A DNA stretch of 64,000 nt, taken from Thermosipho melanesiensis BI429. Its GTDB lineage: Bacteria > Thermotogota > Thermotogae > Thermotogales > Fervidobacteriaceae. Location: NCBI RefSeq assembly GCF_000016905.1, contig NC_009616.1, forward strand, positions 1,116,001 to 1,180,000, given 5' to 3'. The position numbers and the translations under genes were made by a program. The notes beneath the pieces are model-generated. The model saw nothing but the letters and a program-made list of their open reading frames with translations. It did no database searches and was not told the origin of the DNA. How positions within the stretch are numbered: the first letter of the stretch is position 1; every line of letters starts with the position of its first letter. This document shows positions 1 through 64,000 of this stretch, piece after piece.

Positions 1-1
1 A

Positions 2-2725
2 ACAACCAGAAAAAATGGAAAAATTAAAATTATTATTGTTATTGATAACGTAGATAGGATTCCAGAAGAAAAAGTGGATGAAGTTTTTGCAGCTTTAAAA
101 CCGTTTATGATATCCGATGAAAGTAAGAAGAATAACGTTCTAAAAAATGTATTTTATATTATTCCGTTTGATCCAGGTGGAATTAGAATAGAAACAGATA
201 AAGGGGGATATGATTACTTTAATAAGCTGTTTAAAAAAGAATTTTACGTTCCTGAACCAGTATATGGAAGTTGGCATTTATTTCTTGATAAGCTTTTAAA
301 AGAAAATGGAATAAATATAGATGAACATATATTTGAAATTGCTTTGCAAATTGGAAGAGAATTAAAGATTTATCTGGATAGTTATTCTGAAAATAACAAA
401 AAGGATAATAAGGATAGTAGGGAGTATTATGGAAAAAACGAATTCAATCCTCCTACTCCTAGAGAAATCAAAAAATTCATAAATAATTTCATATCAGTCT
501 GTCCTAGAAATGAAAAAGCTAGTAAAAAAGACATTTTTCCATATGCCCTTTTTGCTGCATTAAAAACTTATGGAATTTTGGAAAGTTCAAGCAATCTTGA
601 AGAGATTTTATGCGAGGAGATTATAGAAGACACTGAAAATGAAAAAGAGAATGAAAAAGAATTAAAAAAAGATAAAAATAGGAAATCATTTTTTGAAAAC
701 TTTCTTATTAGAAAAGGGTATACAGGGTATAGTTTTATAGATATAGAGAATTTGGAACATCAAATATTCGGAATTTATTATAACATTAGTCCGCAAGAGT
801 CATATATAGTTTTAAATAGAGTAGAAATTGAAAAAATACTAAAAACACCATCTTATACCACAAAATTTAAAGATTTTATTTCTAGCATTCCAAAACTTAC
901 CAAAAATGATACTATTTCAGGCACGTTAAAAGAAATTTTTAAAGGGCTTAACGAAAGAATATTTAATACAGAACCACAAATTTTAGTTTTTGCAAGTATT
1001 TATCTCAAGGAATTAAAAGAATTAAAAGAAGAAGTTTATAATGAATTAAAAGATATTGTTTTTAGTTTTTTAAGGGAACAAGTTGATAATGACAGAGAAC
1101 TTGTTTCAAAGATTGACAATCTATTTGAAATTGAAGCTGACGATCAAGAGAACAATATATTAAAAGCTCTATCTTTTATATATTCAGAGTCTGGTATAGA
1201 TTTAATAAATCCTGTACTAAAATATTCAAAATATAAAGGGATTGCTTTAGAAACAATAATTTTTGAAAAAGTAGACGTAGATATGAACAATTTGAAAAAA
1301 GGTTTTGATATTTCTAAGGAAGATGCTGAACAGATTATTATAATTCTAGAATCTATTGGAGAAAAATATAATGACATTAATTTTAATATGAAAGATAGGA
1401 TAGAAAAGATATTATACAAAACGATGATCGTTAATGAAAAAGTGGTGGAACAAATTCTTGAGTTTTATAAAAATGGAGAAATTGATGAATCGTTTTTGAA
1501 CGTTTTGAAGGGATTGTCGTTAATACTTGAATTGAATAGTTTTAAACAAGAAAAAGAGAGTATATACGAGTTAATTTTAAGTAATTTTGAAATTTTGAGA
1601 AATAAAGTAATATCAAATCAAAATATCGATAATCCTAGAAGAAAATTATTTAGTAAATACCTTTTAACAATTTACAGATATTACTATAACTTAAAATTTG
1701 AGGAAAGAGTATTACATATGATCAAAAATAACTGGAAAAAAATAGCAACAATATCTGAAACAGATACTAAAAAATTTGTTGAGTCTGCAATATTTACTAT
1801 TATTGTGACTTGTCCTAAATTTTTTAATGTAGAGTTTGATAATAATTTTCTTGATGAAGTATTAACAAATACTGATCAAAAAATTCTTGAAGATCTTATT
1901 AAGGAATACGAGATGATTGGTCTTATGAAAAAAGAAGAAATATTTAAGCTATATGATAAATTAACAAACATATCTTCAAAGCATATAAATAGAATAAATA
2001 TCTTTTACAAAATAATATGTGAAAATTTGTTGGAAAATGAGAAAAAAGATTTGGAATGGATATTCAAAAATTACAAAACATTAAGAACTATAGGATTTTC
2101 TCAAGAAGAAATTTTGGAATATGTAAAGCAAATTGCCGAAGTAGAAGAATATTCAATAGAAAAATTAGAATTTAATGAATCAAATATAGAGTTATGGGAT
2201 GAATTTTTAGAATTAGAAGAAAAAAAGAGAGAAGAGTTAAAAGCAAGAATCGTTGAGCAAATTAGAGATAAATTTGAAAATTTCAAAGAAACACTTTTTG
2301 TTGATTTAGAGTTTTATGAGTTCTGTACAAAATATGAAATAAAAATAGTAGAAAGTTTACATAAATATATTTTTGAGGGTATTTTGAATTTGGAACTGTT
2401 GAGTGACGCTAAAAAAGTAGATATTATAATGGAGTTTATTAAAAAACAAAATGAGGAATTTAAGTTAGAATTTATAAGAGATATTAAGGGGTCTATTAGA
2501 GACATAATTTACTCTAATAAGAGCACAACGGATATTATTGAAAATGTGTCAAATATTTTGGGACAATTTAATCCTATTTTAAGAATATTGGTAAATGAAA
2601 AGAAGTTGAAGAATGAATTAAGTGACGAAAGTTTTATAGATTCTGTTAAAAATATCACTCCTCAACCTTCAGAACATATCCAAGAATTTTTAAATATGAT
2701 GAAAATGCAAGAGGAAAAACAATAG
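2..2725 (+). CDS. KAP-family P-loop NTPase (5' end outside window)
   Basis: The reading frame is open from base 2, so the gene starts to the left of the window and the GTG at 74 is internal. The first residues form a Walker B-like strand ending in VIDNVDRIP, followed by the YIIPFDPGGIR segment and a FYVPEPVYGSW motif. These are typical of KAP/YobI-like NTPases, which are large, often membrane-linked ATPases found in defence and mobile regions. The Walker A loop must lie upstream. The remaining ~800 residues are charged, helical and repeat-like with no recognised domain, probably a helical target-binding region. There are no membrane segments in the visible part. The family call rests on the short N-terminal stretch; the C-terminal function is unknown. 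Confidence 0.6.
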   Translation, partial: TTRKNGKIKIIIVIDNVDRIPEEKVDEVFAALKPFMISDESKKNNVLKNVFYIIPFDPGGIRIETDKGGYDYFNKLFKKEFYVPEPVYGSWHLFLDKLLKENGINIDEHIFEIALQIGRELKIYLDSYSENNKKDNKDSREYYGKNEFNPPTPREIKKFINNFISVCPRNEKASKKDIFPYALFAALKTYGILESSSNLEEILCEEIIEDTENEKENEKELKKDKNRKSFFENFLIRKGYTGYSFIDIENLEHQIFGIYYNISPQESYIVLNRVEIEKILKTPSYTTKFKDFISSIPKLTKNDTISGTLKEIFKGLNERIFNTEPQILVFASIYLKELKELKEEVYNELKDIVFSFLREQVDNDRELVSKIDNLFEIEADDQENNILKALSFIYSESGIDLINPVLKYSKYKGIALETIIFEKVDVDMNNLKKGFDISKEDAEQIIIILESIGEKYNDINFNMKDRIEKILYKTMIVNEKVVEQILEFYKNGEIDESFLNVLKGLSLILELNSFKQEKESIYELILSNFEILRNKVISNQNIDNPRRKLFSKYLLTIYRYYYNLKFEERVLHMIKNNWKKIATISETDTKKFVESAIFTIIVTCPKFFNVEFDNNFLDEVLTNTDQKILEDLIKEYEMIGLMKKEEIFKLYDKLTNISSKHINRINIFYKIICENLLENEKKDLEWIFKNYKTLRTIGFSQEEILEYVKQIAEVEEYSIEKLEFNESNIELWDEFLELEEKKREELKARIVEQIRDKFENFKETLFVDLEFYEFCTKYEIKIVESLHKYIFEGILNLELLSDAKKVDIIMEFIKKQNEEFKLEFIRDIKGSIRDIIYSNKSTTDIIENVSNILGQFNPILRILVNEKKLKNELSDESFIDSVKNITPQPSEHIQEFLNMMKMQEEKQ

Positions 2726-3206
2726 ATAATTAGTAAAGATTTAGGAGTCATTAATTAAAAATAAACATTAAATATAACACAGTTAAAAAGGTGCAAATAT
2801 GGCAAATAGAGAATGCTCTATGGATTTTTAAGATATGAAAAGATTTTTGGTTAGTTGCTATCAGTTCTTTTCAAGTTCTGAATGTTGAGGCCAAAAGACA
2901 AAGTACCAAGAAGCAAGGGCTAAGAACATGTGCATATTATATTGGGTTGAATATATGGTTCTGTACTAGTTTAGTAAAAAATCTCTGAATTTTGGAGTTT
3001 TTGTTTTACATTAACCCTATTTTTTCTTATATCTTTTATCCTTTTTTATAGAATGAATAGTATATGAAGATTGGTTACTATTAGATATTTTTTATATTAC
3101 GAAAATTTAGCCGAACAGACATTAAAGTGGTAATATAGTATTGAGAAGATTAACAAGATTGACAAAAGTAAAAAATAGAAAATTTGTTTAAAGTAGGGGG
3201 GAAACT
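2726..3206. other. intergenic, no gene recognised
   Basis: About 480 bases without a supported ORF. A stretch near 2790-2980 is less AT-rich than its surroundings and may be the remnant of something lost, but no frame reads as a known protein. A weak hairpin followed by T residues at about 2982-3004 could terminate the upstream gene. The ribosome-binding site of the next gene lies just before 3207. Confidence 0.4.
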
Positions 3207-3521
3207 ATGGGAATAACTTTATGGGGGAAAAGCGGTGAAAGATATAATTTTGATGGTCCGTATATTACAACAAATATGCTACAGGATCGTTCGGGTGTAT
3301 ATGTGATACTTTGTAGTAATAGGATAGTAATAGATGTAGGTGAGGCTTCAATGGTAAAAACCCGTATTGAATCTCATGATAGAAAGGAATGTTGGGAAAA
3401 ACATTGCTATGGATTTATAAGTTATGCAGCATATTACATTGAATATGGTAAAAAACCTTCAAGAGTAGAAGTGGAACAGGATATTAGAGAATTTTATAAT
3501 CCACCTTGTGGGAAGAGGTAA
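3207..3521 (+). CDS. GIY-YIG-like small protein
   Basis: The 104-residue protein has GVYVI near residue 31 (the GIY strand) and DVGEA near residue 45 in the place of the YIG strand. An arginine helix with ESHDR follows at about residues 53-59, then a glutamate in VEVEQD and an asparagine in FYNPPCG near the end. This order matches the GIY-YIG endonuclease fold, where the Arg and Glu are catalytic. It is shorter than most members and the second tyrosine is replaced by Asp, so activity is uncertain. A strong purine-rich ribosome site (GGGGGG) precedes the ATG. It sits alone among accessory genes, and no partner is evident. Confidence 0.6.
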   Translation: MGITLWGKSGERYNFDGPYITTNMLQDRSGVYVILCSNRIVIDVGEASMVKTRIESHDRKECWEKHCYGFISYAAYYIEYGKKPSRVEVEQDIREFYNPPCGKR

Positions 3522-3790
3522 ATGTTTTGAGTTTAATTGGAATGTTACGAAGCATATACGTATTTTACAGAGCTAATTTCAAGAATGCAGGGATAAGCTA
3601 CTAATTCAGTGTGTTAAAAAGAAACAAATTAATTGTCAGTTGTCAATTGATAAAAATTTTTCCTTATTAATGCTTATCGAGGTGACAAAAAAAGGAAAGA
3701 GAAGATATTTTTAATTAGGTAATTGAGAGAAAGTTTGTAAATTTTCACGTAGATTAGTTAACAGGCTGGTGTAATAATAGGGGTGATATT

Positions 3791-4021
3791 GTGAGAAAGA
3801 GGTACTTTGTCGAATGGAATTCAAATAACCAGAAATGGCAGTTGAAGCAAGAGAAGGGAAGTAAGGCTATCAAAAATTTTGATACAAAAGCAAAAGCAAT
3901 AATATATTCACGGAACGTTGCAAAGAATAATGCGCCGAGCCAGCTAGTAATAAAGAAAAAGAACGGAAAAATAGAAAAAGAGTGGACATATGGTAATGAC
4001 CCTTATCCCCCAAAAGGATGA
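3791..4021 (+). CDS. DUF2188 family protein
   Basis: A 76-residue protein that starts at GTG after an AGGGGTGA ribosome site. It has the usual DUF2188 layout: an N-terminal strand (YFVEWNSNNQKW), a central DTKAKAI helix and a C-terminal tail ending in TYGNDPYPPKG, which is close to the family signature. The family is widespread in small accessory clusters, and no biochemical role is firmly known to me. The final codons overlap a possible downstream ATG (4018), suggesting translational coupling. Confidence 0.8.
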   Translation: MRKRYFVEWNSNNQKWQLKQEKGSKAIKNFDTKAKAIIYSRNVAKNNAPSQLVIKKKNGKIEKEWTYGNDPYPPKG

Positions 4022-4221
4022 GCGCTCAAAATATTTTGTTGTTCCACATCTCAAACATAGCTCCTAACAAAGATGAAGGGAAGGGTTGTTACGATCTTTG
4101 CAATGATATAACTGGTAATCATCTTTGGTATGACCACTTTTCCAAAGGTTTTCAGAGTAGTAGTGAGGATGGTCAGATGAGGATGTTTTGGAATTTTCAT
4201 GCTAGTAAGTTAGCAATCTGA
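4018..4221 (+). CDS. small hypothetical protein
   Basis: A 67-codon ORF whose ATG overlaps the stop of the DUF2188 gene (ATGA arrangement), with AAAGG close upstream. It is soluble, aromatic-rich and has no recognised motif (two cysteines near residues 24 and 28). The overlap and its position before a gene with a good ribosome site favour translation. I do not recognise the family, and it could be a chance ORF. Confidence 0.35.
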   Translation: MSAQNILLFHISNIAPNKDEGKGCYDLCNDITGNHLWYDHFSKGFQSSSEDGQMRMFWNFHASKLAI

Positions 4222-4243
4222 TATAAGGAAGGAGGTGCCAAGG

Positions 4244-4408
4244 ATGACAGAGTATAGAAGAAAAAAAGGAAGCGATACTTGGCACTGGTGTAAAAATTGC
4301 TCAAAATGGCCTACATTTGATTATGAAGTACGTTATAGCAAACCTTCTAATGGCGAACTATGTAATGAATGTAAAGCAAAAGAAGAGAAAGAAAACTGTA
4401 GGAAATAA
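4244..4408 (+). CDS. small zinc-ribbon protein
   Basis: A 54-residue ORF preceded by an excellent ribosome site (AAGGAAGGAGG, 8 bases before the ATG at 4244). The sequence begins MTEYRRKKGSDTWHWCKNCS and carries two CxxC pairs, CKNC at residues 16-19 and CNEC at 40-43, about 20 residues apart, which fit one zinc ribbon. The WHWCKNC...LCNEC pattern is common in small bacterial proteins of unknown role. It is probably in one transcript with the DUF2188 gene (3791). Confidence 0.75.
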   Translation: MTEYRRKKGSDTWHWCKNCSKWPTFDYEVRYSKPSNGELCNECKAKEEKENCRK

Positions 4409-5043
4409 TGAACAGTAAATAAGCAGTTCGTTTATATATTTTCAAGTATTTACAACCAACTCAAAGTAGAAAAAACCAATAGATAAAAAAGGGACTGTGC
4501 TATAAAATATCTAGTGGCAAAGAAATATGCAAGAAAGGAAACATGGTTTCTTTACAAGGTTGTGTTCTTTAATTTTTTTTCTAATTCATCTAAGCAATAA
4601 TCCTTTTTTGTACACTATTATTTTCCCTTTTTTATACGTTTTTATTTTGATTTTTACAAGTTTTTTTATTTTAGATAAGGGAATAGAAGGTGAAAAAGAA
4701 AATTTATGGTTGAAAAGTCGCTGGTGTGATAAGCATGGAGAAGAATATCTGAATAAGGTTTAGAGATAATAAAAAATAAATAACTTTGGAATTTGTTAGG
4801 AAGGGAGAAGATGGGCGCTCGAAATGAAAGATTAAAACTTATATTAAACAAACTCACAATTAATTCATACAAAAATTAGAAAGAATACTTGTAAGAGAAA
4901 AAAGAAGAAATAAAAAAGTAAAAATATACTACTAGTTAGTTTAAAAGATTTTTGGCAAGTTTGGTATTTTTTGTTTTTTGTGATATAATACTAAACACGA
5001 TTAGTATAATTGTAATTAGTATAATTGTATATAGTTATATTAG
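4409..5043. other. intergenic with two doubtful mini-ORFs
   Basis: There is no confident gene here. A 78-codon plus-strand ORF at 4527-4763 encodes one long hydrophobic segment but lacks a ribosome site. A 22-residue ORF at 4811-4879 has a good ribosome site (AGGAAGGGAG) and a start like a truncated gene (MGARNERLKLILNKL), so it may be the broken 5' end of a lost gene. The rest is AT-rich; tandem TTAGTATAATTGTA-like repeats at about 4999-5030 precede the next gene and may hold its promoter. Confidence 0.35.
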
Positions 5044-6417
5044 ATGGGTGGTGGTATTATTTTTATAAATAGATTTGAAGAAAAGGAGTTACTTAATGAA
5101 ATACTTAACTCTCACAAAAAGGAGGTTTTCATATTATATGGTAGAAGACGAGTTGGAAAAAGTGCTTTGCTAAAAGAAGTTTCAAAAAATAAAAGAACTT
5201 TATTTTATACTGCCAGGAAAATATCAAAAGCTGAGCAATTAAATAGTTTTTCCAGAAGTGTTGGAAAGTTTCTAAATTTAGGAAATATAAAGTTTGAAAA
5301 TTGGGAGGATGTGTTTAGAATCTTATTTAATTTTTCAGAAAAAGAAAGTATAATTATCATTCTCGATGAATTTCAATATCTTGCAGAAAAAAATGAGGAG
5401 ATAATTTCTGTTCTGCAAATTTTATTAGATGAGTTTGATGATTCTAAAATTAAACTTATTCTTTGTGGTTCAAGCATAAGTTTTATGGAGGGGATATTAA
5501 GTTATAAAAATCCGTTATATGGAAGAAAAACTGGGAGTTTAAAATTAAATCCTATCCCCTTTGAACATTTGAAACTTTTCATACCAGAATATGATTTTCA
5601 CCAATTAATTGAAACTTATTCAATAATTGGAGGTATACCATATTATCTAACTTTGTGGGATGGAAATACAAATTTATACTCAAATATTGAAAATCTATTT
5701 TTAAAACTTGGTGCCCCATTAAAAGAAGAGCCGTATTTTATTTTATATCAAGAATTAAGAGAGCCTGGAATCTATCAATCTATACTTGAAGCCCTTGCAA
5801 GTGGTAAAAATAAAATTAATGAAATTACATCATTTATCGGCGAAAATGATTCTCGAAAAATACAACCGTATTTGAAATCACTTATTAACTTAAAATTGAT
5901 AAAAAGAATTACTCCCGCACTTCTAAAAAATCCACATAGAACCAAAAATTTTTTATATCTTATTGATGACCAGCTATTTAGATTCTGGTATAGATATATT
6001 TTTCCTTATAAAGAAAGCGTAGACTTAAATGAATATGAAAACGTTTTGAAATTGATAGAAAAGGACTTGCCACAATATGTTTCGTTTGAATTTGAAAAAC
6101 AAAGTGTAAATTACCTAAAAAAACGTTTTAATTTGGTTGAGGCAGGAAATTACTGGAAAAAAGATATTGAAATAGATATGCTTGGCAAGGGCAAAGAAGG
6201 GGAAATATATGCTGCCGAAATAAAATGGAGAAATAAGAAAATGAATATAAAGGATTTTTATAATTTGAAAAACAAAGTTGAAAAACTACAGTTGAATGTA
6301 GATTATTTTATTTTGGTTTCAAAAAGTGGTTTTGAAGAAAATCTTTTTGAAATAGATGAAAATGTCTATTTTGTCGAATTTAGTAAAGAAAAAGGTTGGC
6401 AAGATTGGCAAAGGTAA
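5044..6417 (+). CDS. archaeal-type ATPase with DUF234 domain
   Basis: A 457-residue AAA-like ATPase. Walker A is GRRRVGKSALL near residues 34-44, and Walker B is IIILDEFQY near 104-112. A sensor-like LCGSS at ~142 and the family motif NPLYGRKTG at ~159-167 follow. The C-terminal region (from ~350) has the DUF234 pattern: IEIDML and then AAEIKWR, which is the D...ExK core of a PD-(D/E)XK nuclease fold. Such ATPases are abundant in archaea and Thermotogales and are thought to be mobile or defence-linked, with no settled function. It appears intact. A decayed relative lies at 14177-14969. Confidence 0.85.
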   Translation: MGGGIIFINRFEEKELLNEILNSHKKEVFILYGRRRVGKSALLKEVSKNKRTLFYTARKISKAEQLNSFSRSVGKFLNLGNIKFENWEDVFRILFNFSEKESIIIILDEFQYLAEKNEEIISVLQILLDEFDDSKIKLILCGSSISFMEGILSYKNPLYGRKTGSLKLNPIPFEHLKLFIPEYDFHQLIETYSIIGGIPYYLTLWDGNTNLYSNIENLFLKLGAPLKEEPYFILYQELREPGIYQSILEALASGKNKINEITSFIGENDSRKIQPYLKSLINLKLIKRITPALLKNPHRTKNFLYLIDDQLFRFWYRYIFPYKESVDLNEYENVLKLIEKDLPQYVSFEFEKQSVNYLKKRFNLVEAGNYWKKDIEIDMLGKGKEGEIYAAEIKWRNKKMNIKDFYNLKNKVEKLQLNVDYFILVSKSGFEENLFEIDENVYFVEFSKEKGWQDWQR

Positions 6418-6784
6418 TGAAAGTAGATATCAAATATTGAGGAAAATGAAGAAGGATTTTGATTGTTTATAATTTTAAAATTAACAAATAAATGTTGAAA
6501 AAGTTGAAAGAGAGTATGCTTTAGAACTTTTAAACCTTTTCGATAAATTTTGATGCAGAGAAGAAAAATTTATTTTGGAAACAAAAATGAGAGAAAAGAT
6601 GAATTAGGGGAAAAATAAAGTAGTTGTGAAATTACTTGATTTAAAAAAGCAATCGTTTATTTTAGAGTAATTTTTATAAAAATTTTTGCGACATATAGTC
6701 GTTTTTTTTTAAAAATAATTATCGGAATAAATAAAGTAAAAGCGTAAAAAATTAATTGTAAAAATATGTAAAAAAGGAGTGAGT
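6418..6784. other. intergenic, AT-rich
   Basis: About 365 bases downstream of the ATPase with stop codons in all frames. Nothing recognisable is present apart from an AAAAAAGGAGTGAG ribosome site (about 6771-6784) for the broken gene that starts at 6785. Confidence 0.4.
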
Positions 6785-7107
6785 ATGCGTAACAGGTAGT
6801 TGCCGTAGTTGATAAAGGGACAAATTATGTTTTTCATATTCTTGCAGCATCTGGTGTGAATTTTTACAGTGATTATACTGAAAAATACTCAAAAACTTTA
6901 AAAAGAAAAGATTTAGATTTTCTTAAAGAGCATAAAAAGCTTCTTAGTTTTCAAAATGGGAATGCATCTGAACTTTACAATTCTTGTGTATTTTCAATAT
7001 TCTGGAAAACGATACACCAGATTGCTGGTTCAGATGTTTTTATCCGTATTTCATATCATACGTCTTTTTCAATGTTTCATGTAAAACCACTCCCAATGGG
7101 GTGGTGA
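6785..7107 (+). pseudogene. broken gene of unknown family
   Basis: A good ribosome site (AAGGAGTGAG) leads to ATG 6785, but the frame stops after four codons (MRNR). A shift of one base opens a frame that runs from about 6796 to 7107 and begins VAVVDKGTNYVFHILAASG. The continued text reads like a real protein, helical with a KRKDLDFLKEHKKLL segment. It is therefore best seen as a frame-shifted and probably 3'-truncated gene. I do not recognise the family. The base composition becomes more G+C-rich near its end, where a different segment seems to begin. Confidence 0.5.
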
Positions 7108-7215
7108 ATTTCAAAACACATATTCTATCCTCACAAAATTCCCGGTAAAGGCTATAAAGGATGTATATTGCAGAAAATAAACACATTTCCCGATCAACGG
7201 TACCACACCATCGTT

Positions 7216-7942
7216 TTAATTTTCTATCAACGCTTTTATCAAACGCGAAAATTGTTCAACCGTCGGCATGGTGATTGTGTGCTTCCATATAATTCCTTCT
7301 GTCACTGCACCCGCATTTGTCCTGTAAATAAGTACATTGTCAGGAGATACTACCATTATCGTTTCAGGATACAACAACCTCAACCTGATTGTTACCTCAT
7401 CAAGTTCCTCACGAGATATCGGAATGATTGTCAATCCCTTGTATTTTTCAGCCAGAGATTCTATATCCTCTGGACACTCTTCACATGTTTGGCAATAGCA
7501 AGATGATACTATAAGTAGTACATAGGGTTTTATCCTTATCTTCAAAAACCCTGATAACGCATTAAGCCAAGTCTTTATCTTTGGTATTTCCGAATCGGTC
7601 AAGAAGTTGAAGTAAATTATTTTCCATTGTCCCGCATGGCCCACCAGATTTATTTCTCTACCACTAACATCTTTGAAAGAAATATCTGGAAACAGTTCCC
7701 CTACAAATGGGACAAGTACAGAAGTCGCGCATCTTTCAAGAACTATAGAGTTACCATTTTTGGTGACGCTCTCTATTGTAAAGTATTCTTTCCCAACTTT
7801 TATGTATTTTCTGAACAGCTCTGGTCCATCGAATTTACCGTTTTCGTTCAAGTCCACCATGAGCAATATCGCGTCTTTTGTATACCACCCATCTGAATCT
7901 GTCTCAGCGATTGCCGCGTTGTAAAATACATTACTGCGTATC
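7216..7942 (-). pseudogene. secreted thioredoxin-fold protein, N-terminus missing
   Basis: The minus-strand frame opens after a stop at about 7940 and has no ATG near the start; the TTG at 7866 is internal. The visible order is a Ca-binding-like segment with VDLNENGKFDGPELF, a beta-rich linker, then a thioredoxin/peroxiredoxin-like domain (SFKDVSGREINL, then VLLIVSSCYCQTCEECP). It resembles exported proteins in which a signal peptide and a first domain precede the redox fold, and both are lost here. Composition is clearly more G+C-rich than neighbouring genes, which suggests transfer followed by truncation. The CxCxxCxxC cluster is unusual for a thioredoxin site. Confidence 0.55.
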
Positions 7943-8369
7943 TAATATCAATTTACTACATGAATAAAAATAACCATCCGAAGCTAAGAATACTTGAATA
8001 TATAATGCTGAACAATTTATCCAAGAAGGTGTGACTTTTAATACTACAAATTTTATATAAGACCATAAAGGAAATTTCACCTATTTCATTATATGTGTTA
8101 CTTTTTTTAATAAATTTTATCTCAATCCATTTAACTTTTATCAAAATGAGGATCTTTTCTTGATAATAGGTTTATTATACATGAAATGTTATAAATAATT
8201 TTAATGCTATTTGCGATATTAATATTTAGTAACACATTTTTAATTTTATCTATAGTTTTGTTTAAATACAACTCTAATTTTCTGGATTTTTCTTTCTTTT
8301 TTTAAAAAAAAAACAATAAATATTTTATAAATTCTTATTATTTTATAAATTTTCTATAAGGAAATTATA
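7943..8369. other. intergenic, AT-rich
   Basis: About 430 bases of very AT-rich sequence between two broken genes. A 62-codon minus-strand ORF at 7956-8144 has no ribosome site and no recognisable content. I see nothing else in it. Confidence 0.4.
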
Positions 8370-9000
8370 TTGATAAAGTCGATATTGTTCAATTAGGTGA
8401 TAATAGTTTTTTGTTTGCTTTGGATTTGTATGTTAGAAAAAATACTAAGCAAGTAAAAATGTATTTAATTTTGTTATAGGACATCTTGAAAAAGTGGTGA
8501 AATAAAAGGATTAAAAAGAGAAGACAGCTATGTTATTCCAATTGAAGCAATCAGAGAAGCTTTAGTAAATGCCGTTGTTCATAAAGATTATTCAATTAAA
8601 GGTTCAGATATAAAACTTGCGATTTTTGATGATAGAGTTGAGATAACTTCACCAGATGGACTTCCCGGGAATCTTAGTGTTGAGCTTATTCTGCAGGGGC
8701 GGTCGGAAATTAGAAATAGAGTTATTGCAAGGTTTTCAAAGAAATAGGTTATATTGAACAATGGAGAAAAGGGATAAAGAGGAAAGAAAAATTATGTAAA
8801 GATAAAACTCTAAAAACGCCAGAGTTTATTGATGATATAGCATTTTTTAAGGTAATAATTTACAAAGTGCAGGATATGAAAAGGAAATTTTGGAATTTCT
8901 TTATAAAAACCATTCTCTTTAAGAAAACCAAAGAAATGTTAGATAATTTTACAAATTTGGAAGTTTCCTTACATTAAATTTTTTTCAAACAAATGGGAAA
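8370..9000 (+). pseudogene. RecG-like/AlbA-type ATP-binding regulator, fragment
   Basis: Pieces of a HATPase_c_4 / RecG-like transcriptional regulator are readable in shifting frames. ALDLYVRKNTK is at ~8418-8450. IPIEAIREALVNAVVHKDYS and then IFDDRVEITSPDGLPG and GRSEIRNRVIAR are at ~8536-8730. After a frameshift near 8730, VFKEIGYIEQW...KGIKR follows. This order is the standard C-terminal part of the family. The N-terminal AlbA/Schlafen-like domain is absent, the frame is broken at least twice, and the winged-helix tail (EKEILEFLYKNHS, about 8877) is decayed. It is a clear relic. Confidence 0.75.
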
Positions 9001-9190
9001 TTGAAAGAAGTTTTTCTTCTTCAAATTCAAAGGCAGAAAAGGTGATGCCAAAAGGCCTTTTTTGGCAAAAGTAGGTGGAACGGTAATAGAAGGACATTGT
9101 GCTTTTGCCATAATATGTGCGCCACAGTTTTCCAGAAACATAATAACATTAATTGCTATAAAATTATATAAGAGTATTGTTTTGTAATGT

Positions 9191-10018
9191 GTGTTTTGTT
9201 TTTGTAATGATTTTAGTGTTATGGTAAGCTTAGATGGAGATCAACTGTATAATGATAAATTACGTCACACAAAAACAGGTAAGGGTACACATAATACTAT
9301 CTTAAATGGTATTAAAAATTTGTTGCTGTATAACACAAATGGTAGAATTAGTATTCGTGTTACGTTGACTTCTATAAATAATGATTTGATTGAATTGACT
9401 GGATACTTTTCTTCCTTAGATTTACCATTCACAATTCAATTAGTTACAACAAATGATGCAAAGTTAAGACCAACTTTTGAAGAGCTATCTTCAGAAATCG
9501 ATGATTTTGGAAAATATATTATAGATTTGGTTAAGAATAAAAATTACAAAGAAGCTTTTAAAAGAATGTTTGGGTGGGTAAACCTTGCTATAACTGCTGT
9601 TCATGGTAAAAGTAAAAGATTTTATCCGTGTGGCGGTGGTAGAAAAGTTCTGGTTGTAAATCCAATGGGTGATGTTTACATTTGCCATAGAATGGATGGA
9701 AGTAATAGTGGTAAGGTTGGAAATATATTTGAAGATGCTCGCGAGGAAATTATTAAAAATACAAGAGAATTATTTTCAGAGAAACTCTATGCTGTGGATC
9801 GCTTACAAGACTGTTCTAACTGCTGGGCGAAATATATTTGTGGTGGTAGATGTTATCATGAATCACTGATTACAACTAATGAATGGAATACTGTTGATAA
9901 GCTCAGTTGCCATTTTAAGAAGAAGTTGTTTGAATTGGGATTAGTATTATATGCTTATTTACCCGATGAATTAAGAGATAATTTTTCAAAAACAAACAAA
10001 TCAAAAGTAATTCTATAA
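9191..10018 (+). pseudogene. SPASM radical SAM peptide maturase, N-terminal half missing
   Basis: The ORF encodes 275 residues that begin inside the TIM barrel (VMVSLDGDQLYNDKLRH). The N-terminal CxxxCxxC motif that binds the SAM cluster is missing, and none is visible upstream (a TAA lies at 9185). The C-terminal SPASM domain is complete and canonical: FYPC, GDVYIC, then CSNC-x5-C-x3-C and a last LSC, seven cysteines for two auxiliary clusters. Such enzymes modify ribosomal peptides. It lies upstream of an S41 protease and a cysteine-rich peptide, as in RiPP clusters. As it stands it cannot do radical SAM chemistry unless the N-terminal half is supplied elsewhere. Confidence 0.8.
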
Positions 10019-10047
10019 TAAACTATTTTAAAAAAGGGGGAGAGCTT

Positions 10048-11399
10048 ATGAGGAAAATTCTAAAAGTGCTGACGGTTTTTTTTTTTTAACAGGTGTCGTT
10101 TTTGCTTCCTCGGTGGTTGCAGCCAAAATCGAACCAGAAAAACTCCAAAGGGATTTTGAATTCATTATTACCCTTTTAAAAGAAGCGTACATCGACCCAT
10201 ATGAACTGGTTGAGAGCCCGGAATTTACGAAGATTGTTGATAGTGTAAGAAAGAAACTCGATAAACCCATGGATAGCTTTGAATTTTTTAAAGCGGTTTC
10301 CCCTATTTTTCATTACCTGAATGATTACCATTGCAATATTGAGTTTCCCATTTCATATGATTTTCAAATCTTTCCAATGACTCTTTATGTTGTAAACGAT
10401 AATATCTACGTTGTCTTTTCACTGGTCGACGATATACCGGTAAAGTCAAAAGTTCTGGCAATCGACGGAATCCCTTCGGCACAAATAATAAAGGAGTTTG
10501 AACAGTATACCAATACAAGAGAAAACACTTCCCTGAAAGAACGTGAAATCTCCCGGCGTATCAATCTGATACCGACGTTTTGGAATAAAAGAAGTGTGGA
10601 AATAGAGTTTGAATACGACGGTTTTACAAAGAGAGAAAAGGTAAGTGCTGTAACGATAAGGGAATATAGAAGAAAAGTTCAGAAATCTGAGAAATCGAAG
10701 TTACCGTACGAATTTGAAAGGAAAGGAAGTATAGGAATATTAAGAATATGGAGTTTTAAATTTAAAGGGAATTTATTTGCTGATTTTAGGGAGTTTTTAA
10801 ATGAGGTTTTTGAGAAAAATAAGGATATGACAGATTTGGTCATAGACATAAGAAGAAACTTCGGTGGCCGTTTGCGAATTGTATTTGAAGTGTTGGGACA
10901 TTTTGTAGATAAGCGGCTCTTCGTAAAGCACAAAGTTAAGGTGAAAAACTCCAAGTACAACGATCAGGAGGCTTTAGCAAGGGTAGGGGTTCGTTACGAC
11001 AAAAACGCCGAGGGAAAGATAATTGAAACGACTTCCTCGTGGGTTATAACCCCAAGAAATCCAGTATTTAAAGGAAGGGTATGGGTGCTTGTCGATAACG
11101 GTATAGCTTCTGCCGCAATAATTTTTGTAGACATTGTCCAAAAGTATGGGATAGGAAAGATAGTGGGAGAAAAACCGGTCTATTCACCGAATCTTACAAG
11201 TGAAGGTACCGAACATTATCTACCAAACGTAAAGACTTATGTTTTTATTCCAGGTTCGTTGTACATATTCTGTCCTCAATCAAACAGAATAATTCCGGAT
11301 TACGAACTTGTAATAACGACAGAGGAAAAACTCGAATGGTTGACGGGAAGTTCCGATCCTGTTCTTGAAAGGGCGATAGAAATTATTGAGAACAACTAA
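10048..11399 (+). CDS. exported S41-family serine protease (frameshift at T12)
   Basis: A good ribosome site (AAGGGGGAGAG) leads to ATG 10048 and a signal peptide beginning MRKILKVLTV. The frame then breaks in a run of twelve T (10076-10087); one more T would join it to LTGVVFASSVVAAK and the rest. The long ORF is 428 residues, counted from an internal GTG at 10113. The C-terminal half is a tail-specific protease (S41) domain: GSIGILRIWSF, then DLVIDIRRNFGG, then the Ser in NGIASAAI and the Lys in IVGEKP, which fit the Ser-Lys dyad. It probably cleaves outside the membrane. Next to a radical SAM enzyme and a Cys-rich peptide it may remove a leader. Composition is richer in G+C than the host average. 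Confidence 0.8.
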
Positions 11400-11416
11400 A
11401 ATTCTGAATAATTATA

Positions 11417-11677
11417 AACATGAAGGAAGGGGGATTAAGGAAAGGGGTGAAAAAATTGAAAATAAAGCTGCTAAATACCGGGCCTAAAAGCGAAGAACAA
11501 ATAGAAGCTTGTCTTACACCCGGAGATGGAGACGGGCTTTGTGGCGGTGAAGATACAGTTATATGCGAGATGATACCTGAACCTTGTAGTACTGATTTTT
11601 GTGGTTATGGTAATCCTCCAATTATATATTAATTCTCAATAAAAACCAAAACAAAAAAATCCCCTTCCTTCATGTTC
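11417..11677. repeat. 19-20 bp inverted repeat enclosing the Cys-rich peptide gene
   Basis: The left arm is 11417-11436 and the right arm 11659-11677. They are reverse complements except that the left has five G and the right four C. In RNA the two arms would pair and close off the whole peptide gene, including the upstream SD-like purine run and ATG 11420. The right arm is not followed by a T run, so it is not a simple terminator. Confidence 0.8.
11447..11632 (+). CDS. small cysteine-rich peptide, candidate RiPP precursor
   Basis: This short acidic ORF ends in a glycine/proline-rich tail. The frame is open from ATG 11420, which lacks a ribosome site. GTG 11447 or TTG 11456 (after AAAGGGG) are better starts, giving about 58-61 residues. 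Five cysteines lie in the C-terminal two thirds (EACLT, GLCGG, VICEM, EPCST, DFCGY), while the N-terminal part (KIKLLNTGPKSEEQIE) is cysteine-free and leader-like. There is no typical signal peptide. It follows the S41 protease after about 47 bases. The precursor role is inferred from layout and cysteine content only. Confidence 0.6.
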   Translation: MKKLKIKLLNTGPKSEEQIEACLTPGDGDGLCGGEDTVICEMIPEPCSTDFCGYGNPPIIY

Positions 11678-12058
11678 CATAAAAATAGGAATAGTGCAGT
11701 TACTGCTGCCCATATTTTCTGAAAAAATAATCAATCACTTTTGTGACGCTCAAAGTAGAATAACTGTATTTCCGAATGGCGATTCCTATCCCTGTAAGTC
11801 GCCGACCAAAGATTCTTACTTTTATCGACAGTTTAGAAAAATCCAGTCCGAGGAGGGGGTGCAGTGATAGGTTCGTACACAAGAAGGATTCTGAAAGATT
11901 CCAAAAAGGAAAAATAAAGAAAACGTTCGACACACACAAGAAGGGTTTCAAGAACAAGGAAAAGAGCTAACAGGTGCGTTGTTTTTCCTATTGCTGTATT
12001 TTGAAGTTGGGAATTTTGTGAACATCCACATTTTTCTCATAGGGGGAAAGGGGATATT
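11678..12058. other. intergenic with no clear gene
   Basis: About 380 bases of mixed composition. A plus-strand frame at 11776-11970 ends in very basic text (KDSERFQKGKIKKTF) and lacks a ribosome site, and minus-strand frames are no better. It is probably debris between the peptide gene and the membrane-protein relic. The sequence from about 12027 matches the copy near 28137. Confidence 0.4.
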
Positions 12059-12154
12059 ATGTACAGAATCGTAGGATACGCAGTGTATATGGGAATAGTG
12101 ATGTTGATAAATCCGTTTAACAAAAGAAGGTTATTGTTCAAATCAAAGACGTGA
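12059..12154 (+). pseudogene. C-terminal relic of a small membrane protein (copy A)
   Basis: A 31-codon ORF encodes one hydrophobic segment and a basic tail, GYAVYMGIVMLINPFNKRRL and so on, after a GGGGGAAAGGGGAT ribosome site. The same C-terminus appears in two other copies (27767-27832 and 28168-28260), where it follows a Yip1-like N-terminal part. Here that N-terminal part is missing. Whether this stump is translated by itself is unknown. Confidence 0.55.
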
Positions 12155-12212
12155 AAACCTAACAATGTGAGTGGAAAATTGAACAGGTTAACGGGTTTCA
12201 AAAACTTGTTCT
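12113..12212 (+). repeat. ~100 bp repeat, copy 1 (match at 27786)
   Basis: This segment, from the PFNKRR codons through about 58 bases past the stop, is nearly identical to 27786-27886, with only a few substitutions. Similarity ends abruptly at about 12209-12212, inside the broken amidase on the other strand, which marks a recombination or insertion boundary. Confidence 0.8.
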
Positions 12213-13008
12213 GTGTATCCAAAAACAAAGTTTGAATAATTTTCGATAAAATTTATGTGGTTTGATAAATGTTTGTCTTTGACCATATAAGTTGAAGGAT
12301 CGTCCCTGTCAAAACCATAAATTACTTTAAACACCTCAAACGCATCTTCAACGGTTCTGGTAATAGGACCTGCAATATCTTGGGGGTATGATATTGGGGT
12401 GATTCCCGTTCTACTAACGGTTCCAACGGTAGGTTTGAGTCCTACACAGAAATTACTACTTGCAGGGGAAAGGATAGAGCCAGACGTTTCAGTGCCAATG
12501 GAGACAAGACAAAAATCAGCTGCAACGGAGACGGCACTACCAGAACTTGAACCCCCCGTATCAAAATTGCCATATGGGTTTTTTGTTTGTCCACCAAGGT
12601 AGCTATATCCATTTGGCATTTTGTATGAGACAAAATTTGCAAATTCGGTAAGATTAGCCTTTCCAAGAATAACTGCGCCGGCATCTTTTAGTTTCTTTAC
12701 CAAAAATGCATCCTTTTTTGGGTAATTATTTTCGAGGACTTTTGCACCTGCAGAGGTTCTCATTTTGTCGTTTGTATCGATATTACCTTTGATTATAACA
12801 GGTACACCGTGTAGGGTGCTCCTTTTTTTACCTAATTTTTTTTCGTTATCCAATGCCCTTGCAATAAAAGGGGCATCGGATTTATTTCTAAAACCGCATT
12901 AAGGTTAATATTGGAAATACGTTCAAGGTAAAATTCAACGAGTTTTTCAGAGGTAATTTTACCTTCATCGTACAACTGGTTAAATTTCTTTATAGTTAAA
13001 TTTTTCAT
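12188..13008 (-). pseudogene. amidase signature family enzyme, frame-shifted and truncated
   Basis: Reading leftwards, a ribosome site (AGGGGGGA) precedes ATG 13008 and MKNLTIKKFNQLYDEGKITS. The frame shifts near 12878-12882 within [14 protein letters not shown] and continues as an amidase: K in [22 protein letters not shown] and [13 protein letters not shown], which are the Lys-cisSer-Ser catalytic elements. The text ends after about 270 of the usual 460-490 residues, where the 12113-12212 repeat begins. Both a frameshift and a 3' truncation make it a pseudogene. Its substrate is unknown; the family ranges from GatA to nitrilase-like amidases. Confidence 0.8.
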
Positions 13009-13316
13009 GAAAATCCCCCCTAACTTGATTAAATTATAACACTAACAAAAAGGGAAAAAATAATCTTTTTCTTTGCAAAAAAACCAAGTAAAAATAAAAG
13101 TTATACTAATTTATTTCCTGAAAACTCGTACTAGAATGGAAGTGGACTTCCAAAATTCTCGTGTTAAAAAAATGAGTTATTTTTTAAAGGAAGTGGGGCT
13201 AAATTATTTTATTGATTATTGTAAAATAAAAAAATCATGGGTAAATATTGCTTGAAAAGTAGTGATATACGCGCTTAAAGATGATTTTTGTGGTATAATA
13301 ACAATAGGGAGATGAG

Positions 13317-13580
13317 ATGTTGAATTTTAATTGGGATTATTGCGAAGGCGTAGAAACAATAATTAGAAAAATGGTTTTGGGTAATCTTGAAGATTTCAAA
13401 GAACTTTTAAGTAAATACAGTGAAAAAGAACTAAAGGAGATTTTTCTAAATAATCTCCATAGGTTTTATGGTAAAGATAGAAGTTTTTGGAAAGTTATTT
13501 TGGAGGTTTCTAATGAAGAGATTAAAAGAAAATCAGATGAAAGTTTTAGAAACACTGTTACAACTAGAAATTTTCCATGA
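13317..13580 (+). CDS. partner of AbiEii-type toxin, DUF6922-like
   Basis: An 87-residue protein with a helix-rich start, FNWDYCEGVETIIRKMVLGNLEDF, and a helix-turn-helix-like middle (KYSEKELKEIF). It precedes and overlaps the AbiEii-like gene by 68 bases in another frame, as expected of an antitoxin or regulatory partner. The spacing LSKYSEKELKEIFLNN.. resembles the short DUF6922 proteins that accompany these nucleotidyltransferases. An extended -10 box (TGGTATAAT, TATAAT at 13294-13299) and a ribosome site (AGGGAG) precede the ATG. Its antitoxin role is inferred from context. Confidence 0.65.
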   Translation: MLNFNWDYCEGVETIIRKMVLGNLEDFKELLSKYSEKELKEIFLNNLHRFYGKDRSFWKVILEVSNEEIKRKSDESFRNTVTTRNFP

Positions 13581-14130
13581 TTTCTACCTTGCAGGTGGAA
13601 CATGCCTTCTTTTAAAATACAATCATAGGCCTTCCCTTGATTTTGATTTTTTTCTTTTTCCTGATAAAAATTTTTCAAATATATATGAAAATGTAATACG
13701 CAAAAAATTAAATGTAGAATTTATTTATAAAGATCCTCAAACCCTTATTTTTGAGTTAAATAGTATTAAAATTTCGCTGTTTGAATATCAATATCCACTT
13801 TTAAAGAAGCCCGAAAAAATGGGAAAACTTTATTTGGCAAGTGATGAAGATATTGCCTGTATGAAAATGAGTGCAATCAGTCAAAGAGGGTTAAAAAAAG
13901 ATTTTTTTGACCTTTGGTATTTAATTAATATTCACAAATGGACTCTTAGGGATTTACTTTCAATGCTTGGTAGAAAATATAAAGGGTACAACCCTTTTAT
14001 TTTTCTTAAGGCTTTGGTTTATTTTGAAGATGCGGAAAAAAATAAAGATTTTAGAGAAATTGAAGAAAGATGGAAAGATATAAAGAAATTTTTTGGTGAT
14101 TTTGTAAAATCCTTTAGAGAATATATTTAG
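13513..14130 (+). CDS. nucleotidyltransferase AbiEii/AbiGii toxin family protein
   Basis: The best start is ATG 13513, with TGGAGG five bases upstream, which lies inside the previous gene. The protein has the DUF1814/AbiEii pattern: FYLAGGTCLLLKYNHR near residue 22 (GG-T/S motif), followed by SLDFDFF with the metal-binding DxD pair. SDEDIACMKMSAISQRG and KKDFFDLWYL lie further on. At 205 residues it is on the short side for the family. Family members act as toxins of phage-abortive AbiE systems by transferring nucleotides. A decayed partial copy of the overlap region lies at 22162-22270. Confidence 0.85.
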   Translation: MKRLKENQMKVLETLLQLEIFHDFYLAGGTCLLLKYNHRPSLDFDFFLFPDKNFSNIYENVIRKKLNVEFIYKDPQTLIFELNSIKISLFEYQYPLLKKPEKMGKLYLASDEDIACMKMSAISQRGLKKDFFDLWYLINIHKWTLRDLLSMLGRKYKGYNPFIFLKALVYFEDAEKNKDFREIEERWKDIKKFFGDFVKSFREYI

Positions 14131-14176
14131 TTTAGAAGTACTAATTAGATTTTCATCAATTTTGGAAAGTTATTAT

Positions 14177-14969
14177 TTAATTATCATCAATAATATCTCC
14201 TTCAAAAATAAGTATATTTTTTTCTTTTTTTACTTTTTCAATAAAGCTTTTTGTATAGCCGCTATACGAAAAGAAGACAAAACATAAATCATCTAAATTT
14301 AAATTTTTATCCTTCAAAAGTTTTTTTGCTTTCTCTTATGTTTTTTTTTACTTCAAGTATTTCTATATATTTAGGAATTTCCCCCGTTAAAGAATAAAGT
14401 TTTATTAAATCAACATCTTTGTCTTCGAAAAAATCTTTAAAGTATTTAAACTTAATTGGTTTAAGATTTATCTGTCCTGTTCTTCTTCCATACAACGGGT
14501 TTGAATAAGAAAGAACCTCTCTTTTAATCATGGGAAGCGTTGACCCTGAAATTATTAGCATTATATTTTTATCTTTTAAATATTCATCCCAAACTTTTCG
14601 TAAAATAGAAGGGAAACCCTTATTTGACTGCAATAAATACTGAAATTCATCTATTACAATGATTAGTTTTTTCTTTAATTCTAAGGTGGAAACTATGTAA
14701 AAAAGGTCATTCCAGTTTAGAATCTTATTATCAGACAATAGTGGAATTTTATATTTTGAATAAAGGATACTCTGAAATGTTTTGATGTTTTTAATTTCAT
14801 TTTCCTCTGTTGCTAAAAAATAAACGCTATCTTTGTTTTTAATAAATTTCTTTTATAAGGCTTGTTTTTCCTATCCTTCTTCTGTCATACAATGCTATAA
14901 AAGAAGAAGTTTTTTTGTTGTATTCTTTTTCTAAAAAAATCATCTCATCAATCCGGTTACAAATTTCAT
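14177..14969 (-). pseudogene. DUF234-type ATPase, multiply frame-shifted
   Basis: A ribosome site (GAGGTGAT) and ATG 14969 are present, but the frame breaks within about ten codons. It resumes as NRIDEMIFLEKEYN and DRRRIGKTSLIKE (Walker A), and breaks again near 14855. It continues as a 143-codon piece with LIIVIDEFQYLL (Walker B), ISGSTLPM and NPLYGRRTG. A large internal part is deleted, and only a C-terminal tail (CFVFFSYSGYTKSFIEK) remains after another shift near 14330. It belongs to the same family as the intact ATPase at 5044-6417. It is clearly inactive. Confidence 0.8.
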
Positions 14970-15071
14970 AATATCACCTCAAAAAAATATACCAAATTAT
15001 GATTAAAAATATTATAGTTTAAACTATAATAGTTTAGACTATAATTATGAGGAAAGCCCAATTCTAAAAAA

Positions 15072-16448
15072 TCACACGAGAAGCAAAAAAGATTCAATAG
15101 GAAGTGCTACTATGTCATCCTTTTTAAATAATGTATTTTTTGTTACCAATATTCCTTTTTGAAATACTTTTTTCATCGTAGAGTAATCAGAAGGGGAAAT
15201 ATTGTTTTGAAATTTAACTTCTATGGGAATAATGTTATTTTTTAGGTTAATTAAAAAATCAATTTCCTTTCCTTTTTGAGAATACCAAAAATATGGCCCA
15301 TTATACAACATCAATCCTTCAGATAAATCTTTTGAGTATTTTAAAAGGTGTGTAAAGACAATTTGCTTGATTTTTGTGGATAATTTAATTTGAGTATTTG
15401 TAATTTTTTCAATAACAAATGTAATAATTAAATCTAAAGGGTAAATCTTTTTTTGTTTTTTAGGTTTAATTGTTTTTTTAGAAAAGTCATAGAAAAACAA
15501 AATCCCAAAAAGAAAATTCATACTTAATAAATTGAAATAATCTTCGATTGTATTTTTCGAACTAACTCCTTCAATATCATTAGAAAGGGAATTCCAAGAA
15601 AAACGCTGACCTATTAAATCTGGAGTTTTAAAAAGTAATTGGTTTAATATTAACCTTGAGCGGTTAAATCGTTCAACATCCCCATACAGGTAGTTTCCAT
15701 ATGTATTTAAGGTTTCTTCAGATATAGCGTTATTTTCTAAAAAATCGTTAATTACTTTTGGAAATCCTCCAGTACTAATGTACGTTTTGAAATCGTCTTT
15801 AAATCTTGTAAGTTTTAGATTTAATGCTTTTAGCTCGTTTTCATTCATTTCAAACAAATCTTCCAGTTTATACTGAAAATCAATATTGGAATTTTGCATA
15901 ATATATTCTCTAAAGGAAACCGGTAAATATACAATATCTTTTCCAAATTCTCTTCTTCCAGGAAGCCTTTCAGAGGACTTTTTCAAATCGTATGAAGAAG
16001 AACCAGTTAGTACTACAAATGCGTTTTCGAGTTTGCCTGTATCGTATAAATATTTAATTGATTTTTGCCAATTACTTACACTTGAAACTTCATCGAGAAA
16101 CAAATACCTTTTTTCCTTGTTGTTATTTTTAATAGAAAAGTAATCAAGAAGAAGTTGAGTCAGTTCATTTTCATCTTTTATTAAATCAAGAGTGAGATAA
16201 AGAATATTTGATGGGTTAATGTTTTTTTCAATAAGGTCTTTAATGAGAAGCTTTAATACTGTTGTTTTTCCAATTTGTCTTGGACCTTTTATTATGTAAA
16301 TGCCATTTTTGTAATTTTTCAAATTTTTCATAAAGTAGGGTATGTATTTAAATTTGCTTTTCTCAAATTTTCTTATATGCATATCAAAATATATTGATTC
16401 ATTATCTTCCCACCATGGATTTTGACTATAGACATATGAAAAATCCAT
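15072..16448 (-). CDS. AAA ATPase with DUF4143 domain
   Basis: The start is ATG 16448, which has a GGAGG ribosome site; a longer frame to 16502 runs through the promoter. The protein is about 458 residues. Walker A GPRQIGKTTVL lies near residues 51-61, and YLFLDEVSSV (Walker B) near 112-121. VVLTGSSSYDLK (sensor) and LPGRREF follow. The C-terminal DUF4143 region ends in GKEIDFLI and IPIEVKF, a PD-(D/E)XK-like core. This family is common in prokaryotes and largely uncharacterised. Twin palindromes overlap its promoter, so it is probably repressed by a dimeric regulator, perhaps itself. Confidence 0.85.
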   Translation of the reverse strand: MDFSYVYSQNPWWEDNESIYFDMHIRKFEKSKFKYIPYFMKNLKNYKNGIYIIKGPRQIGKTTVLKLLIKDLIEKNINPSNILYLTLDLIKDENELTQLLLDYFSIKNNNKEKRYLFLDEVSSVSNWQKSIKYLYDTGKLENAFVVLTGSSSYDLKKSSERLPGRREFGKDIVYLPVSFREYIMQNSNIDFQYKLEDLFEMNENELKALNLKLTRFKDDFKTYISTGGFPKVINDFLENNAISEETLNTYGNYLYGDVERFNRSRLILNQLLFKTPDLIGQRFSWNSLSNDIEGVSSKNTIEDYFNLLSMNFLFGILFFYDFSKKTIKPKKQKKIYPLDLIITFVIEKITNTQIKLSTKIKQIVFTHLLKYSKDLSEGLMLYNGPYFWYSQKGKEIDFLINLKNNIIPIEVKFQNNISPSDYSTMKKVFQKGILVTKNTLFKKDDIVALPIESFLLLV

Positions 16449-16472
16449 ATTTTCACCTCCTGGATAAATCAT

Positions 16473-16534
16473 ATTATAACATATAGTCAGTATACTGACC
16501 AAATCGGGCCCAATTTGGTCAATACGCTGACCAA
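16473..16534 (-). promoter_or_regulatory. promoter with two palindromic operators
   Basis: On the minus strand, TATAAT (plus 16473-16478) lies 18 bases from a TTGGTC -35-like box. A perfect dyad GTCAGTATACTGAC covers 16486-16499, between the boxes. A second dyad, TTGGTCA-N6-TGACCAA, covers 16515-16534. The dyad centres are 32 bases apart, about three helical turns, so two bound dimers would lie on the same DNA face. Between them is a GGGCCC core. The layout is that of a repressor-controlled promoter for the ATPase. Confidence 0.7.
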
Positions 16535-16883
16535 AATTAATTAATAAGCCTCCATTAAAGAAGTTAATATATGCGGCAAAATTAAATCAAACAAAGTAAT
16601 TTTCAAAAGGCATTATTAAGGTTATGGAAATTAGTATTTCGGAATTTTTTTGTTTTATATAATTTGGTACATTGTATTTAATTTTGCGGGTTCATTAGCT
16701 ACAACAAAAAAGAAGGAAATTAAAAGTATAACTTATTATTTTTAATATTTTTAATTTTAAATACTAAAAAATATCAGAAGTTAGGTTTTTTTCTACTTTT
16801 TTTATATGATAAAATCGAAATGCTGTGTAACTATTATGTTACATAATGATTTGTTTTATTTTAATAAGGATGGGTAGAAATTT
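16535..16883. other. intergenic; upstream region of the TrlF operon
   Basis: About 350 AT-rich bases between divergent genes. A -10-like GATAAAAT occurs at about 16808-16815. Downstream of it a perfect dyad, TGTAAC-N6-GTTACA, lies at 16826-16843, where a bound regulator could block transcription into the operon. No ORF is supported. The ribosome site of the next gene is AAGGATGGG. Confidence 0.5.
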
Positions 16884-17210
16884 ATGGAAGACAAAGAGCA
16901 TTGTTGCGCAGAATGTTTTAAAGACGAATATATTAGAAACTTTATAATACAAGAAGGAAAAAAGGGAAAATGCGACGTATGTGGTAGAGATAATGTCTTT
17001 GTTGTAAGTTTTGACTTAGTAGCTGATTTTATTATTGAAGGGTTTAGAAGAGCATATGAAACATTAGAAAATGAAGGGTTTTGGCATCCTGAAGAAAAGA
17101 GATACTGTGATCCCGTTACGGGTAATGACTTAGGGCAATCAATGTTTGAAGCACTCTATTATGTTGAAGAAATATTTTCGGATGATTTAGAGGAGGTATT
17201 AAAACTGTGA
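16884..17210 (+). CDS. HEPN/RES N-terminal-domain-like zinc protein
   Basis: A 108-residue protein with two cysteine pairs, CCAEC near residue 7 and CDVC near residue 35, in the arrangement of the N-terminal domain found before RES toxins (HEPN/RES NTD1). The RES toxin domain itself is absent, so it is a stand-alone version, acidic at its end. Its stop overlaps the GTG start of the TrlF gene by 4 bases (GTGA), so the two are translationally coupled. It may act as a small regulator or antitoxin for the operon; that is inference. Confidence 0.6.
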   Translation: MEDKEHCCAECFKDEYIRNFIIQEGKKGKCDVCGRDNVFVVSFDLVADFIIEGFRRAYETLENEGFWHPEEKRYCDPVTGNDLGQSMFEALYYVEEIFSDDLEEVLKL

Positions 17211-17437
17211 AGAAAATAAATTTTGAAAGAGGTTCAGAATGGAGAAAATGGGATTTACATGTACATACACCTTTTTCTTATTTAAATAATCAATTTGGGA
17301 ATGATTTTGATCAATATGTCAAAGGACTGTTCAAAAGAGCTATTCAAAAGGAGATAGCAGCTATAGGGATTACAGATTATTTCTCTATAGAAGGATATAA
17401 AAAGTTAAAAGAATACCTTGATGATGAAAAAGATTAG
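17207..17437 (+). pseudogene. TrlF-type ATPase, N-terminal PHP part (before frameshift)
   Basis: This is the first 76 residues of a PHP-domain protein: the WDLHVHTPFS motif (metal-binding histidines) and AAIGITDYFS. The frame ends at a TAG (17435-17437) after the A5 run at 17427-17431. One extra A would join it to the next 870-codon frame. The two pieces together form one complete TrlF-like protein, so the break is either a recent mutation, a sequencing error or, less likely, a slippage site. Confidence 0.75.
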
Positions 17438-20049
17438 GGCATCTATTTTCCAATGAAGAAATAGAAAAAATAAAGCAAATTCTTGTTTTGCCTAACATAG
17501 AGTTTAGATTAAACAAACTAGTAGGTAAAAGGAGAATAAATTTTCATGTCATTTTTTCAAATGAAGTGGATGTTTATGATATTGAAAGGGAATTTCTAGA
17601 GAGTATTAAATTTGTTTATGAAGCTGAGCCTCAGGCCGGTGATGAGAAAAGAAGTTTAACCAAGGAAAATTTAGAAAGACTTGGAAGAAAGCTGAAAAAA
17701 GAACATAAGAATTTTAAAAATGAACCCGATATTGTAATAGGATTGAAAAATGCAGTTGTTGATGATGAAGATATTATGCAAATACTTTCAAATAAAAAAT
17801 CAATTTTTAAGGGTAAGTATTTGATATTTGTACCAGCTGATGAAGATTTGAGTAAAATTTCATGGAACGGTCAAGATCATCAAACAAGAAAATTACTAAT
17901 TCAAAAATGTGATGGTTTGATTGCATCAAATCAGAATACAATAGAATGGGCACTTGGTTACAAACATCCTGGTAAAACAAGAAAAGAAAAAATAAGAAAT
18001 TTTAAAAAAGAATTTAAGAGTTTGAAACCATGCATTTTTGGTTCTGATGCGCACAGTTTAGAAAAATTATTTGAACCTGACAATAAGAAATATACATGGA
18101 TCAAAGCTGATCCTACATTCGAGGGATTAAAACAGGTAATTTATGAACCTGAAGAAAGAGTTAAAATTCAAGAAAAAAATCCTCAAGAATTTTATCACAA
18201 ACCATTTTTCTCAAGTATAACAATAAAGGAATCAGAAATTTTTGAAGAAGGAAGTGTAAAATTTTTAGATACAAGTATTAAGCTCAATCCAAATCTTGTG
18301 GCAATAATAGGTGGGCGAGGTACAGGAAAAAGTTTGTTGTTGGATGCTGTTGCTAAAACTTTTGAAAAAGAACCTAAAAATGAACGAGCACAAAGTATTT
18401 CTATTAGAAATGATGATTTTGTTGTAAGCTATGAAAAAACGGATGGTACAAAAATAGAGTATAAAATTCAAGAACAAAATGTGTTAGATTATCTTCATGT
18501 TTATCAAGGAAAGGTAAAAGATATTGTTGATCCAAAATTGCCAGAGCACTTAGATAGTGAAATAAAAGGTTTGCTTAACTTTTCAGATGTCCCACAAAGA
18601 CCTTTTAGTGAAGAAGAAATAAATAGATTGATAAATGAAATTTTTGAAATTAAAGGATTTTTGGAAAAGAAAGATAGTAATGGCAATCTTATAAATTCGT
18701 TATCTTTCATAGAACAAGAAATTGGTAAAAAGAAAAAATTGATTAATAACATAACAACAAAGGAAAACACTGAATTGATTGAAAAATATAGTGCTAATTT
18801 AAAATTAATTGACAAAGTTGAAAAAATGAAAGAAAATCTTGAATTGTTGTCCAAAGAATTGGTTTCATTTCAAGAAGAAAAAAATAAAATAATTGAAGAA
18901 TTAAATAAAGAGCTAAGCTCTGATAATAAATTACCGCTTTTAGATTTTAAATTTTATATTGAAAAGATCTTATCAATTAATAATAACAATAATGAATATT
19001 TGGAAGAAATTAGAAATGAAAATAAAAATATCAAAGATGAATTCAGAAAAAAGGGAATAATTGGTGATATATCTACATTACTTGAACAAGTAAAAAAATA
19101 TCAGGAAGAAATTATTGATTTGGAAAATAGAAAAGATGAAGTTATAAAAAAAGAAAAAGATTTGATGCAAAAATTTAGCATTATATCAAATTTTGTGGAA
19201 AAATTAGTTGAATCATATAATGACTATGTAATTAATGTAGAAAGAAGTTGGAATTATTTAAAAAAAGGAAAAGAAGATTGGACTGAAGAACAAAAAACAT
19301 TAGTAGAGAAACTTCTTAGCGATATTAAGGTTAAACCTAGGATAAGTTTTGATAATAAAATTTTTTATGAAAAATTAAAAAAATGTCTAAATTTAAGAAT
19401 GTTTCAGTCAACAAAAGAACAAAATCAAGAAGATAGAATAAAAGAAGTTTTTAATATACACTCTGAAGAAGATTTTATTAACCTTTTGAAAAATAAAAAA
19501 ATGATAAACATAAACTCAGAAAAATTTTCGTTATCAGAAATATTAGATAAAAATTTGTTTGTAAAAGATGGCACAAAAGATTTTTTAAAATTATTGTTGA
19601 TTGAAACTTCAAGTTACTGGAATGTAATTTCTGAAGTGTATTATAAGTCAAAAAGCTTGTCACAATTATCGGTAGGCATGAAAGGTACAATGTATATATG
19701 CTTAAAATTGGCTACTGATCCGTTTATAAAACCCTTCATTTTTGATCAACCTGAAGATGATTTAGATAATGATTTTATAATGAATAATCTTGTCCCAATT
19801 TTTAGAAAAATAAAAAAATATCGTCAAGTAATAATTGTAACTCACAATGCTAATTTAGTTGTTAATGCTGATGCTGAACAAATTATAGTTGCTGAGAATA
19901 ATAATGAGTGTATAAGTTACAAAGCTGGCTCACTTGAAAATCCAGATATTAGAAACGAGATTTGCAAAATTTTGGAAGGCGGTGAATATGCATTTAAGCA
20001 GCGGGAAAGAAAATATTCTTTTCCTATTCAAAAGGAGGAGGTTGACTAA
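17428..20049 (+). CDS. TrlF-type PHP-ATPase, main part
   Basis: The frame is open from 17428; a TTG at 17488 is the first start codon, with no good ribosome site, so it is best read as the continuation of 17207. The remaining PHP motifs follow (for example GSDAHS near residue 185). Then comes an SMC-like ATPase: Walker A GGRGTGKS (~274 from TTG), a long coiled coil (~380-600), a signature-like LSQLSVGMKG and Walker B FIFDQPEDDLDN (~750) with THNANLV. PHP nucleases fused to SMC-type ATPases are probable anti-phage or DNA-processing machines. It ends overlapping the next TTG start. Confidence 0.8.
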   Translation, partial: KRLGHLFSNEEIEKIKQILVLPNIEFRLNKLVGKRRINFHVIFSNEVDVYDIEREFLESIKFVYEAEPQAGDEKRSLTKENLERLGRKLKKEHKNFKNEPDIVIGLKNAVVDDEDIMQILSNKKSIFKGKYLIFVPADEDLSKISWNGQDHQTRKLLIQKCDGLIASNQNTIEWALGYKHPGKTRKEKIRNFKKEFKSLKPCIFGSDAHSLEKLFEPDNKKYTWIKADPTFEGLKQVIYEPEERVKIQEKNPQEFYHKPFFSSITIKESEIFEEGSVKFLDTSIKLNPNLVAIIGGRGTGKSLLLDAVAKTFEKEPKNERAQSISIRNDDFVVSYEKTDGTKIEYKIQEQNVLDYLHVYQGKVKDIVDPKLPEHLDSEIKGLLNFSDVPQRPFSEEEINRLINEIFEIKGFLEKKDSNGNLINSLSFIEQEIGKKKKLINNITTKENTELIEKYSANLKLIDKVEKMKENLELLSKELVSFQEEKNKIIEELNKELSSDNKLPLLDFKFYIEKILSINNNNNEYLEEIRNENKNIKDEFRKKGIIGDISTLLEQVKKYQEEIIDLENRKDEVIKKEKDLMQKFSIISNFVEKLVESYNDYVINVERSWNYLKKGKEDWTEEQKTLVEKLLSDIKVKPRISFDNKIFYEKLKKCLNLRMFQSTKEQNQEDRIKEVFNIHSEEDFINLLKNKKMININSEKFSLSEILDKNLFVKDGTKDFLKLLLIETSSYWNVISEVYYKSKSLSQLSVGMKGTMYICLKLATDPFIKPFIFDQPEDDLDNDFIMNNLVPIFRKIKKYRQVIIVTHNANLVVNADAEQIIVAENNNECISYKAGSLENPDIRNEICKILEGGEYAFKQRERKYSFPIQKEEVD

Positions 20050-20254
20050 TAAAGTAAAGAGTGAGAATAAAAAGATAGAGAAATTGTTAAAGAAACATAA
20101 TCCTATATACATACTTTCTTATATTGCTTGTTTTTTTAATTTTGATTTAAATGCCAATAAGGTTTATTTATTACTTAAAGAAAAACCGATTTTGTATAAC
20201 AGATCTTTATTTTATATTCAAATTAACCTTTTCATATGTGATAAAATAAGGTAA
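20042..20254 (+). CDS. small hypothetical protein of TrlF operon
   Basis: A 70-residue ORF starts at TTG 20042 just after a very strong ribosome site (AAAGGAGGAG) and overlaps the TrlF stop by 8 bases, so translation is likely. It is basic at the N-terminus (KVKSENKKIEKLLKKHN) and hydrophobic in the middle (IYILSYIACFFNF). I do not recognise the family. It may be an accessory subunit of the operon. Confidence 0.55.
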   Translation: MTNKVKSENKKIEKLLKKHNPIYILSYIACFFNFDLNANKVYLLLKEKPILYNRSLFYIQINLFICDKIR

Positions 20255-20282
20255 AAGAAGTTTTTATAAAGGGGAGAAGTGT

Positions 20283-21179
20283 ATGGAAAAATGCAGAAAA
20301 CAATTGCCAAAGTTTTATCGACAAAAGTTTCTTTTAGTTCTTTTAGAAGTTTTTGGCAAGGAATTGAAGAAAATGGACTTTCAAAAGTATTTATTTTTAT
20401 ATCAGCAGTTATATCGTTCAAATAATCCTTTATATTATTTCGTACCATACAAATATGGTCCATTTTCATTTCAGGCATATGCTGATTTACACAAGATGGA
20501 AAATCAGGGATTCTTGATAGTTGAAGATACTATTAAGTTAACGACGAAAATAACAAATTATGAATTTCTGAAAAAAGAAGATAAGAAAGCGATTGAAGAT
20601 TTCTATTTAAAATTTAAAAATCTTCATGGAAGAGCGTTGCTTCAATATGTTTATGAAAAATATCCATATTATGCTAGTAAAAGTGAAATTAGAGGCAAGA
20701 TAACTTCCAAAGAATATATGCAAATAGAAAATACAAATACCGAAAAATCTTTGTTTACACTTGGTTATGAGGGTATAACAATAGAACAATATTTAAATAT
20801 GTTAATTAAGAATAATATTCATTCAGTTATTGATGTTAGAAAAAATCCTATCAGTATGAAATATGGTTTTTCAAGAAAAACTTTAAAAAATGCTCTTGAA
20901 AATTTAAATATAGAATACATACATTTACCTGAATTAGGGATTGATTCTAATAAACGAAAAGATCTTTCGACCCTGGAGGATTATAATGTTTTATTTGAGT
21001 ATTACAAAAAAAATGTTTTATTAAAGCAAAAAAGTGCTATTGAAAGAATATTAAAAGAATATTCAAAAAAGAATCGGGTTGTACTTACATGTTTTGAGAA
21101 AGATCCAAAATATTGTCATAGATCAAAAATAAGTGATTATATAGAAAATCATTTTGGAATAAAGGTGATACATCTATGA
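20283..21179 (+). CDS. DUF4065-like/DUF488 fusion protein
   Basis: A 298-residue protein with two domains. Residues 1-130 resemble the Panacea/DUF4065 (SocA-like) antitoxin domain: MDFQKYLFLYQQ and YYFVPYKYGPFSFQAYADLH. Residues ~155-298 are DUF488: FTLGYEGITIEQYL, SVIDVRKNP, SRKTLKNAL, and the C-terminal CFEKDPKYCHR. This fusion recurs in bacterial and archaeal accessory islands. It starts after a GGGGAGAAG ribosome site and ends overlapping the next ATG by 4 bases. The molecular function is not established; a nucleic-acid-linked role is likely from context. Confidence 0.75.
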   Translation: MEKCRKQLPKFYRQKFLLVLLEVFGKELKKMDFQKYLFLYQQLYRSNNPLYYFVPYKYGPFSFQAYADLHKMENQGFLIVEDTIKLTTKITNYEFLKKEDKKAIEDFYLKFKNLHGRALLQYVYEKYPYYASKSEIRGKITSKEYMQIENTNTEKSLFTLGYEGITIEQYLNMLIKNNIHSVIDVRKNPISMKYGFSRKTLKNALENLNIEYIHLPELGIDSNKRKDLSTLEDYNVLFEYYKKNVLLKQKSAIERILKEYSKKNRVVLTCFEKDPKYCHRSKISDYIENHFGIKVIHL

Positions 21180-22012
21180 ATGTAGAAAAAACTAGAGTTT
21201 TAATACTTGTTAAAACTTATCCAACACTTTCAAAAAAATATTCAGAACTAGTTTGTACAGCGGGGATGAAGGAAGATGGTTCATGGGTTAGAATTTATCC
21301 AGTTCCTTTTAGATTTTTAGAATATGGAAAGAGGTACAAGAAGTATCAATGGATTGAAGTTAAGCTTATGAGAAATTCTTCAGATCCAAGACCTGAAAGT
21401 TATAAAATAGTTAATGTTAATGATATAAAGTTGTTGGACATTATTGATACTAAAGATAAGTGGAGAAAAAGAAGAGAACTGGTACTTGGAAAGTTAAAAA
21501 TTTACTATAGTATTGAAGAGCTTATAAAAAAAGCCAAAAATTTTGAACTATCGTTAGCTCTCTTTAAACCTAAATCGATAGATGATTTTATAATAGAATC
21601 AACTGAAAGGGAATGGGATAAAGAGCTGATCCGAAAGATAGAAAATAATATAAAACAACCAGGGCTTTTTGATAGTGAAGAAGAAAAGCTTGCTAAGGAG
21701 ACTTTTCGACTAGTAAGAAAATTACCTTACAAATTTTTTTATAAGTTTCAAGATGAAACTGGAAAACAATGTAGACTTATGATAGAAGATTGGGAGATAG
21801 GTCAACTCTTTTGGAATTGTCTTGAAAATTCAAAAAATGAAAAAGAGGCATTAGAGAAGGTAAGACAAAAGTATATGGTAGAACTAACAAAAAAAGATTT
21901 ATACTTTTTTCTTGGAACAACCAAGAAATTTCATGGTATTGCAAAAAATCCTTTTTTAATTATAGGTTTGTTTTATCCTCCAAAAACAGAACCTATGTTA
22001 TTTGATTTATAA
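21176..22012 (+). CDS. conserved partner of DUF488 protein, function unknown
   Basis: A 278-residue soluble protein. It begins with TRVLILVKTYPTLSKKYSEL and a strongly conserved-looking VCTAGMKEDGSWVRIYPVPFR block, followed by KYQWIEVKL and DPRPESYK. This family accompanies DUF488 genes in many islands. The N-terminal part looks like a beta-barrel or OB-like fold and the C-terminal part (KKFHGIAKNPFLIIGLFYPP) is a second small domain. No catalytic motif is recognised. It closes the operon. Confidence 0.6.
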   Translation: MNVEKTRVLILVKTYPTLSKKYSELVCTAGMKEDGSWVRIYPVPFRFLEYGKRYKKYQWIEVKLMRNSSDPRPESYKIVNVNDIKLLDIIDTKDKWRKRRELVLGKLKIYYSIEELIKKAKNFELSLALFKPKSIDDFIIESTEREWDKELIRKIENNIKQPGLFDSEEEKLAKETFRLVRKLPYKFFYKFQDETGKQCRLMIEDWEIGQLFWNCLENSKNEKEALEKVRQKYMVELTKKDLYFFLGTTKKFHGIAKNPFLIIGLFYPPKTEPMLFDL

Positions 22013-22472
22013 AAGTTTGAATTTTTATAAGATTATGGAACTTATAATTTTCTTTTTGAGAAGACCAAATAAGGAGAAATTTATCAATAATTAAAATTTC
22101 TCTCGATTATTTTGATATTCCGTTTTTATATTATATAACCTTTAATATCCCATCTTCTTAATGGAAAAGATAGAAGTTTTTGGAAAGTTATTCTGGAGGT
22201 TTCTAATGAAGAGATTAAAAGAAAATTAGATAAAAATTTTAGAAAAGCTTTTGCAATTAGAAATTTTCCAGTTTTTTGTTAGTTGACTTACAAATGCTCA
22301 TTTAATTCGATATAACTCTGTAGAAAGCTGTAATAAAAAATGCGTTAAAAATGTGAAAATATGTTTTTGATATATTGTTATCGAGATAGTTAACAAAATA
22401 TTACGTTTATATTTTTTTGATATAATTTAAATGTATGTAGTAATTCAAAAAATATGTGGGGGGTGAATTTTA
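22013..22472. other. intergenic with relic of AbiEii-type locus
   Basis: An internal segment, 22162-22270, matches 13470-13580, the overlap between the antitoxin-like gene and the AbiEii gene, including its TGGAGG ribosome site. In this copy the frame hits a stop (AAATTAG) after a few codons. The rest is AT-rich. A GGGGGGTGAA ribosome site for the next gene lies at 22456-22465. Confidence 0.7.
22162..22270 (+). repeat. ~110 bp decayed copy of the 13470-13580 toxin-antitoxin overlap
   Basis: Most positions are identical to 13470-13580, with scattered substitutions that introduce a stop. The similarity ends abruptly at both sides, so it is a fragment left by duplication or by deletion of a second AbiE-like locus. 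Confidence 0.75.
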
Positions 22473-23387
22473 ATGATTGATATGCAGTTATTTATGACAA
22501 AAGACGGTGATATCTGTAGTGTGGAAGGTTGGTGGCATCCGGAAGATAAGGTTATATGTAATTATATATATTTACAACATCCTGACGGAGATGTGGAAAT
22601 TGAGGGGAATAGGTATGTAAAAGTAATACGAAAAAAAGATGGAAGCTGGCGTAGCTTTGAAGAACAATTGGAGTTTATTAAAAAATTTGGTAGAAGATAT
22701 ATTAGAGCGTATTTTATCAAACACAAAATGGTAATTGATAAAAATAAAATAAAAAAGTTTTATGATCCATTTTATACATTCAAGCAGTTTTCTAGGAACT
22801 ATCCCAAGGAATTTTCTGATTTAAAAGAGTTTTTAAAAATAGTAGGGATAGATGAAAAAGAATATGACAATATAGGAATGGTTGGTTCGTATCAGGTGGG
22901 GTTGAGGAAAGAGAAAAGTGACATAGATGTTTTATTTAGGTTTAATTTAGAAAGAAATATGGAAATATTTAGAAAAATTACTGCTCTTTCTTCTAAAAAA
23001 GAAATGGAAGTGTTTGATAGGGGAAAGAAAACACCCCTTAGGGTTTATTTCAAAGAAAAAATATTTTGCTGCCACTTTGCTTACAAAAATATTGAAGATA
23101 TACCTAAAATATTTTCAAGACGGTATATAAATTTGGGCAAGGTAAATTGTGAAATAGAAGTTATAGATAACATACATTCTATATATACACCAACTATACT
23201 TTTGGGAAAAATTGTCAGAACAGGTCAAAAGATAGTAATTGTTATATATCATGGTGGTAATAAAGGAGAGTATAAAGTAGGAGATGTTTTAAACGTATAC
23301 GGAGAAAAAATAGATAGCGGCACAGGTATTTTTTTGAATGTGGAAGAGGTTGAAAAAGTATATGATGAGGGTAAGATAAGATGTTAA
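22473..23387 (+). CDS. nucleotidyltransferase-domain protein
   Basis: A 304-residue protein. The N-terminal ~85 residues form a beta-rich domain (SVEGWWHPEDKVICNYIYLQ). The middle holds a minimal nucleotidyltransferase fold, MVGSYQVGLRKEKSDIDVLF near residues 138-157, with the GS and DxD motifs. The C-terminal part is beta-rich again (VGDVLNVYGEKIDSG). This three-part build is seen in archaeal and Thermotogales proteins of unknown substrate. The ribosome site is GGGGGGTGA. Its stop lies past the start of the methyltransferase (overlap 7 bases), which suggests a joint task, for example modification of a nucleotide-derived molecule (inference). Confidence 0.7.
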   Translation: MIDMQLFMTKDGDICSVEGWWHPEDKVICNYIYLQHPDGDVEIEGNRYVKVIRKKDGSWRSFEEQLEFIKKFGRRYIRAYFIKHKMVIDKNKIKKFYDPFYTFKQFSRNYPKEFSDLKEFLKIVGIDEKEYDNIGMVGSYQVGLRKEKSDIDVLFRFNLERNMEIFRKITALSSKKEMEVFDRGKKTPLRVYFKEKIFCCHFAYKNIEDIPKIFSRRYINLGKVNCEIEVIDNIHSIYTPTILLGKIVRTGQKIVIVIYHGGNKGEYKVGDVLNVYGEKIDSGTGIFLNVEEVEKVYDEGKIRC

Positions 23388-24121
23388 ACAAGAAATATAA
23401 CTTTGAGATGGTTTGGAATAAAGTTTGGAATACAAGTAACACTTATTCAGATGAAAGGGTAAGAGATTATATTTCAAAAATAAAAGGGTTGCAGATAGTT
23501 GAATACATAAAGAGGGAATTTAAAGAAAATAGATTTGAAAAGATTGCCGAAATAGGCTGTGGTGATTGTAGAGTTTTAAAATTTGTTGGGGAACAGCTTA
23601 ACTGTAGGGAGTTAATTGGCATTGATATTTCAAAAAGCGCTATAGAAAAAGCAAAGGGGTTGTACAAAAATAAAATTGTGTTAAAACTTGGAACTGCAAC
23701 AGATATACCGATCCAGGATAATTATTGTGATATTGTATTATCACTAGGGGTAATAGAGCATTATAAGTTAAAAGAAGACATGGAAAGAGCTGTAAAAGAG
23801 ATGTATAGAGTTTTAAAACCAGGAGGTGTAGCGGTAATAATGGTTCCAAATAAAATATCTTTTGGAGTAGTTGATAGAATTTTGCAACAAAGTTTTAGAA
23901 ATTGGATGTATGGTTTTCAAAAAGAATTGACACCTGAGCAAATGAGAGATATAGTTAAAAATTGTGGGTTTTCAGTTATTAAATATAAAGTTTTTGATTT
24001 TATTTTAGTACCTGGTGTGAAAAAACCTTTAAGATTTTATGCGATAAAAATATTAGATAGTTTTTTTAAGAAAATCATAAAAGATTGTGGGTTTTATTTG
24101 TATACATTTTCGAAAAAATAG
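23381..24121 (+). CDS. class I SAM-dependent methyltransferase
   Basis: A 246-residue Methyltransf_11-type enzyme. Motif I is AEIGCGDCRVL (~57-67), the acidic strand after it is LIGIDIS, and the post-motif is CDIVLSLGVIEHY with YRVLKPGGVAVIMVPN. The substrate is unknown; the VIEHYKLKEDMERAVKEMYR segment is of the UbiE/small-molecule type. It overlaps the nucleotidyltransferase gene and precedes an EamA transporter, with which it may form an operon. Confidence 0.85.
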   Translation: MLNKKYNFEMVWNKVWNTSNTYSDERVRDYISKIKGLQIVEYIKREFKENRFEKIAEIGCGDCRVLKFVGEQLNCRELIGIDISKSAIEKAKGLYKNKIVLKLGTATDIPIQDNYCDIVLSLGVIEHYKLKEDMERAVKEMYRVLKPGGVAVIMVPNKISFGVVDRILQQSFRNWMYGFQKELTPEQMRDIVKNCGFSVIKYKVFDFILVPGVKKPLRFYAIKILDSFFKKIIKDCGFYLYTFSKK

Positions 24122-24136
24122 TATAGGAGTGATAAA

Positions 24137-24994
24137 ATGATTTATGCTATTCTTTCGGCAGTATTAATGGGAAGTACGGCAATTTTTAACAAGTTGGCGC
24201 TCAAAGAATTTAATCCTATGTTTGCTACTATTATTAATGCTTTAGTAGCAAGTATTTTTTCTTTGTTTTTTGTGAAAAAATTCCGAAAATTGAGGATGAA
24301 TTTTTATGTTGTTTTTGTGGGATTGTTTAATGCCGCAGGACTTCTTTTTATGTTTATTGGTCTTTCGAAGCTTGATCCGGGAATAGCTATGGTACTTGGA
24401 ACTTCATACTATATTTTTACTTCAATGTATTCCGTACTTTTATTTAAGGAAAAGCTTTCAGTAAATGTACTTTTGCAGATAATAATTAATATTTTTGGAA
24501 TTATATTAATTATTATGCCTTCATATAGAATGGAAATTCCAAATCTTATTGGTGGTATATTTGCTGTTTCATCTGCTTTATTTTTTGCTACGAGTAATTC
24601 AATTGCAAAATTATCAAAAATACAGGCAGATTTTTTGGTTTTTGCAAACAATGTAATAACTTTTCTGGTTATTGGTGTTCTTTACTCTACTGTTTATGGA
24701 AATAATAGTATTTCATTTAGTTTTCGTGGAATTTTCTTTCTTTCCATAGCGGCATTTATAGGTTCATTTTTAGGGTTGTATTTCTACTATAAAAGTTTAA
24801 GCAGGATAGATTTCTCGATTGCAAATATAGTAAGAACTTTAAATCCAATAACTGCACTGCTTCTTTCAAGGTTATTTTTCCCCAACGTTATAACAACAAG
24901 GCAGTGGATAGGGATAATAATTGTAATTTTTTCTATATATAGGTTGAACGTTTTAATAAATAACTCTAGAATAAAACTAAATTCTGAAAACTGA
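24137..24994 (+). CDS. EamA/DMT-family transporter
   Basis: A 285-residue membrane protein with about ten hydrophobic segments in two EamA repeats (for example MLIYAIL-type start, GLFNAAGLLFMFIGL and IGSFLGLYFYYKSLSRIDFSIANIV). Members export or import small metabolites. The start follows GGAGTGAT. It lies 15 bases after the methyltransferase, and the pair may produce and move one compound (inference). It is not closely similar to the DMT protein at 33744. Confidence 0.85.
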   Translation: MIYAILSAVLMGSTAIFNKLALKEFNPMFATIINALVASIFSLFFVKKFRKLRMNFYVVFVGLFNAAGLLFMFIGLSKLDPGIAMVLGTSYYIFTSMYSVLLFKEKLSVNVLLQIIINIFGIILIIMPSYRMEIPNLIGGIFAVSSALFFATSNSIAKLSKIQADFLVFANNVITFLVIGVLYSTVYGNNSISFSFRGIFFLSIAAFIGSFLGLYFYYKSLSRIDFSIANIVRTLNPITALLLSRLFFPNVITTRQWIGIIIVIFSIYRLNVLINNSRIKLNSEN

Positions 24995-25526
24995 AGTTTT
25001 GCGATAAATTTCTCAACATTTCATCAGAGATGTAAGATTATGTCCTTGATTTTGTTTTCAAGAATTGTTACTTTAATTTTTTAATTTAAAACCTAACGAT
25101 CTTTATAATTAATCAAACCTTGAAGAACTTTTTGTTTGAGAAAAAAGTTTTTACCAAATCTATTTTATCTAATGTTTAAAGTATATGAATTTTAATGAAT
25201 TATAAATTATTGTCAATAATTAATTTGGGCTTGTTTAATTATTTCTATAAAAGTCTGTGTGTTTGTCTAGAAAGAGTATTTTTCTAATTATTACAAAAAT
25301 TTTTTACGTAATTTTGTGATACGATTTTTTCTTTTTTATTATACAGTATATTTAATATAAAAAATTATCAATTTAATTAATGCAACAACAAAGAGTATTA
25401 ACTGTTCTAGTGGAGTTTACAGATTTTTTAGTATGCAAAAAGAAGATTTTTATACACAAAATGATACAAAAGTATTGTTTTATAAAGTGTGTTTTGTTTT
25501 TTTTGTATTGTTACTAAATTATGAAC
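24995..25526. other. intergenic, AT-rich
   Basis: About 530 bases of very AT-rich sequence with no supported ORF. Only at the right end is a promoter visible (25527-25556). Confidence 0.45.
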
Positions 25527-25556
25527 TTGACAATCTAATAATTTTTTTGTTAAAAT
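25527..25556 (+). promoter_or_regulatory. promoter of the secreted Cys-rich/beta-helix genes
   Basis: TTGACA at 25527-25532 and TAAAAT at 25551-25556 are separated by 18 bases. They lie about 65 bases before the ribosome site (GGGGTGAA) of the secreted protein gene. Confidence 0.6.
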
Positions 25557-25623
25557 GTAAAATGTGATGTTAAATATTTAGTTATATTTTAGAATTTTAT
25601 TATTAACATTTTGGGGTGAAAAG

Positions 25624-25975
25624 ATGAAAAAGGTATACTTTTTGTTTTTGATTATTTTAGTAGGGAGTTTGGGGGTTTCTGCTAATTTTGATGTTTCATA
25701 GTAGTTTACTAAATGATAGTGTAGGTATTTTTAGAGAATGTGATGAGAGCTTAACAGAACCTGTTACATATGCTATTTGTGTAGAGTGGGAGAATTCGGA
25801 AGGATATTTGGAACAGAATTGTTTTGGAGTTTGTGCGTCGTTTTGCGATGCCATAGGAAACTTTTGGGGTAAATTGGCATGTAAATCTGGATGTTTGGGA
25901 ATATGTTGGAAACCAGAAAGAAGACTATGTATAAAATATGATACTGTAACAATTTATCCTTGTAAAGGGAATTAG
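25624..25975 (+). CDS. secreted ten-cysteine protein (frame-shifted)
   Basis: ATG 25624 after GGGGTGAA starts a clear signal peptide, MKKVYFLFLIILVGSLGVSA, but this frame stops after 25 codons (TAG TAG at 25699-25704). The next frame over, without another start near it except ATG 25691, continues as a cysteine-rich domain. Removing one T near 25699 gives SSLLNDSVGIFREC and so on, about 116 residues in total. Ten cysteines (REC, AIC, QNC, GVC, SFC, LAC, SGC, GIC, RLC, YPC) could form five disulfides. It is probably exported. I do not recognise the family. Confidence 0.6.
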
Positions 25976-25986
25976 GGGGTGAATTT

Positions 25987-26904
25987 ATGAAAAGTTTAAA
26001 AAAGTGGGGGTTGTTTTTGATTATATTCTTGTTTGCTAGTTTAGCATTTTCTGAAACATATGTAGCTGAAAATGATCTTCAAAGAGTAATTGATACTGCA
26101 AAAGATGGAGATGTTATAATATTGAGTAATTCTTTTAATGAAAGAGTTGAAGTTATAGGTAAGGAATTGAAATTTATTAGTATGGGAGAATCTGGAGAAA
26201 TATCATTTATTGGTGATAAAAATATAAAAAACATTTTTAACGAAAAACCTGTGATATATTTGGAAAGTGCTACAGTTACATTGGAAAATATAAAAATAAG
26301 TGCATTGAATGTGGTTGGAATTGGAATTTTAAATTCTTCTGTTTATTTAAAGAACGCTACAATAGAATTGAATAATGGAATAGGATTAGTTTCAGTTAGT
26401 GATGAAAAAAATGAAAGCTATGTGAAACTTGAAATGGTTAAGATTTTAGATAAAAAATATAGAAAAGTTTCAGGGAAAAATGCATCATTAACTTTTAGTA
26501 GTGTGGGAATTTTAGGCTCATATAACACTACTATTGTTGCAAATAATGTTGACATTTCAGGAATGAAAAAAGCATTTGTTCTGGAAAATAAAGAAAGCTA
26601 TATATTTAATTCTAATTTTTCTGAAAATGAAATATGTTTGATGATATTTTCTGGGAATCAAAATATAATAAATAATAAATTTAAGCTAAATGTTCAGGCA
26701 ATTGTAGCTGCAAATAATTCCAATGTGTCTTTAATAAATAATTATTTTGATGAAAATAATCAGGATTTAGAATTGTTATCAAAGGACTGTGATAGTTGTC
26801 CAAAAACAAAAAAATTCACAGGAGTTTTAAAGGGCTATTCCAATGTTTCAAAATCTTTATTGATGAAAACTAATTTTTCAAATCACTTTTGGGATAATAA
26901 ATGA
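25987..26904 (+). CDS. secreted right-handed beta-helix protein
   Basis: A 305-residue protein with a signal peptide (basic MKSLKK, hydrophobic GLFLIIFLFASLAFS). It then has a series of short beta-coil repeats rich in Val/Ile/Asn (DLQRVIDTAKDGDVIILSN, SATVTLENIKIS, NIINNKFKLNVQAIVAANN), the pattern of a NosD/pectate-lyase-type parallel helix. No catalytic triad of a lyase is evident. A CDSC pair lies near the end. It is 11 bases after the Cys-rich protein and in the same transcript, ending in a strong terminator, so the two may work at the cell surface together (inference). Confidence 0.75.
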   Translation: MKSLKKWGLFLIIFLFASLAFSETYVAENDLQRVIDTAKDGDVIILSNSFNERVEVIGKELKFISMGESGEISFIGDKNIKNIFNEKPVIYLESATVTLENIKISALNVVGIGILNSSVYLKNATIELNNGIGLVSVSDEKNESYVKLEMVKILDKKYRKVSGKNASLTFSSVGILGSYNTTIVANNVDISGMKKAFVLENKESYIFNSNFSENEICLMIFSGNQNIINNKFKLNVQAIVAANNSNVSLINNYFDENNQDLELLSKDCDSCPKTKKFTGVLKGYSNVSKSLLMKTNFSNHFWDNK

Positions 26905-26922
26905 TTTATTAAACATTCCATG

Positions 26923-26956
26923 TTCCGGTATTGCCTAACAATACCGGAATTTTTTT
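26923..26956 (+). terminator. intrinsic terminator
   Basis: An 11 bp perfect stem (TTCCGGTATTG with CAATACCGGAA), a five-base loop and seven T residues close the secreted-protein operon. Confidence 0.9.
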
Positions 26957-27228
26957 GTGTTATAATGAACTTTTCAAAATCTTTAGAAATCTTTAGAAAA
27001 AGCAATACTAAAAAGCTTCTTTTTGGTAAAAGCAGGTAAAACAGGTGAGGAAGATATTAGCAATAGTTTTTTAGTGCTCTTGTTTTTAACAACGCTCGTT
27101 TTTTCGAATAAAACAAAGGCGAGTGACAGTACACACAACCAAATCCCTGTGATTGAGCAATATGTTGATGGATAGTGTGAAACTTACCAGCAGTGGGAAA
27201 GTTGCAAAGAAAGAAGGGGAGAGTGGTC

Positions 27229-27510
27229 ATGAATGATATTTTGAAAAGCGCGTTTGTATTGTTTTTTGATAAAAATCTTAAATTTATGTGTGAAAGTACA
27301 GATTTCACAGAACTTAAATCATATTATGGTGTTGACTTACCTGAGTACAACGTATATTTGCCTATACAACTTGGAGAACATAGAATCATAAAGATCAATG
27401 AAAAGTTCGTATGCGATCCGTTCACCAAGCTAAAACAGAAGGAGGAGAGAAATATCTGGGACTCTATAGTTGTGGGGAAAAAGTATGGTCTGAAAGTGTT
27501 GAAATCATAG
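27229..27510 (+). CDS. hypothetical protein, accessory block
   Basis: A 93-residue ORF that begins MNDILKSAFVLFFDKN after an AAGGGGAGAG ribosome site; a longer frame to 27193 is less likely. It is soluble with one hydrophobic N-terminal patch and a PEYNVYLPIQLG centre. I do not recognise the family. The next ORF (membrane protein) starts 18 bases later, so they are likely co-transcribed. Composition is richer in G+C than the host core. Confidence 0.5.
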   Translation: MNDILKSAFVLFFDKNLKFMCESTDFTELKSYYGVDLPEYNVYLPIQLGEHRIIKINEKFVCDPFTKLKQKEERNIWDSIVVGKKYGLKVLKS

Positions 27511-27528
27511 CTCACGGCAGGTGATAGA

Positions 27529-27832
27529 GTGCGGAAGTTTTTAAAAACTTTACTGAAGCCAACCGATATGTTCTATAAGAATTTCATCGATCCGAAAAAT
27601 AATTTCTGGATATATCTGTTGTTCTGTATCCTTGACAGCTTTAATCTTTATAAAGTGGCTAATATGGTGGGCCCCTTTCTTTATGATACACCCAGGTTGA
27701 GTTTATTTTGGAAGATTTTAATCATGTTAGTAGGTGTTTTACAGATTATTAGGTTATGGAGGATACATGGCAATAGTAGTACTCTTTCACCCGTTTAACA
27801 AAAGAAGGTTATTGTTCAAATCAAAGACGTGA
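27529..27832 (+). pseudogene. Yip1-like small membrane protein, frame-shifted (copy C)
   Basis: A GTG start after a CAGGTGATAGA ribosome site opens MRKFLKTLLKPTDMFYKNF, typical of the cytoplasmic front of Yip1-like proteins (P-x-x-MF). Hydrophobic segments follow (IYLLFCILDSFNLYKV, LFWKILIMLVGVLQIIRL). The ORF ends at 27798, but in the next frame the text goes on as MAIVVLFHPFNKRRL and so on to 27832. A shift near 27760 would join them into about 100 residues. It is related to copies A and B. The family call is tentative. Confidence 0.6.
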
Positions 27833-27886
27833 AAACCTGACAACGTGAGTGGAAAATTAAACAGGTTAACGGATTTCAAAAACTTA
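27786..27886 (+). repeat. ~100 bp repeat, copy 2 (match at 12113)
   Basis: Nearly identical to 12113-12212 and covers the C-terminal codons of the membrane protein plus about 55 bases after its stop. Similarity ends at about 27887. Confidence 0.8.
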
Positions 27887-27987
27887 GCACAGCCCCGCTT
27901 GTAATAGAAGTAGCAAGTGTGCTTTGGGTATTAGTATAACGAACTTCCTCCTTAAAGCTGTAGATTACGTTCATGGACGGTGAAGAA

Positions 27988-28260
27988 GTGAGAAAAGTAC
28001 TAAAAATATTTATGAAACCACCTGAAATGTTTTATGAAACATTCATCGATGTAAAAAGCAACGTTTGGGCTTACGTGTTGGTAGCTACCTTTGATATCGT
28101 TTATCTTTACAAAGTGATAGATATGGTGGTTCCTTAACATTTTTCTCATAGGAGAAAGGGAGATATTGTGTGCGGGATCGTGGGGTACGCAGTACATCTG
28201 GGTATAATGATGCTGACAAATCCGTTTAACAAGAAGAGATTACTTTTTAGAAAGAGATAA
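27988..28260 (+). pseudogene. Yip1-like small membrane protein, broken (copy B)
   Basis: GTG 27988 starts a 49-codon ORF (MRKVLKIFMKPPEMFYETFID, then a membrane segment) that stops at 28137. A second ORF at 28168-28260, with its own GGAGAAAGGGAG ribosome site, carries the conserved C-terminus GYAVHLGIMMLTNPFNKKRL. The part between them is missing in comparison with copy C, so the gene is internally deleted. It matches the 12027-12140 region of copy A. Confidence 0.6.
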
Positions 28261-28360
28261 AAGTTTGTATAATAGGGTTTTACTTGTTTTAGATTGTCCA
28301 GATATTGTTATATTTATTGTTCTGTACATTCTTTTCTGTAGGAAGTTGGATGTTGTGTGA

Positions 28361-28390
28361 AAAAAAACGAGAGAATTCTCGAGTTTTTTT
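28361..28390 (-). terminator. bidirectional-looking terminator
   Basis: The stem CGAGA/TCTCG (28368-28372 and 28377-28381) is flanked by A7 on the left and T7 on the right. It would end the minus-strand DUF7010 transcript and possibly also plus-strand transcripts. Confidence 0.6.
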
Positions 28391-28400
28391 GATAACCTTA

Positions 28401-28946
28401 TCAACTTTTTTCTTTTCTTTTGTAATCTTTATACAAAAGAATAACCAGCAAAATTAGAAAAACTATCATCAATGTTGGAATAATCCATAAAGTTTTTAAA
28501 GTTAATCTAAGAGCTACAAAGAGAATTGTTACAGACATAAAAACAGACATTACCATATAAATTTTTGTACTGTAATACCAACCATATGGGAAAAGGTGGG
28601 CACTTGTTATTATTCCAAGGAAAATTATCATTTCTTCAGGTCTTTTTATAAGAGCCCAAACTACTATTGGATAATAAATAAGCTGTGCTATATTCAAATA
28701 AAATCCCAAAATAGAAAGAGGGTTATCATCAATTTTCCATTGTGCTTTAAAAATCTTTGAAAAAACCATTGCAAGTGGGAACAATAACGCTGTTGACCAT
28801 AAGATTAAAGAATTTTTTGTGTTAATTTCAAAGTTAGAAAGTACTATAAGAAGCATAATTCCCCATACTACTGAAGCTGACAACAAAAATGCCACTCCAT
28901 TTTTACATTTTACAGATAGCTCTTTTTTTAACATGCTTAAGTCCAT
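28401..28946 (-). CDS. DUF7010-like integral membrane protein
   Basis: A 181-residue protein with about five membrane segments: VAFLLSASVVWGIMLLIVL, ALLFPLAMVF, LIYYPIVVWALI, VMSVFMSVTILFVALRL and IVFLILLVILLY. The N-terminal cytoplasmic helix is MDLSMLKKELSVKCKNG, as in DUF7010 proteins. The start follows an AAGGAGGA ribosome site. A consensus promoter lies upstream (29008-29036) and a terminator downstream, so it is a single-gene unit. Its function is unknown. Confidence 0.7.
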   Translation of the reverse strand: MDLSMLKKELSVKCKNGVAFLLSASVVWGIMLLIVLSNFEINTKNSLILWSTALLFPLAMVFSKIFKAQWKIDDNPLSILGFYLNIAQLIYYPIVVWALIKRPEEMIIFLGIITSAHLFPYGWYYSTKIYMVMSVFMSVTILFVALRLTLKTLWIIPTLMIVFLILLVILLYKDYKRKEKS

Positions 28947-29007
28947 ACCATATCCTCCTTAATTTCTATTTTGTTTTTATTTTGCGTTATAAATAAATAT
29001 TACAATA

Positions 29008-29036
29008 ATTATAACGTAAGTTTATAATAATGTCAA
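29008..29036 (-). promoter_or_regulatory. consensus promoter of the DUF7010 gene
   Basis: On the minus strand TTGACA (plus 29031-29036), a 17-base spacer and TATAAT (plus 29008-29013), an exact match to the consensus. The leader before ATG 28946 would be about 55 bases. Confidence 0.85.
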
Positions 29037-29048
29037 GAAAATTTGAGT

Positions 29049-29348
29049 GTGTTCAAAAAAACTATATTCCGACTTCCAAAGATGAGGGGAAAGAAGATAA
29101 GGGAAGTGTCTTCTCACGTGAAGATGGAACTGATGGTGGGCAGGAAAGAAAAAGGAGGTAATCCCATACTGGTTGGTGTAAATATGGGACCTGCATACAG
29201 TGACGAAAGGAAACTTTTGCTCGAACTGATGAAGGGTATAAAGATAAAAAACAAAGTGCATGATGGGAGATGCTCTATGAGTATTGAAGTGCTGAAAGAT
29301 TTCATTGAAAGGTCAGAATTAGTCGTGGTAAAAGACGAAAAGCTTTGA
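29049..29348 (+). pseudogene. hypothetical protein fragment
   Basis: A frame of about 100 codons (GTG 29049 or an in-frame ATG at 29082) with no ribosome site and composition like the transferred blocks. The text is protein-like and contains GNPILVGVNMGPAYSDERKLLLELM. It is probably the 3' part of a lost gene whose 5' end was replaced by the promoter region of the DUF7010 gene. I do not recognise the family. Confidence 0.45.
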
Positions 29349-29352
29349 GAGA

Positions 29353-29481
29353 GTGGTGAAGAGCATTTGGGCGAAACTGACCCTATACAACTGGACAATA
29401 GTAATTTTTTTGTTTGCGTTGTTTGCAATGGTTAAAAGGAATTTTCAAGGTAATCCAAAGGTTACCATCTCACTGAAATAG
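29353..29481 (+). CDS. small single-pass membrane protein
   Basis: A 42-residue ORF starts at GTG 29353, closely following the previous frame. It has one membrane segment (WTIVIFLFALFAMV) between a basic front (MVKSIWAKLTLYN) and a polar tail. The ribosome site GAGAG is modest. It resembles the accessory membrane peptides found in small secretion or RiPP clusters, but I cannot assign a family. Confidence 0.45.
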   Translation: MVKSIWAKLTLYNWTIVIFLFALFAMVKRNFQGNPKVTISLK

Positions 29482-29984
29482 TGAATAATGCTTATTTTTG
29501 AAACACACTCAGTAAATTGTTGTAATTGACGAGAATATGTAATTTTAATGTATTACAATTTCATTAATAATATATACTATATAAAAATCTATTTATAACT
29601 TAAATAAATCATCCTACAATTTATTCTTTCAACTTTCTTATAGCTTCATCTTTTACGTTATCATCATGGAAAAAATATTGCTAATAGGTACAAATTGTGC
29701 TGGTAAAGCAACTATACTGTCACGTATTGCAAGTTTAGTAAAATCAAAAAGTATAATGTTTTTGGAACAAACCTCTGCATATTGTATTTATTTAATTTTG
29801 CGTTAGTTACAGTGGAGATGAAAGATTGTATGATGGGTAAAAAAAAGCTAAAGGAAAAATCAGATGAGATTTAAGGTGAGTAATTTCTCTACATTTTTGA
29901 AGCATTATCAATATCAAATTATGTTATGTTTTGAAATTTGATTGGAAAAATAGAAAAGTAAAAATACATGCTTAAGATATATAA
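29482..29984. other. intergenic with decayed fragments
   Basis: About 500 AT-rich bases. A 46-codon plus-strand ORF at 29666-29806 reads like the front of an ATPase with a damaged P-loop (MEKILLIGTNCAGKATILS, normally G-x-GKST). On the minus strand a short tail, FFHDDNVKDEAIRKLKE, ends at about 29622. Both are debris of lost genes. Confidence 0.45.
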
Positions 29985-30027
29985 CCCCCTCTCCATGGGG
30001 GATACCAAGAAGAGGGGGAATTTTTTT
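29985..30027 (+). terminator. hairpin with plus-strand T run
   Basis: The stem CCCCCTCT (29985-29992) pairs with AGAGGGGG (30011-30018) and is followed on the plus strand by T7 (30021-30027), which overlaps the stop codon of the chemoreceptor gene on the other strand. On the minus strand the T run is weak, so for that gene it is a hairpin without a good tail. Confidence 0.55.
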
Positions 30028-32020
30028 ACAATTTAAACTTAGCCAAATATTCGTTCAATGAAGAGACAGCATCATTTAAGTCATCCGAATATGTTTTTAC
30101 CTCTGCAGCCTGTTTTGCTTGTTTTTCCACTTGTCCTGCCATTTGTTTTACTTCTTCTTCTACTTCCATCAATGTCTTTGTTACCCTATCTATCGCTGCG
30201 CTTACCTCTTCTGATGCTCCACTCTGTTCTTCCGATGTCGCTGCTAAGTCATTTGTCATTCCGTATATATCTTCTATCCTTTCTAGTAACTCTCTTATTG
30301 CTTCACTTACTTTCTCTGATGACCCTACGGATTCTTCTATCTTTTCTCCCACTTCTTCTGTGTATTTTGCTACGTTTACCGCTTGATTCTTTATCGCATT
30401 TAATACTTCTGCTATCTTTTGTGTCTGGCTCTTACTTTCTTCTGCTAATTTCCTTATCTCATCTGCTACTACCGCAAATCCCCTTCCTGCTTCTCCGGCC
30501 CTTGCCGCTTCTATCGCTGCATTTAGTGCTAGTAAGTTTGTTTGTTCCGCTATACTTGATATCGTTTCTACTATTTCTTCTATCTTTGTCGATGATTCTT
30601 CCATCTCCCTTACTGATTTTTCCGTCTCTTTCATCTTTTCGTCTACTTCCATTATTACTCCCTTCAACTCTTTTACCCTTCCCGTTGAATCTGTCGCTTT
30701 TTCTCTCATCTCTTCCGCTTTCCTTGCTAGGTTTTCTGAGTAATTTGCTATGTTTTGCGCCCCTGATGCTATCTCTTCCATTCCACTGTTTGCTTCTTCT
30801 GTGGCTGATACTACTTCTTGTATCTCATATGTCGCTTTGTTTACCGTTTCTTCTGCGTCTTTCGCCGCTTTTTCCGCTTCTTCCACCATGTCATCTAATA
30901 ACTGTGAAACGGAGTATACTTGTGAGTTTAGTTTCATTACTTCTCCTACTGTTTGTTTGAAGTTATCTACCAATATCTTAAACGCATTTGTTAGTTGGCT
31001 TATCTCATCTTTGCCTTCTTTTTCTTCTATCTCTACTGTTAGGTCTTTTTCCGCTACTCTCTTGGCTATTTCACTTATCTCTATTATTGGTCTACTTATT
31101 GATTTTGATACAAAGTATGCTATTATTCCCGCTACTATTGCTACTATTACCCCCGTTAATATCCCTAAGTTTACTATCTTTTTCGCCTCTTTTATCACTT
31201 CATCATAATTTATTGTTGCCATTACTTTTAATGGTAAGTCGTCTATTTTTACAAAACTTGCAAATTTTTTCATTCCATTGTATTTGAATATTACCGTCCC
31301 TTTGTCTTTTGATAGCGCAGAGTTTAATGTTTCAAGTTCTTTTTCTTTTGCTACGTCTAATTTGTTTACCTTTGTTTTATCTGGATGGGCTATCACTATG
31401 GTATCATATAGTATGCTTATTATCCCATTCTCTCCTATCTTTGCATTCTCTACCGAATCTTGTAATACTGCTTGTGGATATAACCCAATAAGTACTGCTG
31501 TTACATTCTCACTGAAATCCTTTACCGGCACTACTACCGCTATTGTGCTTGTACCTTCATAGATATATGGTATGTATATGTCATATTCTTTTTCTTTATC
31601 GAATATTTGATGAACCAATACGTCAAGTTTGTCTGGAAATTCAATACTTAATTCACCGGTTTCATCAAATATTTGACCATTTTCTAAAACAAGATAAGTC
31701 CAAAGAAAGCCATCCTTTTTCAAAGCATTACGAGCATTACGAATACCCCAAGCAAGTTGTTTTTTTCCAAGTTCACTAGTTGCATTCATAAGGTATGGAG
31801 CAAGAGAACCCCCCGTTGCATATTTGTAAATGGACTCAATAATATTGCTAAGAATAGCTTGTATGTCTTTTGATATGGAAGTAAGAACAAGTTCGTTAAT
31901 AGTGCTTGCCATTTGTGAAAAATGACCAAATGAAAGATACAATGAAACAGATATACTCGCAACCGTTGCTATTACCGCTACTATTACAAGAATTAATATC
32001 AATTTTATCTGTAACTTCAT
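30026..32020 (-). CDS. methyl-accepting chemotaxis protein
   Basis: A 664-residue receptor. It has an N-terminal membrane anchor (~5-30), a periplasmic dCache-like sensor (~35-275), a second membrane segment (~280-302), HAMP (~303-355) and a long signalling domain. The hairpin tip [20 protein letters not shown] is fully conserved, so it should couple to CheA/CheW. The ribosome site GGAGGTGGAGAG fits ATG 32020. The C-terminus has no CheR-docking pentapeptide. The ligand is unknown. It stands alone, not next to che genes. Confidence 0.95.
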
Positions 32021-32160
32021 CTCTCCACCTCCAAGATATAATTATTTTACAACTTGATTTTATCATAATTTTTATTCAATTTAAATGGTGAAATAAGGAG
32101 TAAACTGTAGGCTAATATAAATATCTTTCTTTAAATAAAAATTGTATGCTATAAAAGGAT

Positions 32161-32197
32161 AAAAAAAAGACCCCTCAACGGGGTCTTATGCACTCTG
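32161..32197 (-). ncRNA. possible tiny RNA: promoter directly followed by terminator
   Basis: From the predicted start (about 32197) to the end of the T run there are only ~37 bases. They contain a perfect seven-pair stem (AGACCCC with GGGGTCT, 32168-32186) followed by at least seven U. Nothing is coded between. It may be a stable small RNA, a decoy, or a premature-termination (attenuation) site for the chemoreceptor gene, whose ATG lies 140 bases further on. Confidence 0.45.
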
Positions 32198-32203
32198 TGT
32201 AAT

Positions 32204-32231
32204 ATTATACCATATTTTTGAAAAATGTCAA
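32204..32231 (-). promoter_or_regulatory. consensus promoter (TTGACA-N16-TATAAT)
   Basis: On the minus strand, TTGACA is at plus 32226-32231 and TATAAT at plus 32204-32209, with a 16-base spacer ending in TGG. It drives transcription into the terminator at 32161-32186. Confidence 0.8.
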
Positions 32232-32287
32232 ATGATAATTTTTGGTAACAAACTCTCATCTATATTATACCACATTTTTTAATGTTG

Positions 32288-32293
32288 TATAAT
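32288..32293 (+). promoter_or_regulatory. -10 box of the phosphatase gene
   Basis: TATAAT at 32288-32293, preceded by TTG, would start transcription near 32300. The GTG start at 32311, with GGGTGAG, is then only about 10 bases from the mRNA end, so the mRNA has almost no leader. The upstream TTG 32299 would itself be at the transcript end. Confidence 0.55.
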
Positions 32294-32310
32294 ATAAGTT
32301 GGGTGAGAGT

Positions 32311-33042
32311 GTGGTATTGGTATTTAGCGATATACATGGATGTTATTTTGAGTTTGAAAAGGTATTATCATATTTTCAGAAAGAAAATAAAAGGTATATA
32401 TTCCTTGGTGATTATATAGACAGGGGGAGTTATTCGAAAGAGGTTGTAGAAAAAGTGTTAGAATTATCGCCAAAAGTTTGTCTTTTGGGAAATCATGAAG
32501 ATATGATGTTGAGATACTTAAAGTTTGGTCATAAAAGCTGGCTTTTTCCAACTAATGGTGGAAATAGTACCATTGAATCTTTTGGGGGAGTTGAAAATAT
32601 AAATACGTATTTATCTTTTTTTGAGCAGTTGAGATTTTTACATGTAGAAGAATTTTTTGGAGTAAAGTTTCTATTTTCACACGCTAATGTATTACCAGAT
32701 TTTCCGATAGAAAAAGCGACAAACTATGAGGGAAGTTATAGTGAATTTTTAAACGATATAGGTATGGATTTATCGATTAGTAATATTTGGTTAAGGGAAG
32801 TATATCCTTTAAAAGGTTATGTGTTAATTCATGGACATACACCAACGTTTAATAAAAAAGTTGGGTTGTACAAGGTAAATGATAGAATTGTTGATATAAA
32901 CATAGATACAGGATGTGTTTATGGAGGCAATTTAACGGCATTGTGTTTTCCGGAAAATGAGAAAGAATTATCGGTCTGTGGAGGAATTTTGGTAGTAAAT
33001 GATAAACTTGAAACTGAAGTGATTGGTTTTGAAAGTTTTTAG
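32311..33042 (+). CDS. metallophosphatase, PP2A/PrpE-like
   Basis: A calcineurin-like phosphoesterase of about 243 residues from GTG 32311; the frame is open to TTG 32299. The metal-site motifs are in order: FSDIHG, FLGDYIDRG, LGNHED, then FSHAN and HGHTPT. This set is typical of bacterial protein phosphatases of the PrpA/PrpE or bis(5'-nucleosyl)-tetraphosphatase type. The substrate cannot be decided from sequence. It converges on minC, with the two stop codons overlapping. Confidence 0.9.
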   Translation: MVLVFSDIHGCYFEFEKVLSYFQKENKRYIFLGDYIDRGSYSKEVVEKVLELSPKVCLLGNHEDMMLRYLKFGHKSWLFPTNGGNSTIESFGGVENINTYLSFFEQLRFLHVEEFFGVKFLFSHANVLPDFPIEKATNYEGSYSEFLNDIGMDLSISNIWLREVYPLKGYVLIHGHTPTFNKKVGLYKVNDRIVDINIDTGCVYGGNLTALCFPENEKELSVCGGILVVNDKLETEVIGFESF

Positions 33043-33635
33043 ATTATTTCTTTAAACATCAATTTCCCGCCTTTTTGATAGACGAATACAGGGTTGTTGT
33101 ATTGTTTGTTTAATTGATGTTTTACATCTGATATCTGTAATAATGGGGTATTTATCGAAAGTGTAAGTATATAAGAATGAGGATTTTTTAAGCCAGCTCT
33201 TACTATACCGTTACATGAACCAAATATTACGACAGTTCCACCGGCGTTTATTTCTGAACCGGCATTTACGTTTCCCACTAATATTATATTTCCATTGTGT
33301 GAGATTTTTTGTCCCGAACGGAGATTTTTTAGATATATTACTGTTTTTTCTTCATCTTTTTCTTTTCTTACCGTTGGAGCTTTTTCATCGTATTCATCTG
33401 TTATTATTGCTTTTATTTTTATTCTGTACTCTTTTATCTTGGCCATTATTTTTGGAATATCACTAATCTTTTCTTCAAGATTCTCTAATTTTAGTAAGAC
33501 TTTTTCTCTTCCGTTAAAAAAATGTTTTATTTTTTCCATTTTATTATCTATTTCGTTTAATAAATCTTCTAACCTTTCATAATTGTCTATATAAAATACA
33601 ATATCCGATTTAAAAGCCTTTAAATCAAATGGCAA
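33039..33635 (-). CDS. minC: septum site-determining protein MinC
   Basis: A 198-residue protein. The C-terminal ~95 residues are the beta-helical MinC domain with GQKISHNGNIILVGNVNAGSEI split over short turns, then GGTVVIFGSCNG and RAGL. The N-terminal part, with FKSDIVFYIDNYERLEDLLNEIDNKM, is the FtsZ-inhibiting domain. It positions division by blocking FtsZ with MinD. minD and minE are not in the window. The ribosome site is GGGGGAGA before ATG 33635. Confidence 0.85.
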   Translation of the reverse strand: MPFDLKAFKSDIVFYIDNYERLEDLLNEIDNKMEKIKHFFNGREKVLLKLENLEEKISDIPKIMAKIKEYRIKIKAIITDEYDEKAPTVRKEKDEEKTVIYLKNLRSGQKISHNGNIILVGNVNAGSEINAGGTVVIFGSCNGIVRAGLKNPHSYILTLSINTPLLQISDVKHQLNKQYNNPVFVYQKGGKLMFKEII

Positions 33636-33698
33636 TATATCTCCCCCTTTATGTTTTCTGTATTAAATTTTAACATATTTAAAGCAATTATTTTTAGT

Positions 33699-33727
33699 TT
33701 GATTTGCTAAGTTTTTTGAGATATAAT
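33699..33727 (+). promoter_or_regulatory. promoter of the DMT/flagellar genes
   Basis: TTGATT (33699-33704), 17 bases, TATAAT (33722-33727), about 17 bases before ATG 33744. Confidence 0.6.
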
Positions 33728-33743
33728 TTTTGGGGGTGGTGAT

Positions 33744-34577
33744 ATGAGAGTTTTAGCAATATTAAATCTATTGTTAGTTACTTTAATATGGGGTTTAACT
33801 TTTCCTATTCAAAAGATGATTTTGCCTAATATTTCTCCGTTTGCGTACAATGCAATTCGATTTTGGATTGCAACTTTTCTTTCTTTTTTGATTTTTGGAA
33901 AAGGTAATAGATATGGTATAATTCTTGGTGTGGTTTTAGGGATATCATATGCTACTCAAACATGGGGCCTATCTATCACGACTTCTTCAAAAAGTGGATT
34001 TATAACAGCCTTTTATATAGTTTTAATACCTCTTTTTTCCTATTTTATAGAAAAAAAGAAACCTACGAAAATTCAGATATTTTCTTTTGTTGTTGCAATG
34101 ATAGGTGAATATTTTTTGTCAGGTGGTATAGATAGCATAAATTTTGGTGATCTTTTGACATTTGTATGCGCAATCTTTTATGCACTACATGTTGTTCTAG
34201 TGACCCATTATTCACAAAAATCAAAAGAAAAGGATTTATTGACAACTCAATTTTTTATGGTTGCAGTATTAAACAGCATGTTTGGGATAAACGGTAATTG
34301 GGAGGTAAGTTATAGTATCTTAGGTGTTGCTTTATTTACAGCTGTTTTTGCTACAATTTATGCATTAATAGCTCAAGCGAAATATCAAAAAGTTGTAGGG
34401 AGTAATACAGCGGCTTTGATATTTGTTGGTGAACCTGTTTTTTCAACGATTTTTTCAATTATGCTTCTTTCAGAAAAGTTGTCTTTTGTTCAGATATTTG
34501 GAATGATTTTAACTTTATTTGCGTTAATATTGGCAATAATTCCAAAAAGGTTTTTAGGAATTTTAAGAGAGATGTAG
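33744..34577 (+). CDS. EamA/DMT-family transporter
   Basis: A 277-residue protein with ten predicted membrane segments in two EamA repeats. The first begins LLLVTLIWGLTFPIQKM and the family-typical AYNAIRFW and SASKSGFIT-like motifs follow (TTSSKSGFITAFYIVLIPLF). It probably moves amino-acid-like or other small metabolites. It starts after GGGGGTGGTGAT, and lies 26 bases before flgB, so it may be transcribed together with it. Confidence 0.85.
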   Translation: MRVLAILNLLLVTLIWGLTFPIQKMILPNISPFAYNAIRFWIATFLSFLIFGKGNRYGIILGVVLGISYATQTWGLSITTSSKSGFITAFYIVLIPLFSYFIEKKKPTKIQIFSFVVAMIGEYFLSGGIDSINFGDLLTFVCAIFYALHVVLVTHYSQKSKEKDLLTTQFFMVAVLNSMFGINGNWEVSYSILGVALFTAVFATIYALIAQAKYQKVVGSNTAALIFVGEPVFSTIFSIMLLSEKLSFVQIFGMILTLFALILAIIPKRFLGILREM

Positions 34578-34603
34578 AAGAATTACAATAGAGGAGGGAA
34601 AAA

Positions 34604-34987
34604 ATGTTTAATTCCAATTTCAATACATTAAAAGTAGCAATGGATGTAGCATTGAAAAGGCAAGAAATTCATTCTCAAAACATTGCCAATGCAGAAACAC
34701 CTAATTATAAAAGAAAATACATTGTTTTTGAAGAATTGTTTAATGAATCAAAAATGAGGTTGAAGTTGAAAACAACTTCAAATCAGCACATTAAAAGTGT
34801 TCCTGATGTTGTAAATCTTATTTTAAAGGTGCAAAAGAATACCTCTTTGACAAATGATGGAAACAACGTAGACATAGATGTTGAAATTGCGGAAATGGTA
34901 AAAAATGCGTTAAGATATCAAACACTTTCAAGACTTATGAGTTCGAACATAGAAAGATACAACACGGTAATTAGAAATATTAGATAA
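34604..34987 (+). CDS. flgB: flagellar basal-body rod protein FlgB
   Basis: A 127-residue protein with FlgB features: RQEIHSQNIANAETPNYKRK near residues 21-40 (the rod-protein N-motif) and a C-terminal helix, VEIAEMVKNALRYQTLSRL. It builds the proximal rod of the flagellum. The ribosome site AGAGGAGGGA is strong. The operon continues with flgC and fliE. Confidence 0.95.
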   Translation: MFNSNFNTLKVAMDVALKRQEIHSQNIANAETPNYKRKYIVFEELFNESKMRLKLKTTSNQHIKSVPDVVNLILKVQKNTSLTNDGNNVDIDVEIAEMVKNALRYQTLSRLMSSNIERYNTVIRNIR

Positions 34988-34998
34988 GGGGGATCTTT

Positions 34999-35412
34999 AT
35001 GAATGAGTTTAACATAATGACTATTGCTGCAACGGGAATGTCAGCACAAAGATTGAGAATAGATGTAATAACCAACAACCTTGCAAATTCTGAAACTACA
35101 CGTACAGAAAAGGGGGAGCCATATAGAAGAAAAGTTCCTGTATTTCAAGAGCTTTTAAGAAATGTTAGAGGAAGATTGGAAAATGGAGGAGTTGTGGTAA
35201 AAGAAATTTATGAAGATCAATCACCATTTAGAGTTGTGTATGATCCTACACATCCCGATGCAGATGAAAATGGATATGTTAAGTTGCCAAATGTTAACGT
35301 TGTTAGGGAAATGGTGGATATGATAAATGCCCAACGTGCTTATGAGGCAAATGTTACAGCATTTAATACAACCAAGGCAATGATTAACAGTGCTCTTCAG
35401 ATTGGGAGGTGA
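34999..35412 (+). CDS. flgC: flagellar basal-body rod protein FlgC
   Basis: A 137-residue protein. N-terminal MSAQRLRIDVITNNLANSET is the rod motif, and the C-terminal MVDMINAQRAYEANVTAFN is the matching helix. The central VYDPTHPDADENGYVKLPNVN is the characteristic FlgC segment. It is 11 bases after flgB. Confidence 0.95.
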   Translation: MNEFNIMTIAATGMSAQRLRIDVITNNLANSETTRTEKGEPYRRKVPVFQELLRNVRGRLENGGVVVKEIYEDQSPFRVVYDPTHPDADENGYVKLPNVNVVREMVDMINAQRAYEANVTAFNTTKAMINSALQIGR

Positions 35413-35417
35413 TTTGA

Positions 35418-35705
35418 ATGGTAGATAAGATAAATGGTGTTGGAAATTATGGAAATTTGAAACCCAATACGTTAAAAAAATCGAATGCAGATTTTTCAAA
35501 AATACTTAATGATGCGATTAAAGAAGTTAATCAGCAGCAAAAAAAAGCAGAACAGATGGCAAATGATTTTGCCACGGGAAAAATTAGTAATATACATGAA
35601 GTGATTGTTGAAGCGGAAAAAGCATCTATTTCGTTGAGGCTTACCGTTGAAGTAAGAAATAAGATAGTTGATGCGTATAAAGAGATAATGAGAATGCAAT
35701 TTTAA
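35418..35705 (+). CDS. fliE: flagellar hook-basal body protein FliE
   Basis: A 95-residue protein with the FliE pattern: [21 protein letters not shown], then [38 protein letters not shown] split over the C-terminal helices. It joins the MS ring to the rod. GTG/ATG choice: ATG 35418 follows GGGAGGTGA. The operon stops here; fliF and later genes are not adjacent. Confidence 0.95.
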
Positions 35706-35723
35706 TCCATGAAAATTTTACCA

Positions 35724-35762
35724 AACTTGCTTCTAGTGTAAAAGCTGGAAGCAAGTTTTTTG
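35724..35762 (+). terminator. terminator of flgBC-fliE
   Basis: The stem AACTTGCTTC / GAAGCAAGTT (35724-35733 and 35748-35757) is followed by six T in a row. Confidence 0.85.
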
Positions 35763-35765
35763 TTA

Positions 35766-35803
35766 AAAAATCCCCCATCTATAGTAGATGGGGGGATTTT
35801 TCT
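35766..35803 (-). terminator. terminator of dnaK-hsp20
   Basis: A stem of about 12 pairs (AATCCCCCATCT with AGATGGGGGATT, one extra G) is flanked by A and T runs on both sides. It ends the minus-strand heat-shock transcript and could also work rightwards. Confidence 0.85.
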
Positions 35804-36231
35804 TACTCAACTTTTATATCTATAACTTTCTTTTGTTTTTCTTCTTTTTTAGGAAGTTCTATCTTTAAGATACCATCCGTGAATTTTGCACTTATTTTTT
35901 CTACATCGACATAATCTGGTAGTGCGAATGATCTTTCAAACGAACCTTCTACTCTTTCGATAATTTTGTAATTTTTGCTTTTATCTTCTCTGTTAAATTT
36001 TCTTTCTCCTTTTATGTTTAATACCCCATCCTCTATTGTAATCTTTACGTCTTCTTTTCTCATTCCAGGAAGTTCTGCCTCAATAACTACTTCTTTTTCT
36101 GTTTCATAGATATCAACCCTTGGGAAGTGAACATTACTCCTTTTGAATGGTTCCATAAAATCCTCAAACAATCTGTCTATTTCCCTGTGAAGCTCTACGA
36201 ATGGATCAAAATAATCTTTTCTTACTAACAT
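35803..36231 (-). CDS. Hsp20 small heat-shock protein
   Basis: A 142-residue alpha-crystallin-type chaperone. The core contains FPRVDIYETEKEVVIEAELPG, EDVKITIEDGVLNIKGER and FERSFALPDYVD, and the C-terminal IELPKK corresponds to the I-x-I/V anchor. It holds unfolding proteins for DnaK. It lies 22 bases downstream of dnaK and probably shares its CIRCE-controlled promoter. Confidence 0.95.
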   Translation of the reverse strand: MLVRKDYFDPFVELHREIDRLFEDFMEPFKRSNVHFPRVDIYETEKEVVIEAELPGMRKEDVKITIEDGVLNIKGERKFNREDKSKNYKIIERVEGSFERSFALPDYVDVEKISAKFTDGILKIELPKKEEKQKKVIDIKVE

Positions 36232-36253
36232 AATTTCACCTCCCTTTTATTTT

Positions 36254-38044
36254 TTATTGATTTTCCGCTTGTTGATTTCCTTGGTTTTGTTTGTAGATAT
36301 ATTCTCCAATCTTTGTTTTTTCTCTTTCAAGTTCATCGAACAGCATTTTTATCCTTGCAATATCGTTTTTATTTATGGCATCTCTTAGGTCATTTACGAG
36401 GGTTTCGAGTTTTTGCTTTTCATCTTGTGGTATTTTGTCGCCGTATTCTTTTAGTGATTTATCTATATAGTACGCAAGGTCATCTGCTTTATTCTTAAGC
36501 TCAACTTCTTCTTTTCTCCTTTTATCTTGTTCTTCGTATTTTTTGGCGTCTTCTATAATCTTGTTTATATCCTCTTCAGAAAGTTTGTGTCTACCGGAAA
36601 CTACCATTGTTTGTTCTTTACCTGTGCCTAAATCCTTTGCAGATACGTGTACTATACCATCGCTGTCGATATCAAATGTAACTTCTATCTGTGGTACTCC
36701 TCTTGGTGCAGGTGGTATTCCAACGAGTCTAAAGCTACCGAGTAGGATGTTATCAGCTGCAATTGGTCTTTCACCTTGGAATACCCTAATTTCAACTTCC
36801 GTTTGTCCATCCTCTGCTGTTGTAAAGACTTTGCTCTTTTTAATTGGTATTGTAGAGTTTCTTGGAATTATTGGTTCGAACAATCCACCTTTAACTTCGA
36901 TTCCTAATGTAAGTGGAGTAACATCGACTAATACAATATCTTTACCTTGTGCACCTTCTTCACCAGCCAAAATAGCCGCTTGTATTGCTGCACCCATTGC
37001 TACCGCTTCATCTGGGTTGACTCTTTTGTTTGGTTCTTTACCAAAGATTTCTTTGATGAAGTTCTGTATCATAGGTACTCTAGTCATTCCACCAACGAGG
37101 ATAATTTCATCAATGTCTTCTGGTTTGAGTTTTGCATCTGATAAAGCTTGTTCAATAGGTTTTCTAGTCATTTCGACAAGATCTCTTGTTAATGATTCAA
37201 ACATAGAACGTGTAAGCCTCATTTCAAGGTGTAACGGACCTTCTGCAGTAGCCGTGATGTATGGTAGACTAATATCTGTTTCCAATTTACTGGATAATTC
37301 AATTTTTGCTTTTTCTGCAGCGTCTCTTAATCTTTGTAGAGCTTGTTTGTCTTCTTTTAAGTCTACTCCGTGTTGTTTTTTAAACTCTTCTGCGAGCCAA
37401 TCTATGATTCTTTGGTCGAAATCATCTCCTCCGAGATGGTTGTTTCCAGAAGTTGCTATAACTTGAATTACGCCATCACCGATTTCAAGTATTGAAACGT
37501 CAAACGTTCCTCCACCTAGATCGTATACCAAGACTTTTTCTTCTTTGCCTTTTCTGTCAAGACCATACGCAAGTGCTGCAGCTGTAGGTTCGTTTATTAT
37601 TCTTAGAACGTCAAATCCTGCAATAATTCCTGCTTCCTTTGTAGCCTGTCTTTGTGCGTCGTTAAAGTAAGCAGGACAAGTAATTACAGCCCTTTTAATT
37701 TCTCCGCCCAGGTATTCTTCGGCATCCTTTTTAAGTTTTTTTAGGATAAAGGCGCTGATTTCCTGAGGAGAATACTCTTTATCGTCTATTTTTACTTTAT
37801 AATCTGTTCCCATCTTTCTTTTGATAGATTTTATGGTCCTATCTGAGTTTAAGATTAATTGTCTTTTTGCAGGTTCACCCACTAAAATTTCACCAGATTT
37901 GCTGAATGCAACTATTGACGGTGTTGTTCTTGCACCTTCTGCATTTGGTATTACTTCAACGCTTGAATCGGGTTTCATCCATGCAATTACACTATTCGTT
38001 GTACCCAAGTCTATACCTACTACGTATTCTTTTTTGCTGCTCAT
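36254..38044 (-). CDS. dnaK: chaperone DnaK (Hsp70)
   Basis: A 596-residue Hsp70. The N-terminal ATPase domain has [10 protein letters not shown] and [25 protein letters not shown] and [10 protein letters not shown] follow. The substrate-binding domain has LTLGIEV and [16 protein letters not shown] flexible tail ends in [10 protein letters not shown]. Its start has GGGAGGTGG. Neither dnaJ nor grpE is adjacent. It is regulated by an inverted repeat in its promoter. Confidence 0.97.
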
Positions 38045-38063
38045 TTTTCCACCTCCCGTCTAT

Positions 38064-38101
38064 ATTATATGCCATTATCACTCTATTGTCAAGAGTGATA
38101 A
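38064..38101 (-). promoter_or_regulatory. CIRCE operator and consensus promoter of dnaK
   Basis: TTATCACTC-N9-GAGTGATAA at 38075-38101 is a CIRCE-type inverted repeat (the classic is TTAGCACTC). On the minus strand TTGACA (plus 38087-38092), a 17-base spacer and TATAAT (plus 38064-38069) are nested in it. HrcA binding would therefore block the -35 box, as in classical HrcA repression. No hrcA is in this window. Confidence 0.9.
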
Positions 38102-38117
38102 CTGTTTTCTAAAAAAA

Positions 38118-38150
38118 CAAGAAAGCCCTTAAATAAAGGCTTTCTTGCCT
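38118..38150 (-). terminator. terminator of ybjQ
   Basis: The stem CAAGAAAGCC / GGCTTTCTTG is followed on the minus strand by a T run. It separates the ybjQ unit from the dnaK promoter. Confidence 0.8.
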
Positions 38151-38197
38151 GCGTGCAAAAATTAACAGAAAATTATAGCAATCGTAACATTCGTTTG

Positions 38198-38524
38198 TTA
38201 TATATCTTTAGGTAATAATTTTACTGCGGTACCATAGACTAAAATTTCTGCTGCACCACTCATTATTGCAGAGCTAGAAAATCTTACTGAAACTATTGCA
38301 TCAGCTCCCAGTTTTTCGGCTTCATCTATCATTCTTTCTATTGCTTTATTTCTTGCTTCCGTCATCATTTCTGTGTATGATTTTATTTCACCGCCTGCTA
38401 GTGTTTTGAATGCAGCTGCAATGTCTTTTCCTAGGTGTTTTGAATGTACTATATTGCCCATAACAATTCCCGTTATTTCTTTTATTTTGTATCCGGGAAT
38501 TTTATCTGTTGTTGAGATTATCAT
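38198..38524 (-). CDS. YbjQ/UPF0145 family protein
   Basis: The start is ATG 38524 with AAGGAGGTGAG; the frame to 38548 runs through the ribosome site. The protein has 108 residues and the YbjQ pattern: MIISTTDKIPGYKI, GIVMGN and MTEARNKAIERMIDEAEKLGADAIVSVRF. The family forms homo-pentamers and may bind metals; its role is not clear. It is 14 bases after the secreted hydrolase gene and probably shares its transcript. Confidence 0.9.
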   Translation of the reverse strand: MIISTTDKIPGYKIKEITGIVMGNIVHSKHLGKDIAAAFKTLAGGEIKSYTEMMTEARNKAIERMIDEAEKLGADAIVSVRFSSSAIMSGAAEILVYGTAVKLLPKDI

Positions 38525-38537
38525 ATACTCACCTCCT

Positions 38538-39740
38538 TTAATTTTCATTTATGAATTTAACAATTTCATTTATTACATCAACATTCACATGATTTTCCAT
38601 TAGATAAGCGTTTGGTGACTTTTCTCCAGTCGTGAAAAGATGCGTTAATCCTTCAAATAACTTTATCTTTAATGTTTCGTCTTTTAAGTTTTTAAATATT
38701 TCATAATCCTTTAGAGTAACTTGGTAATCGTTTTTTCCGAATAAAATAAGTGCTTTTTTGCCCTTTAAGTAATTTAACGGATTATACTTTCTTAAATCGT
38801 ACCAGTATTTTGCTTTTGCTCCAAGAACCACTTCATCTTCGTCTAACTTATTTTCTTTTAATGCTTTTAACTTTTTAATGATTTCTTCATTGTTGTTTTT
38901 AAGAAAGTTTAATTGATCTAAAATAACGTCTTCTAAATTTCTTACAGGTGGTGCGAGTAATATTATACCTGATACATCTTTGCTTATGTTAGCTATATAA
39001 GGTGCTATATATGCTCCTAAACTATGTCCTAATAGAAATATTCTTGAAAAATTTTGATTTTTGAGAATTTTAATTGCTTCTAAAACATCATTAATTACTT
39101 CTTTTTTTATTGATATATCCATATCTTTTTGATAAAGTGTTCTTTTGTCATACCTTAGCACTGCGATGTTGTTACTTGAAAGACCATATGCGATATCTTT
39201 GAATACTTTATTTGGTCCTATTGTTTCATCCATATCATTTGGCCCCGAACCATGTATTAATATTACTGCATATTCCGTTTTTTCCTTTGGAATGGTGAGT
39301 TTTCCGGGAAGGTTGTTGACTTTAATATCTTTTTCAATAAAACTTTCTGTTTTTACATATCTTGGAATTTTGTATGTAAATTTTTGTGCTGGAGAAAAAA
39401 ATAGTCCATCCACTTTTTTATCTTTATTTATTGTTATTGAAATATTTAAAAGTGCATTTTTAAATTTTGATGTAAATACAAAAATTGTATATGGTGGTTT
39501 TTGAACTATTTCAAGTTTTTGTATGCTTTCAAAATTACCGTAAGTTGCCGTTATTTGAGTCCAGATATTTTTCATTTTTTCAACGGAAAGTTGTTTTTTC
39601 ATGATTTCAGAGGAAAGTTCAAGTGCCTTTTGATAATTTTCAGTAATTAAAGCGTTTAAGTAATCTGTTGCAATATCTTCTAAACTGGATGCAAATATTA
39701 AAGCTGAAAGAAAAAGAATAATAAGTATAAATTTTCTCAT
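38538..39740 (-). CDS. secreted alpha/beta hydrolase (DUF3887 + hydrolase)
   Basis: A 400-residue protein with a signal peptide (MRKFILIILFLSALIFA), a DUF3887-like domain (EDIATDYLNALITENYQKALELSS to ~130) and an alpha/beta hydrolase. The nucleophile is in LLGHSLGAYIAP, the acid in LILFGKNDYQV and the histidine in GLTHLF. The HGSGPNDMDETIGP segment carries the oxyanion loop. It resembles Bacillus/Clostridium extracellular esterases or peptidases of unknown substrate. Ribosome site: AAGGAGG. It lies next to an ABC exporter operon. Confidence 0.85.
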   Translation of the reverse strand: MRKFILIILFLSALIFASSLEDIATDYLNALITENYQKALELSSEIMKKQLSVEKMKNIWTQITATYGNFESIQKLEIVQKPPYTIFVFTSKFKNALLNISITINKDKKVDGLFFSPAQKFTYKIPRYVKTESFIEKDIKVNNLPGKLTIPKEKTEYAVILIHGSGPNDMDETIGPNKVFKDIAYGLSSNNIAVLRYDKRTLYQKDMDISIKKEVINDVLEAIKILKNQNFSRIFLLGHSLGAYIAPYIANISKDVSGIILLAPPVRNLEDVILDQLNFLKNNNEEIIKKLKALKENKLDEDEVVLGAKAKYWYDLRKYNPLNYLKGKKALILFGKNDYQVTLKDYEIFKNLKDETLKIKLFEGLTHLFTTGEKSPNAYLMENHVNVDVINEIVKFINEN

Positions 39741-39742
39741 AG

Positions 39743-40486
39743 CTATACCTCCTTTTCTTTAAACAAGGTATGTGAAAAATATAAAAAAATTATGCTTAAA
39801 AGTATAAGAGAAAGAGAATAGTTAACATCCACCTTATTTTGTTCAAAAATGCTAACTCCTAATATGTATTTGTACGTGTTTAGAAAACTAAGAGGTTTTA
39901 AAAATCCCAAGGTAGTTGTTAATCCGAGAATTGCCAAGGATGATAGTATTGGTTTTACCTGGTCATTAAATAATACAGAAAAAATTAGAGTAAGACTATA
40001 CCAGAATATCCCACCGATTAATGAGTGCAGAAAGAATTTTGTGGTTATTTGAAAAGAAAGGGATTTATTAGCTAAAGTGGAATAAATATATGGTAGATAT
40101 GAAAGCAGAGAAATTTCTGTTATTAATAAAATCAATCCTAACAATGTTTTGTTTAGAAATACCCTTTTCCTACTTAATCTAACAAGTAAAAATTGCATAG
40201 TTTCATTTTCAAATTCTCTGGAAAATAGTGGAAAGGCAAGTATTATGGAAATTATGGGGATAATTTGTCCGAAGTTTTTTCCAAACCATTGAGTAAGGAT
40301 ATAATAATCCCAATTTTTAAGTTTTTCCACCAAATTGTTTCCCACAAATTTTTGTATTGTTTCGGAGTTTTTGTTTAAAATATCAATGACGAGGTTTTGG
40401 AAGGGTGCGAGCGAAAAAAAGAGTATGAGCATTAATATAAGTATAGATATAGTTCTAACTTTCATATTAAGCCATTCTTTTTTCAT
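39743..40486 (-). CDS. ABC-2 type permease
   Basis: A 247-residue membrane protein of six segments. It starts with a cytoplasmic MKKEWLNMKVRT and the first segment ISILILMLILFFSLAPF. The intracellular motif FPLFSREFENETMQFLLVRLSRKRVFLNK is typical of ABC-2/NatB-like permeases. It overlaps the ATPase gene by 4 bases (ATGA) and together they form one exporter. Confidence 0.85.
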   Translation of the reverse strand: MKKEWLNMKVRTISILILMLILFFSLAPFQNLVIDILNKNSETIQKFVGNNLVEKLKNWDYYILTQWFGKNFGQIIPIISIILAFPLFSREFENETMQFLLVRLSRKRVFLNKTLLGLILLITEISLLSYLPYIYSTLANKSLSFQITTKFFLHSLIGGIFWYSLTLIFSVLFNDQVKPILSSLAILGLTTTLGFLKPLSFLNTYKYILGVSIFEQNKVDVNYSLSLILLSIIFLYFSHTLFKEKEV

Positions 40487-41268
40487 CTTTTCCCCTCCTT
40501 TACAAGGGCTTCAAATATAATTTCAAAAGTTGCAGGTATAATTTTTCCCTTTGCGTGTTCTTTTTTACAGAGAAATACTTTTTCGTTTTCAGTTTTCTTG
40601 TAAAGATAACCGTTTACCTTTTCCTGTGTAATGCAAAGAACGTATTTTTCTTTCAAGTTATCAAGATAATCGTATTCTACTATTTTTCCATCTGACATTA
40701 TTGCCACCTTATCAGCTATTTTTTCAACTTCGGAAAGTATATGGCTTGTTAGGAATACTGTTTTACCATCTAAAGAAAGATTTCTAATTAATTCTAATAC
40801 CTTTTTTTGCATAATGGGATCAAGTCCCCATGTGGGTTCATCAAAAAAGTAAATGTCTACATTTTCTGAAAGAATTATTGCAAGATAAAGTAAAGTGGCC
40901 ATACCATGAGATAAATTTCCCACTTTTTCGTTTAAAGGTAAATTGAATTCTTCAATATATTTTAAAGCTTTTTGCTTTGAAAAATATTTTGAAATATCTT
41001 CTGAAATTTCAATCATTTGTTTAACTTTGATAGATTTATACAATTCCTTTTTTTCAGGTAAATATGTGTAAGTACCGTTGAGTGTAATAGTTCCATTATC
41101 CATTTTTTTCAACTTTAAAATACACTTTAGTGTTGTTGTTTTGCCTGCACCATTTGGACCAAGTAGTGCAAAAATTTCTCCTTTATCCACTTCAAATGAA
41201 ACTTTGTCTACAGCTTTTTTTGTTTTGTACGATTTTTCCAACTCTTTAACTGTTATCACTAAATTCAC
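40483..41268 (-). CDS. ABC transporter ATP-binding protein
   Basis: A 261-residue ATPase. Walker A is LLGPNGAGKTTTLK, the signature is GNLSHGMATLLYL (LSHGM in place of LSGGQ), Walker B is DIYFFDEPTWGLDP and the switch is LTSHILSEVEKIAD. The Q-loop segment YTYLPEKKELYKSI is also clear. It drives the ABC-2 permease at 39743. The substrate is unknown; YtrA-linked systems often export antibiotics or lipids. Its start overlaps the GntR gene by 23 bases. Confidence 0.95.
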   Translation of the reverse strand: MNLVITVKELEKSYKTKKAVDKVSFEVDKGEIFALLGPNGAGKTTTLKCILKLKKMDNGTITLNGTYTYLPEKKELYKSIKVKQMIEISEDISKYFSKQKALKYIEEFNLPLNEKVGNLSHGMATLLYLAIILSENVDIYFFDEPTWGLDPIMQKKVLELIRNLSLDGKTVFLTSHILSEVEKIADKVAIMSDGKIVEYDYLDNLKEKYVLCITQEKVNGYLYKKTENEKVFLCKKEHAKGKIIPATFEIIFEALVKEGKR

Positions 41269-41614
41269 CTCCCTTTATCAAATTACAAATATCGTCAATA
41301 CTTATCCCTGCTTTTAAGCATTTTTTTACAATTTCTGATAAATCATTTAAAAGTTCATTGTTAAAATTTTTAAGCGAGTTTTCAATAACTATATATCCTT
41401 CTCCTCTAATAGCTTCAATTATCTTTTCATTTACAAGCTCTCTGTATGCCCTTGCCACTGTATTTAGATTCACACCTAAATCACTGGCAAGTTTTCTTAT
41501 AGATGGTAAAAACTCGCCTTTTTTTATGTTTCCTTTTAATATTTCTATTTTTATATTTTCCACAATTTGCTTGTAAACGGGAATATGGGATGAAAAATTT
41601 ATGTTAAACCACAT
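41246..41614 (-). CDS. GntR-family regulator, YtrA type
   Basis: A 122-residue protein. The winged-helix domain is at residues 10-80 (PVYKQIVENIKIEILKGNIKKG, LPSIRKLASDLGVNLNTVARAYREL), with the short all-helical tail of the YtrA subfamily after it. It is the first gene of an operon with the ABC ATPase and permease, and is probably an autorepressor that binds the dyad at 41647-41668. Confidence 0.9.
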   Translation of the reverse strand: MWFNINFSSHIPVYKQIVENIKIEILKGNIKKGEFLPSIRKLASDLGVNLNTVARAYRELVNEKIIEAIRGEGYIVIENSLKNFNNELLNDLSEIVKKCLKAGISIDDICNLIKGGEFSDNS

Positions 41615-41646
41615 AATCTACCTCTTGTCTATCATTTTTGTGTTCA

Positions 41647-41682
41647 CTGTAATATTATACTATTACAGCACTTAGTTGTCAA
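41647..41682 (-). promoter_or_regulatory. consensus promoter with GntR operator
   Basis: On the minus strand TTGACA (plus 41677-41682), a 17-base spacer and TATAAT (plus 41654-41659) match the consensus. The inverted repeat CTGTAATA-N6-TATTACAG (41647-41668) spans the -10 box and is the likely YtrA-type binding site. Confidence 0.85.
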
Positions 41683-41713
41683 ATAAAAAAGCTCCAGGAA
41701 AAAACCTGGAGCT
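41681..41713 (-). terminator. terminator of the thiolase operon
   Basis: The stem GCTCCAGG / CCTGGAGC (41691-41698, 41705-41712) is followed on the minus strand by a T-rich tract that merges with the -35 box of the GntR promoter. Confidence 0.85.
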
Positions 41714-41730
41714 ATTAGTATTAGATATTA

Positions 41731-42927
41731 TTAGATATTTTCAATAACAACAGCTGTACCCATACCTCCACCTATACAAAGTGTTGCAAGTCCATATTTT
41801 AGATTTCTCTTTTTCATCTCATACAGTAGTGTTACTATTATTCTATTTCCACTTGCTCCTATGGGGTGTCCTAATGCTATTGCTCCTCCATTTACATTTG
41901 TTCTTTCTTTTATCCATTCTTCACTTACATTGAACCTTTTGCTCCATTCTTTTATTACTGCAAGGCTTTGTGCTGCAAACGCTTCGTTTAACTCTATTAG
42001 TTCTATGTCCTCTATCTTCAAACCTGCTTTTTTTAATGCCTTTTCTGTCGCTGGTACTGGCCCAAGCCCCATTTCCATTGGTTCTACCCCCGCTTGTGCC
42101 CATGAAATTATTCTTGCAAGTGGTTTAAGATTGTTTTGTTCTACGTATTTTTCACTTGCTAGTATTATTGCACTTGCTCCATCGTTTATTCCACTTGCGT
42201 TTCCCGCTGTTATTGTTCCGTCCTTTTTAAATGCCGGTCTTAATTTAGATAGCTTTTCTAGCGTTACTTCTCTTGGATGTTCATCTGTATCGAATATTAT
42301 AGTTCCCTTTTTTGTTTCTATTTCTACAGGTACTATCTCATCTTTGAATTTTCCTTCTTCTATGGCTTTTTTGGCTTTCATTTGGCTCTCATATGCAAAT
42401 TTATCTTGCATCTCTCTTGATATTTTATATTTTCCTGCCAAATTTTCCGCAGTTAACCCCATATGTACATTATTAAAAACATCTGTAAGTCCATCTAATA
42501 TCATGTGGTCCAATATTTCAAAGTTTCCAAACTTTAATCCATACCTTGCTTTGCTTGGAATAAGGTAGGGGGATGCAGACATGTTTTCAATTCCACCAGT
42601 TAAAACAAGTTCTGCTTCCTTTGAGACAATGTCTACCGCTCCTATCATGGTGGCTTTCATTCCACTTCCACATAACATATTTACTGTGTATCCAGGCTTT
42701 TCAACGGGGATGCCTGCATAGATGCCAACTTGTCTTCCAGGGCCCATACCTTGACCTGCGGTAAGTATACTTCCTATAATCGTTTCATCGAATTCTTTTG
42801 GGTCGACATTTGCTTGCTTTATTGCCTCTTTTGCCACTATTGCTCCAAGCCTTGGTGCGGGAATATCTTTTAGACTTCCACCAAATGTCCCTATTGCTGT
42901 TCTTTTTGCACCTAGTATGTATACCAT
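41731..42927 (-). CDS. acetyl-CoA acetyltransferase (thiolase)
   Basis: A 398-residue thiolase. I place the start at the second ATG of the ATGATG pair (42927), which is better spaced from AGGAGGG; 42930 is possible and the frame to 42966 is not. The active-site cysteine is in NMLCGSGMK (~88), the histidine in GGAIALGHPIGASG and the second cysteine in LCIGGGMG. It joins two acetyl-CoA or cleaves acetoacetyl-CoA. With the CoA-transferase subunits upstream it forms a pathway for acetoacetate or butyrate-type acids. Confidence 0.95.
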   Translation of the reverse strand: MVYILGAKRTAIGTFGGSLKDIPAPRLGAIVAKEAIKQANVDPKEFDETIIGSILTAGQGMGPGRQVGIYAGIPVEKPGYTVNMLCGSGMKATMIGAVDIVSKEAELVLTGGIENMSASPYLIPSKARYGLKFGNFEILDHMILDGLTDVFNNVHMGLTAENLAGKYKISREMQDKFAYESQMKAKKAIEEGKFKDEIVPVEIETKKGTIIFDTDEHPREVTLEKLSKLRPAFKKDGTITAGNASGINDGASAIILASEKYVEQNNLKPLARIISWAQAGVEPMEMGLGPVPATEKALKKAGLKIEDIELIELNEAFAAQSLAVIKEWSKRFNVSEEWIKERTNVNGGAIALGHPIGASGNRIIVTLLYEMKKRNLKYGLATLCIGGGMGTAVVIENI

Positions 42928-42946
42928 CATATCCCTCCTGTTTGTT

Positions 42947-43591
42947 TTAAAAGATTTTAAGATCATCAGCGATTATTAATTTTGCTTCTGTAAGTTTAAG
43001 AACTTCATCTAGAGTAGTCTCTTTAGATATTTCTTTTAACAATAAACCTTCATCGGTAGGTTCAATTACGGCAAGTTCTGTTACTATAAGATCAACTTTT
43101 CTAATGGAAGTTAATGGCAGAGTACATTTTTTAACTATTTTTGGTGTTCCTTTTGCGGTGTGTGTCATAGCTACTATAACCTTTTTTGCACCTGTTACGA
43201 GGTCCATTGCTCCACCCATCCCTGGAATCATTTTTCCCGGAATCATCCAATTTGCAAGATGTCCTTCTTCATCTACCTGTAAACCTCCTAATACGGTTAC
43301 ATCTAAATGGCCACCTCTAATTATTCCAAATGAGAAAGCACTATCAAATGTCATAGCACCAGGTAAAGCAGTTATATAACTTGCTCCGGCATTTGTTAGA
43401 TCGCTATTTTCATACCCTTCTTTTGGAGCAGGGCCCATTCCAATTATTCCATTTTCACTTTGAAAGAAGACATGTATATCTTTTGGAATGTAATTTGCAA
43501 CTAGTGTAGGAAGACCAATGCCAAGATTTACTAATTGTCCTTTTTTAAGTTCCTGTGCAACTCTTATGGCTATTTTTTCTTTTGGGTTCAT
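42947..43591 (-). CDS. atoA: 3-oxoacid/acetate CoA-transferase subunit B
   Basis: A 214-residue subunit with the N-terminal [11 protein letters not shown] and the catalytic glutamate in the [10 protein letters not shown] segment. [23 protein letters not shown] and [10 protein letters not shown] are standard. It transfers CoA between short acids with the A subunit. Its start overlaps subunit A's stop by 4 bases. The gene symbol is by family; the real acid pair could be butyrate, acetate or acetoacetate. Confidence 0.9.
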
Positions 43592-44241
43592 CTTGTCACC
43601 CCCGTAACTATATAATCAACAATTATACCGGGAGTTTTAATTTCATTTGGACTTAAGGTACCTGTTGGAACTATTTCTTCAACTTCAGCAATTACCGTTT
43701 TAGCGGCAAGTGCCATAATAGGGTTAAAATTTTCAGCAGTTAGGTTATAGACCAAATTACCTAAATAATCAGCTTTTTTTGCCTTTATTAAAGCAACATC
43801 AGCGTGAATGGGAAGTTCAAGTAAATATTTTTTTCCTTCCACTTCAATTACTTTTTTATCTTTTTCAACCACGGTACCTACACCTGTTGGAGTTAAAATT
43901 CCACCTAATCCAACCCCTGCGGCACGTATTCTTTCTGCAAGTGTTCCTTGAGGAACCAATTCAACTTCCAATGTTCCTTCAATCATTTGCCTTTGCGTTT
44001 CTGGATTTGTTCCAATGTGAGAAACAATTACCTTTTTACATAATTTATTTTTTACTAATTTTCCAATCCCCCTATCTTCAAATGCTGTATCATTTGCAAT
44101 TACCGTAAGGTTTGATATGTTGTGTCTTATGATTTCATCAATTATATTTTCTGGAGTTCCAACACCCAAAAATCCACCTATCATTAACGTTGCACCTTCT
44201 TTTACCAACTCGTTTATTTTTGATATATCTACAACTTTCAA
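43588..44241 (-). CDS. atoD: 3-oxoacid/acetate CoA-transferase subunit A
   Basis: The best start is TTG 44241 ([21 protein letters not shown]), after GGGGTGG; the frame extends to 44250. The 217-residue protein has [14 protein letters not shown] near the N-terminus and [11 protein letters not shown] further on, the usual glycine-rich CoA-transferase motifs. It is the first gene of atoD-atoA-thiolase. The nearest upstream promoter is not obvious. Confidence 0.9.
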
Positions 44242-44355
44242 ATAAACCACCCCTTTTTGTAAAGTTTTATCAAAGAAATTATAACTTTTTTCTTAACGAT
44301 AATCAAAAATGATAAATGTGTGAATTTTTTAATTTTAAGCATATAAAGTGCATTA

Positions 44356-44384
44356 AAAAAAAACTCCAGGAATTCCTGGAGTTT
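44356..44384 (-). terminator. terminator of the alkaline phosphatase gene
   Basis: A perfect 24-base palindrome (44361-44384), with AAACTCCAGG as its left half-arm, is followed on the minus strand by a run of T. Confidence 0.9.
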
Positions 44385-44408
44385 AAGATTAATAAGGCAC
44401 TTTTACTG

Positions 44409-45728
44409 TTAATGTCCTCCTGAAATTGGAAGTTCGTAAATAGGGAATGTAATCTCATATCCAGCTATTCTTCCAATAATCCTTGGAATTTCAGTGTTGT
44501 CGTAGAAACCATTAAAGTTTTCTGCACCTTTCCCAAATGCATACAAAGCAACTGGTGCAGCAGTATGGTCAAAGGTTGTCCATCCAATATGTGCTTTTCT
44601 ACTTACCACTCTTCCAATTGCATTTGAAAATGCGTAATAAGAACCAGTTTGTTCCTTGAGAATGAGATCAAAATATTCCATGTCTTCGTCTGTAAATTCA
44701 ATCCCATAATATTGTTTTACCAATTCTCTAACTTTTTCTTTATCTTTGTTAGCGTGCTTTGCTATGAAATCAGTATTTTTGGTAAATTTTTTTAGCATTT
44801 CAACATCGAAGAAGTAACCACCTGTGGAAAGTCCTAATCCACCAGTTTCGTGATCTGCAGTTACAATTATTAATGTTTCTGGATTTTCTTTAAGAAATTC
44901 CATTGCCACGTTAAAAGCTTGTTCAAATTCTATTATTTCTTTCCAGACACCATATGGATCGTTTCCGTGAGCTTCCCAGTCAATTTGAGAACCTTCAATC
45001 ATTAAGAAGAATGGTTTTCCGTCTTTGGATAGTATTTCAAGAGCTTTTTTAGTCATTTCTGCTAACATTGGTTCTTTTATCCTATCAGAAGCAGCTGGCA
45101 GGTGACTTGAACTAAAAAGACCAAGTACTCTGTTTCCGTTGTAATTTAACAATTCTTCTTTTGTTGTAATATAGTCAAATCCTTTTTCTTTTGCAAGTTT
45201 TATTAAATCTTTTCCATCATTTCTTTTTCCATCAGTTGCAACAAAATGTCTCCAACCTCCCCCAAACGCAACTGTGATGGGACTGTTAACTAGTTGTTCT
45301 GCAAGCGTGTTTTCATCACTTCTTGATTTTACGTGTCCATATACTGCACCTGGAGTTGCATGTGTAATTCTAGAAGTAGAAATAATACCAATTTTTACCC
45401 CTTGTTTTGCTGCAATTTCTGCTATTGTGGGAATAATTGTTCCATCTGGTAACATGCCTATCATTCCGTTATTGGTTTTGAATCCCGTAAATAATGCAGT
45501 ACCTGCTGCGGCAGAATCAGTAACATTACTATTTGCAGAGTGGGTTGTAATAATAGCGATGTTTTGGGTTTTCATAAAGTTTAGAACTCTTCCTTCAATA
45601 TAACTTGCAAGTAAAGCATGATTAATTCCCATACCATCTCCTACCATATAGATAACGTTAGTTACTGCAAAGCTAACCAAAGATACCAATAAAAATAATC
45701 CAAGTAATCCTTTTTTCATAAGTTTCAC
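44409..45728 (-). CDS. secreted alkaline phosphatase
   Basis: A 439-residue protein with a signal peptide (MKLMKKGLLGLFLLVSLVSF). The metal aspartate is in YMVGDGMG and the catalytic serine in DSAAAGTALFTG. EGSQIDWEAHGND, TADHETGG and the late WTTFDHTAAPVALYAFG provide the zinc and magnesium ligands. It frees phosphate from organic esters in the periplasm or toga space. It is flanked by its own terminator. The ribosome site is GGGAGGTGA. Confidence 0.95.
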   Translation of the reverse strand: MKLMKKGLLGLFLLVSLVSFAVTNVIYMVGDGMGINHALLASYIEGRVLNFMKTQNIAIITTHSANSNVTDSAAAGTALFTGFKTNNGMIGMLPDGTIIPTIAEIAAKQGVKIGIISTSRITHATPGAVYGHVKSRSDENTLAEQLVNSPITVAFGGGWRHFVATDGKRNDGKDLIKLAKEKGFDYITTKEELLNYNGNRVLGLFSSSHLPAASDRIKEPMLAEMTKKALEILSKDGKPFFLMIEGSQIDWEAHGNDPYGVWKEIIEFEQAFNVAMEFLKENPETLIIVTADHETGGLGLSTGGYFFDVEMLKKFTKNTDFIAKHANKDKEKVRELVKQYYGIEFTDEDMEYFDLILKEQTGSYYAFSNAIGRVVSRKAHIGWTTFDHTAAPVALYAFGKGAENFNGFYDNTEIPRIIGRIAGYEITFPIYELPISGGH

Positions 45729-45880
45729 CTCCCTATGCTTTCTGTTTCATTTAAACAAAAAATTTTTCAAAGAAAATAAAAAAACATTAAGGAAGATAAA
45801 GAATTAAAAAACTATTAACCAAACGATTCTATCAAAAAAAGAACTGAAAAAACGTAAAAATAGTTAGTTTTTTAAAGATA

Positions 45881-45912
45881 AAAAAACCGCTTCTGTTTAG
45901 AAGCGGTTTTTT
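45881..45912 (-). terminator. terminator of the nfnB-cheR gene run
   Basis: The stem AACCGCTTC / GAAGCGGTT and flanking A and T runs lie directly after nfnB. It ends the long minus-strand gene run. Confidence 0.9.
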
Positions 45913-45914
45913 AT

Positions 45915-48118
<2,204 letters not shown>

Positions 48119-48131
48119 AAAAAACCCCCCT

Positions 48132-48956
48132 TTAGATTGTAGATATTGGACTTTGGATTTTTTTGGCTGCAAATTCTAAGGAAAAATCCAATATTCTCTC
48201 GATATTCCACATTTTTATGTAACCGTACAAAAAAGCAGCTGAAACAGCATCTCCAGCTCCTGTTGTATTTATAACTTTTACTTTTTTTGCCTCTTTTTTT
48301 ATAATTTTTTTCCTTGTTGCATATAAAATTCCATCTTTGCCCATTTTTAACAGTAATTTGTTTGTATAGTTCAAAAGTTTATCTATCTTTTTATTTAGAC
48401 TACCTTCAAACAACCTTTCTATTTCTTGCAAATTTAGTGAAATTATTTCTGGTTTAAAGTTTTTAACATCGTTAAATTGTGCTGGTTCTGAAAGTTCAAC
48501 AAAGGCTACCTTTGAGTTTTTAAGGGCTGTAGTTAACACTTTTTTTGGAATACCCGTTTGTATGAAAGAAATCTCAATTTTTTCTGGTATGTAATCTTCT
48601 GAAAGTAATTTATTTGCACCAATATTATGGAACATGGTGTTATTTCCCATCTTATCTACTACTATACTTGTAACTGCTGTTGTAGTATTAACAATTTTTG
48701 GGGTGAAATATAGAATTTTTTCAAGATGAGTTTTCACGTAATTTCCAAAGATATCATTTCCTATACAAGATATAAGTCTTACTTTTAGATCCAACTTTGC
48801 AAGGTTAACAGCAACATTAGTTGCTTTTCCACCAGGTGATATCACAAAATTTTTTGATATGTTGTTATTATTGATATGAAATTTATTGTAATAGTAGAAT
48901 ATGTCTAAGTTTGTTTTTCCAATACAAACAATATCAATTTTCTCGTTGTAGGACAA
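48132..48956 (-). CDS. PfkB-family carbohydrate kinase
   Basis: About 275 residues. The N-terminal GKTNLDIFYYYNKF and SPGGKATNVAVNLAKL (sugar binding) and the C-terminal NTTGAGDAVSAAFLYGY (ATP and catalytic Asp) are characteristic. The start is uncertain: TTG 48956 is proposed because the frame upstream runs into the ROK gene (overlap of 23 bases). It phosphorylates a sugar or nucleoside; ribose or an adenosine-like substrate are possible. It is in one run with the ROK kinase. Confidence 0.85.
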   Translation of the reverse strand: MSYNEKIDIVCIGKTNLDIFYYYNKFHINNNNISKNFVISPGGKATNVAVNLAKLDLKVRLISCIGNDIFGNYVKTHLEKILYFTPKIVNTTTAVTSIVVDKMGNNTMFHNIGANKLLSEDYIPEKIEISFIQTGIPKKVLTTALKNSKVAFVELSEPAQFNDVKNFKPEIISLNLQEIERLFEGSLNKKIDKLLNYTNKLLLKMGKDGILYATRKKIIKKEAKKVKVINTTGAGDAVSAAFLYGYIKMWNIERILDFSLEFAAKKIQSPISTI

Positions 48957-49860
48957 TGGATGCAGCCCCCAATATACCTGCATTTTCCACTAATGGGCTT
49001 TGTACAATTTTGTAGGTACCTTTAAATGTTGGCATTACAAGCTCTTCAACCCTTCTTCTAAGTGGTTCAAACAAAATTTCACCAGCTCTTGATACTCCAC
49101 CGCCTATAATAACCACTTCTGGATTGAATATATGGATAAAGCTTGTAATCCCTATGGATAATGCTTCTACCACTTCATTTCTTATAATTACGGCAAGTCT
49201 ATCATTAAGTTTTACAGCTTCAAATATGTTTTTAGCTGTTATTTCGTCTTTAAAGATAACAGAGTCTGGGAATTTTTTTCTTCTTTCTTTTGCCATTCTA
49301 ACAATTGCTGTAGCAGAAGCATATGCTTCTAAACATCCGTAATTTCCGCAGCCACAGAGAGGTCCATTAGGATTAATTATTACGTGTCCTAATTCCGCAC
49401 CAATTCCATCTTTTCCTGTAATTAAAATATTATGTGATATTACACCACCTCCCACTCCAGTTCCAAGTGTTAAAGCGACTATATGTTTTTTTCCTTTTCC
49501 GGCACCAAACCATTTTTCTCCTAAAACAAAAGAATTTGCATCGTTTTCAACGTATACGTTTTTGTTTAACAATTTTGAAAGTTTTGGTGCAAGTTCAAAG
49601 TTGTGCCAGTCTGGAAAATTAGGAGAAAATCTTACTATTCCCCTTTCTTTATCTATAGAGCCTGGTGAGCCTATTCCCACTGCGTAAAAATCATTATTAG
49701 TGAGATTAGTTATTGCTTCTGCTATTCTCTTTACCACTGTTTTGCCTCCAAGTTCAACTTTTGTTTCAATTGTAGTTTTTTTCAAGATTTTTCCTGATTT
49801 TTCATTTACTAATCCAATTTTGACAAAAGTACCTCCAAGGTCTACACCAACGATTTTCAT
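48934..49860 (-). CDS. ROK-family glucokinase
   Basis: The start is ATG 49860 after AAAGGAGGAAA. The 308-residue protein has VGVDLGGTFVKIGLVN (ATP loop), PGSIDKERGIV, NDANSFVLGEKWFGAG (catalytic Asp) and the zinc motif with CGCGNYGCLEAYASATAI (CxCGxxGCxE). It most likely phosphorylates glucose or a related hexose in the cytoplasm. The next gene (radical SAM) ends inside its start, with a 4-base overlap. Confidence 0.9.
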   Translation of the reverse strand: MKIVGVDLGGTFVKIGLVNEKSGKILKKTTIETKVELGGKTVVKRIAEAITNLTNNDFYAVGIGSPGSIDKERGIVRFSPNFPDWHNFELAPKLSKLLNKNVYVENDANSFVLGEKWFGAGKGKKHIVALTLGTGVGGGVISHNILITGKDGIGAELGHVIINPNGPLCGCGNYGCLEAYASATAIVRMAKERRKKFPDSVIFKDEITAKNIFEAVKLNDRLAVIIRNEVVEALSIGITSFIHIFNPEVVIIGGGVSRAGEILFEPLRRRVEELVMPTFKGTYKIVQSPLVENAGILGAASIVLQREN

Positions 49861-50618
49861 TTTGTTTCCTCCTTTGCAAGATATATCGAACAACATCCTT
49901 TGAAATCGTATATTTTACTTGCTGAATTTACAAATATATCTGGTGAAATTTCTTTTAAAAGATTTTCTCTGTATTTTCCATGTGGATGCATACAACCAAG
50001 TGTAACGTTTTTAAAATGTTTTTTCGCAAGTTCAAACACTTCTTTTACGTCTTCAACTTTTGGTGGAAGACATTTTTCATATTCTGTATTTTTGGTTGGA
50101 ATAAATATATTAAGAACAATGGAGTCAAAATAGTATTTAAGAATTTCTAGACTTTTTATCTCATGTGTTATCCTTCCGCAATATATACCAACTGTAATGT
50201 GTGGTATTTTAGTTGTTTTAAGTGGTAAAATAGCATCTAATATTTTTTTTGGAGTTCTTGAGATTCTATATATTTCTTTCATTACATTTTCATCTGAAAA
50301 GAAATCAAAGCTTATTACATCTGCAAGTTTTTCAATTTCAAATGGAGGTTTTTTGGGAAAGCCAATGTGAAAATTGTAAAGTAAATTATATTCTTTTTTT
50401 AATTTTTCCAATTTTCCAATATATTTATCAAATGGGATTTTTCCTTCAAAAGACATTCCACCACTTATTAAAAACGATTTATACCTTTTTACGTAGTTTT
50501 CCATTTTATCTATGTGAACCATACTTTTTATGTAAACACCACCACAGTGTTTACAATTTATAGGACATGATTTTGTAACAGTTATGGGTAATGTACCTGA
50601 GGGATTTACAATTACCAT
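49857..50618 (-). CDS. radical SAM protein (COG1856-like)
   Basis: A 253-residue radical SAM enzyme. The CxxxCxxC motif is in TKSCPINCKHCGGVY near residues 16-30. SGGMSFEGKIPFDKY and the barrel text ADVISFDFFSDE match biotin-synthase-related proteins. Its function is unknown; similar pairs with COG1313 proteins occur in Thermotogales and archaea, where related proteins make lipoate (an analogy, not shown here). Cysteines near the end (GCMHPHG, FKGCCSIYL) may hold another cluster. Confidence 0.8.
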   Translation of the reverse strand: MVIVNPSGTLPITVTKSCPINCKHCGGVYIKSMVHIDKMENYVKRYKSFLISGGMSFEGKIPFDKYIGKLEKLKKEYNLLYNFHIGFPKKPPFEIEKLADVISFDFFSDENVMKEIYRISRTPKKILDAILPLKTTKIPHITVGIYCGRITHEIKSLEILKYYFDSIVLNIFIPTKNTEYEKCLPPKVEDVKEVFELAKKHFKNVTLGCMHPHGKYRENLLKEISPDIFVNSASKIYDFKGCCSIYLAKEETK

Positions 50619-51475
50619 TCAATGTCCACCGCCTTAGTAGTTAGTTTTTCTTTTTCGTCAAGTTGTATCCAACCATGTAGACCTAGCATTTCCATGTATT
50701 CAACAGCTTCCATATATTCAGTTTTGGTAATTTTCCTTCCAATTAACGGATCATTTTTTGCAGAAAAGTGTGGAATATATTGTGACATTAACGAAACTGG
50801 TATGTTTGGATCTAATTCCAAAATAAATCTTAAAGCTTTAAAATGTCCAGAGACATTATTGGGAAGCACCAATATTCTTATGATGATACCTTTTCTTTTT
50901 TCTTCGTTGTATGCGCCCACTTGTCTATACATTTCTTTTATTGATTCTTGAGCAGTTTCCCAATAATTATCCACATCTGAGTATATCTTTCCATACATAG
51001 AATTTGTGTATCTAATATCCGCAAGGTATATATCAACGTAACCTTCTAACAATTTAAGGGTTTCAACATTTTCGTAACTTGACGTGTTGTATACTACTGG
51101 GATGTTAAATCCCTTTGATTTTGCGAGATTCAAAGCTTCTATTATTTGAGGAACATATTGAGTAGGTGTAACTAAGTCAAGTGTGTGTGCTCCTCTTTCT
51201 TGGAGTTTTAAGAAAGCGTCTGCAAGTTTTTCAATAGAGATTTCTTTGCCAATACCTTTTTGTGAAAATCCCATATTTTGACAATATATACATTTCATGG
51301 GACATCCTGAGAAAAACACAATTCCTGTACCATTTTTACCGGAAATTGGGGGTTCTTCACCTTTGTGAAGTAATATATTAGATACTTTTATTTTGTAATC
51401 TGCTCCACAAATTCCCTTTGTTTTGTATCTGTTAACCTTACATTTTCTAGGACATAATGTGCATTTTTCTATCAT
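50612..51475 (-). CDS. radical SAM protein, PflX/COG1313-like
   Basis: A 287-residue protein. It begins with a cysteine-rich segment (CTLCPRKCKVNR, GICGAD), followed by the radical SAM motif, GCPMKCIYCQN near residues 57-67, and barrel motifs such as LVTPTQYVPQI. It resembles activating enzymes of glycyl-radical proteins, but no glycyl-radical enzyme is nearby. It overlaps the next radical SAM gene by 7 bases, so the two are likely partners. Confidence 0.85.
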   Translation of the reverse strand: MIEKCTLCPRKCKVNRYKTKGICGADYKIKVSNILLHKGEEPPISGKNGTGIVFFSGCPMKCIYCQNMGFSQKGIGKEISIEKLADAFLKLQERGAHTLDLVTPTQYVPQIIEALNLAKSKGFNIPVVYNTSSYENVETLKLLEGYVDIYLADIRYTNSMYGKIYSDVDNYWETAQESIKEMYRQVGAYNEEKRKGIIIRILVLPNNVSGHFKALRFILELDPNIPVSLMSQYIPHFSAKNDPLIGRKITKTEYMEAVEYMEMLGLHGWIQLDEKEKLTTKAVDIEW

Positions 51476-52734
51476 CTTATTTCTCCTTTTAAATATTTAA
51501 ATTGTTCTTCAAATTCTTGAACCTTTTTATTTATACTATTAATTGCCTCTTCCACTTGTTCTAAACCTGCATAAAGTTCTTCCATGGCATCGTGGGTGGT
51601 TCTTGAAATTTTTGTAAGTTTGTCTATATTATCCAAAGTTGAATTATTAACTGTTTTAACCGCATTCAATGAATCATTAACAGAATAAATTTCCTTTGAT
51701 GCTTTTTCAGAAAGTAATATGGTTGATGTTATAATATCTTCAATATCTAACAATGATTTTCTTGAGTTTTTGGCTAGTTCTCTTGTATTATTGGAAAGTT
51801 CCATAATCATTTCTGCAATTCTTGAGAGCCCTTCTCTATCTATGTTTTCTTTACTTGTTTCGATGGAAGCATTTATTGCTAGCACTGTTATGGTATCGGA
51901 AATATCCGTGATTTTTTCTGTAAGGTTACTTAATACATCTGCAAGTGTTGAAAGTTTAGAGCTTGAATCTATTATATCTTTAATTATTTGTGTAAATTCC
52001 ATTATTTTATTCAACGAAGATTCAAGTTCTGCTGTATTTTCTTCGACAAAAGCGGCAAAATCTTCTATGGATTTATCTAATTCGTTCATAGCATTTTCCG
52101 TGTTTTCTGCCATTGATTTTATTTCATTTGTAGATGATGATGTATTAAAAACATCTTCTGAAATTGAAGATAGCAAGGAGAGAACATGTGAAAAATCTTT
52201 ACTTGTCTGTCTGTTTATAAATATGCCAAAGAGATATCCGAAAATAATAGTAAACGCTGTAATTAGTGGGAGGATCAAAAAGTAAAGCAATTTTTTGAAA
52301 CTATAAACAGGAGCAAACAAGTCCGTTTCTTTAACGGAGATAACTAAATAGTTTTCTCCGTCATATGCAAAGGCGGCAATTCTTTTAGTATCTTTATATG
52401 TGTATTCGTAAGTTCCCTCTTTTTTTTCTTTCATATATTTAAAAAAATCTGGAAAAATTTCTGAAAAATCTGCTCCTATCTTTGTTTTATCAGAGTGGTT
52501 TAATGTAATACCTTTTGGGGAGATGAGATAGTAATATTCAAAATAATTTTGAGAAAAGATCGTATCGTAGTTTTTGGTTTGAATTAGTATTTTAAGGTTG
52601 TTTTTAAATTGTGATAATGCTACATTTTTCACTGAATCTGTAAAGTATGGTATTACCAATGTGAAAGCCAAAATCCAAATTACAGCTAATATACTAACTG
52701 AAAGGTAAAGGGTGAATTTTAAGTATTTTTTCAT
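51472..52734 (-). CDS. degenerate methyl-accepting chemoreceptor
   Basis: A 420-residue protein with two membrane segments (~7-30 and ~150-172) around a small Cache-like sensor of about 115 residues. The signalling coiled coil is present, but the conserved tip is altered: TITVLAINASIETSKEN replaces [15 protein letters not shown], so the Arg and Gly of the tip are lost. HAMP is not obvious. It stands at the 3' side of the divergent che genes and probably signals only to that set. Confidence 0.75.
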   Translation of the reverse strand: MKKYLKFTLYLSVSILAVIWILAFTLVIPYFTDSVKNVALSQFKNNLKILIQTKNYDTIFSQNYFEYYYLISPKGITLNHSDKTKIGADFSEIFPDFFKYMKEKKEGTYEYTYKDTKRIAAFAYDGENYLVISVKETDLFAPVYSFKKLLYFLILPLITAFTIIFGYLFGIFINRQTSKDFSHVLSLLSSISEDVFNTSSSTNEIKSMAENTENAMNELDKSIEDFAAFVEENTAELESSLNKIMEFTQIIKDIIDSSSKLSTLADVLSNLTEKITDISDTITVLAINASIETSKENIDREGLSRIAEMIMELSNNTRELAKNSRKSLLDIEDIITSTILLSEKASKEIYSVNDSLNAVKTVNNSTLDNIDKLTKISRTTHDAMEELYAGLEQVEEAINSINKKVQEFEEQFKYLKGEIR

Positions 52735-52746
52735 AATTTTACCTCC

Positions 52747-54000
52747 CTAAAATAATTTTGAAATTAATTCTGCAAGTGGTTCTTTGTTCCATGTAATGGT
52801 TGTTATTTTTACATTTTCTGAATTTATTTGCAACGTTTCTTTTGAGAAAGAAATACATGCAAATTTATTGTATTTTATTCTTCCTACCATATCTGGAAAA
52901 ATAGTATTTAACGTTTTTGAAATTTCTATTATTTCTTTTTCAAATTTATCTGCACCGTTTTTTATTATAAATTCCTTCGGGTTAGTAAATTCCACTAATA
53001 TTATTTCCATATGAAGATTGTTTTTTTGAGCTACTTTTATGCTTTGAAGTAATTTTGATCTAAAATAAGGGAAAGTAAGAGCTTTGGTTAATTCATCATA
53101 CGATAGTTCATTTTGGATAATGTAGTTTTCGTTCATTTTGTTAAATAACTTTGAAATAGGTTCTAAAAGAAAGTTTAACGTGGAAACTATTTTTTTATTT
53201 TCCATATCTTCAAATATCATATATCCAATTTCCTCATCGAAGAAATTTATTGGCTGGAGAAAAATATTGTTTGACAAAGTTCTTTTTCCGTTGAAATTTA
53301 CAATACTGATTTTGTGTTTTGAAAGACTTGTGTTTTTGTGTTTAATTAGTTTCAATAAATTATTCGGATTAGTTTTTTTGTTATTGTTAAAAGAATAAAG
53401 CCTTATTCTTTGAATTGTAAAGATTGCAAAGTAAAGATTTGAGAAAACAAATATTTCTGAAAATAGGTTGTGTAGTTTTTTGAATACCGTTATTTCATCG
53501 TATGTATAATTGAAAAGATTTGTAAATTCCGAAAGTAAAGTTGTTTGTTTTAAAGTTTCGTCAAGAATATCCACGAGTTCTCCAAATGGTTGTAGATGTA
53601 TTTTATACATTTCTTTACTCCAATCGCAAGAAAAGTTATTGTTTTTTAAAAATTCATCTATTTTGCTTAGAATGGTTTCTTTATCTAGACTTTTACTAAG
53701 AAATAAATTTGCGCCACTTTTTTTTGCCCAAAATTTAGTAACAGTTTCTTTGGCACCAGTAAGTAATATTATTCCTACGTTTTTAAACGCTGAGTAGCTT
53801 CTAATGAATCTAGTAAAATGTATACCGTTGATTTTTGGCATAACGTAATCAACTATTACCACATCTGGTAAAAATGTAAAAAATTTATTTATACCATCTA
53901 GTCCGTCTGTGGCTGTTTCCACATCATTGTTTTTTTCTAGATATTGTCTGAGAAAAGTTTTCCATACTTGTGAATCATCAATAATCAATATTTTAGGCAT
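52747..54000 (-). CDS. response regulator with degenerate GGDEF domain
   Basis: The start is ATG 54000 (MPKILIIDDSQVW); the frame to 54009 begins inside the ribosome site. The REC domain (1-120) has the phospho-acceptor in VVIVDYVMPKING, with Thr in LLTGAKE and Lys in FLSKSLD. A middle region of about 180 residues resembles GAF. The end is a degenerate GGDEF (ELSYDELTKALTFPYFRSKL; the catalytic loop is NKFACI). It is therefore unlikely to make c-di-GMP. Confidence 0.7.
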   Translation of the reverse strand: MPKILIIDDSQVWKTFLRQYLEKNNDVETATDGLDGINKFFTFLPDVVIVDYVMPKINGIHFTRFIRSYSAFKNVGIILLTGAKETVTKFWAKKSGANLFLSKSLDKETILSKIDEFLKNNNFSCDWSKEMYKIHLQPFGELVDILDETLKQTTLLSEFTNLFNYTYDEITVFKKLHNLFSEIFVFSNLYFAIFTIQRIRLYSFNNNKKTNPNNLLKLIKHKNTSLSKHKISIVNFNGKRTLSNNIFLQPINFFDEEIGYMIFEDMENKKIVSTLNFLLEPISKLFNKMNENYIIQNELSYDELTKALTFPYFRSKLLQSIKVAQKNNLHMEIILVEFTNPKEFIIKNGADKFEKEIIEISKTLNTIFPDMVGRIKYNKFACISFSKETLQINSENVKITTITWNKEPLAELISKLF

Positions 54001-54005
54001 ATATA

Positions 54006-54551
54006 TCATTCCTTGTTAATTTTCTTTAATATTTCTCTCATCTCATCAATGTCTGCAAGTAGGTAATTTTTTAATGATTTTCTATAATTTTCCGTAAGAT
54101 AAAAAATTTTAGGGTTTTTTTGTATGAAAAAATGCACATTATTTTCTTCTAGTTTTTTTAAAGTTTCTTGTCCATCGTTTCCAAGACCACTTAGAACGAA
54201 TATATAAAACGTCGAATTTGCATATTTGATTAGCGAAGAAAAAAGTGTATTTATTGAAGGAAGAGCAATTGCATTATTGTAAATAAAACTATTAACAGTA
54301 TTTTCTGATAAAAACTTCAAACTTTTTCCAATATCTGGTATATATATTCCTGGAGAAAGTTTTGTTTTACCCTTTACAATGGTTACTTTTTGTTTGGTTA
54401 TCTTTTTTATATGTTCTGCAAAACCTGGAATAAATTGTTTTGAAAAGTGGATATTTAATATCACTGGAATTTTTAACTCTACATTAGTATTTAATATTTT
54501 TATTGCATTATTTGGACTTCCAGCTGAACCAACAATTATTAACTTATTCAT
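54006..54551 (-). CDS. CheB-type methylesterase without receiver domain
   Basis: The start is ATG 54551 with AGGTGA upstream, overlapping the previous stop. The 181-residue protein is the CheB catalytic domain only. The triad can be followed as Ser in VGSAGSP, His in ILNIHFS and Asp in LSGLGNDGQ. The substrate loop NAIALPSINTLFSSLIKYA is recognisable. It may remove methyl groups from the degenerate receptor; without REC it would not be switched by CheA. Confidence 0.7.
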   Translation of the reverse strand: MNKLIIVGSAGSPNNAIKILNTNVELKIPVILNIHFSKQFIPGFAEHIKKITKQKVTIVKGKTKLSPGIYIPDIGKSLKFLSENTVNSFIYNNAIALPSINTLFSSLIKYANSTFYIFVLSGLGNDGQETLKKLEENNVHFFIQKNPKIFYLTENYRKSLKNYLLADIDEMREILKKINKE

Positions 54552-55332
54552 AACTTTCACCTAGCAATTTTCTTATTGTATTAACTAACACTGTAGGTGG
54601 TTCATCTTTTGAGATGAATGTATCTGCTATGTTTATCGCTTTTTGTATATTTTCTTTTGAGATAGTGCTAAATAAGATGATAGGCACATTGTATTGATTT
54701 TTTATTCTTTTTGCTGTTTCAAATCCACCTAAATTTGGCATTTCAACATCACAGATTACAAGGTCAAATTTTTCATTTTTGAATTTTTCTATTCCATCTA
54801 CCCCATCTTTTGCAGTTGTAACTTCAAAATTGTATTTTTCAAGTAGCTTAGAAACTATTTTTCTCGTTGTAACTGAATCATCAATCAATAATATTTTTGG
54901 CTTTGTTTTAGATTCTACAAATTCATTTTTTATATTTTGAAGATCTAAAACTGGAACGGGAAAACTAAAGATATTTTTTACAAACCCCTTTATATTTGGG
55001 AATTCTTTTGGAACGAATTTTCCATCAAATATACCAATTATCTTTTCAACAACAATCGCCTTGTTGTTTTTTGTGATTACCACAAAGTTAGGTTTTTTTG
55101 ATTTATACATAATCTCATATATTCTATCTTTAATTAGAATCTTGTTGTTAATTTCTTCTTTATATTTTTCAACAAAAAGTATATTTGAGGTTTCTATTGC
55201 GAATGTTTTTTTGGCATCTTTTACTATCAATACATTTGTGATAAAACTTCTCATTTCGTAGAATATGGTAAACTTTGTACCATTGTTTTTTTTTTGTTTC
55301 AACTTTAACATCTCCACCTCTTGTAGTTGCAA
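54544..55332 (-). CDS. CheW domain + receiver (C-terminal part of CheA, separate frame)
   Basis: This 262-codon frame starts inside the CheA core gene, and holds a CheW-like domain (FTIFYEMRSFITNVLIVKD, VVEKIIGIFDGKFVP) and a receiver (PKILLIDDSVTTRKIV, LVICDVEMPNLGGFE, ILFSTIS). The text continues directly from the CheA core, so the natural gene is CheA-CheW-REC with a break at A10 (plus 55286-55295). ATG 55311 with GAGGTGGAG upstream could, however, start a separate CheW-REC protein of 255 residues. Confidence 0.75.
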   Translation of the reverse strand: MQLQEVEMLKLKQKKNNGTKFTIFYEMRSFITNVLIVKDAKKTFAIETSNILFVEKYKEEINNKILIKDRIYEIMYKSKKPNFVVITKNNKAIVVEKIIGIFDGKFVPKEFPNIKGFVKNIFSFPVPVLDLQNIKNEFVESKTKPKILLIDDSVTTRKIVSKLLEKYNFEVTTAKDGVDGIEKFKNEKFDLVICDVEMPNLGGFETAKRIKNQYNVPIILFSTISKENIQKAINIADTFISKDEPPTVLVNTIRKLLGESYE

Positions 55333-56302
55333 AATTTTTTACCATATCAAGACCAATACCCCTTCCTGAAAGTTCATCAACTTCATCTTTTGAACTAAAT
55401 CCAGGTAAAAATATTGCTTCTGTTGGGGTGACTTTTAGGTTTAGCTTTTTTACTTTTTCTTCTATCTTTTCTAAGTCTAATCCTTTTCCATCGTCCGATA
55501 CTTCTATAAATATTTTATTTTGTTCTATGTATGCTTTTATTTCTATTTTACCCGTTTCATCTTTGCCAATTTTTTTTCTTTCTTCTGGAGTTTCAATGCC
55601 GTGTGCAATAGAATTTCTAATGAGGTGAACGAGTATATCTAATATATCTTTTACATCTTCTTTTTCTATTTTTACTCCTCTTACTTTTTGAACAAGTTTT
55701 ATTTTTTTACTATATTTTTTTGCTTCCCTTTGTACTAGTTCTTCCAAATCTTTGAGAATATTTTCTAACTTTACAAAAACTATATTTTCAAAAATTTCTA
55801 TCAATTGTTTCTTTAGATTTTTTGTCTTAGCTAGAGCTTTTTTATTGTTGTTTCTTATAACACTATTTTCTATTTCTAAGGTTTGTGAAATAAATTCGCT
55901 TATTTCTGAAAGCATAAAAATATCCCTTTGGGATATTGTTATTTCTTCTTCGGCTATCTTTTTGCCTTCCAATGTTTTTATTAGATCATTTAATTCTTCA
56001 TCTGTTAAATCTTTTGTCTTGTTTGAAATTTTTGAAATAACTGCAATTAGATTGTCTAAAAACTTTTCATCAGGCATTTTTTCATTTTCTAGTCGCTTTT
56101 TCAAATATTCTTCAATTTTATGGGCAAGTTTGGAAAAATTGTTCATATTAACAAGACTTGCAGACCCTTTAATTGTGTGAAATATTCTATATAGCTCTTT
56201 TGTAAGTGATTTGTCATTGTTTTTTTTTATTTCAGAAATAATTTTTTTTGCTTCGATACACTTTTCAGAAAGTTCTGATAAAAATATTTCTGTAAAATCC
56301 AT
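55169..56302 (-). CDS. cheA: CheA histidine kinase core (HPt-dimer-ATPase)
   Basis: ATG 56302 with TTGGAGTGAT is the start (the frame to 56332 is not needed). Residues 1-105 are HPt, with the phospho-histidine in IFHTIKGSASLV. A helical dimer domain follows, then the ATPase: LVHLIRNSIAHGIETPEER (N box), VSDDGKGLD (G1) and FLPGFSSKDEVDELSGRGIGLDMV (F/G2). No P2 (CheY-binding) domain is evident. The core ends about at residue 344. Then an A10 run (plus 55286-55295) shifts the frame, and about 40 unrelated residues follow. Confidence 0.8.
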   Translation of the reverse strand: MDFTEIFLSELSEKCIEAKKIISEIKKNNDKSLTKELYRIFHTIKGSASLVNMNNFSKLAHKIEEYLKKRLENEKMPDEKFLDNLIAVISKISNKTKDLTDEELNDLIKTLEGKKIAEEEITISQRDIFMLSEISEFISQTLEIENSVIRNNNKKALAKTKNLKKQLIEIFENIVFVKLENILKDLEELVQREAKKYSKKIKLVQKVRGVKIEKEDVKDILDILVHLIRNSIAHGIETPEERKKIGKDETGKIEIKAYIEQNKIFIEVSDDGKGLDLEKIEEKVKKLNLKVTPTEAIFLPGFSSKDEVDELSGRGIGLDMVKNFATTRGGDVKVETKKKQWYKVYHILRNEKFYHKCIDSKRCQKNIRNRNLKYTFC

Positions 56303-56306
56303 ACTA

Positions 56307-56990
56307 TCACTCCAAGATCTTAAGGTTTCCAAAAGAACATTTTAATATCTTATTTTTTTTGTTTTGAAACAGCTTTCCATTGGTGATTTCTATGTTTTTG
56401 CATTGGAATGCCCCGTTTCTTGTTATAACTACATATTTTCCATCTTTTATTCTTTTTACGGGAAGAATTTCTTTATATTCTACAAAACCAATATAGCCGC
56501 TAGTTGGAAAAATGATAATTTCACTATTTTCCATTATTGAGAGTACATTAGTTTTGTGTATTGCGAATGTTTTATCCAATACTAAATAATCTTTTTTTTC
56601 TTCTTTATTTTTAATTTTTTTACTATTTAAAGAGTTTTGTACTGCATGTGCAGGAGAAATTTTTTCTAAGTTATATACAAAATAACTATCTTCTTCTATT
56701 ATAACTCCAGAGTAAAGCTCGTTGTTTTCAATTTTTTTGGGATGCTGCTCACTTTCTTTTATTATCCTTGTTATTCCAAAGGCAAATTTTTCAAAGACAA
56801 AGTAAAATTTTAAATTGGGGTTTTTAAGATTGTTATGTGTGTATATAGGATAAAGTCTATCTTCAAAGAGGCAAAAGTCAATTTCTAATTGCGATTTTAT
56901 TAGAGAGTTACTAATACCAATTACTTTATCTTTTAAAACCGCAATTTTATATATCTTATCTTTATCTTCTATTTCACATAGAAAATACAT
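56307..56990 (-). CDS. CheW-like adaptor, divergent
   Basis: A 227-residue protein with two CheW-like halves (FAFGITRIIKESEQHP and ILPVKRIKDGKYVVITRNGAF are the remnants of the SH3-like strands). Sequence is very divergent. It lies between cheR and cheA, and probably links the receptor to this kinase. Ribosome site: GGAGTGAAAC. The call rests on weak patterns and gene context. Confidence 0.55.
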   Translation of the reverse strand: MYFLCEIEDKDKIYKIAVLKDKVIGISNSLIKSQLEIDFCLFEDRLYPIYTHNNLKNPNLKFYFVFEKFAFGITRIIKESEQHPKKIENNELYSGVIIEEDSYFVYNLEKISPAHAVQNSLNSKKIKNKEEKKDYLVLDKTFAIHKTNVLSIMENSEIIIFPTSGYIGFVEYKEILPVKRIKDGKYVVITRNGAFQCKNIEITNGKLFQNKKNKILKCSFGNLKILE

Positions 56991-56994
56991 AGTT

Positions 56995-57993
56995 TCACTC
57001 CTCGATTAAATATCTTAATTGCCAGATTTCTTCATCATATTTGTTCAAGAGTAATGCTTTTTTTAATGATTTTTTTGCGTCGTCTTTTTTGTTTAACATC
57101 AATTCTACTAGTGCTTTGTATTTGAATACTATATATGAAAAAATATATTTTTTTGAAAGCCTTTTGATTATTTCGTAAGCTTTTTTATAGTTTTCGTGTT
57201 CTATATAATTTTCAACAATTTGTATTTCCTCTTCAAGTGATAAGTTCTTTTCTTTTGTATAAAACTTTTTCTTGTTTTTTTGGTTTTTTGTTTTTGGGCT
57301 TTTAGAGATTTTTGCTTTTTGGAGTATAGATGGATTTGTATCAAAATTAAAGTATTCAAAAATTTCTGGATGGTATTCACCTTGTCCTAAAATTAAATAC
57401 CCACTATTATCTAATAAATCATTTAGTTTTTTTACAATGTTAATTTTATCTGGTATGTAAATAAGTACTCTTCTTGTAAATATTATATCAAATTTATTAC
57501 TTAATTCTAAAATGCTTTTTGTGTAGAATTCTACGTTTTTTTTGTATTTTTCTTTTACGAAAAACACATTATCTTTTTGGATAAAGTATTTTTCAATTTC
57601 GATACTTTCCAGAAATCGCACACTCCAGAATTTGTACTTTCCTTCTTTAGCTTGATTAATTCTTTTGCTATTTATGTCAATACCCACAATTTTTGCCTTT
57701 AAGTTTAAATCGTTTATCAAAAATGATAATGTATATACTTCTTCCCCTCTTGAGCAACCAATACTTAATATCCTCCAGAATTTTTTTGTGATAAGTATGT
57801 CTTTGAGTGTGTTGAATATTTCTCTATCTCTAAAAAAATAAGACTCACCAATGGTTAGGTTTTCTATTATTAATTTTTTTATGGTTTCTTTACTTAAACT
57901 ATTTACATCAAATTTTTTTACGAATTCTTTTAATTTATTTTCTGGAACCTTTAAATTAAGTTCTTCTAAGATTTCGTATAATTTTTTTTCCAT
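56995..57993 (-). CDS. CheR methyltransferase with TPR tail
   Basis: A 332-residue protein. After a helical N-terminal domain it has GESYFFRDREIFNTLK, the SAM motif RILSIGCSRGEEVYTL and FDIIFTRRVLIYIPDK. The C-terminal ~85 residues are TPR-like (NYKKAYEIIKRL..KKDDAKKSLKKALLLNKYDEE), as in FrzF/WspC-type CheR. It methylates receptor glutamates. It is the promoter-proximal gene of the set; its start has GGGAGTGAAAG. Confidence 0.85.
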   Translation of the reverse strand: MEKKLYEILEELNLKVPENKLKEFVKKFDVNSLSKETIKKLIIENLTIGESYFFRDREIFNTLKDILITKKFWRILSIGCSRGEEVYTLSFLINDLNLKAKIVGIDINSKRINQAKEGKYKFWSVRFLESIEIEKYFIQKDNVFFVKEKYKKNVEFYTKSILELSNKFDIIFTRRVLIYIPDKINIVKKLNDLLDNSGYLILGQGEYHPEIFEYFNFDTNPSILQKAKISKSPKTKNQKNKKKFYTKEKNLSLEEEIQIVENYIEHENYKKAYEIIKRLSKKYIFSYIVFKYKALVELMLNKKDDAKKSLKKALLLNKYDEEIWQLRYLIEE

Positions 57994-58012
57994 TCTTTCA
58001 CTCCCTCTGTTA

Positions 58013-58040
58013 ATTATACAATATTTCTGTGTGATATAAT
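58013..58040. promoter_or_regulatory. overlapping divergent promoters, cheR-side and holA
   Basis: A plus-strand extended -10 box (TGATATAAT, TATAAT at 58035-58040) lies about 19 bases before ATG 58059. A minus-strand TATAAT (plus 58013-58018) lies 20 bases before ATG 57993. Each -10 box occupies the position of the -35 box of the other, so use of one may hinder the other. Both -35 boxes are weak. Confidence 0.55.
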
Positions 58041-58058
58041 ACTCTAAGAGGTGAGAAA

Positions 58059-59009
58059 ATGCCCAAAATTAATTTATATGGAGATTCAGAAGTTCTGAAA
58101 GAAAAGTTCGTGAAAAAAATTAGGAGTAAAACAAACGGTGAGTATATTAGGGTTTATCCAGGATATGATGTAAAAATTATTTTTGAGAAACTTTCTAACT
58201 TAGGTCTTTTTTCGAAAAACGTTATTGTGGACGTGATAGATTTTGACAAGTTTAAGTCAAGTGAAAGAAGTAAAATTCTAGAGATAAATGTTTCTAGTGA
58301 GAATTATTTGATTTTAAGAACGCAGAGTAAGGTTAAAAAGAAAATGGAAGGTTTAGATATAAGAGAGTTTAAATTACCCAATCCCTGGGAAGAAGACAAA
58401 TGGGGAAAGTTAATAGAAGAATTTTTGAGTGAGGAAGGAATAAAATTAGATGGGTTAGCGAAGTTTTTGTTTGAAAATGTTGGCCCTAACGATATAGCTA
58501 TTTACAATGAAATTTTAAAGTTGAAGGTTTTTAAAGATGATTTGTCCTTGCAGTTGGCAAAAGAGTTAGTCCACAAATATACTGTTTCAAAATTAGATGA
58601 TTTTTGTTTTATGGTTTCCAAAAGGGAAAAAGATGCATTAGCTTATTTAAAAGAAATTGTGCGTGATTACGAATTTCCCGTGATTGTATATGCACTTTCA
58701 AATCATTTTATTACATTATATAAATTGATAAATTTTGTTGAAGTAAAATCTAGATTTAGTTGGCCGGAAATTTTAAAAATTTCAAAACAATTAAAGTTGT
58801 CAAGTTCAAAGGTTGCTAGATTTCTTGGTTTTAAATTTAAAAATCAAAAGTTCAATCCTAAAAATCACTTATTACTGTATAACTTAAAGTGTGTGGAAAA
58901 TTTGATTAAAAAACTTTATTATTTAGATAGAGCTGTAAAGATGGGGAAATTAGTAGAAGTTGAGCTAATAGATTTTATAAAGGAGGTAAAACATGTCAAA
59001 GTTTTATGA
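58059..59009 (+). CDS. holA: DNA polymerase III subunit delta
   Basis: A 316-residue protein of the size and layout of HolA: an N-terminal ATPase-like domain without a P-loop (INLYGDSEVLKEKF and FDKFKSSERSKI), a second domain with WGKLIEEFLSEEGIKLDGLAKFLFENVG, and the C-terminal collar VIVYALSNHFITLYKLINFVEVK. It would load the beta clamp. The match is of low sequence identity, as usual for this family. It is followed by the MMPL exporter with an overlap of 17 bases. Confidence 0.7.
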   Translation: MPKINLYGDSEVLKEKFVKKIRSKTNGEYIRVYPGYDVKIIFEKLSNLGLFSKNVIVDVIDFDKFKSSERSKILEINVSSENYLILRTQSKVKKKMEGLDIREFKLPNPWEEDKWGKLIEEFLSEEGIKLDGLAKFLFENVGPNDIAIYNEILKLKVFKDDLSLQLAKELVHKYTVSKLDDFCFMVSKREKDALAYLKEIVRDYEFPVIVYALSNHFITLYKLINFVEVKSRFSWPEILKISKQLKLSSSKVARFLGFKFKNQKFNPKNHLLLYNLKCVENLIKKLYYLDRAVKMGKLVEVELIDFIKEVKHVKVL

Positions 59010-61071
59010 AAAACATGCAAAGAAGATAATTGTTTTGCTTGTGATTTTGAATATAGCCTTTTTTTTAGGGATGCTGAGAATAAGATTTAACACGGATTTT
59101 TCTCTTTTTAGATTAGAAAATTCAAAGTATGAGAAGATTTTAAAGGAATTGGAAAAGGATTTTTCGACAGAAAATCAATTGAATGTCTTAATAGAATTTG
59201 ATGAAAATCCGTTGAGTTTAGATGGCATAAGAAAGATAAAGGAGTATGATAAAAAATTAAAGAGTATTGATGGAATTGGAAAAATCATTTCTCCAGTTCC
59301 AGATGAAATTCCCTTTGGTTTTAGGAAGGTAAATGTTGAAAATATAAATGAGGAAAATTTTGAGATTGTAAAAAATTTTCTGGAAAAGTTAGATATTATT
59401 AGTCAAAGATATGGAAAATTCTATGTTATATATTATATATTTCCTACCAAGAGGGTAGTTTCAAAGATAGATGAGGTTATAGATTTACCGCACTATTTTG
59501 CTGGAAGTACGTATTTACAAGAAAAAATGTATGATTATCTATTGTTAATAGTTTTTACCCTGCCACCGCTTGCCATAGTTACTATATTTTTAGTATTTAG
59601 ATGGCGATTAGGTGGATTTAGACCGACATTATTTTCCGTGTTACCTGCAGGTATGGGGGCGCTGTGGACTTTGGGGATAATTGGTTGGACTGAAAGGGAG
59701 ATATCCATTCTAACAATACTTGCTCCTATATTTACAATAGTAATGGGTAGTGCAGATGGCCTTCATTTTGTATCGCATTTTATGGATAACAAGGAAAATA
59801 AAGATAAATTTTCTGCGTTATCTGAAACTTTAAAAAGCACTGGGTTTGCAATGATTCTTACTACAATAACTACAGTTGCGGGTTTTTTATCGCTTGCCAT
59901 TATTGATTCTGAATCATTAGCGCAGATGGGTAAATTTAGTGCAATTGGTGTTGCTTTTGCGGGAATTGCAACATGGGTATTTCTGCCTGTGGTTCTTTTA
60001 AAAAGTGATATAGGGGTAAAAAAAGAAGATAGTAAAATTTCAAGAACTTTTAGGAATATGATTGGAAAAAGGGCAGTTTTCATTACAATTTTGATAGTGG
60101 TTGTTTTCTTTCCGGGTGTTTATTTTTTGGATAGGGAGTTTTATATGCTTGATATTTTTAAAGATTACACTCAAGTTAAGAAAAATTCGGATGTTGTTCA
60201 AAAAGTTGCAGGTATAACTGTTCCTGTGTTTGGATATTTTAAGACGGAAAATTTGTTATCTGCCGAATTTGCTAACAAGGTCTTGGATTTTGAGAAAGGA
60301 TTAAAGGCAATATCTTTTTACGATATAATGAAAAATATTAATGAAAAAATTTTTGGACAAGAGGGTTATCCAGACAACGTTGTTCGTGTGAGATTTTTGC
60401 TAAATTTGTTACCACCAATATACGATAACTTTGTAAATTTAAAAATATTTTCTGGAAGAGTCCTAATATTTCCAGAAGAAATAAATAGTAAGGTATTAAA
60501 TGAAATTGAAAAAAAGGCGCCAGAGGATATAAAAATTACAGGGGCTCCGTACATTATGAAGGAGATGAATGATGTAATAGTTCCTCAACAGATAAAATCA
60601 CTTTTATTAGCTGTATTTTTGGTCTTTCTCATAGTTTTTGTGAGGTTAAAGAATTTGAAAGAATCTTTTTTTGCTATTTTACCAATTTCTTTGACCTTAA
60701 TAGTAATGTTTGGTTTTATGGGAATTTTTGGCATTAAGTTAAGTATTATTACGGCTACTATGGGAAGTATAGTTGTGGGTGTTGGAATAGATTATGCAAT
60801 ACATTTTATAGAAAGTTATAATTATTACTTAAGATTATTGAGGGATAAAAAACGTGCCATTGAAAAATCTTTTGATGTAACATCTAAACCTATACTTGCA
60901 AATGCTTTAGGGCTTTCTATAGGACTTTCTGTACTTTTGTTGTCTCCATTAAAAATCCACGAATATCTGGTAGGTTTAATGTGGGTTTCTATGATTTCGA
61001 GTGCCATTTTTAGCTTAACACTTTTGCCCACACTATTGTTTGTTGCAAATCTGAAAAAAAATGGAGTATAA
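58993..61071 (+). CDS. MMPL/RND-family exporter
   Basis: A 692-residue protein with about twelve membrane segments. One is at the N-terminus (~12-30), a block of five or six follows at ~180-345 and another at ~365-385, then a second block at ~530-685. The two halves each have the RND signature: GSADGLHFVSHFMDNK in the first and GVGIDYAIHFIESYNYYLR in the second, with the proton-relay Asp. The two periplasmic loops are short. The function may be lipid or hydrophobic compound export. It has a GGAGG ribosome site inside holA. Confidence 0.85.
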   Translation: MSKFYEKHAKKIIVLLVILNIAFFLGMLRIRFNTDFSLFRLENSKYEKILKELEKDFSTENQLNVLIEFDENPLSLDGIRKIKEYDKKLKSIDGIGKIISPVPDEIPFGFRKVNVENINEENFEIVKNFLEKLDIISQRYGKFYVIYYIFPTKRVVSKIDEVIDLPHYFAGSTYLQEKMYDYLLLIVFTLPPLAIVTIFLVFRWRLGGFRPTLFSVLPAGMGALWTLGIIGWTEREISILTILAPIFTIVMGSADGLHFVSHFMDNKENKDKFSALSETLKSTGFAMILTTITTVAGFLSLAIIDSESLAQMGKFSAIGVAFAGIATWVFLPVVLLKSDIGVKKEDSKISRTFRNMIGKRAVFITILIVVVFFPGVYFLDREFYMLDIFKDYTQVKKNSDVVQKVAGITVPVFGYFKTENLLSAEFANKVLDFEKGLKAISFYDIMKNINEKIFGQEGYPDNVVRVRFLLNLLPPIYDNFVNLKIFSGRVLIFPEEINSKVLNEIEKKAPEDIKITGAPYIMKEMNDVIVPQQIKSLLLAVFLVFLIVFVRLKNLKESFFAILPISLTLIVMFGFMGIFGIKLSIITATMGSIVVGVGIDYAIHFIESYNYYLRLLRDKKRAIEKSFDVTSKPILANALGLSIGLSVLLLSPLKIHEYLVGLMWVSMISSAIFSLTLLPTLLFVANLKKNGV

Positions 61072-61078
61072 TATTATT

Positions 61079-61606
61079 ATGGATGGGTGGAAAGAAATAT
61101 CATATATATTAAAAAAAGTGATTGGGACTTACCAATTATCTTTGTTTGATATATCTAAGAAGTTAGAAATAGATTTTAGAAGACTTCAAAAGTATTTTGA
61201 AGGAAGTTTTTATTTTGATGAGATGGTTGTAAGAGAGGATTTAAGAAAAATAAAGCGCTTTTTCAATATATCCGAGGATATATTAACATATTATGAATTA
61301 GGAAAGAGTAAGAGGGAAAGTAATACAAAAATAAAAAAGGGTTATTCAATTTATTTTTTGTTATTTATCTCATTTATTTTATTTTATTTTTCTTTAAAAT
61401 TATTTGTATCGACATATAAGGCTCCTTTGGCAATATTGCGAGCCCAATCTGGTTTGATAGCATTAAATGGGAAAGAGGGATATGAGTTTAAACTAGATGA
61501 AGGTGAGTATATTGTGAAGGGAAAAGCATTGTTGTTTAAAATTAATAATGAAATAAAGAAAATAGATATGGATAGGTTTAAGGTGGTGGTAGAGTGGGGA
61601 AAATAA
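61079..61606 (+). CDS. RodZ-like HTH and membrane protein
   Basis: About 175 residues from ATG 61079, which has GGAG upstream (the ATG at 61061 lacks one). The N-terminal ~80 residues form an Xre/HTH_25-like domain (YQLSLFDISKKLEIDFRRLQKYFEG). A basic linker follows, then a membrane segment (YSIYFLLFISFILFYFSLKLFV) and a small beta domain (SGLIALNGKEGYEFKLDEGEY). This layout fits RodZ or a DUF4115-type protein that links cell-shape proteins to the envelope. It is only half the usual length, so the call is tentative. Confidence 0.5.
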   Translation: MDGWKEISYILKKVIGTYQLSLFDISKKLEIDFRRLQKYFEGSFYFDEMVVREDLRKIKRFFNISEDILTYYELGKSKRESNTKIKKGYSIYFLLFISFILFYFSLKLFVSTYKAPLAILRAQSGLIALNGKEGYEFKLDEGEYIVKGKALLFKINNEIKKIDMDRFKVVVEWGK

Positions 61607-62133
61607 GAAAGGTTGATATGGTTAATTTAGTAATATTCTTTTTTTCATCGCATGTGGATTATTGGTTTAATGAGGTAAAAGATAGATTGGTGGAATGTTT
61701 TGGTCCCATAGATTATCAGTCTGAAATTTTAGATTTTGAAAAATACACTTTGTATTACAACAAAGAAATGGGAGAAGGGGTAAAGGGGAAATTGTTGGGT
61801 TTTGAAAGGTTAATACATCCTTCTCAATTGGCAGATATAAAGAACATAACAAACAATATAGAGAATGAGTTTGCTGTTGAAGGGAATAGAAGGTTTAACA
61901 TTGATCCTGGTTATATCCATCATATGCAATTTGTTCTTGCAACAACTAAGATGTGGCCTCACAGGATATATATTGGAAAGGGAATATATGCAGAACCAAC
62001 TTTAATGTATATAAATGGTTGTTGGAAAGATTATGATTTTACTTATCCAAACTACAAGGAAGAGGAATATAAAAGAGAATTGGAAAGAATAAGGTTGATG
62101 TATTTAGAAAAGCGAAAAAAGTTTTTGAGGTGA
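61594..62133 (+). CDS. DUF4416 family protein
   Basis: A 179-residue protein from GTG 61594 (ribosome site AAGGTGGTGG). It has a DUF4416 arrangement: start MGKIRKVDMVNLVIFFFSS, a YQSEILDFEKYTLYYNKEMG segment, NIDPGYIHHMQFVLATTK and a C-terminal TLMYINGCWKDYDFTYPNY. The function is not known. Its start overlaps the RodZ-like stop by 13 bases, in an operon with rimO. Confidence 0.85.
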   Translation: MGKIRKVDMVNLVIFFFSSHVDYWFNEVKDRLVECFGPIDYQSEILDFEKYTLYYNKEMGEGVKGKLLGFERLIHPSQLADIKNITNNIENEFAVEGNRRFNIDPGYIHHMQFVLATTKMWPHRIYIGKGIYAEPTLMYINGCWKDYDFTYPNYKEEEYKRELERIRLMYLEKRKKFLR

Positions 62134-62137
62134 GAAA

Positions 62138-63421
62138 GTGAATTTTTATGTAGAAGTGCTTGGATGCCCAAAGAATGAAGCCGATTGTGCATTGTTAAAA
62201 TCACATTTAAGGAAAATGGGAAATAACATAGTTGACAATTTAAGTGATGCAGATGCTGTAATTATAGATACATGTGGTTTTATCCTTGATGCAAAAAAGG
62301 AATCCATAGAAGAAATTTTATCTTATGTGGAGTATAAAAAAGGGAAAAATTTAAAGGTTTTTGTAACTGGATGTTTGGTTCAAAGATTTGGAAAAGAACT
62401 AAAAAAAGAAATACCAGAAGTTGATGGATGGTTTGGGGTTTTACCACCTAAAGAGATAGCAACACATATTGGAAAAAGAAATGTTATACCAGAAGTTCCA
62501 GAACCGGTATACAATTTTGAAGGTAGAGTAGATAATGGGCAATATGCATATGTGAAAATTTCAGATGGTTGTGATAGAGCATGTAGTTTTTGTACAATCC
62601 CTTTGTTTAAAGGGAGCTTTAAAAGTAGAAAAATTGATGATATATTGAAAGAAATAGAATTTTTGATTGAAAGGAAAATAAAAGAAATAATATTGGTTGC
62701 TCAAGATACAACGGGATATGGAATTGATATTTATAGGAAACAAATGTTACCTGAACTTTTAAAGAGGATAAACGATCTTTCTGGAGATTTTTGGGTGAGA
62801 GTTATGTATATGCATCCTGATCACATAACTGACGATATAATAGAGGCATTTTCGTACGATAAGGTTTTAAAGTATTTTGATATTCCTGTACAAAATGGAA
62901 GTGACAAGATACTAAAATTGATGAATAGGTCACGGAAAACTAGACAACTTTATTCTTTATTTGAAAAGATTAGAAATTTTTACTCTGATGCAATTTTGAG
63001 AACAAGTATAATAGTTGGGTTTCCAGGTGAAACAAGGAAAGATTTTGACGAAACTCTTAAATTTATCAAGGAAGTAAAGTTTGATAGGTTGGGTGCTTTT
63101 ATTTATTCAGATGAAGAGGAAGCTTCATCTTTTAGTCTTAGTGGAAAAGTTCCAAGAGAAATTGCCGAAGAAAGGTTGGAGGAATTAATGGATATACAAT
63201 CTCAGATATCTTTTGAAAAAAACGAAAAACTTGTTGGGAAAAAGTTAAAGGTATTGTTTGACGAAGAAGAAGACGGGGTTTTAATAGGCAGAAGTTATAT
63301 GGATGCCCCAGAGATTGATGCGAATGTATTTGTTAGAGGAGAGTTTAAAAAGGGATTTTTTGATGTAAAGATAACTTCTGCGGATATTTATGACTTAGAA
63401 GGAGAAATTGTTGAGGAGTGA
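62138..63421 (+). CDS. rimO: ribosomal protein S12 methylthiotransferase RimO
   Basis: A 427-residue protein from GTG 62138. The N-terminal UPF0004 domain has LGCPKNEADCALL and DTCGFILDAKKES and VFVTGCLVQRF (three cluster cysteines). The radical SAM motif is GCDRACSFCTIPLFKG, and HPDHITDDIIEAF and DIPVQNGSDKILKLMNRS follow. The C-terminal TRAM domain ends the protein. It thiomethylates Asp88-type residues of S12. It is in one run with DUF4416 and pgsA. Confidence 0.95.
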   Translation: MNFYVEVLGCPKNEADCALLKSHLRKMGNNIVDNLSDADAVIIDTCGFILDAKKESIEEILSYVEYKKGKNLKVFVTGCLVQRFGKELKKEIPEVDGWFGVLPPKEIATHIGKRNVIPEVPEPVYNFEGRVDNGQYAYVKISDGCDRACSFCTIPLFKGSFKSRKIDDILKEIEFLIERKIKEIILVAQDTTGYGIDIYRKQMLPELLKRINDLSGDFWVRVMYMHPDHITDDIIEAFSYDKVLKYFDIPVQNGSDKILKLMNRSRKTRQLYSLFEKIRNFYSDAILRTSIIVGFPGETRKDFDETLKFIKEVKFDRLGAFIYSDEEEASSFSLSGKVPREIAEERLEELMDIQSQISFEKNEKLVGKKLKVLFDEEEDGVLIGRSYMDAPEIDANVFVRGEFKKGFFDVKITSADIYDLEGEIVEE

Positions 63422-63427
63422 TATTCT

Positions 63428-63949
63428 TTGAATATACCGAACACCATTACGTGGACTAGAGTATTTTTGGCTATTATTATAGTGTTTTTACTTTTAAATG
63501 GTTTTAATTTACTTGCTTTTGTATTGTTTATTGTTTCAGCAATAAGTGATTATTTTGATGGGTACTTTGCACGAAAATTAAATCAGATAACAAATTTTGG
63601 AAAGATATTTGATCAAATGAGTGATAAGATTCTTATCACAAGTGTGTTAATAGTATTTGTTGAATTGGGTTTTGTTCCAAGTTGGATGGTAGTTATAATT
63701 TTTTTCAGAGATGCTTTAGTTACAACAATAAGGATGGTAGCACTTGTTTCAAATGAGGTAATAGCTGCAAACTATTTTGGGAAATTAAAGACAGTCACTC
63801 AGATGTTCTGGGTAGTTTTTCTTTTTATGGAAACGTTAGGGTTTAAAGTTTATATGATAAATTTATTGCTTTCTTACGTTGTAATTACAGTGACTGTATT
63901 TTCAGGAGTTATTTATCTTGTTCAAAATAAAAGGGTTTTAAAGGGGTGA
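63428..63949 (+). CDS. pgsA: CDP-diacylglycerol-glycerol-3-phosphate phosphatidyltransferase
   Basis: A 173-residue membrane protein with TTG start 63428 (GAGGAGTGAT). The CDP-alcohol phosphotransferase signature D-x2-DG-x2-AR-x8-G-x3-D-x3-D is complete in SDYFDGYFARKLNQITNFGK and FDQMSDK. Four or five membrane segments follow. It makes phosphatidylglycerophosphate. Confidence 0.95.
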   Translation: MNIPNTITWTRVFLAIIIVFLLLNGFNLLAFVLFIVSAISDYFDGYFARKLNQITNFGKIFDQMSDKILITSVLIVFVELGFVPSWMVVIIFFRDALVTTIRMVALVSNEVIAANYFGKLKTVTQMFWVVFLFMETLGFKVYMINLLLSYVVITVTVFSGVIYLVQNKRVLKG

Positions 63950-63955
63950 TTTTAA

Positions 63956-64000
63956 TTGCGATCATTTATTGCTATTGATATAACTAGTGAAGTTAGGAGC
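63956..64000 (+). CDS. thpR: RNA 2',3'-cyclic phosphodiesterase (5' end only)
   Basis: The last 45 bases open a frame from TTG 63956 with AAGGGGTGAT upstream. The 15 residues MRSFIAIDITSEVRS resemble the start of ThpR (2'-5' RNA ligase family). The window ends here, so the gene is partial and the call rests on few residues and on the usual neighbourhood. Confidence 0.6.
   Translation, partial: MRSFIAIDITSEVRS

Follow-up and report, generated by a model that had tools for sequence, protein, structure and literature searches.

The window analysed here, a stretch of 64,000 nucleotides from the genome of Thermosipho melanesiensis BI429 (positions 1,116,001-1,180,000), contains three mechanically listed open reading frames that follow each other in sequence on the plus strand (9191-10018, 10113-11399 and 11420-11632). 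The sequence-only reading of this DNA had seen in them a gene for a SPASM-domain enzyme, an S41 protease and a Cys-rich peptide, ordered on one strand, and all three were indeed found there; the limits of these genes and of the associated features are listed in Table 1. The gene set is not a product of chance, since an alignment with an intact sister cluster in another genome of the same genus (G003) shows identity in 2080 of 2500 columns. An ABC-2 exporter, as present in the intact cluster, does not adjoin the window copy. No match was obtained in an Rfam search of positions 8800-12400 at E ≤ 0.5, and pattern scans recovered 12 promoter-like sites (12.0 in shuffled sequences) and three terminator-like sites (1.9 in shuffled sequences).

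Table 1. Features of the maturase/protease/peptide locus and its downstream flank (positions within the window).
Feature	Position	Strand	Remarks
Breakpoint	9205		first base homologous to the intact sister cluster (G003); DNA alignment
Radical SAM/SPASM maturase gene, 3' fragment	9206..10018	+	270 of ~442 residues; 7 SPASM Cys retained
ATG and signal-peptide codons	10048..10089	+	frame differs from that of the protease; ends in a stop within the 12-T tract 10076-10087
S41-family protease	10083..11399	+	homology from ~10083; open frame begins at 10032; no start codon upstream of GTG 10113
Inverted repeat, 5' arm AACATGAAGGAAGGGG	11417..11432	+	upstream side of the peptide gene
Precursor peptide MKIKLLNTGPKSEEQIEACLTPGDGDGLCGGEDTVICEMIPEPCSTDFCGYGNPPIIY	11456..11632	+	58 aa, 5 Cys, probable TTG start
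Inverted repeat, 3' arm CCCCTTCCTTCATGTT	11661..11676	+	downstream side of the peptide gene
Syntenic downstream flank	13291..14130	+	homologous to the flank of the sister cluster (G003)
Small partner of the AbiEii-type nucleotidyltransferase	13317-13580	+	in the syntenic downstream flank
AbiEii-type nucleotidyltransferase	13468-14130	+	in the syntenic downstream flank

The first frame, which as listed starts at GTG 9191, encodes a radical SAM/SPASM maturase of which the N-terminal part, with the CxxxCxxC half, is missing. The fragment passed the cutoffs of two SPASM models (TIGR04085, 57.9 bits against a cutoff of 27; PF13186, 26.8 bits against 21.5) and a Pfam search gave no match to the radical SAM domain PF04055, in agreement with the earlier description of a seven-cysteine SPASM domain without its CxxxCxxC half. 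Both full-length relatives that were compared share all seven cysteines. An intact paralogous cluster was recovered by a DNA search of the BI429 genome itself (427,515-432,586, opposite strand), comprising a maturase (446-aa ORF, with CxxxCxxC), an S41 protease, a 61-aa peptide ORF, an ABC-2 permease and an ATPase. In a tblastn comparison of the full-length paralogue with the window only residues 174-438 were retrieved, besides two further matches at E 0.39 and 0.54. The cut is located at residue 174 of the paralogue, within the radical SAM domain (Pfam match 77-233) and not at its edge. In G003, the cluster syntenic to that of the window encodes a maturase of 442 aa and is 83% identical to the window over the 2500 aligned columns (9205 to 11695). 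Given that homology resumes at 13291-14109 (70% identity), the locus occupies the same position in both genomes. Because the sequence is homologous to the sister cluster only from 9205 onward, the maturase gene appears to have been beheaded by a rearrangement at that point. Together with the existence of intact relatives, this fits a dying copy, one of two options raised before. Considering the fact that the sequence in front of the break (7200-9204) includes pieces that match other places in two genomes of the same genus (77-84%), the truncation does not represent a base error.

The second option was that the truncated enzyme works together with an N-terminal half encoded by another gene. The retention of all seven SPASM cysteines would be in line with such a split radical SAM enzyme, as would the past constraint on the fragment described below, but no suitable partner emerged from the own genome. 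A protein-level search of the own genome with the missing half gave six matches, of which only the one in the whole paralogue is close (66%); the other five are distant or broken. The next best (38% over 86 residues, at 1,762,607) is the front part of a radical SAM gene of another type and is interrupted by an in-frame stop. Likewise, the G003 maturase DNA upstream of the break retrieved from the own genome only the intact paralogue (76%) and one short match. A separate N-terminal half was rejected on the basis of the protein-level search, and the position of the cut and the failure to discern by eye a Shine-Dalgarno sequence before GTG 9191 also speak against a split enzyme, which we consider hardly credible. 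The whole paralogous enzyme may serve the window peptide in trans.

The fragment has been under constraint, as indicated by a dN/dS of 0.265 relative to G003. A parsimony reconstruction rooted with the paralogue gave the window branch 22 synonymous and 15 nonsynonymous changes and the G003 branch 12 and 25, respectively. The open frame as such is weak evidence either way, since 8.5% of the runs in a neutral simulation were free of stops (2.3 stops expected). The constraint would fit a recent truncation and equally a fragment that is still in use; given that it shows no decay beyond the truncation (no stop, seven cysteines, a constrained branch), the fragment may have residual function.

The second frame matches PF03572 with 74.1 bits (cutoff 24), so that its assignment to the S41 proteases stands. 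Its supposed export does not follow from the sequence as it is, and would apply only if the 12-T tract were read in another phase: the protease frame has no start codon before the GTG at 10113, and the signal-peptide codons lie in a different frame. G003 has a seven-T run at this position and one single frame. The shift may reflect decay, slippage or phase variation, or a 454 homopolymer error; BI429 was sequenced by 454/Sanger (PMC6211235, Table 1). An error of sequencing or assembly could in principle be held responsible for both the shift and the truncation, but the matches of the sequence before the break to two related genomes limit this doubt to the T tract, and for the locus as a whole such an error is very unlikely.

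Of the 18 aligned S41 sequences 14 carry a D-x-H motif, and a serine is present at the aligned place in all of these and in none of the four others. A lysine at the usual S41 place (as taken from the alignment to 4ql6) is absent in all 14. These sequences, the window S41 among them, thus do not display the Ser-Lys dyad of the CtpA/Tsp type, and we infer a putative Ser/His mechanism. A structure prediction made from two of the sequences reached a mean pLDDT of 47.9. The history of the gene seems to differ from that of its neighbors. The dN/dS relative to G003 is 0.183, and the dS amounts to 0.82-0.83 versus 0.27 for the maturase fragment and 0.30 for the peptide, with a GC3 of 36.7% versus 21-22% for the neighboring genes. 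By identity the nearest S41 is that of G010, a genome of another genus (77%), and a tree left the window sequence, that of G010 and the G003/G006 pair unresolved. The window S41 gene would seem to be a mosaic, with recombination with a relative as the likely cause.

Translation of the third frame bore out the description of a small peptide with a cysteine-free leader and five cysteines. Of the ORF that had been proposed (11447-11632) the stop end could be retained, and the start probably could not. The peptide probably starts at TTG 11456, and not at 11447 or 11420, as this TTG is the first possible start after a stop codon in the sister gene; in both genes a purine run ends 7-8 nt upstream of it. 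The suggestion of a novel precursor family holds as far as none of the libraries tried (NCBIfam, Pfam and PHROGs) recognized the window peptide; of the 11 precursors aligned below, six were tried against NCBIfam without a match. Homologs are found next to SPASM enzymes and each of the five cysteines of the window peptide has an aligned cysteine in both of the remaining peptides of the same kind (type A), so the proposal survived the check that had been set for it. The dN/dS of the peptide relative to G003 is 0.231. Type A peptides were detected in two of 103 genomes of the phylum, twice in G000 and once in G003 (in the tally of 12 the remaining matches had an E of at least 0.12). A second kind (type B) occurs once in G003 and twice in G007, which is presumably T. 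africanus (tally of 14 genomes, remaining matches at E of at least 0.039). Reading of gene neighborhoods added two more precursor sets, one in G069, which we take to be K. olearia, and one in genomes of family f9 (Petrotogaceae, at a guess), the latter accompanied by homologs of the permease and the ATPase. When 11 precursors were aligned, P10, C19 and P55 (window numbering) were the same in all of them and M1 and K4 in nearly all, and the core aligned poorly; the grouping of the precursors under an 'LN..P' leader is therefore to be taken as partly a matter of reading. The window precursor and that of the intact paralogue have the core motif CLTPGDGDGxCGGED in common, and its CGGED stretch forms one Cys-X3-Asp motif.

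An inverted repeat spans the peptide gene, its arms lying ahead of the ribosome site and beyond the stop codon, and 16 of 16 positions pair. The repeat is found at the same places around the G003 gene (17 of 17 pairs) and the paralogue (18 of 20 pairs), so that each of the three type A peptide genes lies inside such a repeat; these are the only three sequences that carry it. One pair has changed in a compensatory manner between the window and G003 (G-C to A-T) and one between the window and the paralogue (T-A to A-T, among 13 shared pairs), without any shared pair being broken. No other perfect repeat of at least 12 bases with arms 150-300 apart and a GC content of at least 40% occurs within the 64-kb window, and none of 50 Markov-simulated sequences contained such a repeat at 14 bases. 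In the type B and the G069/Kosmotoga-type genes (five regions, repeat finder) only short, imperfect or A+T-rich inverted repeats were recovered. Considering folding z-scores for the whole segment of -2.24 (window) and -0.94 (locus L007), the overall stability of the fold is not convincing and the closing stem alone stands out. Insulation or stability of the message would be the most likely role of the repeat. The peptide cassette was also considered as a mobile element and rejected as such: GGAAGGGGGATTAA has five matches in the own genome at no more than one mismatch, the two exact ones being both type A peptide genes, and no cassette family is apparent.

To place the family among known RiPP systems, the intact enzymes were compared with maturase models. 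The full paralogue scored 238.3 bits with PapB, 229.9 with the nif11-type model and 228.9 with SCIFF, and for the G003 enzyme PapB and the nif11-type model tied (236.8 and 236.4 bits). Among the best 25 models listed no maturase model reached its cutoff with either enzyme; the ranthipeptide equivalog cutoffs remained out of reach for the paralogue (238.3 of 340 for PapB, 228.9 of 425 for SCIFF), and the sactipeptide maturase RumMC scored 125.7 bits as against the 238.3 of PapB. The best solved relative is 5wgg (E 8.8e-52), which we take to be CteB. The intact paralogue shares the CxxxCxxC radical SAM core and the seven-cysteine SPASM domain with PapB (NF047865) and with the SCIFF maturase CteB (TIGR03974; 5wgg); the G003 enzyme has both by motif, and the window copy lacks the core. 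As in those systems, there is an adjacent Cys-rich precursor with several cysteines, conserved in position (five of five), a cysteine-free leader, acidic residues and the one Cys-X3-Asp motif. In contrast, the precursor lacks a six-fold CX3D pattern, and the Thermosipho cluster includes an S41 protease and an ABC-2 exporter. PapB joins Cys to Asp/Glu in Cys-X3-Asp/Glu motifs and tolerates other spacings, according to PMC9413430. Given the PapB-like enzyme scores and the fit of CGGED to a Cys-X3-Asp motif, ranthipeptide-like chemistry would be expected, which is not a claim to membership of the class.

One enzyme of BI429, Tmel_0409, was classified as a putative sactipeptide enzyme by Letzel et al. 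2014 (PMC4289311, Table 4), where radical SAM genes were retained for accessory genes such as transporters; the relevant section names neither a precursor for it nor a second copy. Estimated from gene number alone (409 of 1,879), the position of Tmel_0409 would be about 0.42 Mb, not far from the intact paralogue, of which it is probably the maturase. The TM1316-type locus of Thermotoga maritima (presumably our genome G029, with L192 as the TM1316 locus), which was reportedly studied by Frock et al. in 2013, resembles the Thermosipho clusters in having a homologous ABC-2 permease (61%) and ATPase and a Cys-rich peptide with a MEFLN.P start; it differs in having two radical SAM genes of another type and no S41 within the 20 kb examined. 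Among the literature matches listed, titles and abstract starts describe neither an S41 protease in a radical SAM RiPP cluster nor the window copy and the S41-paired family.

The search for intact clusters with a full-length enzyme and the same gene order, which the sequence-only reading had proposed, was successful in both BI429 and G003. The order radical SAM gene, S41, peptide is observed in the own paralogue, where permease and ATPase follow, and in two clusters of G003, the second of which encodes the type B peptide. The S41 of the paralogue cluster contains an internal duplication and may be impaired by it. In G069 the order of transcription is permease, ATPase, peptide, S41, peptide, S41, maturase and a second radical SAM gene. 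Matches to the paralogue maturase at E ≤ 1e-20 were present in 15 of the 61 genomes searched (own included), yet outside the own genome near ones only in G003 (62% and 48%); G001 and G002, of the same genus, gave no match for maturase, S41 or type A peptide. Profiles recovered the S41 in 32 of 103 genomes (E ≤ 1e-15, many of them distant) and the maturase in 16 of 103 (1e-30); the permease was found in 24 of 103 genomes of the phylum (E ≤ 1e-20), with at least 44% identity in 21 of the 24. A profile scan of contigs with the S41 alignment yielded two loci, one in a Thermosipho MAG (57%) and a distant one in Flavobacterium (25%).

Three relatives (G006, G010 and G014, drafts of 10 to 90 contigs) possess open type A S41 genes, 74, 77 and 59% identical to that of the window, and gave no match for peptide, maturase or exporter. 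In G010 a 116-bp match covers about the last 68 bases of the maturase gene and continues into the S41; as only the 3' end of the maturase gene is kept, this gene was cut from the same side as in the window. G007 has two type B S41-peptide pairs and no family maturase at E ≤ 1e-30; it also has a type A S41 that is interrupted by stops and adjoins an open permease and ATPase. These observations suggest that production was lost while the S41 was kept, and they weaken a role of the S41 as leader or product peptidase only, which had been the expectation and remains plausible in itself. An immunity or clearance role would explain the retention; recent transfer might do so as well, with a dS of 0.11 between the S41 genes of G003 and G006.

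In line with this, the S41-peptide pair could be a module independent of the local maturase, its peptide being served in trans by another radical SAM enzyme and the S41 acting as an immunity or product-degrading protease kept after production was lost. Three of the eight S41-peptide pairs found (that of the window and the two in G007) indeed lack an adjacent intact family maturase, and pairs with the orphan S41 genes show dN/dS values of 0.158 to 0.248 in five cases and of 0.403 and 0.417 in two. On the other hand, the window S41 as sequenced has no in-frame signal peptide, and in G007 two sister-type radical SAM genes lie ~1-4 kb from one of the pairs, with a weaker maturase-like match (3.4e-21) elsewhere in the genome. 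Moreover, the genomes with orphan S41 genes are drafts and the G010 contig ends 1.1 kb behind the S41, and the copy shared by G003 and G006 moved recently, so that it need not have been kept for long. We regard an independent module as possible, and less probable than a decaying cluster. Still more tentative, and rather unlikely, is an extended version in which the maturase is lost and peptide gene and S41 persist as a module complete in itself, with the S41 providing immunity against, or clearance of, the cross-linked peptide of neighbors or of the paralogous cluster, and with the message locked in a long-range helix that controls its supply. If true, producers, partial producers and resistant non-producers would be expected to coexist among the Thermosipho genomes.

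Overall, the locus is likely to represent a Thermotogota radical SAM RiPP cluster in a copy truncated not long ago, and the comparisons support its description as a decaying copy of a genuine, little-known cluster. Judging from their anatomy, the intact copies may work as follows: the N-terminal domain of the maturase would bind the 'LN..P' leader, the enzyme would cross-link core cysteines to nearby residues in ranthipeptide-like thioethers, the ABC-2 permease and ATPase would export the product, and the exported Ser/His-type S41 would trim it or protect the producer. In the window, the rearrangement at 9205 would have taken away the catalytic half of the maturase, and with that half lost the window copy is unable to modify its own peptide; the intact paralogue at 431 kb could act in trans on the peptide that survives. 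The long-range inverted repeat presumably insulates or stabilizes the precursor message.

The repeat conserved in all three type A copies, the probable TTG start at 11456 and the three relatives with an orphan type A S41 are new. Within the literature searched, radical SAM RiPPs of hyperthermophilic Thermotogota are hardly characterized, and the comparison yields a precursor family with a recognizable leader, an exporter family, a paired protease and a maturase that is predicted to be heat-stable. The conserved repeat, if confirmed at the RNA level, would imply an unusual handling of a RiPP precursor message. The window copy would represent a cluster caught in the process of losing its maturase and the relatives later stages of this loss, and in this way the role of the S41 protease becomes testable.

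The 57-aa ORF that lies downstream of the peptide gene in the window had no match in Pfam, and a segment within it gave a faint indication of a SPASM start (TIGR04085, E 0.09, below the cutoff). In a blastp comparison within a set of four proteins it matched a third radical SAM protein of G003, the same-genus genome that carries the syntenic intact cluster (8e-5). Judged from these sequence similarities, the ORF is possibly the remnant of a second maturase.

Another radical SAM/SPASM gene of the T. melanesiensis genome is interrupted by an in-frame stop, positioned between the CxxxCxxC half and the SPASM half. Within the intact paralogous cluster of this genome (L007), the S41 gene contains an internal tandem duplication of ~47 residues, by which the active-site serine segment is present twice. 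The genome also carries an incomplete duplicate of this cluster's ABC ATPase (96% across 79 residues). Five S41 ORFs of the same family, at least two of them nearly identical, were observed in G069 (L071-L073), mostly adjoining radical SAM and ABC genes; together they make up an amplified locus.

A small membrane protein has its tail (INPFNKRRLLF) encoded in a further repeat of the window (additional copies at 80-82%). The protein resembles ORFs at locus L028, where such ORFs adjoin ORFs of ~97 aa ('VRPYSLTANDGTGRMHDGYY') in what is perhaps a toxin-immunity-like array. Elsewhere in the window, a Cys-rich ORF is followed by an exported protein that by eye looks like a beta-helix. Family searches with this pair yielded no matches. 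A similar-looking pair adjoins the RiPP cluster at L072 of G069, one member of which showed a NosD match (27.9 bits).

Positions of the features within the respective sequences
Feature	Sequence	Position
57-aa ORF	window	11694-11867
SPASM-like segment	window	11736-11822
Repeat	window	12028-12154
Repeat copies	window	near 27740; near 28137
Cys-rich ORF	window	25688-25975
Exported protein	window	25987-26904
Similar-looking pair	L072	12958-13389; 12022-12954 (NosD match)
Small membrane protein ORFs	L028	10169-12272
Interrupted radical SAM/SPASM gene	L030, own genome	near 1,762,607
S41 with duplication	L007	6646-8130
Partial ATPase copy	L007	11182-11481

Finally, a sister system was found in the five genomes read (L070, L157, L159, L192 and L193), with two radical SAM genes per set, Clo7bot/CefB-like where tested (L070), and a peptide that starts with MEF(L/V)N.P and carries an SFCD motif. 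The ABC-2 exporter family is common to this system and the intact paralogous cluster.

Follow-up and report, generated by a model that had tools for sequence, protein, structure and literature searches.

An apparent five-gene defence operon in Thermosipho melanesiensis is very probably a mosaic of gene remnants beside the catalogued candidate pair PDC-M19

Introduction

Do five closely spaced reading frames in the complete, A+T-rich genome of Thermosipho melanesiensis BI429 (1,915,238 bases) encode one defence system, or were they brought together piecemeal? The question is raised by a 64,000-nucleotide stretch of this genome (the window, to which all coordinates given without a handle refer), in which a sequence-only reading had recognized five coupled genes, among them a stand-alone HEPN/RES gene and a small protein of 70 residues, in a combination matching no named system. 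The five frames (16884–17210, 17207–20049, 20042–20254, 20283–21179 and 21176–22012) do lie on one strand, but the second, coding for the ATPase TrlF, is not a single frame, and the short overlap claimed between the third and the fourth is not there, the two being separated by a gap of 28 nt. The only overlap joining two genes that look intact is the ATGA at 21176–21179, shared by the last two.

Here, we propose that the apparent operon is very probably a mosaic that arose by successive cargo replacement at a variable spot, and not one system. The order at this spot is a HEPN-RES stump, a frameshifted TrlF gene, a NERD stump and an intact-looking PDC-M19 pair. A HEPN-RES gene is cut at about codon 104, and TrlF-bearing sequence now stands behind the stub; a NERD-nuclease gene directly behind TrlF is cut at about codon 80; and the complete two-gene module PDC-M19A–M19B stands behind this second stub. 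The frames may lie so close together partly because some genes keep the native starts that they had beside earlier partners, and partly because of the junctions themselves. This reading takes a false 'new system' off the list and illustrates that closely spaced reading frames can mimic an operon at a cargo-swapping spot. What is left worth asking concerns PDC-M19, a candidate that is catalogued and widespread, and for which the predicted OB folds of M19B and the predicted Panacea-DUF488 architecture of M19A open direct biochemical tests.

Two gene stumps and a split TrlF gene

The leader gene (16884–17210, + strand) codes for 108 amino acids, of which residues 1–104 correspond to the start of a 371-aa HEPN-RES protein and the last four or so derive from the sequence preceding TrlF. 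Its zinc domain is of the HEPN/RES type, as had been read from the sequence, and scores above the Pfam cut-off for HEPN_RES_NTD1 (PF18870; 5e-7), with a match confined to positions 2–56 of 131, approximately the first half of the domain, in which the zinc-knuckle part is retained. An intact counterpart of 371 aa, in which the N-terminal domain is accompanied by a RES domain, is present in G084, a genome from another genus of the same family, and the leader is 98% identical to this protein over residues 1–104. At the DNA level, 95% identity to G084 extends over 15081–17194, spanning the divergent ATPase gene and the intergenic region, and ends twelve nucleotides short of the start codon of TrlF. 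Because the match runs to about codon 104 and the RES part is missing from the leader and, on searching, from the rest of its own genome, the supposed stand-alone gene is a stump, the truncated 5′ end of a gene that is whole in a relative. Compared with HEPN-RES proteins (PF18870 plus PF08808), it therefore retains half of the N-terminal domain and nothing of the RES domain.

The small 70-residue protein had been listed as an unknown; its reading frame (20042–20254, + strand) turns out to be the N-terminal stub of a NERD-nuclease-domain protein, corresponding to approximately residues 8–82 of 644. In a whole-genome search of relatives, it matches the N-termini of 644- and 664-aa frames in G083 and G078 at about 1e-9; the match is short, covering 75 residues at 42% identity (7e-9), and is accompanied by 71% DNA identity to G083 over 20047–20193. 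The intact relative has a NERD domain (PF08378, 5e-5), whereas the nuclease domain is missing from the 70-aa frame, and the remainder of the protein was not found in a search of the window's own genome. Searches of the 70-aa frame against plasmids gave no match, and those against Pfam, PADLOC and PHROGs gave nothing credible; the genomes of relatives alone revealed its identity. In the relatives, the intact NERD gene is preceded by a different gene and not by TrlF. At two such loci (L190:3525-6816 and L191:4055-7393), it forms a conserved pair with an upstream gene for a 441–446-aa protein, which has no Pfam match and carries an RNFAFH motif resembling those of HEPN RNases.

Between the two stubs lies the gene for the PHP-SMC-type ATPase of the earlier reading, whose family assignment holds: it is a TrlF, an AAA-like ATPase family related to Ppl (NCBIfam NF045780). 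The gene is, however, split between two frames in the present assembly, and no single uninterrupted coding frame is found, the frame changing at about 17427–17437. The N-terminal fragment (17207–17437, + strand) starts at the GTG at 17207, includes the start of the PHP domain (DLHVHTP), matches profile positions 1–62 (2.7e-25) and closes at the in-frame TAG at 17435–17437. The rest of TrlF (17434–20049, + strand) lies in the −1 frame with respect to the first fragment, matches profile positions 77–943 (8.6e-141; 471.5 bits against a curated cut-off of 350) and contains the remainder of the PHP domain, a Walker A motif (GGRGTGKS), an SMC-like coiled coil and the motif DQPEDD. The fragments match the family profile in order, whereas most of the homologues seen are single frames of 887–955 aa. 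The junction of the two frames falls on five consecutive A (17427–17431), and, with one assembly to judge from, the frameshift could be decay, a sequencing error or slippage. A programmed frameshift was considered, in which GAAAAAGATTAG would permit one tRNA to re-pair at AAA; this sequence is no classical tandem slippery site, and the homologues lack the frameshift.

No TrlF match was obtained in viral contigs when a single sequence was used for the scan, and 10 loci were obtained when an alignment was used. Together with one Yersinia plasmid and two genomes of the window's class, these give 13 TrlF loci, none of which has an M19, NERD or leader gene beside TrlF. A link between the TrlF and NERD genes was considered, but none of the TrlF loci examined has a NERD gene. 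In three genomes of the same class (L010, L011 and L047), TrlF is overlapped by a following Schlafen/AlbA_2–HATPase_c_4 gene. A literature search on TrlF gave no function.

The PDC-M19 pair and its distribution

The last two genes were part of the combination that the earlier reading could match to no named system; a PADLOC profile search places them in the listed candidate PDC-M19. PDC-M19A (20283–21179, + strand) consists of a Panacea-like N-terminal domain and a DUF488 domain and matches PDLC04505 at 7e-101 (residues 11–296 on profile positions 2–292 of 294), and PDC-M19B (21176–22012, + strand), a predicted tandem OB-fold protein, matches PDLC04508 at 3.8e-111 (profile positions 2–264 of 269). 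Both genes look intact, and the pair, adjoining in the order A then B and matched over nearly the full length of both components, differs in no kind from the catalogued candidate. The DUF4065-like/DUF488 fusion recognized from the sequence is borne out: DUF488 is clear (PF04343, 2.9e-28), and the similarity to Panacea/DUF4065 (PF13274) is weak, at 16.9 bits below the 25.7-bit Pfam cut-off. With TrlF and PDC-M19, two parts of the locus do belong to defence-linked families, as the earlier reading held. By its profile matches the M19A–M19B pair is an already catalogued candidate, and it is likely the one unit of the locus expected to work.

A scan of the collection for M19B gave 108 loci (80 in genomes and 28 in viral contigs) from many phyla, with an M19A-like match in 103. 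Where an M19B frame was present (105 loci), a DUF488 gene was adjacent in 102, as an upstream Panacea-DUF488 fusion in 16, tail-to-tail in 63, downstream on the same strand in 22 and, in one, as a short frame upstream, close to where the contig ends; at one further locus (L181), a Panacea-DUF488 fusion adjoins a partial M19B. The proteobacterial forms thus differ from the pair in the window by a shorter DUF488 gene placed tail-to-tail with M19B, and the cyanobacterial forms by a short DUF488 gene downstream. Within the available sequence, which covers at least 5 kb upstream in 73 of the 108, neither TrlF nor the leader, the 70-aa frame or the NERD protein was found near M19B at any locus. Since M19 loci occur without TrlF and the 13 TrlF loci without M19, the two are separate modules whose adjacency here is local.

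Across 103 genomes of the phylum, the only other M19B found is a decayed fragment with an internal stop in G049, of the same class (G049:C1:457876-458223, locus L003). At proteobacterial loci (L093, L100, L106 and others, around 8767-8807), M19B and the short DUF488 gene, tail-to-tail on opposite strands, share a 3′ overlap that is precisely 44 or 47 nt long at 38 of some 63 loci, an unusually constant antisense arrangement. A literature search found no paper naming PDC-M19 and no experiment on it; PDCs are described as mostly unvalidated (PMC12988326).

Predicted structures and a candidate mechanism

Sequence searches of solved structures gave weak matches only for M19A and M19B, and the following rests on models. 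In the model of M19A (pLDDT 90.9), residues 10–147 align with the C-terminal domain of DarG (7yk3_B; Z 11.6, 3.3 Å, 134 residues), so that the N-terminal domain appears alike in fold to this Panacea antitoxin domain. In contrast to DarG, it is fused to DUF488 and not to a macrodomain. Panacea domains neutralize diverse toxins by direct contact and are typical of toxin-antitoxin loci (PMC8832971). The DUF488 domain of M19A is modelled with a Rossmann-like arrangement and has the invariant residues GYEG, DVR and CFE...CHR. As its matches to PTP-type phosphatases (laforin, SsoPTP) and to tetrapyrrole methylases tie at Z of about 9, no enzyme class is claimed, and a literature search on DUF488 gave no function.

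For the M19B model (pLDDT 93.8), the leading structural matches from the PDB, as from the viral library BFVD, are OB-fold nucleic-acid-binding proteins, namely RPA70, HIN-200, POT1/Teb1 and LEF-3. Matches to RPA70 and HIN-200 reach Z 6–7 over 157–187 residues, and the top Z of 6.8 (Foldseek E 1e-5) is below 8, a level at which, as the tool warns, Z may reflect a common arrangement only. The OB-fold match is therefore a lead and not proof. M19B is predicted, from its model, to be a tandem OB-fold protein and may share the two-OB arrangement of single-stranded DNA-binding proteins such as RPA70, HIN-200 and LEF-3.

Read most simply, the models suggest that M19B would be a nucleic-acid sensor and M19A its partner enzyme. 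We hypothesize that the tandem OB folds of M19B may bind single-stranded nucleic acid exposed by infection or DNA damage, that M19B would control the DUF488 enzyme domain of M19A, and that the Panacea-like domain would restrain the complex or dock the partner. This mechanism is tentative and less likely than not to be right. We would put even less weight on the more specific proposal that the two genes of PDC-M19 form a widespread module of immunity or stress response, with an RPA70-/HIN-200-like tandem OB sensor of exposed single-stranded nucleic acid that licenses a Panacea-restrained DUF488 enzyme. Defence, DNA binding and enzyme activity are all predicted, candidate functions of the pair.

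Alternative readings of the locus

A genuine five-gene defence operon, with the stand-alone HEPN/RES N-terminal domain and the 70-aa protein as working parts, would fit the shared strand, the start/stop overlaps and the Shine-Dalgarno-like GGAGG that stands ahead of both TrlF and the 70-aa frame. It is nevertheless highly improbable: the claim fails because the leader and the 70-aa frame are both N-terminal stubs of larger genes that are intact in relatives, TrlF is out of frame, and none of the 108 M19 and 13 TrlF loci has the five genes together, which refutes the combination as a conserved system. The earlier reading had named two outcomes that would refute it, no co-occurrence elsewhere or a match to a known system; both were observed, the second for the last two genes, which match a listed candidate. 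It is possible, if somewhat doubtful, that TrlF and PDC-M19 are two working defence modules, independently acquired and neighbours by chance, with the frameshift a sequencing error or bypassed by slippage. The position of the frame change at a run of five A, together with the openness of the remaining frame as far as 20049 and the preservation of its motifs, agrees with a working TrlF, but the TrlF copy of G049 is also damaged (749 aa, with profile positions of about 656–890 missing), which shows that TrlF genes do decay in this group.

Instead of serving defence, PDC-M19 could be a pair of genes for DNA repair or nucleotide handling that travels on prophages and plasmids, an option that we do not favour and yet take seriously, given that M19 loci adjoin housekeeping genes as well as lying in viral contigs and plasmids, and that the predicted folds are compatible with DNA metabolism. 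Against it stand the cataloguing of PDC-M19 by PADLOC as a defence candidate and the association of Panacea domains with toxin-antitoxin loci.

Edges of the foreign stretch

The stretch foreign to relatives can be delimited to 17195–22157, between the point at which flank homology to G084 stops (17194) and the point at which it resumes, at 96% identity (22158). In G084 itself, the two flanks are on different contigs, and other sequence precedes the right one. Across 19 further genomes from the family, these 4,963 bases have no long match.

The wider region, from 13 to 22 kb, seems to have undergone gain and decay more than once. A 113-bp direct repeat, 90% identical between its copies, is present at 13465–13577, where it forms the beginning of an AbiEii-like nucleotidyltransferase gene (13468–14130), and at 22158–22270, where a decayed copy marks the mosaic's right edge. 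Relatives have related copies at several places. On the − strand, divergent from the leader stump, 14307–14738 and 15072–16502 hold an AAA_14/DUF4143 ATPase (PADLOC PDC-S01) beside a shorter fragment of another ATPase.
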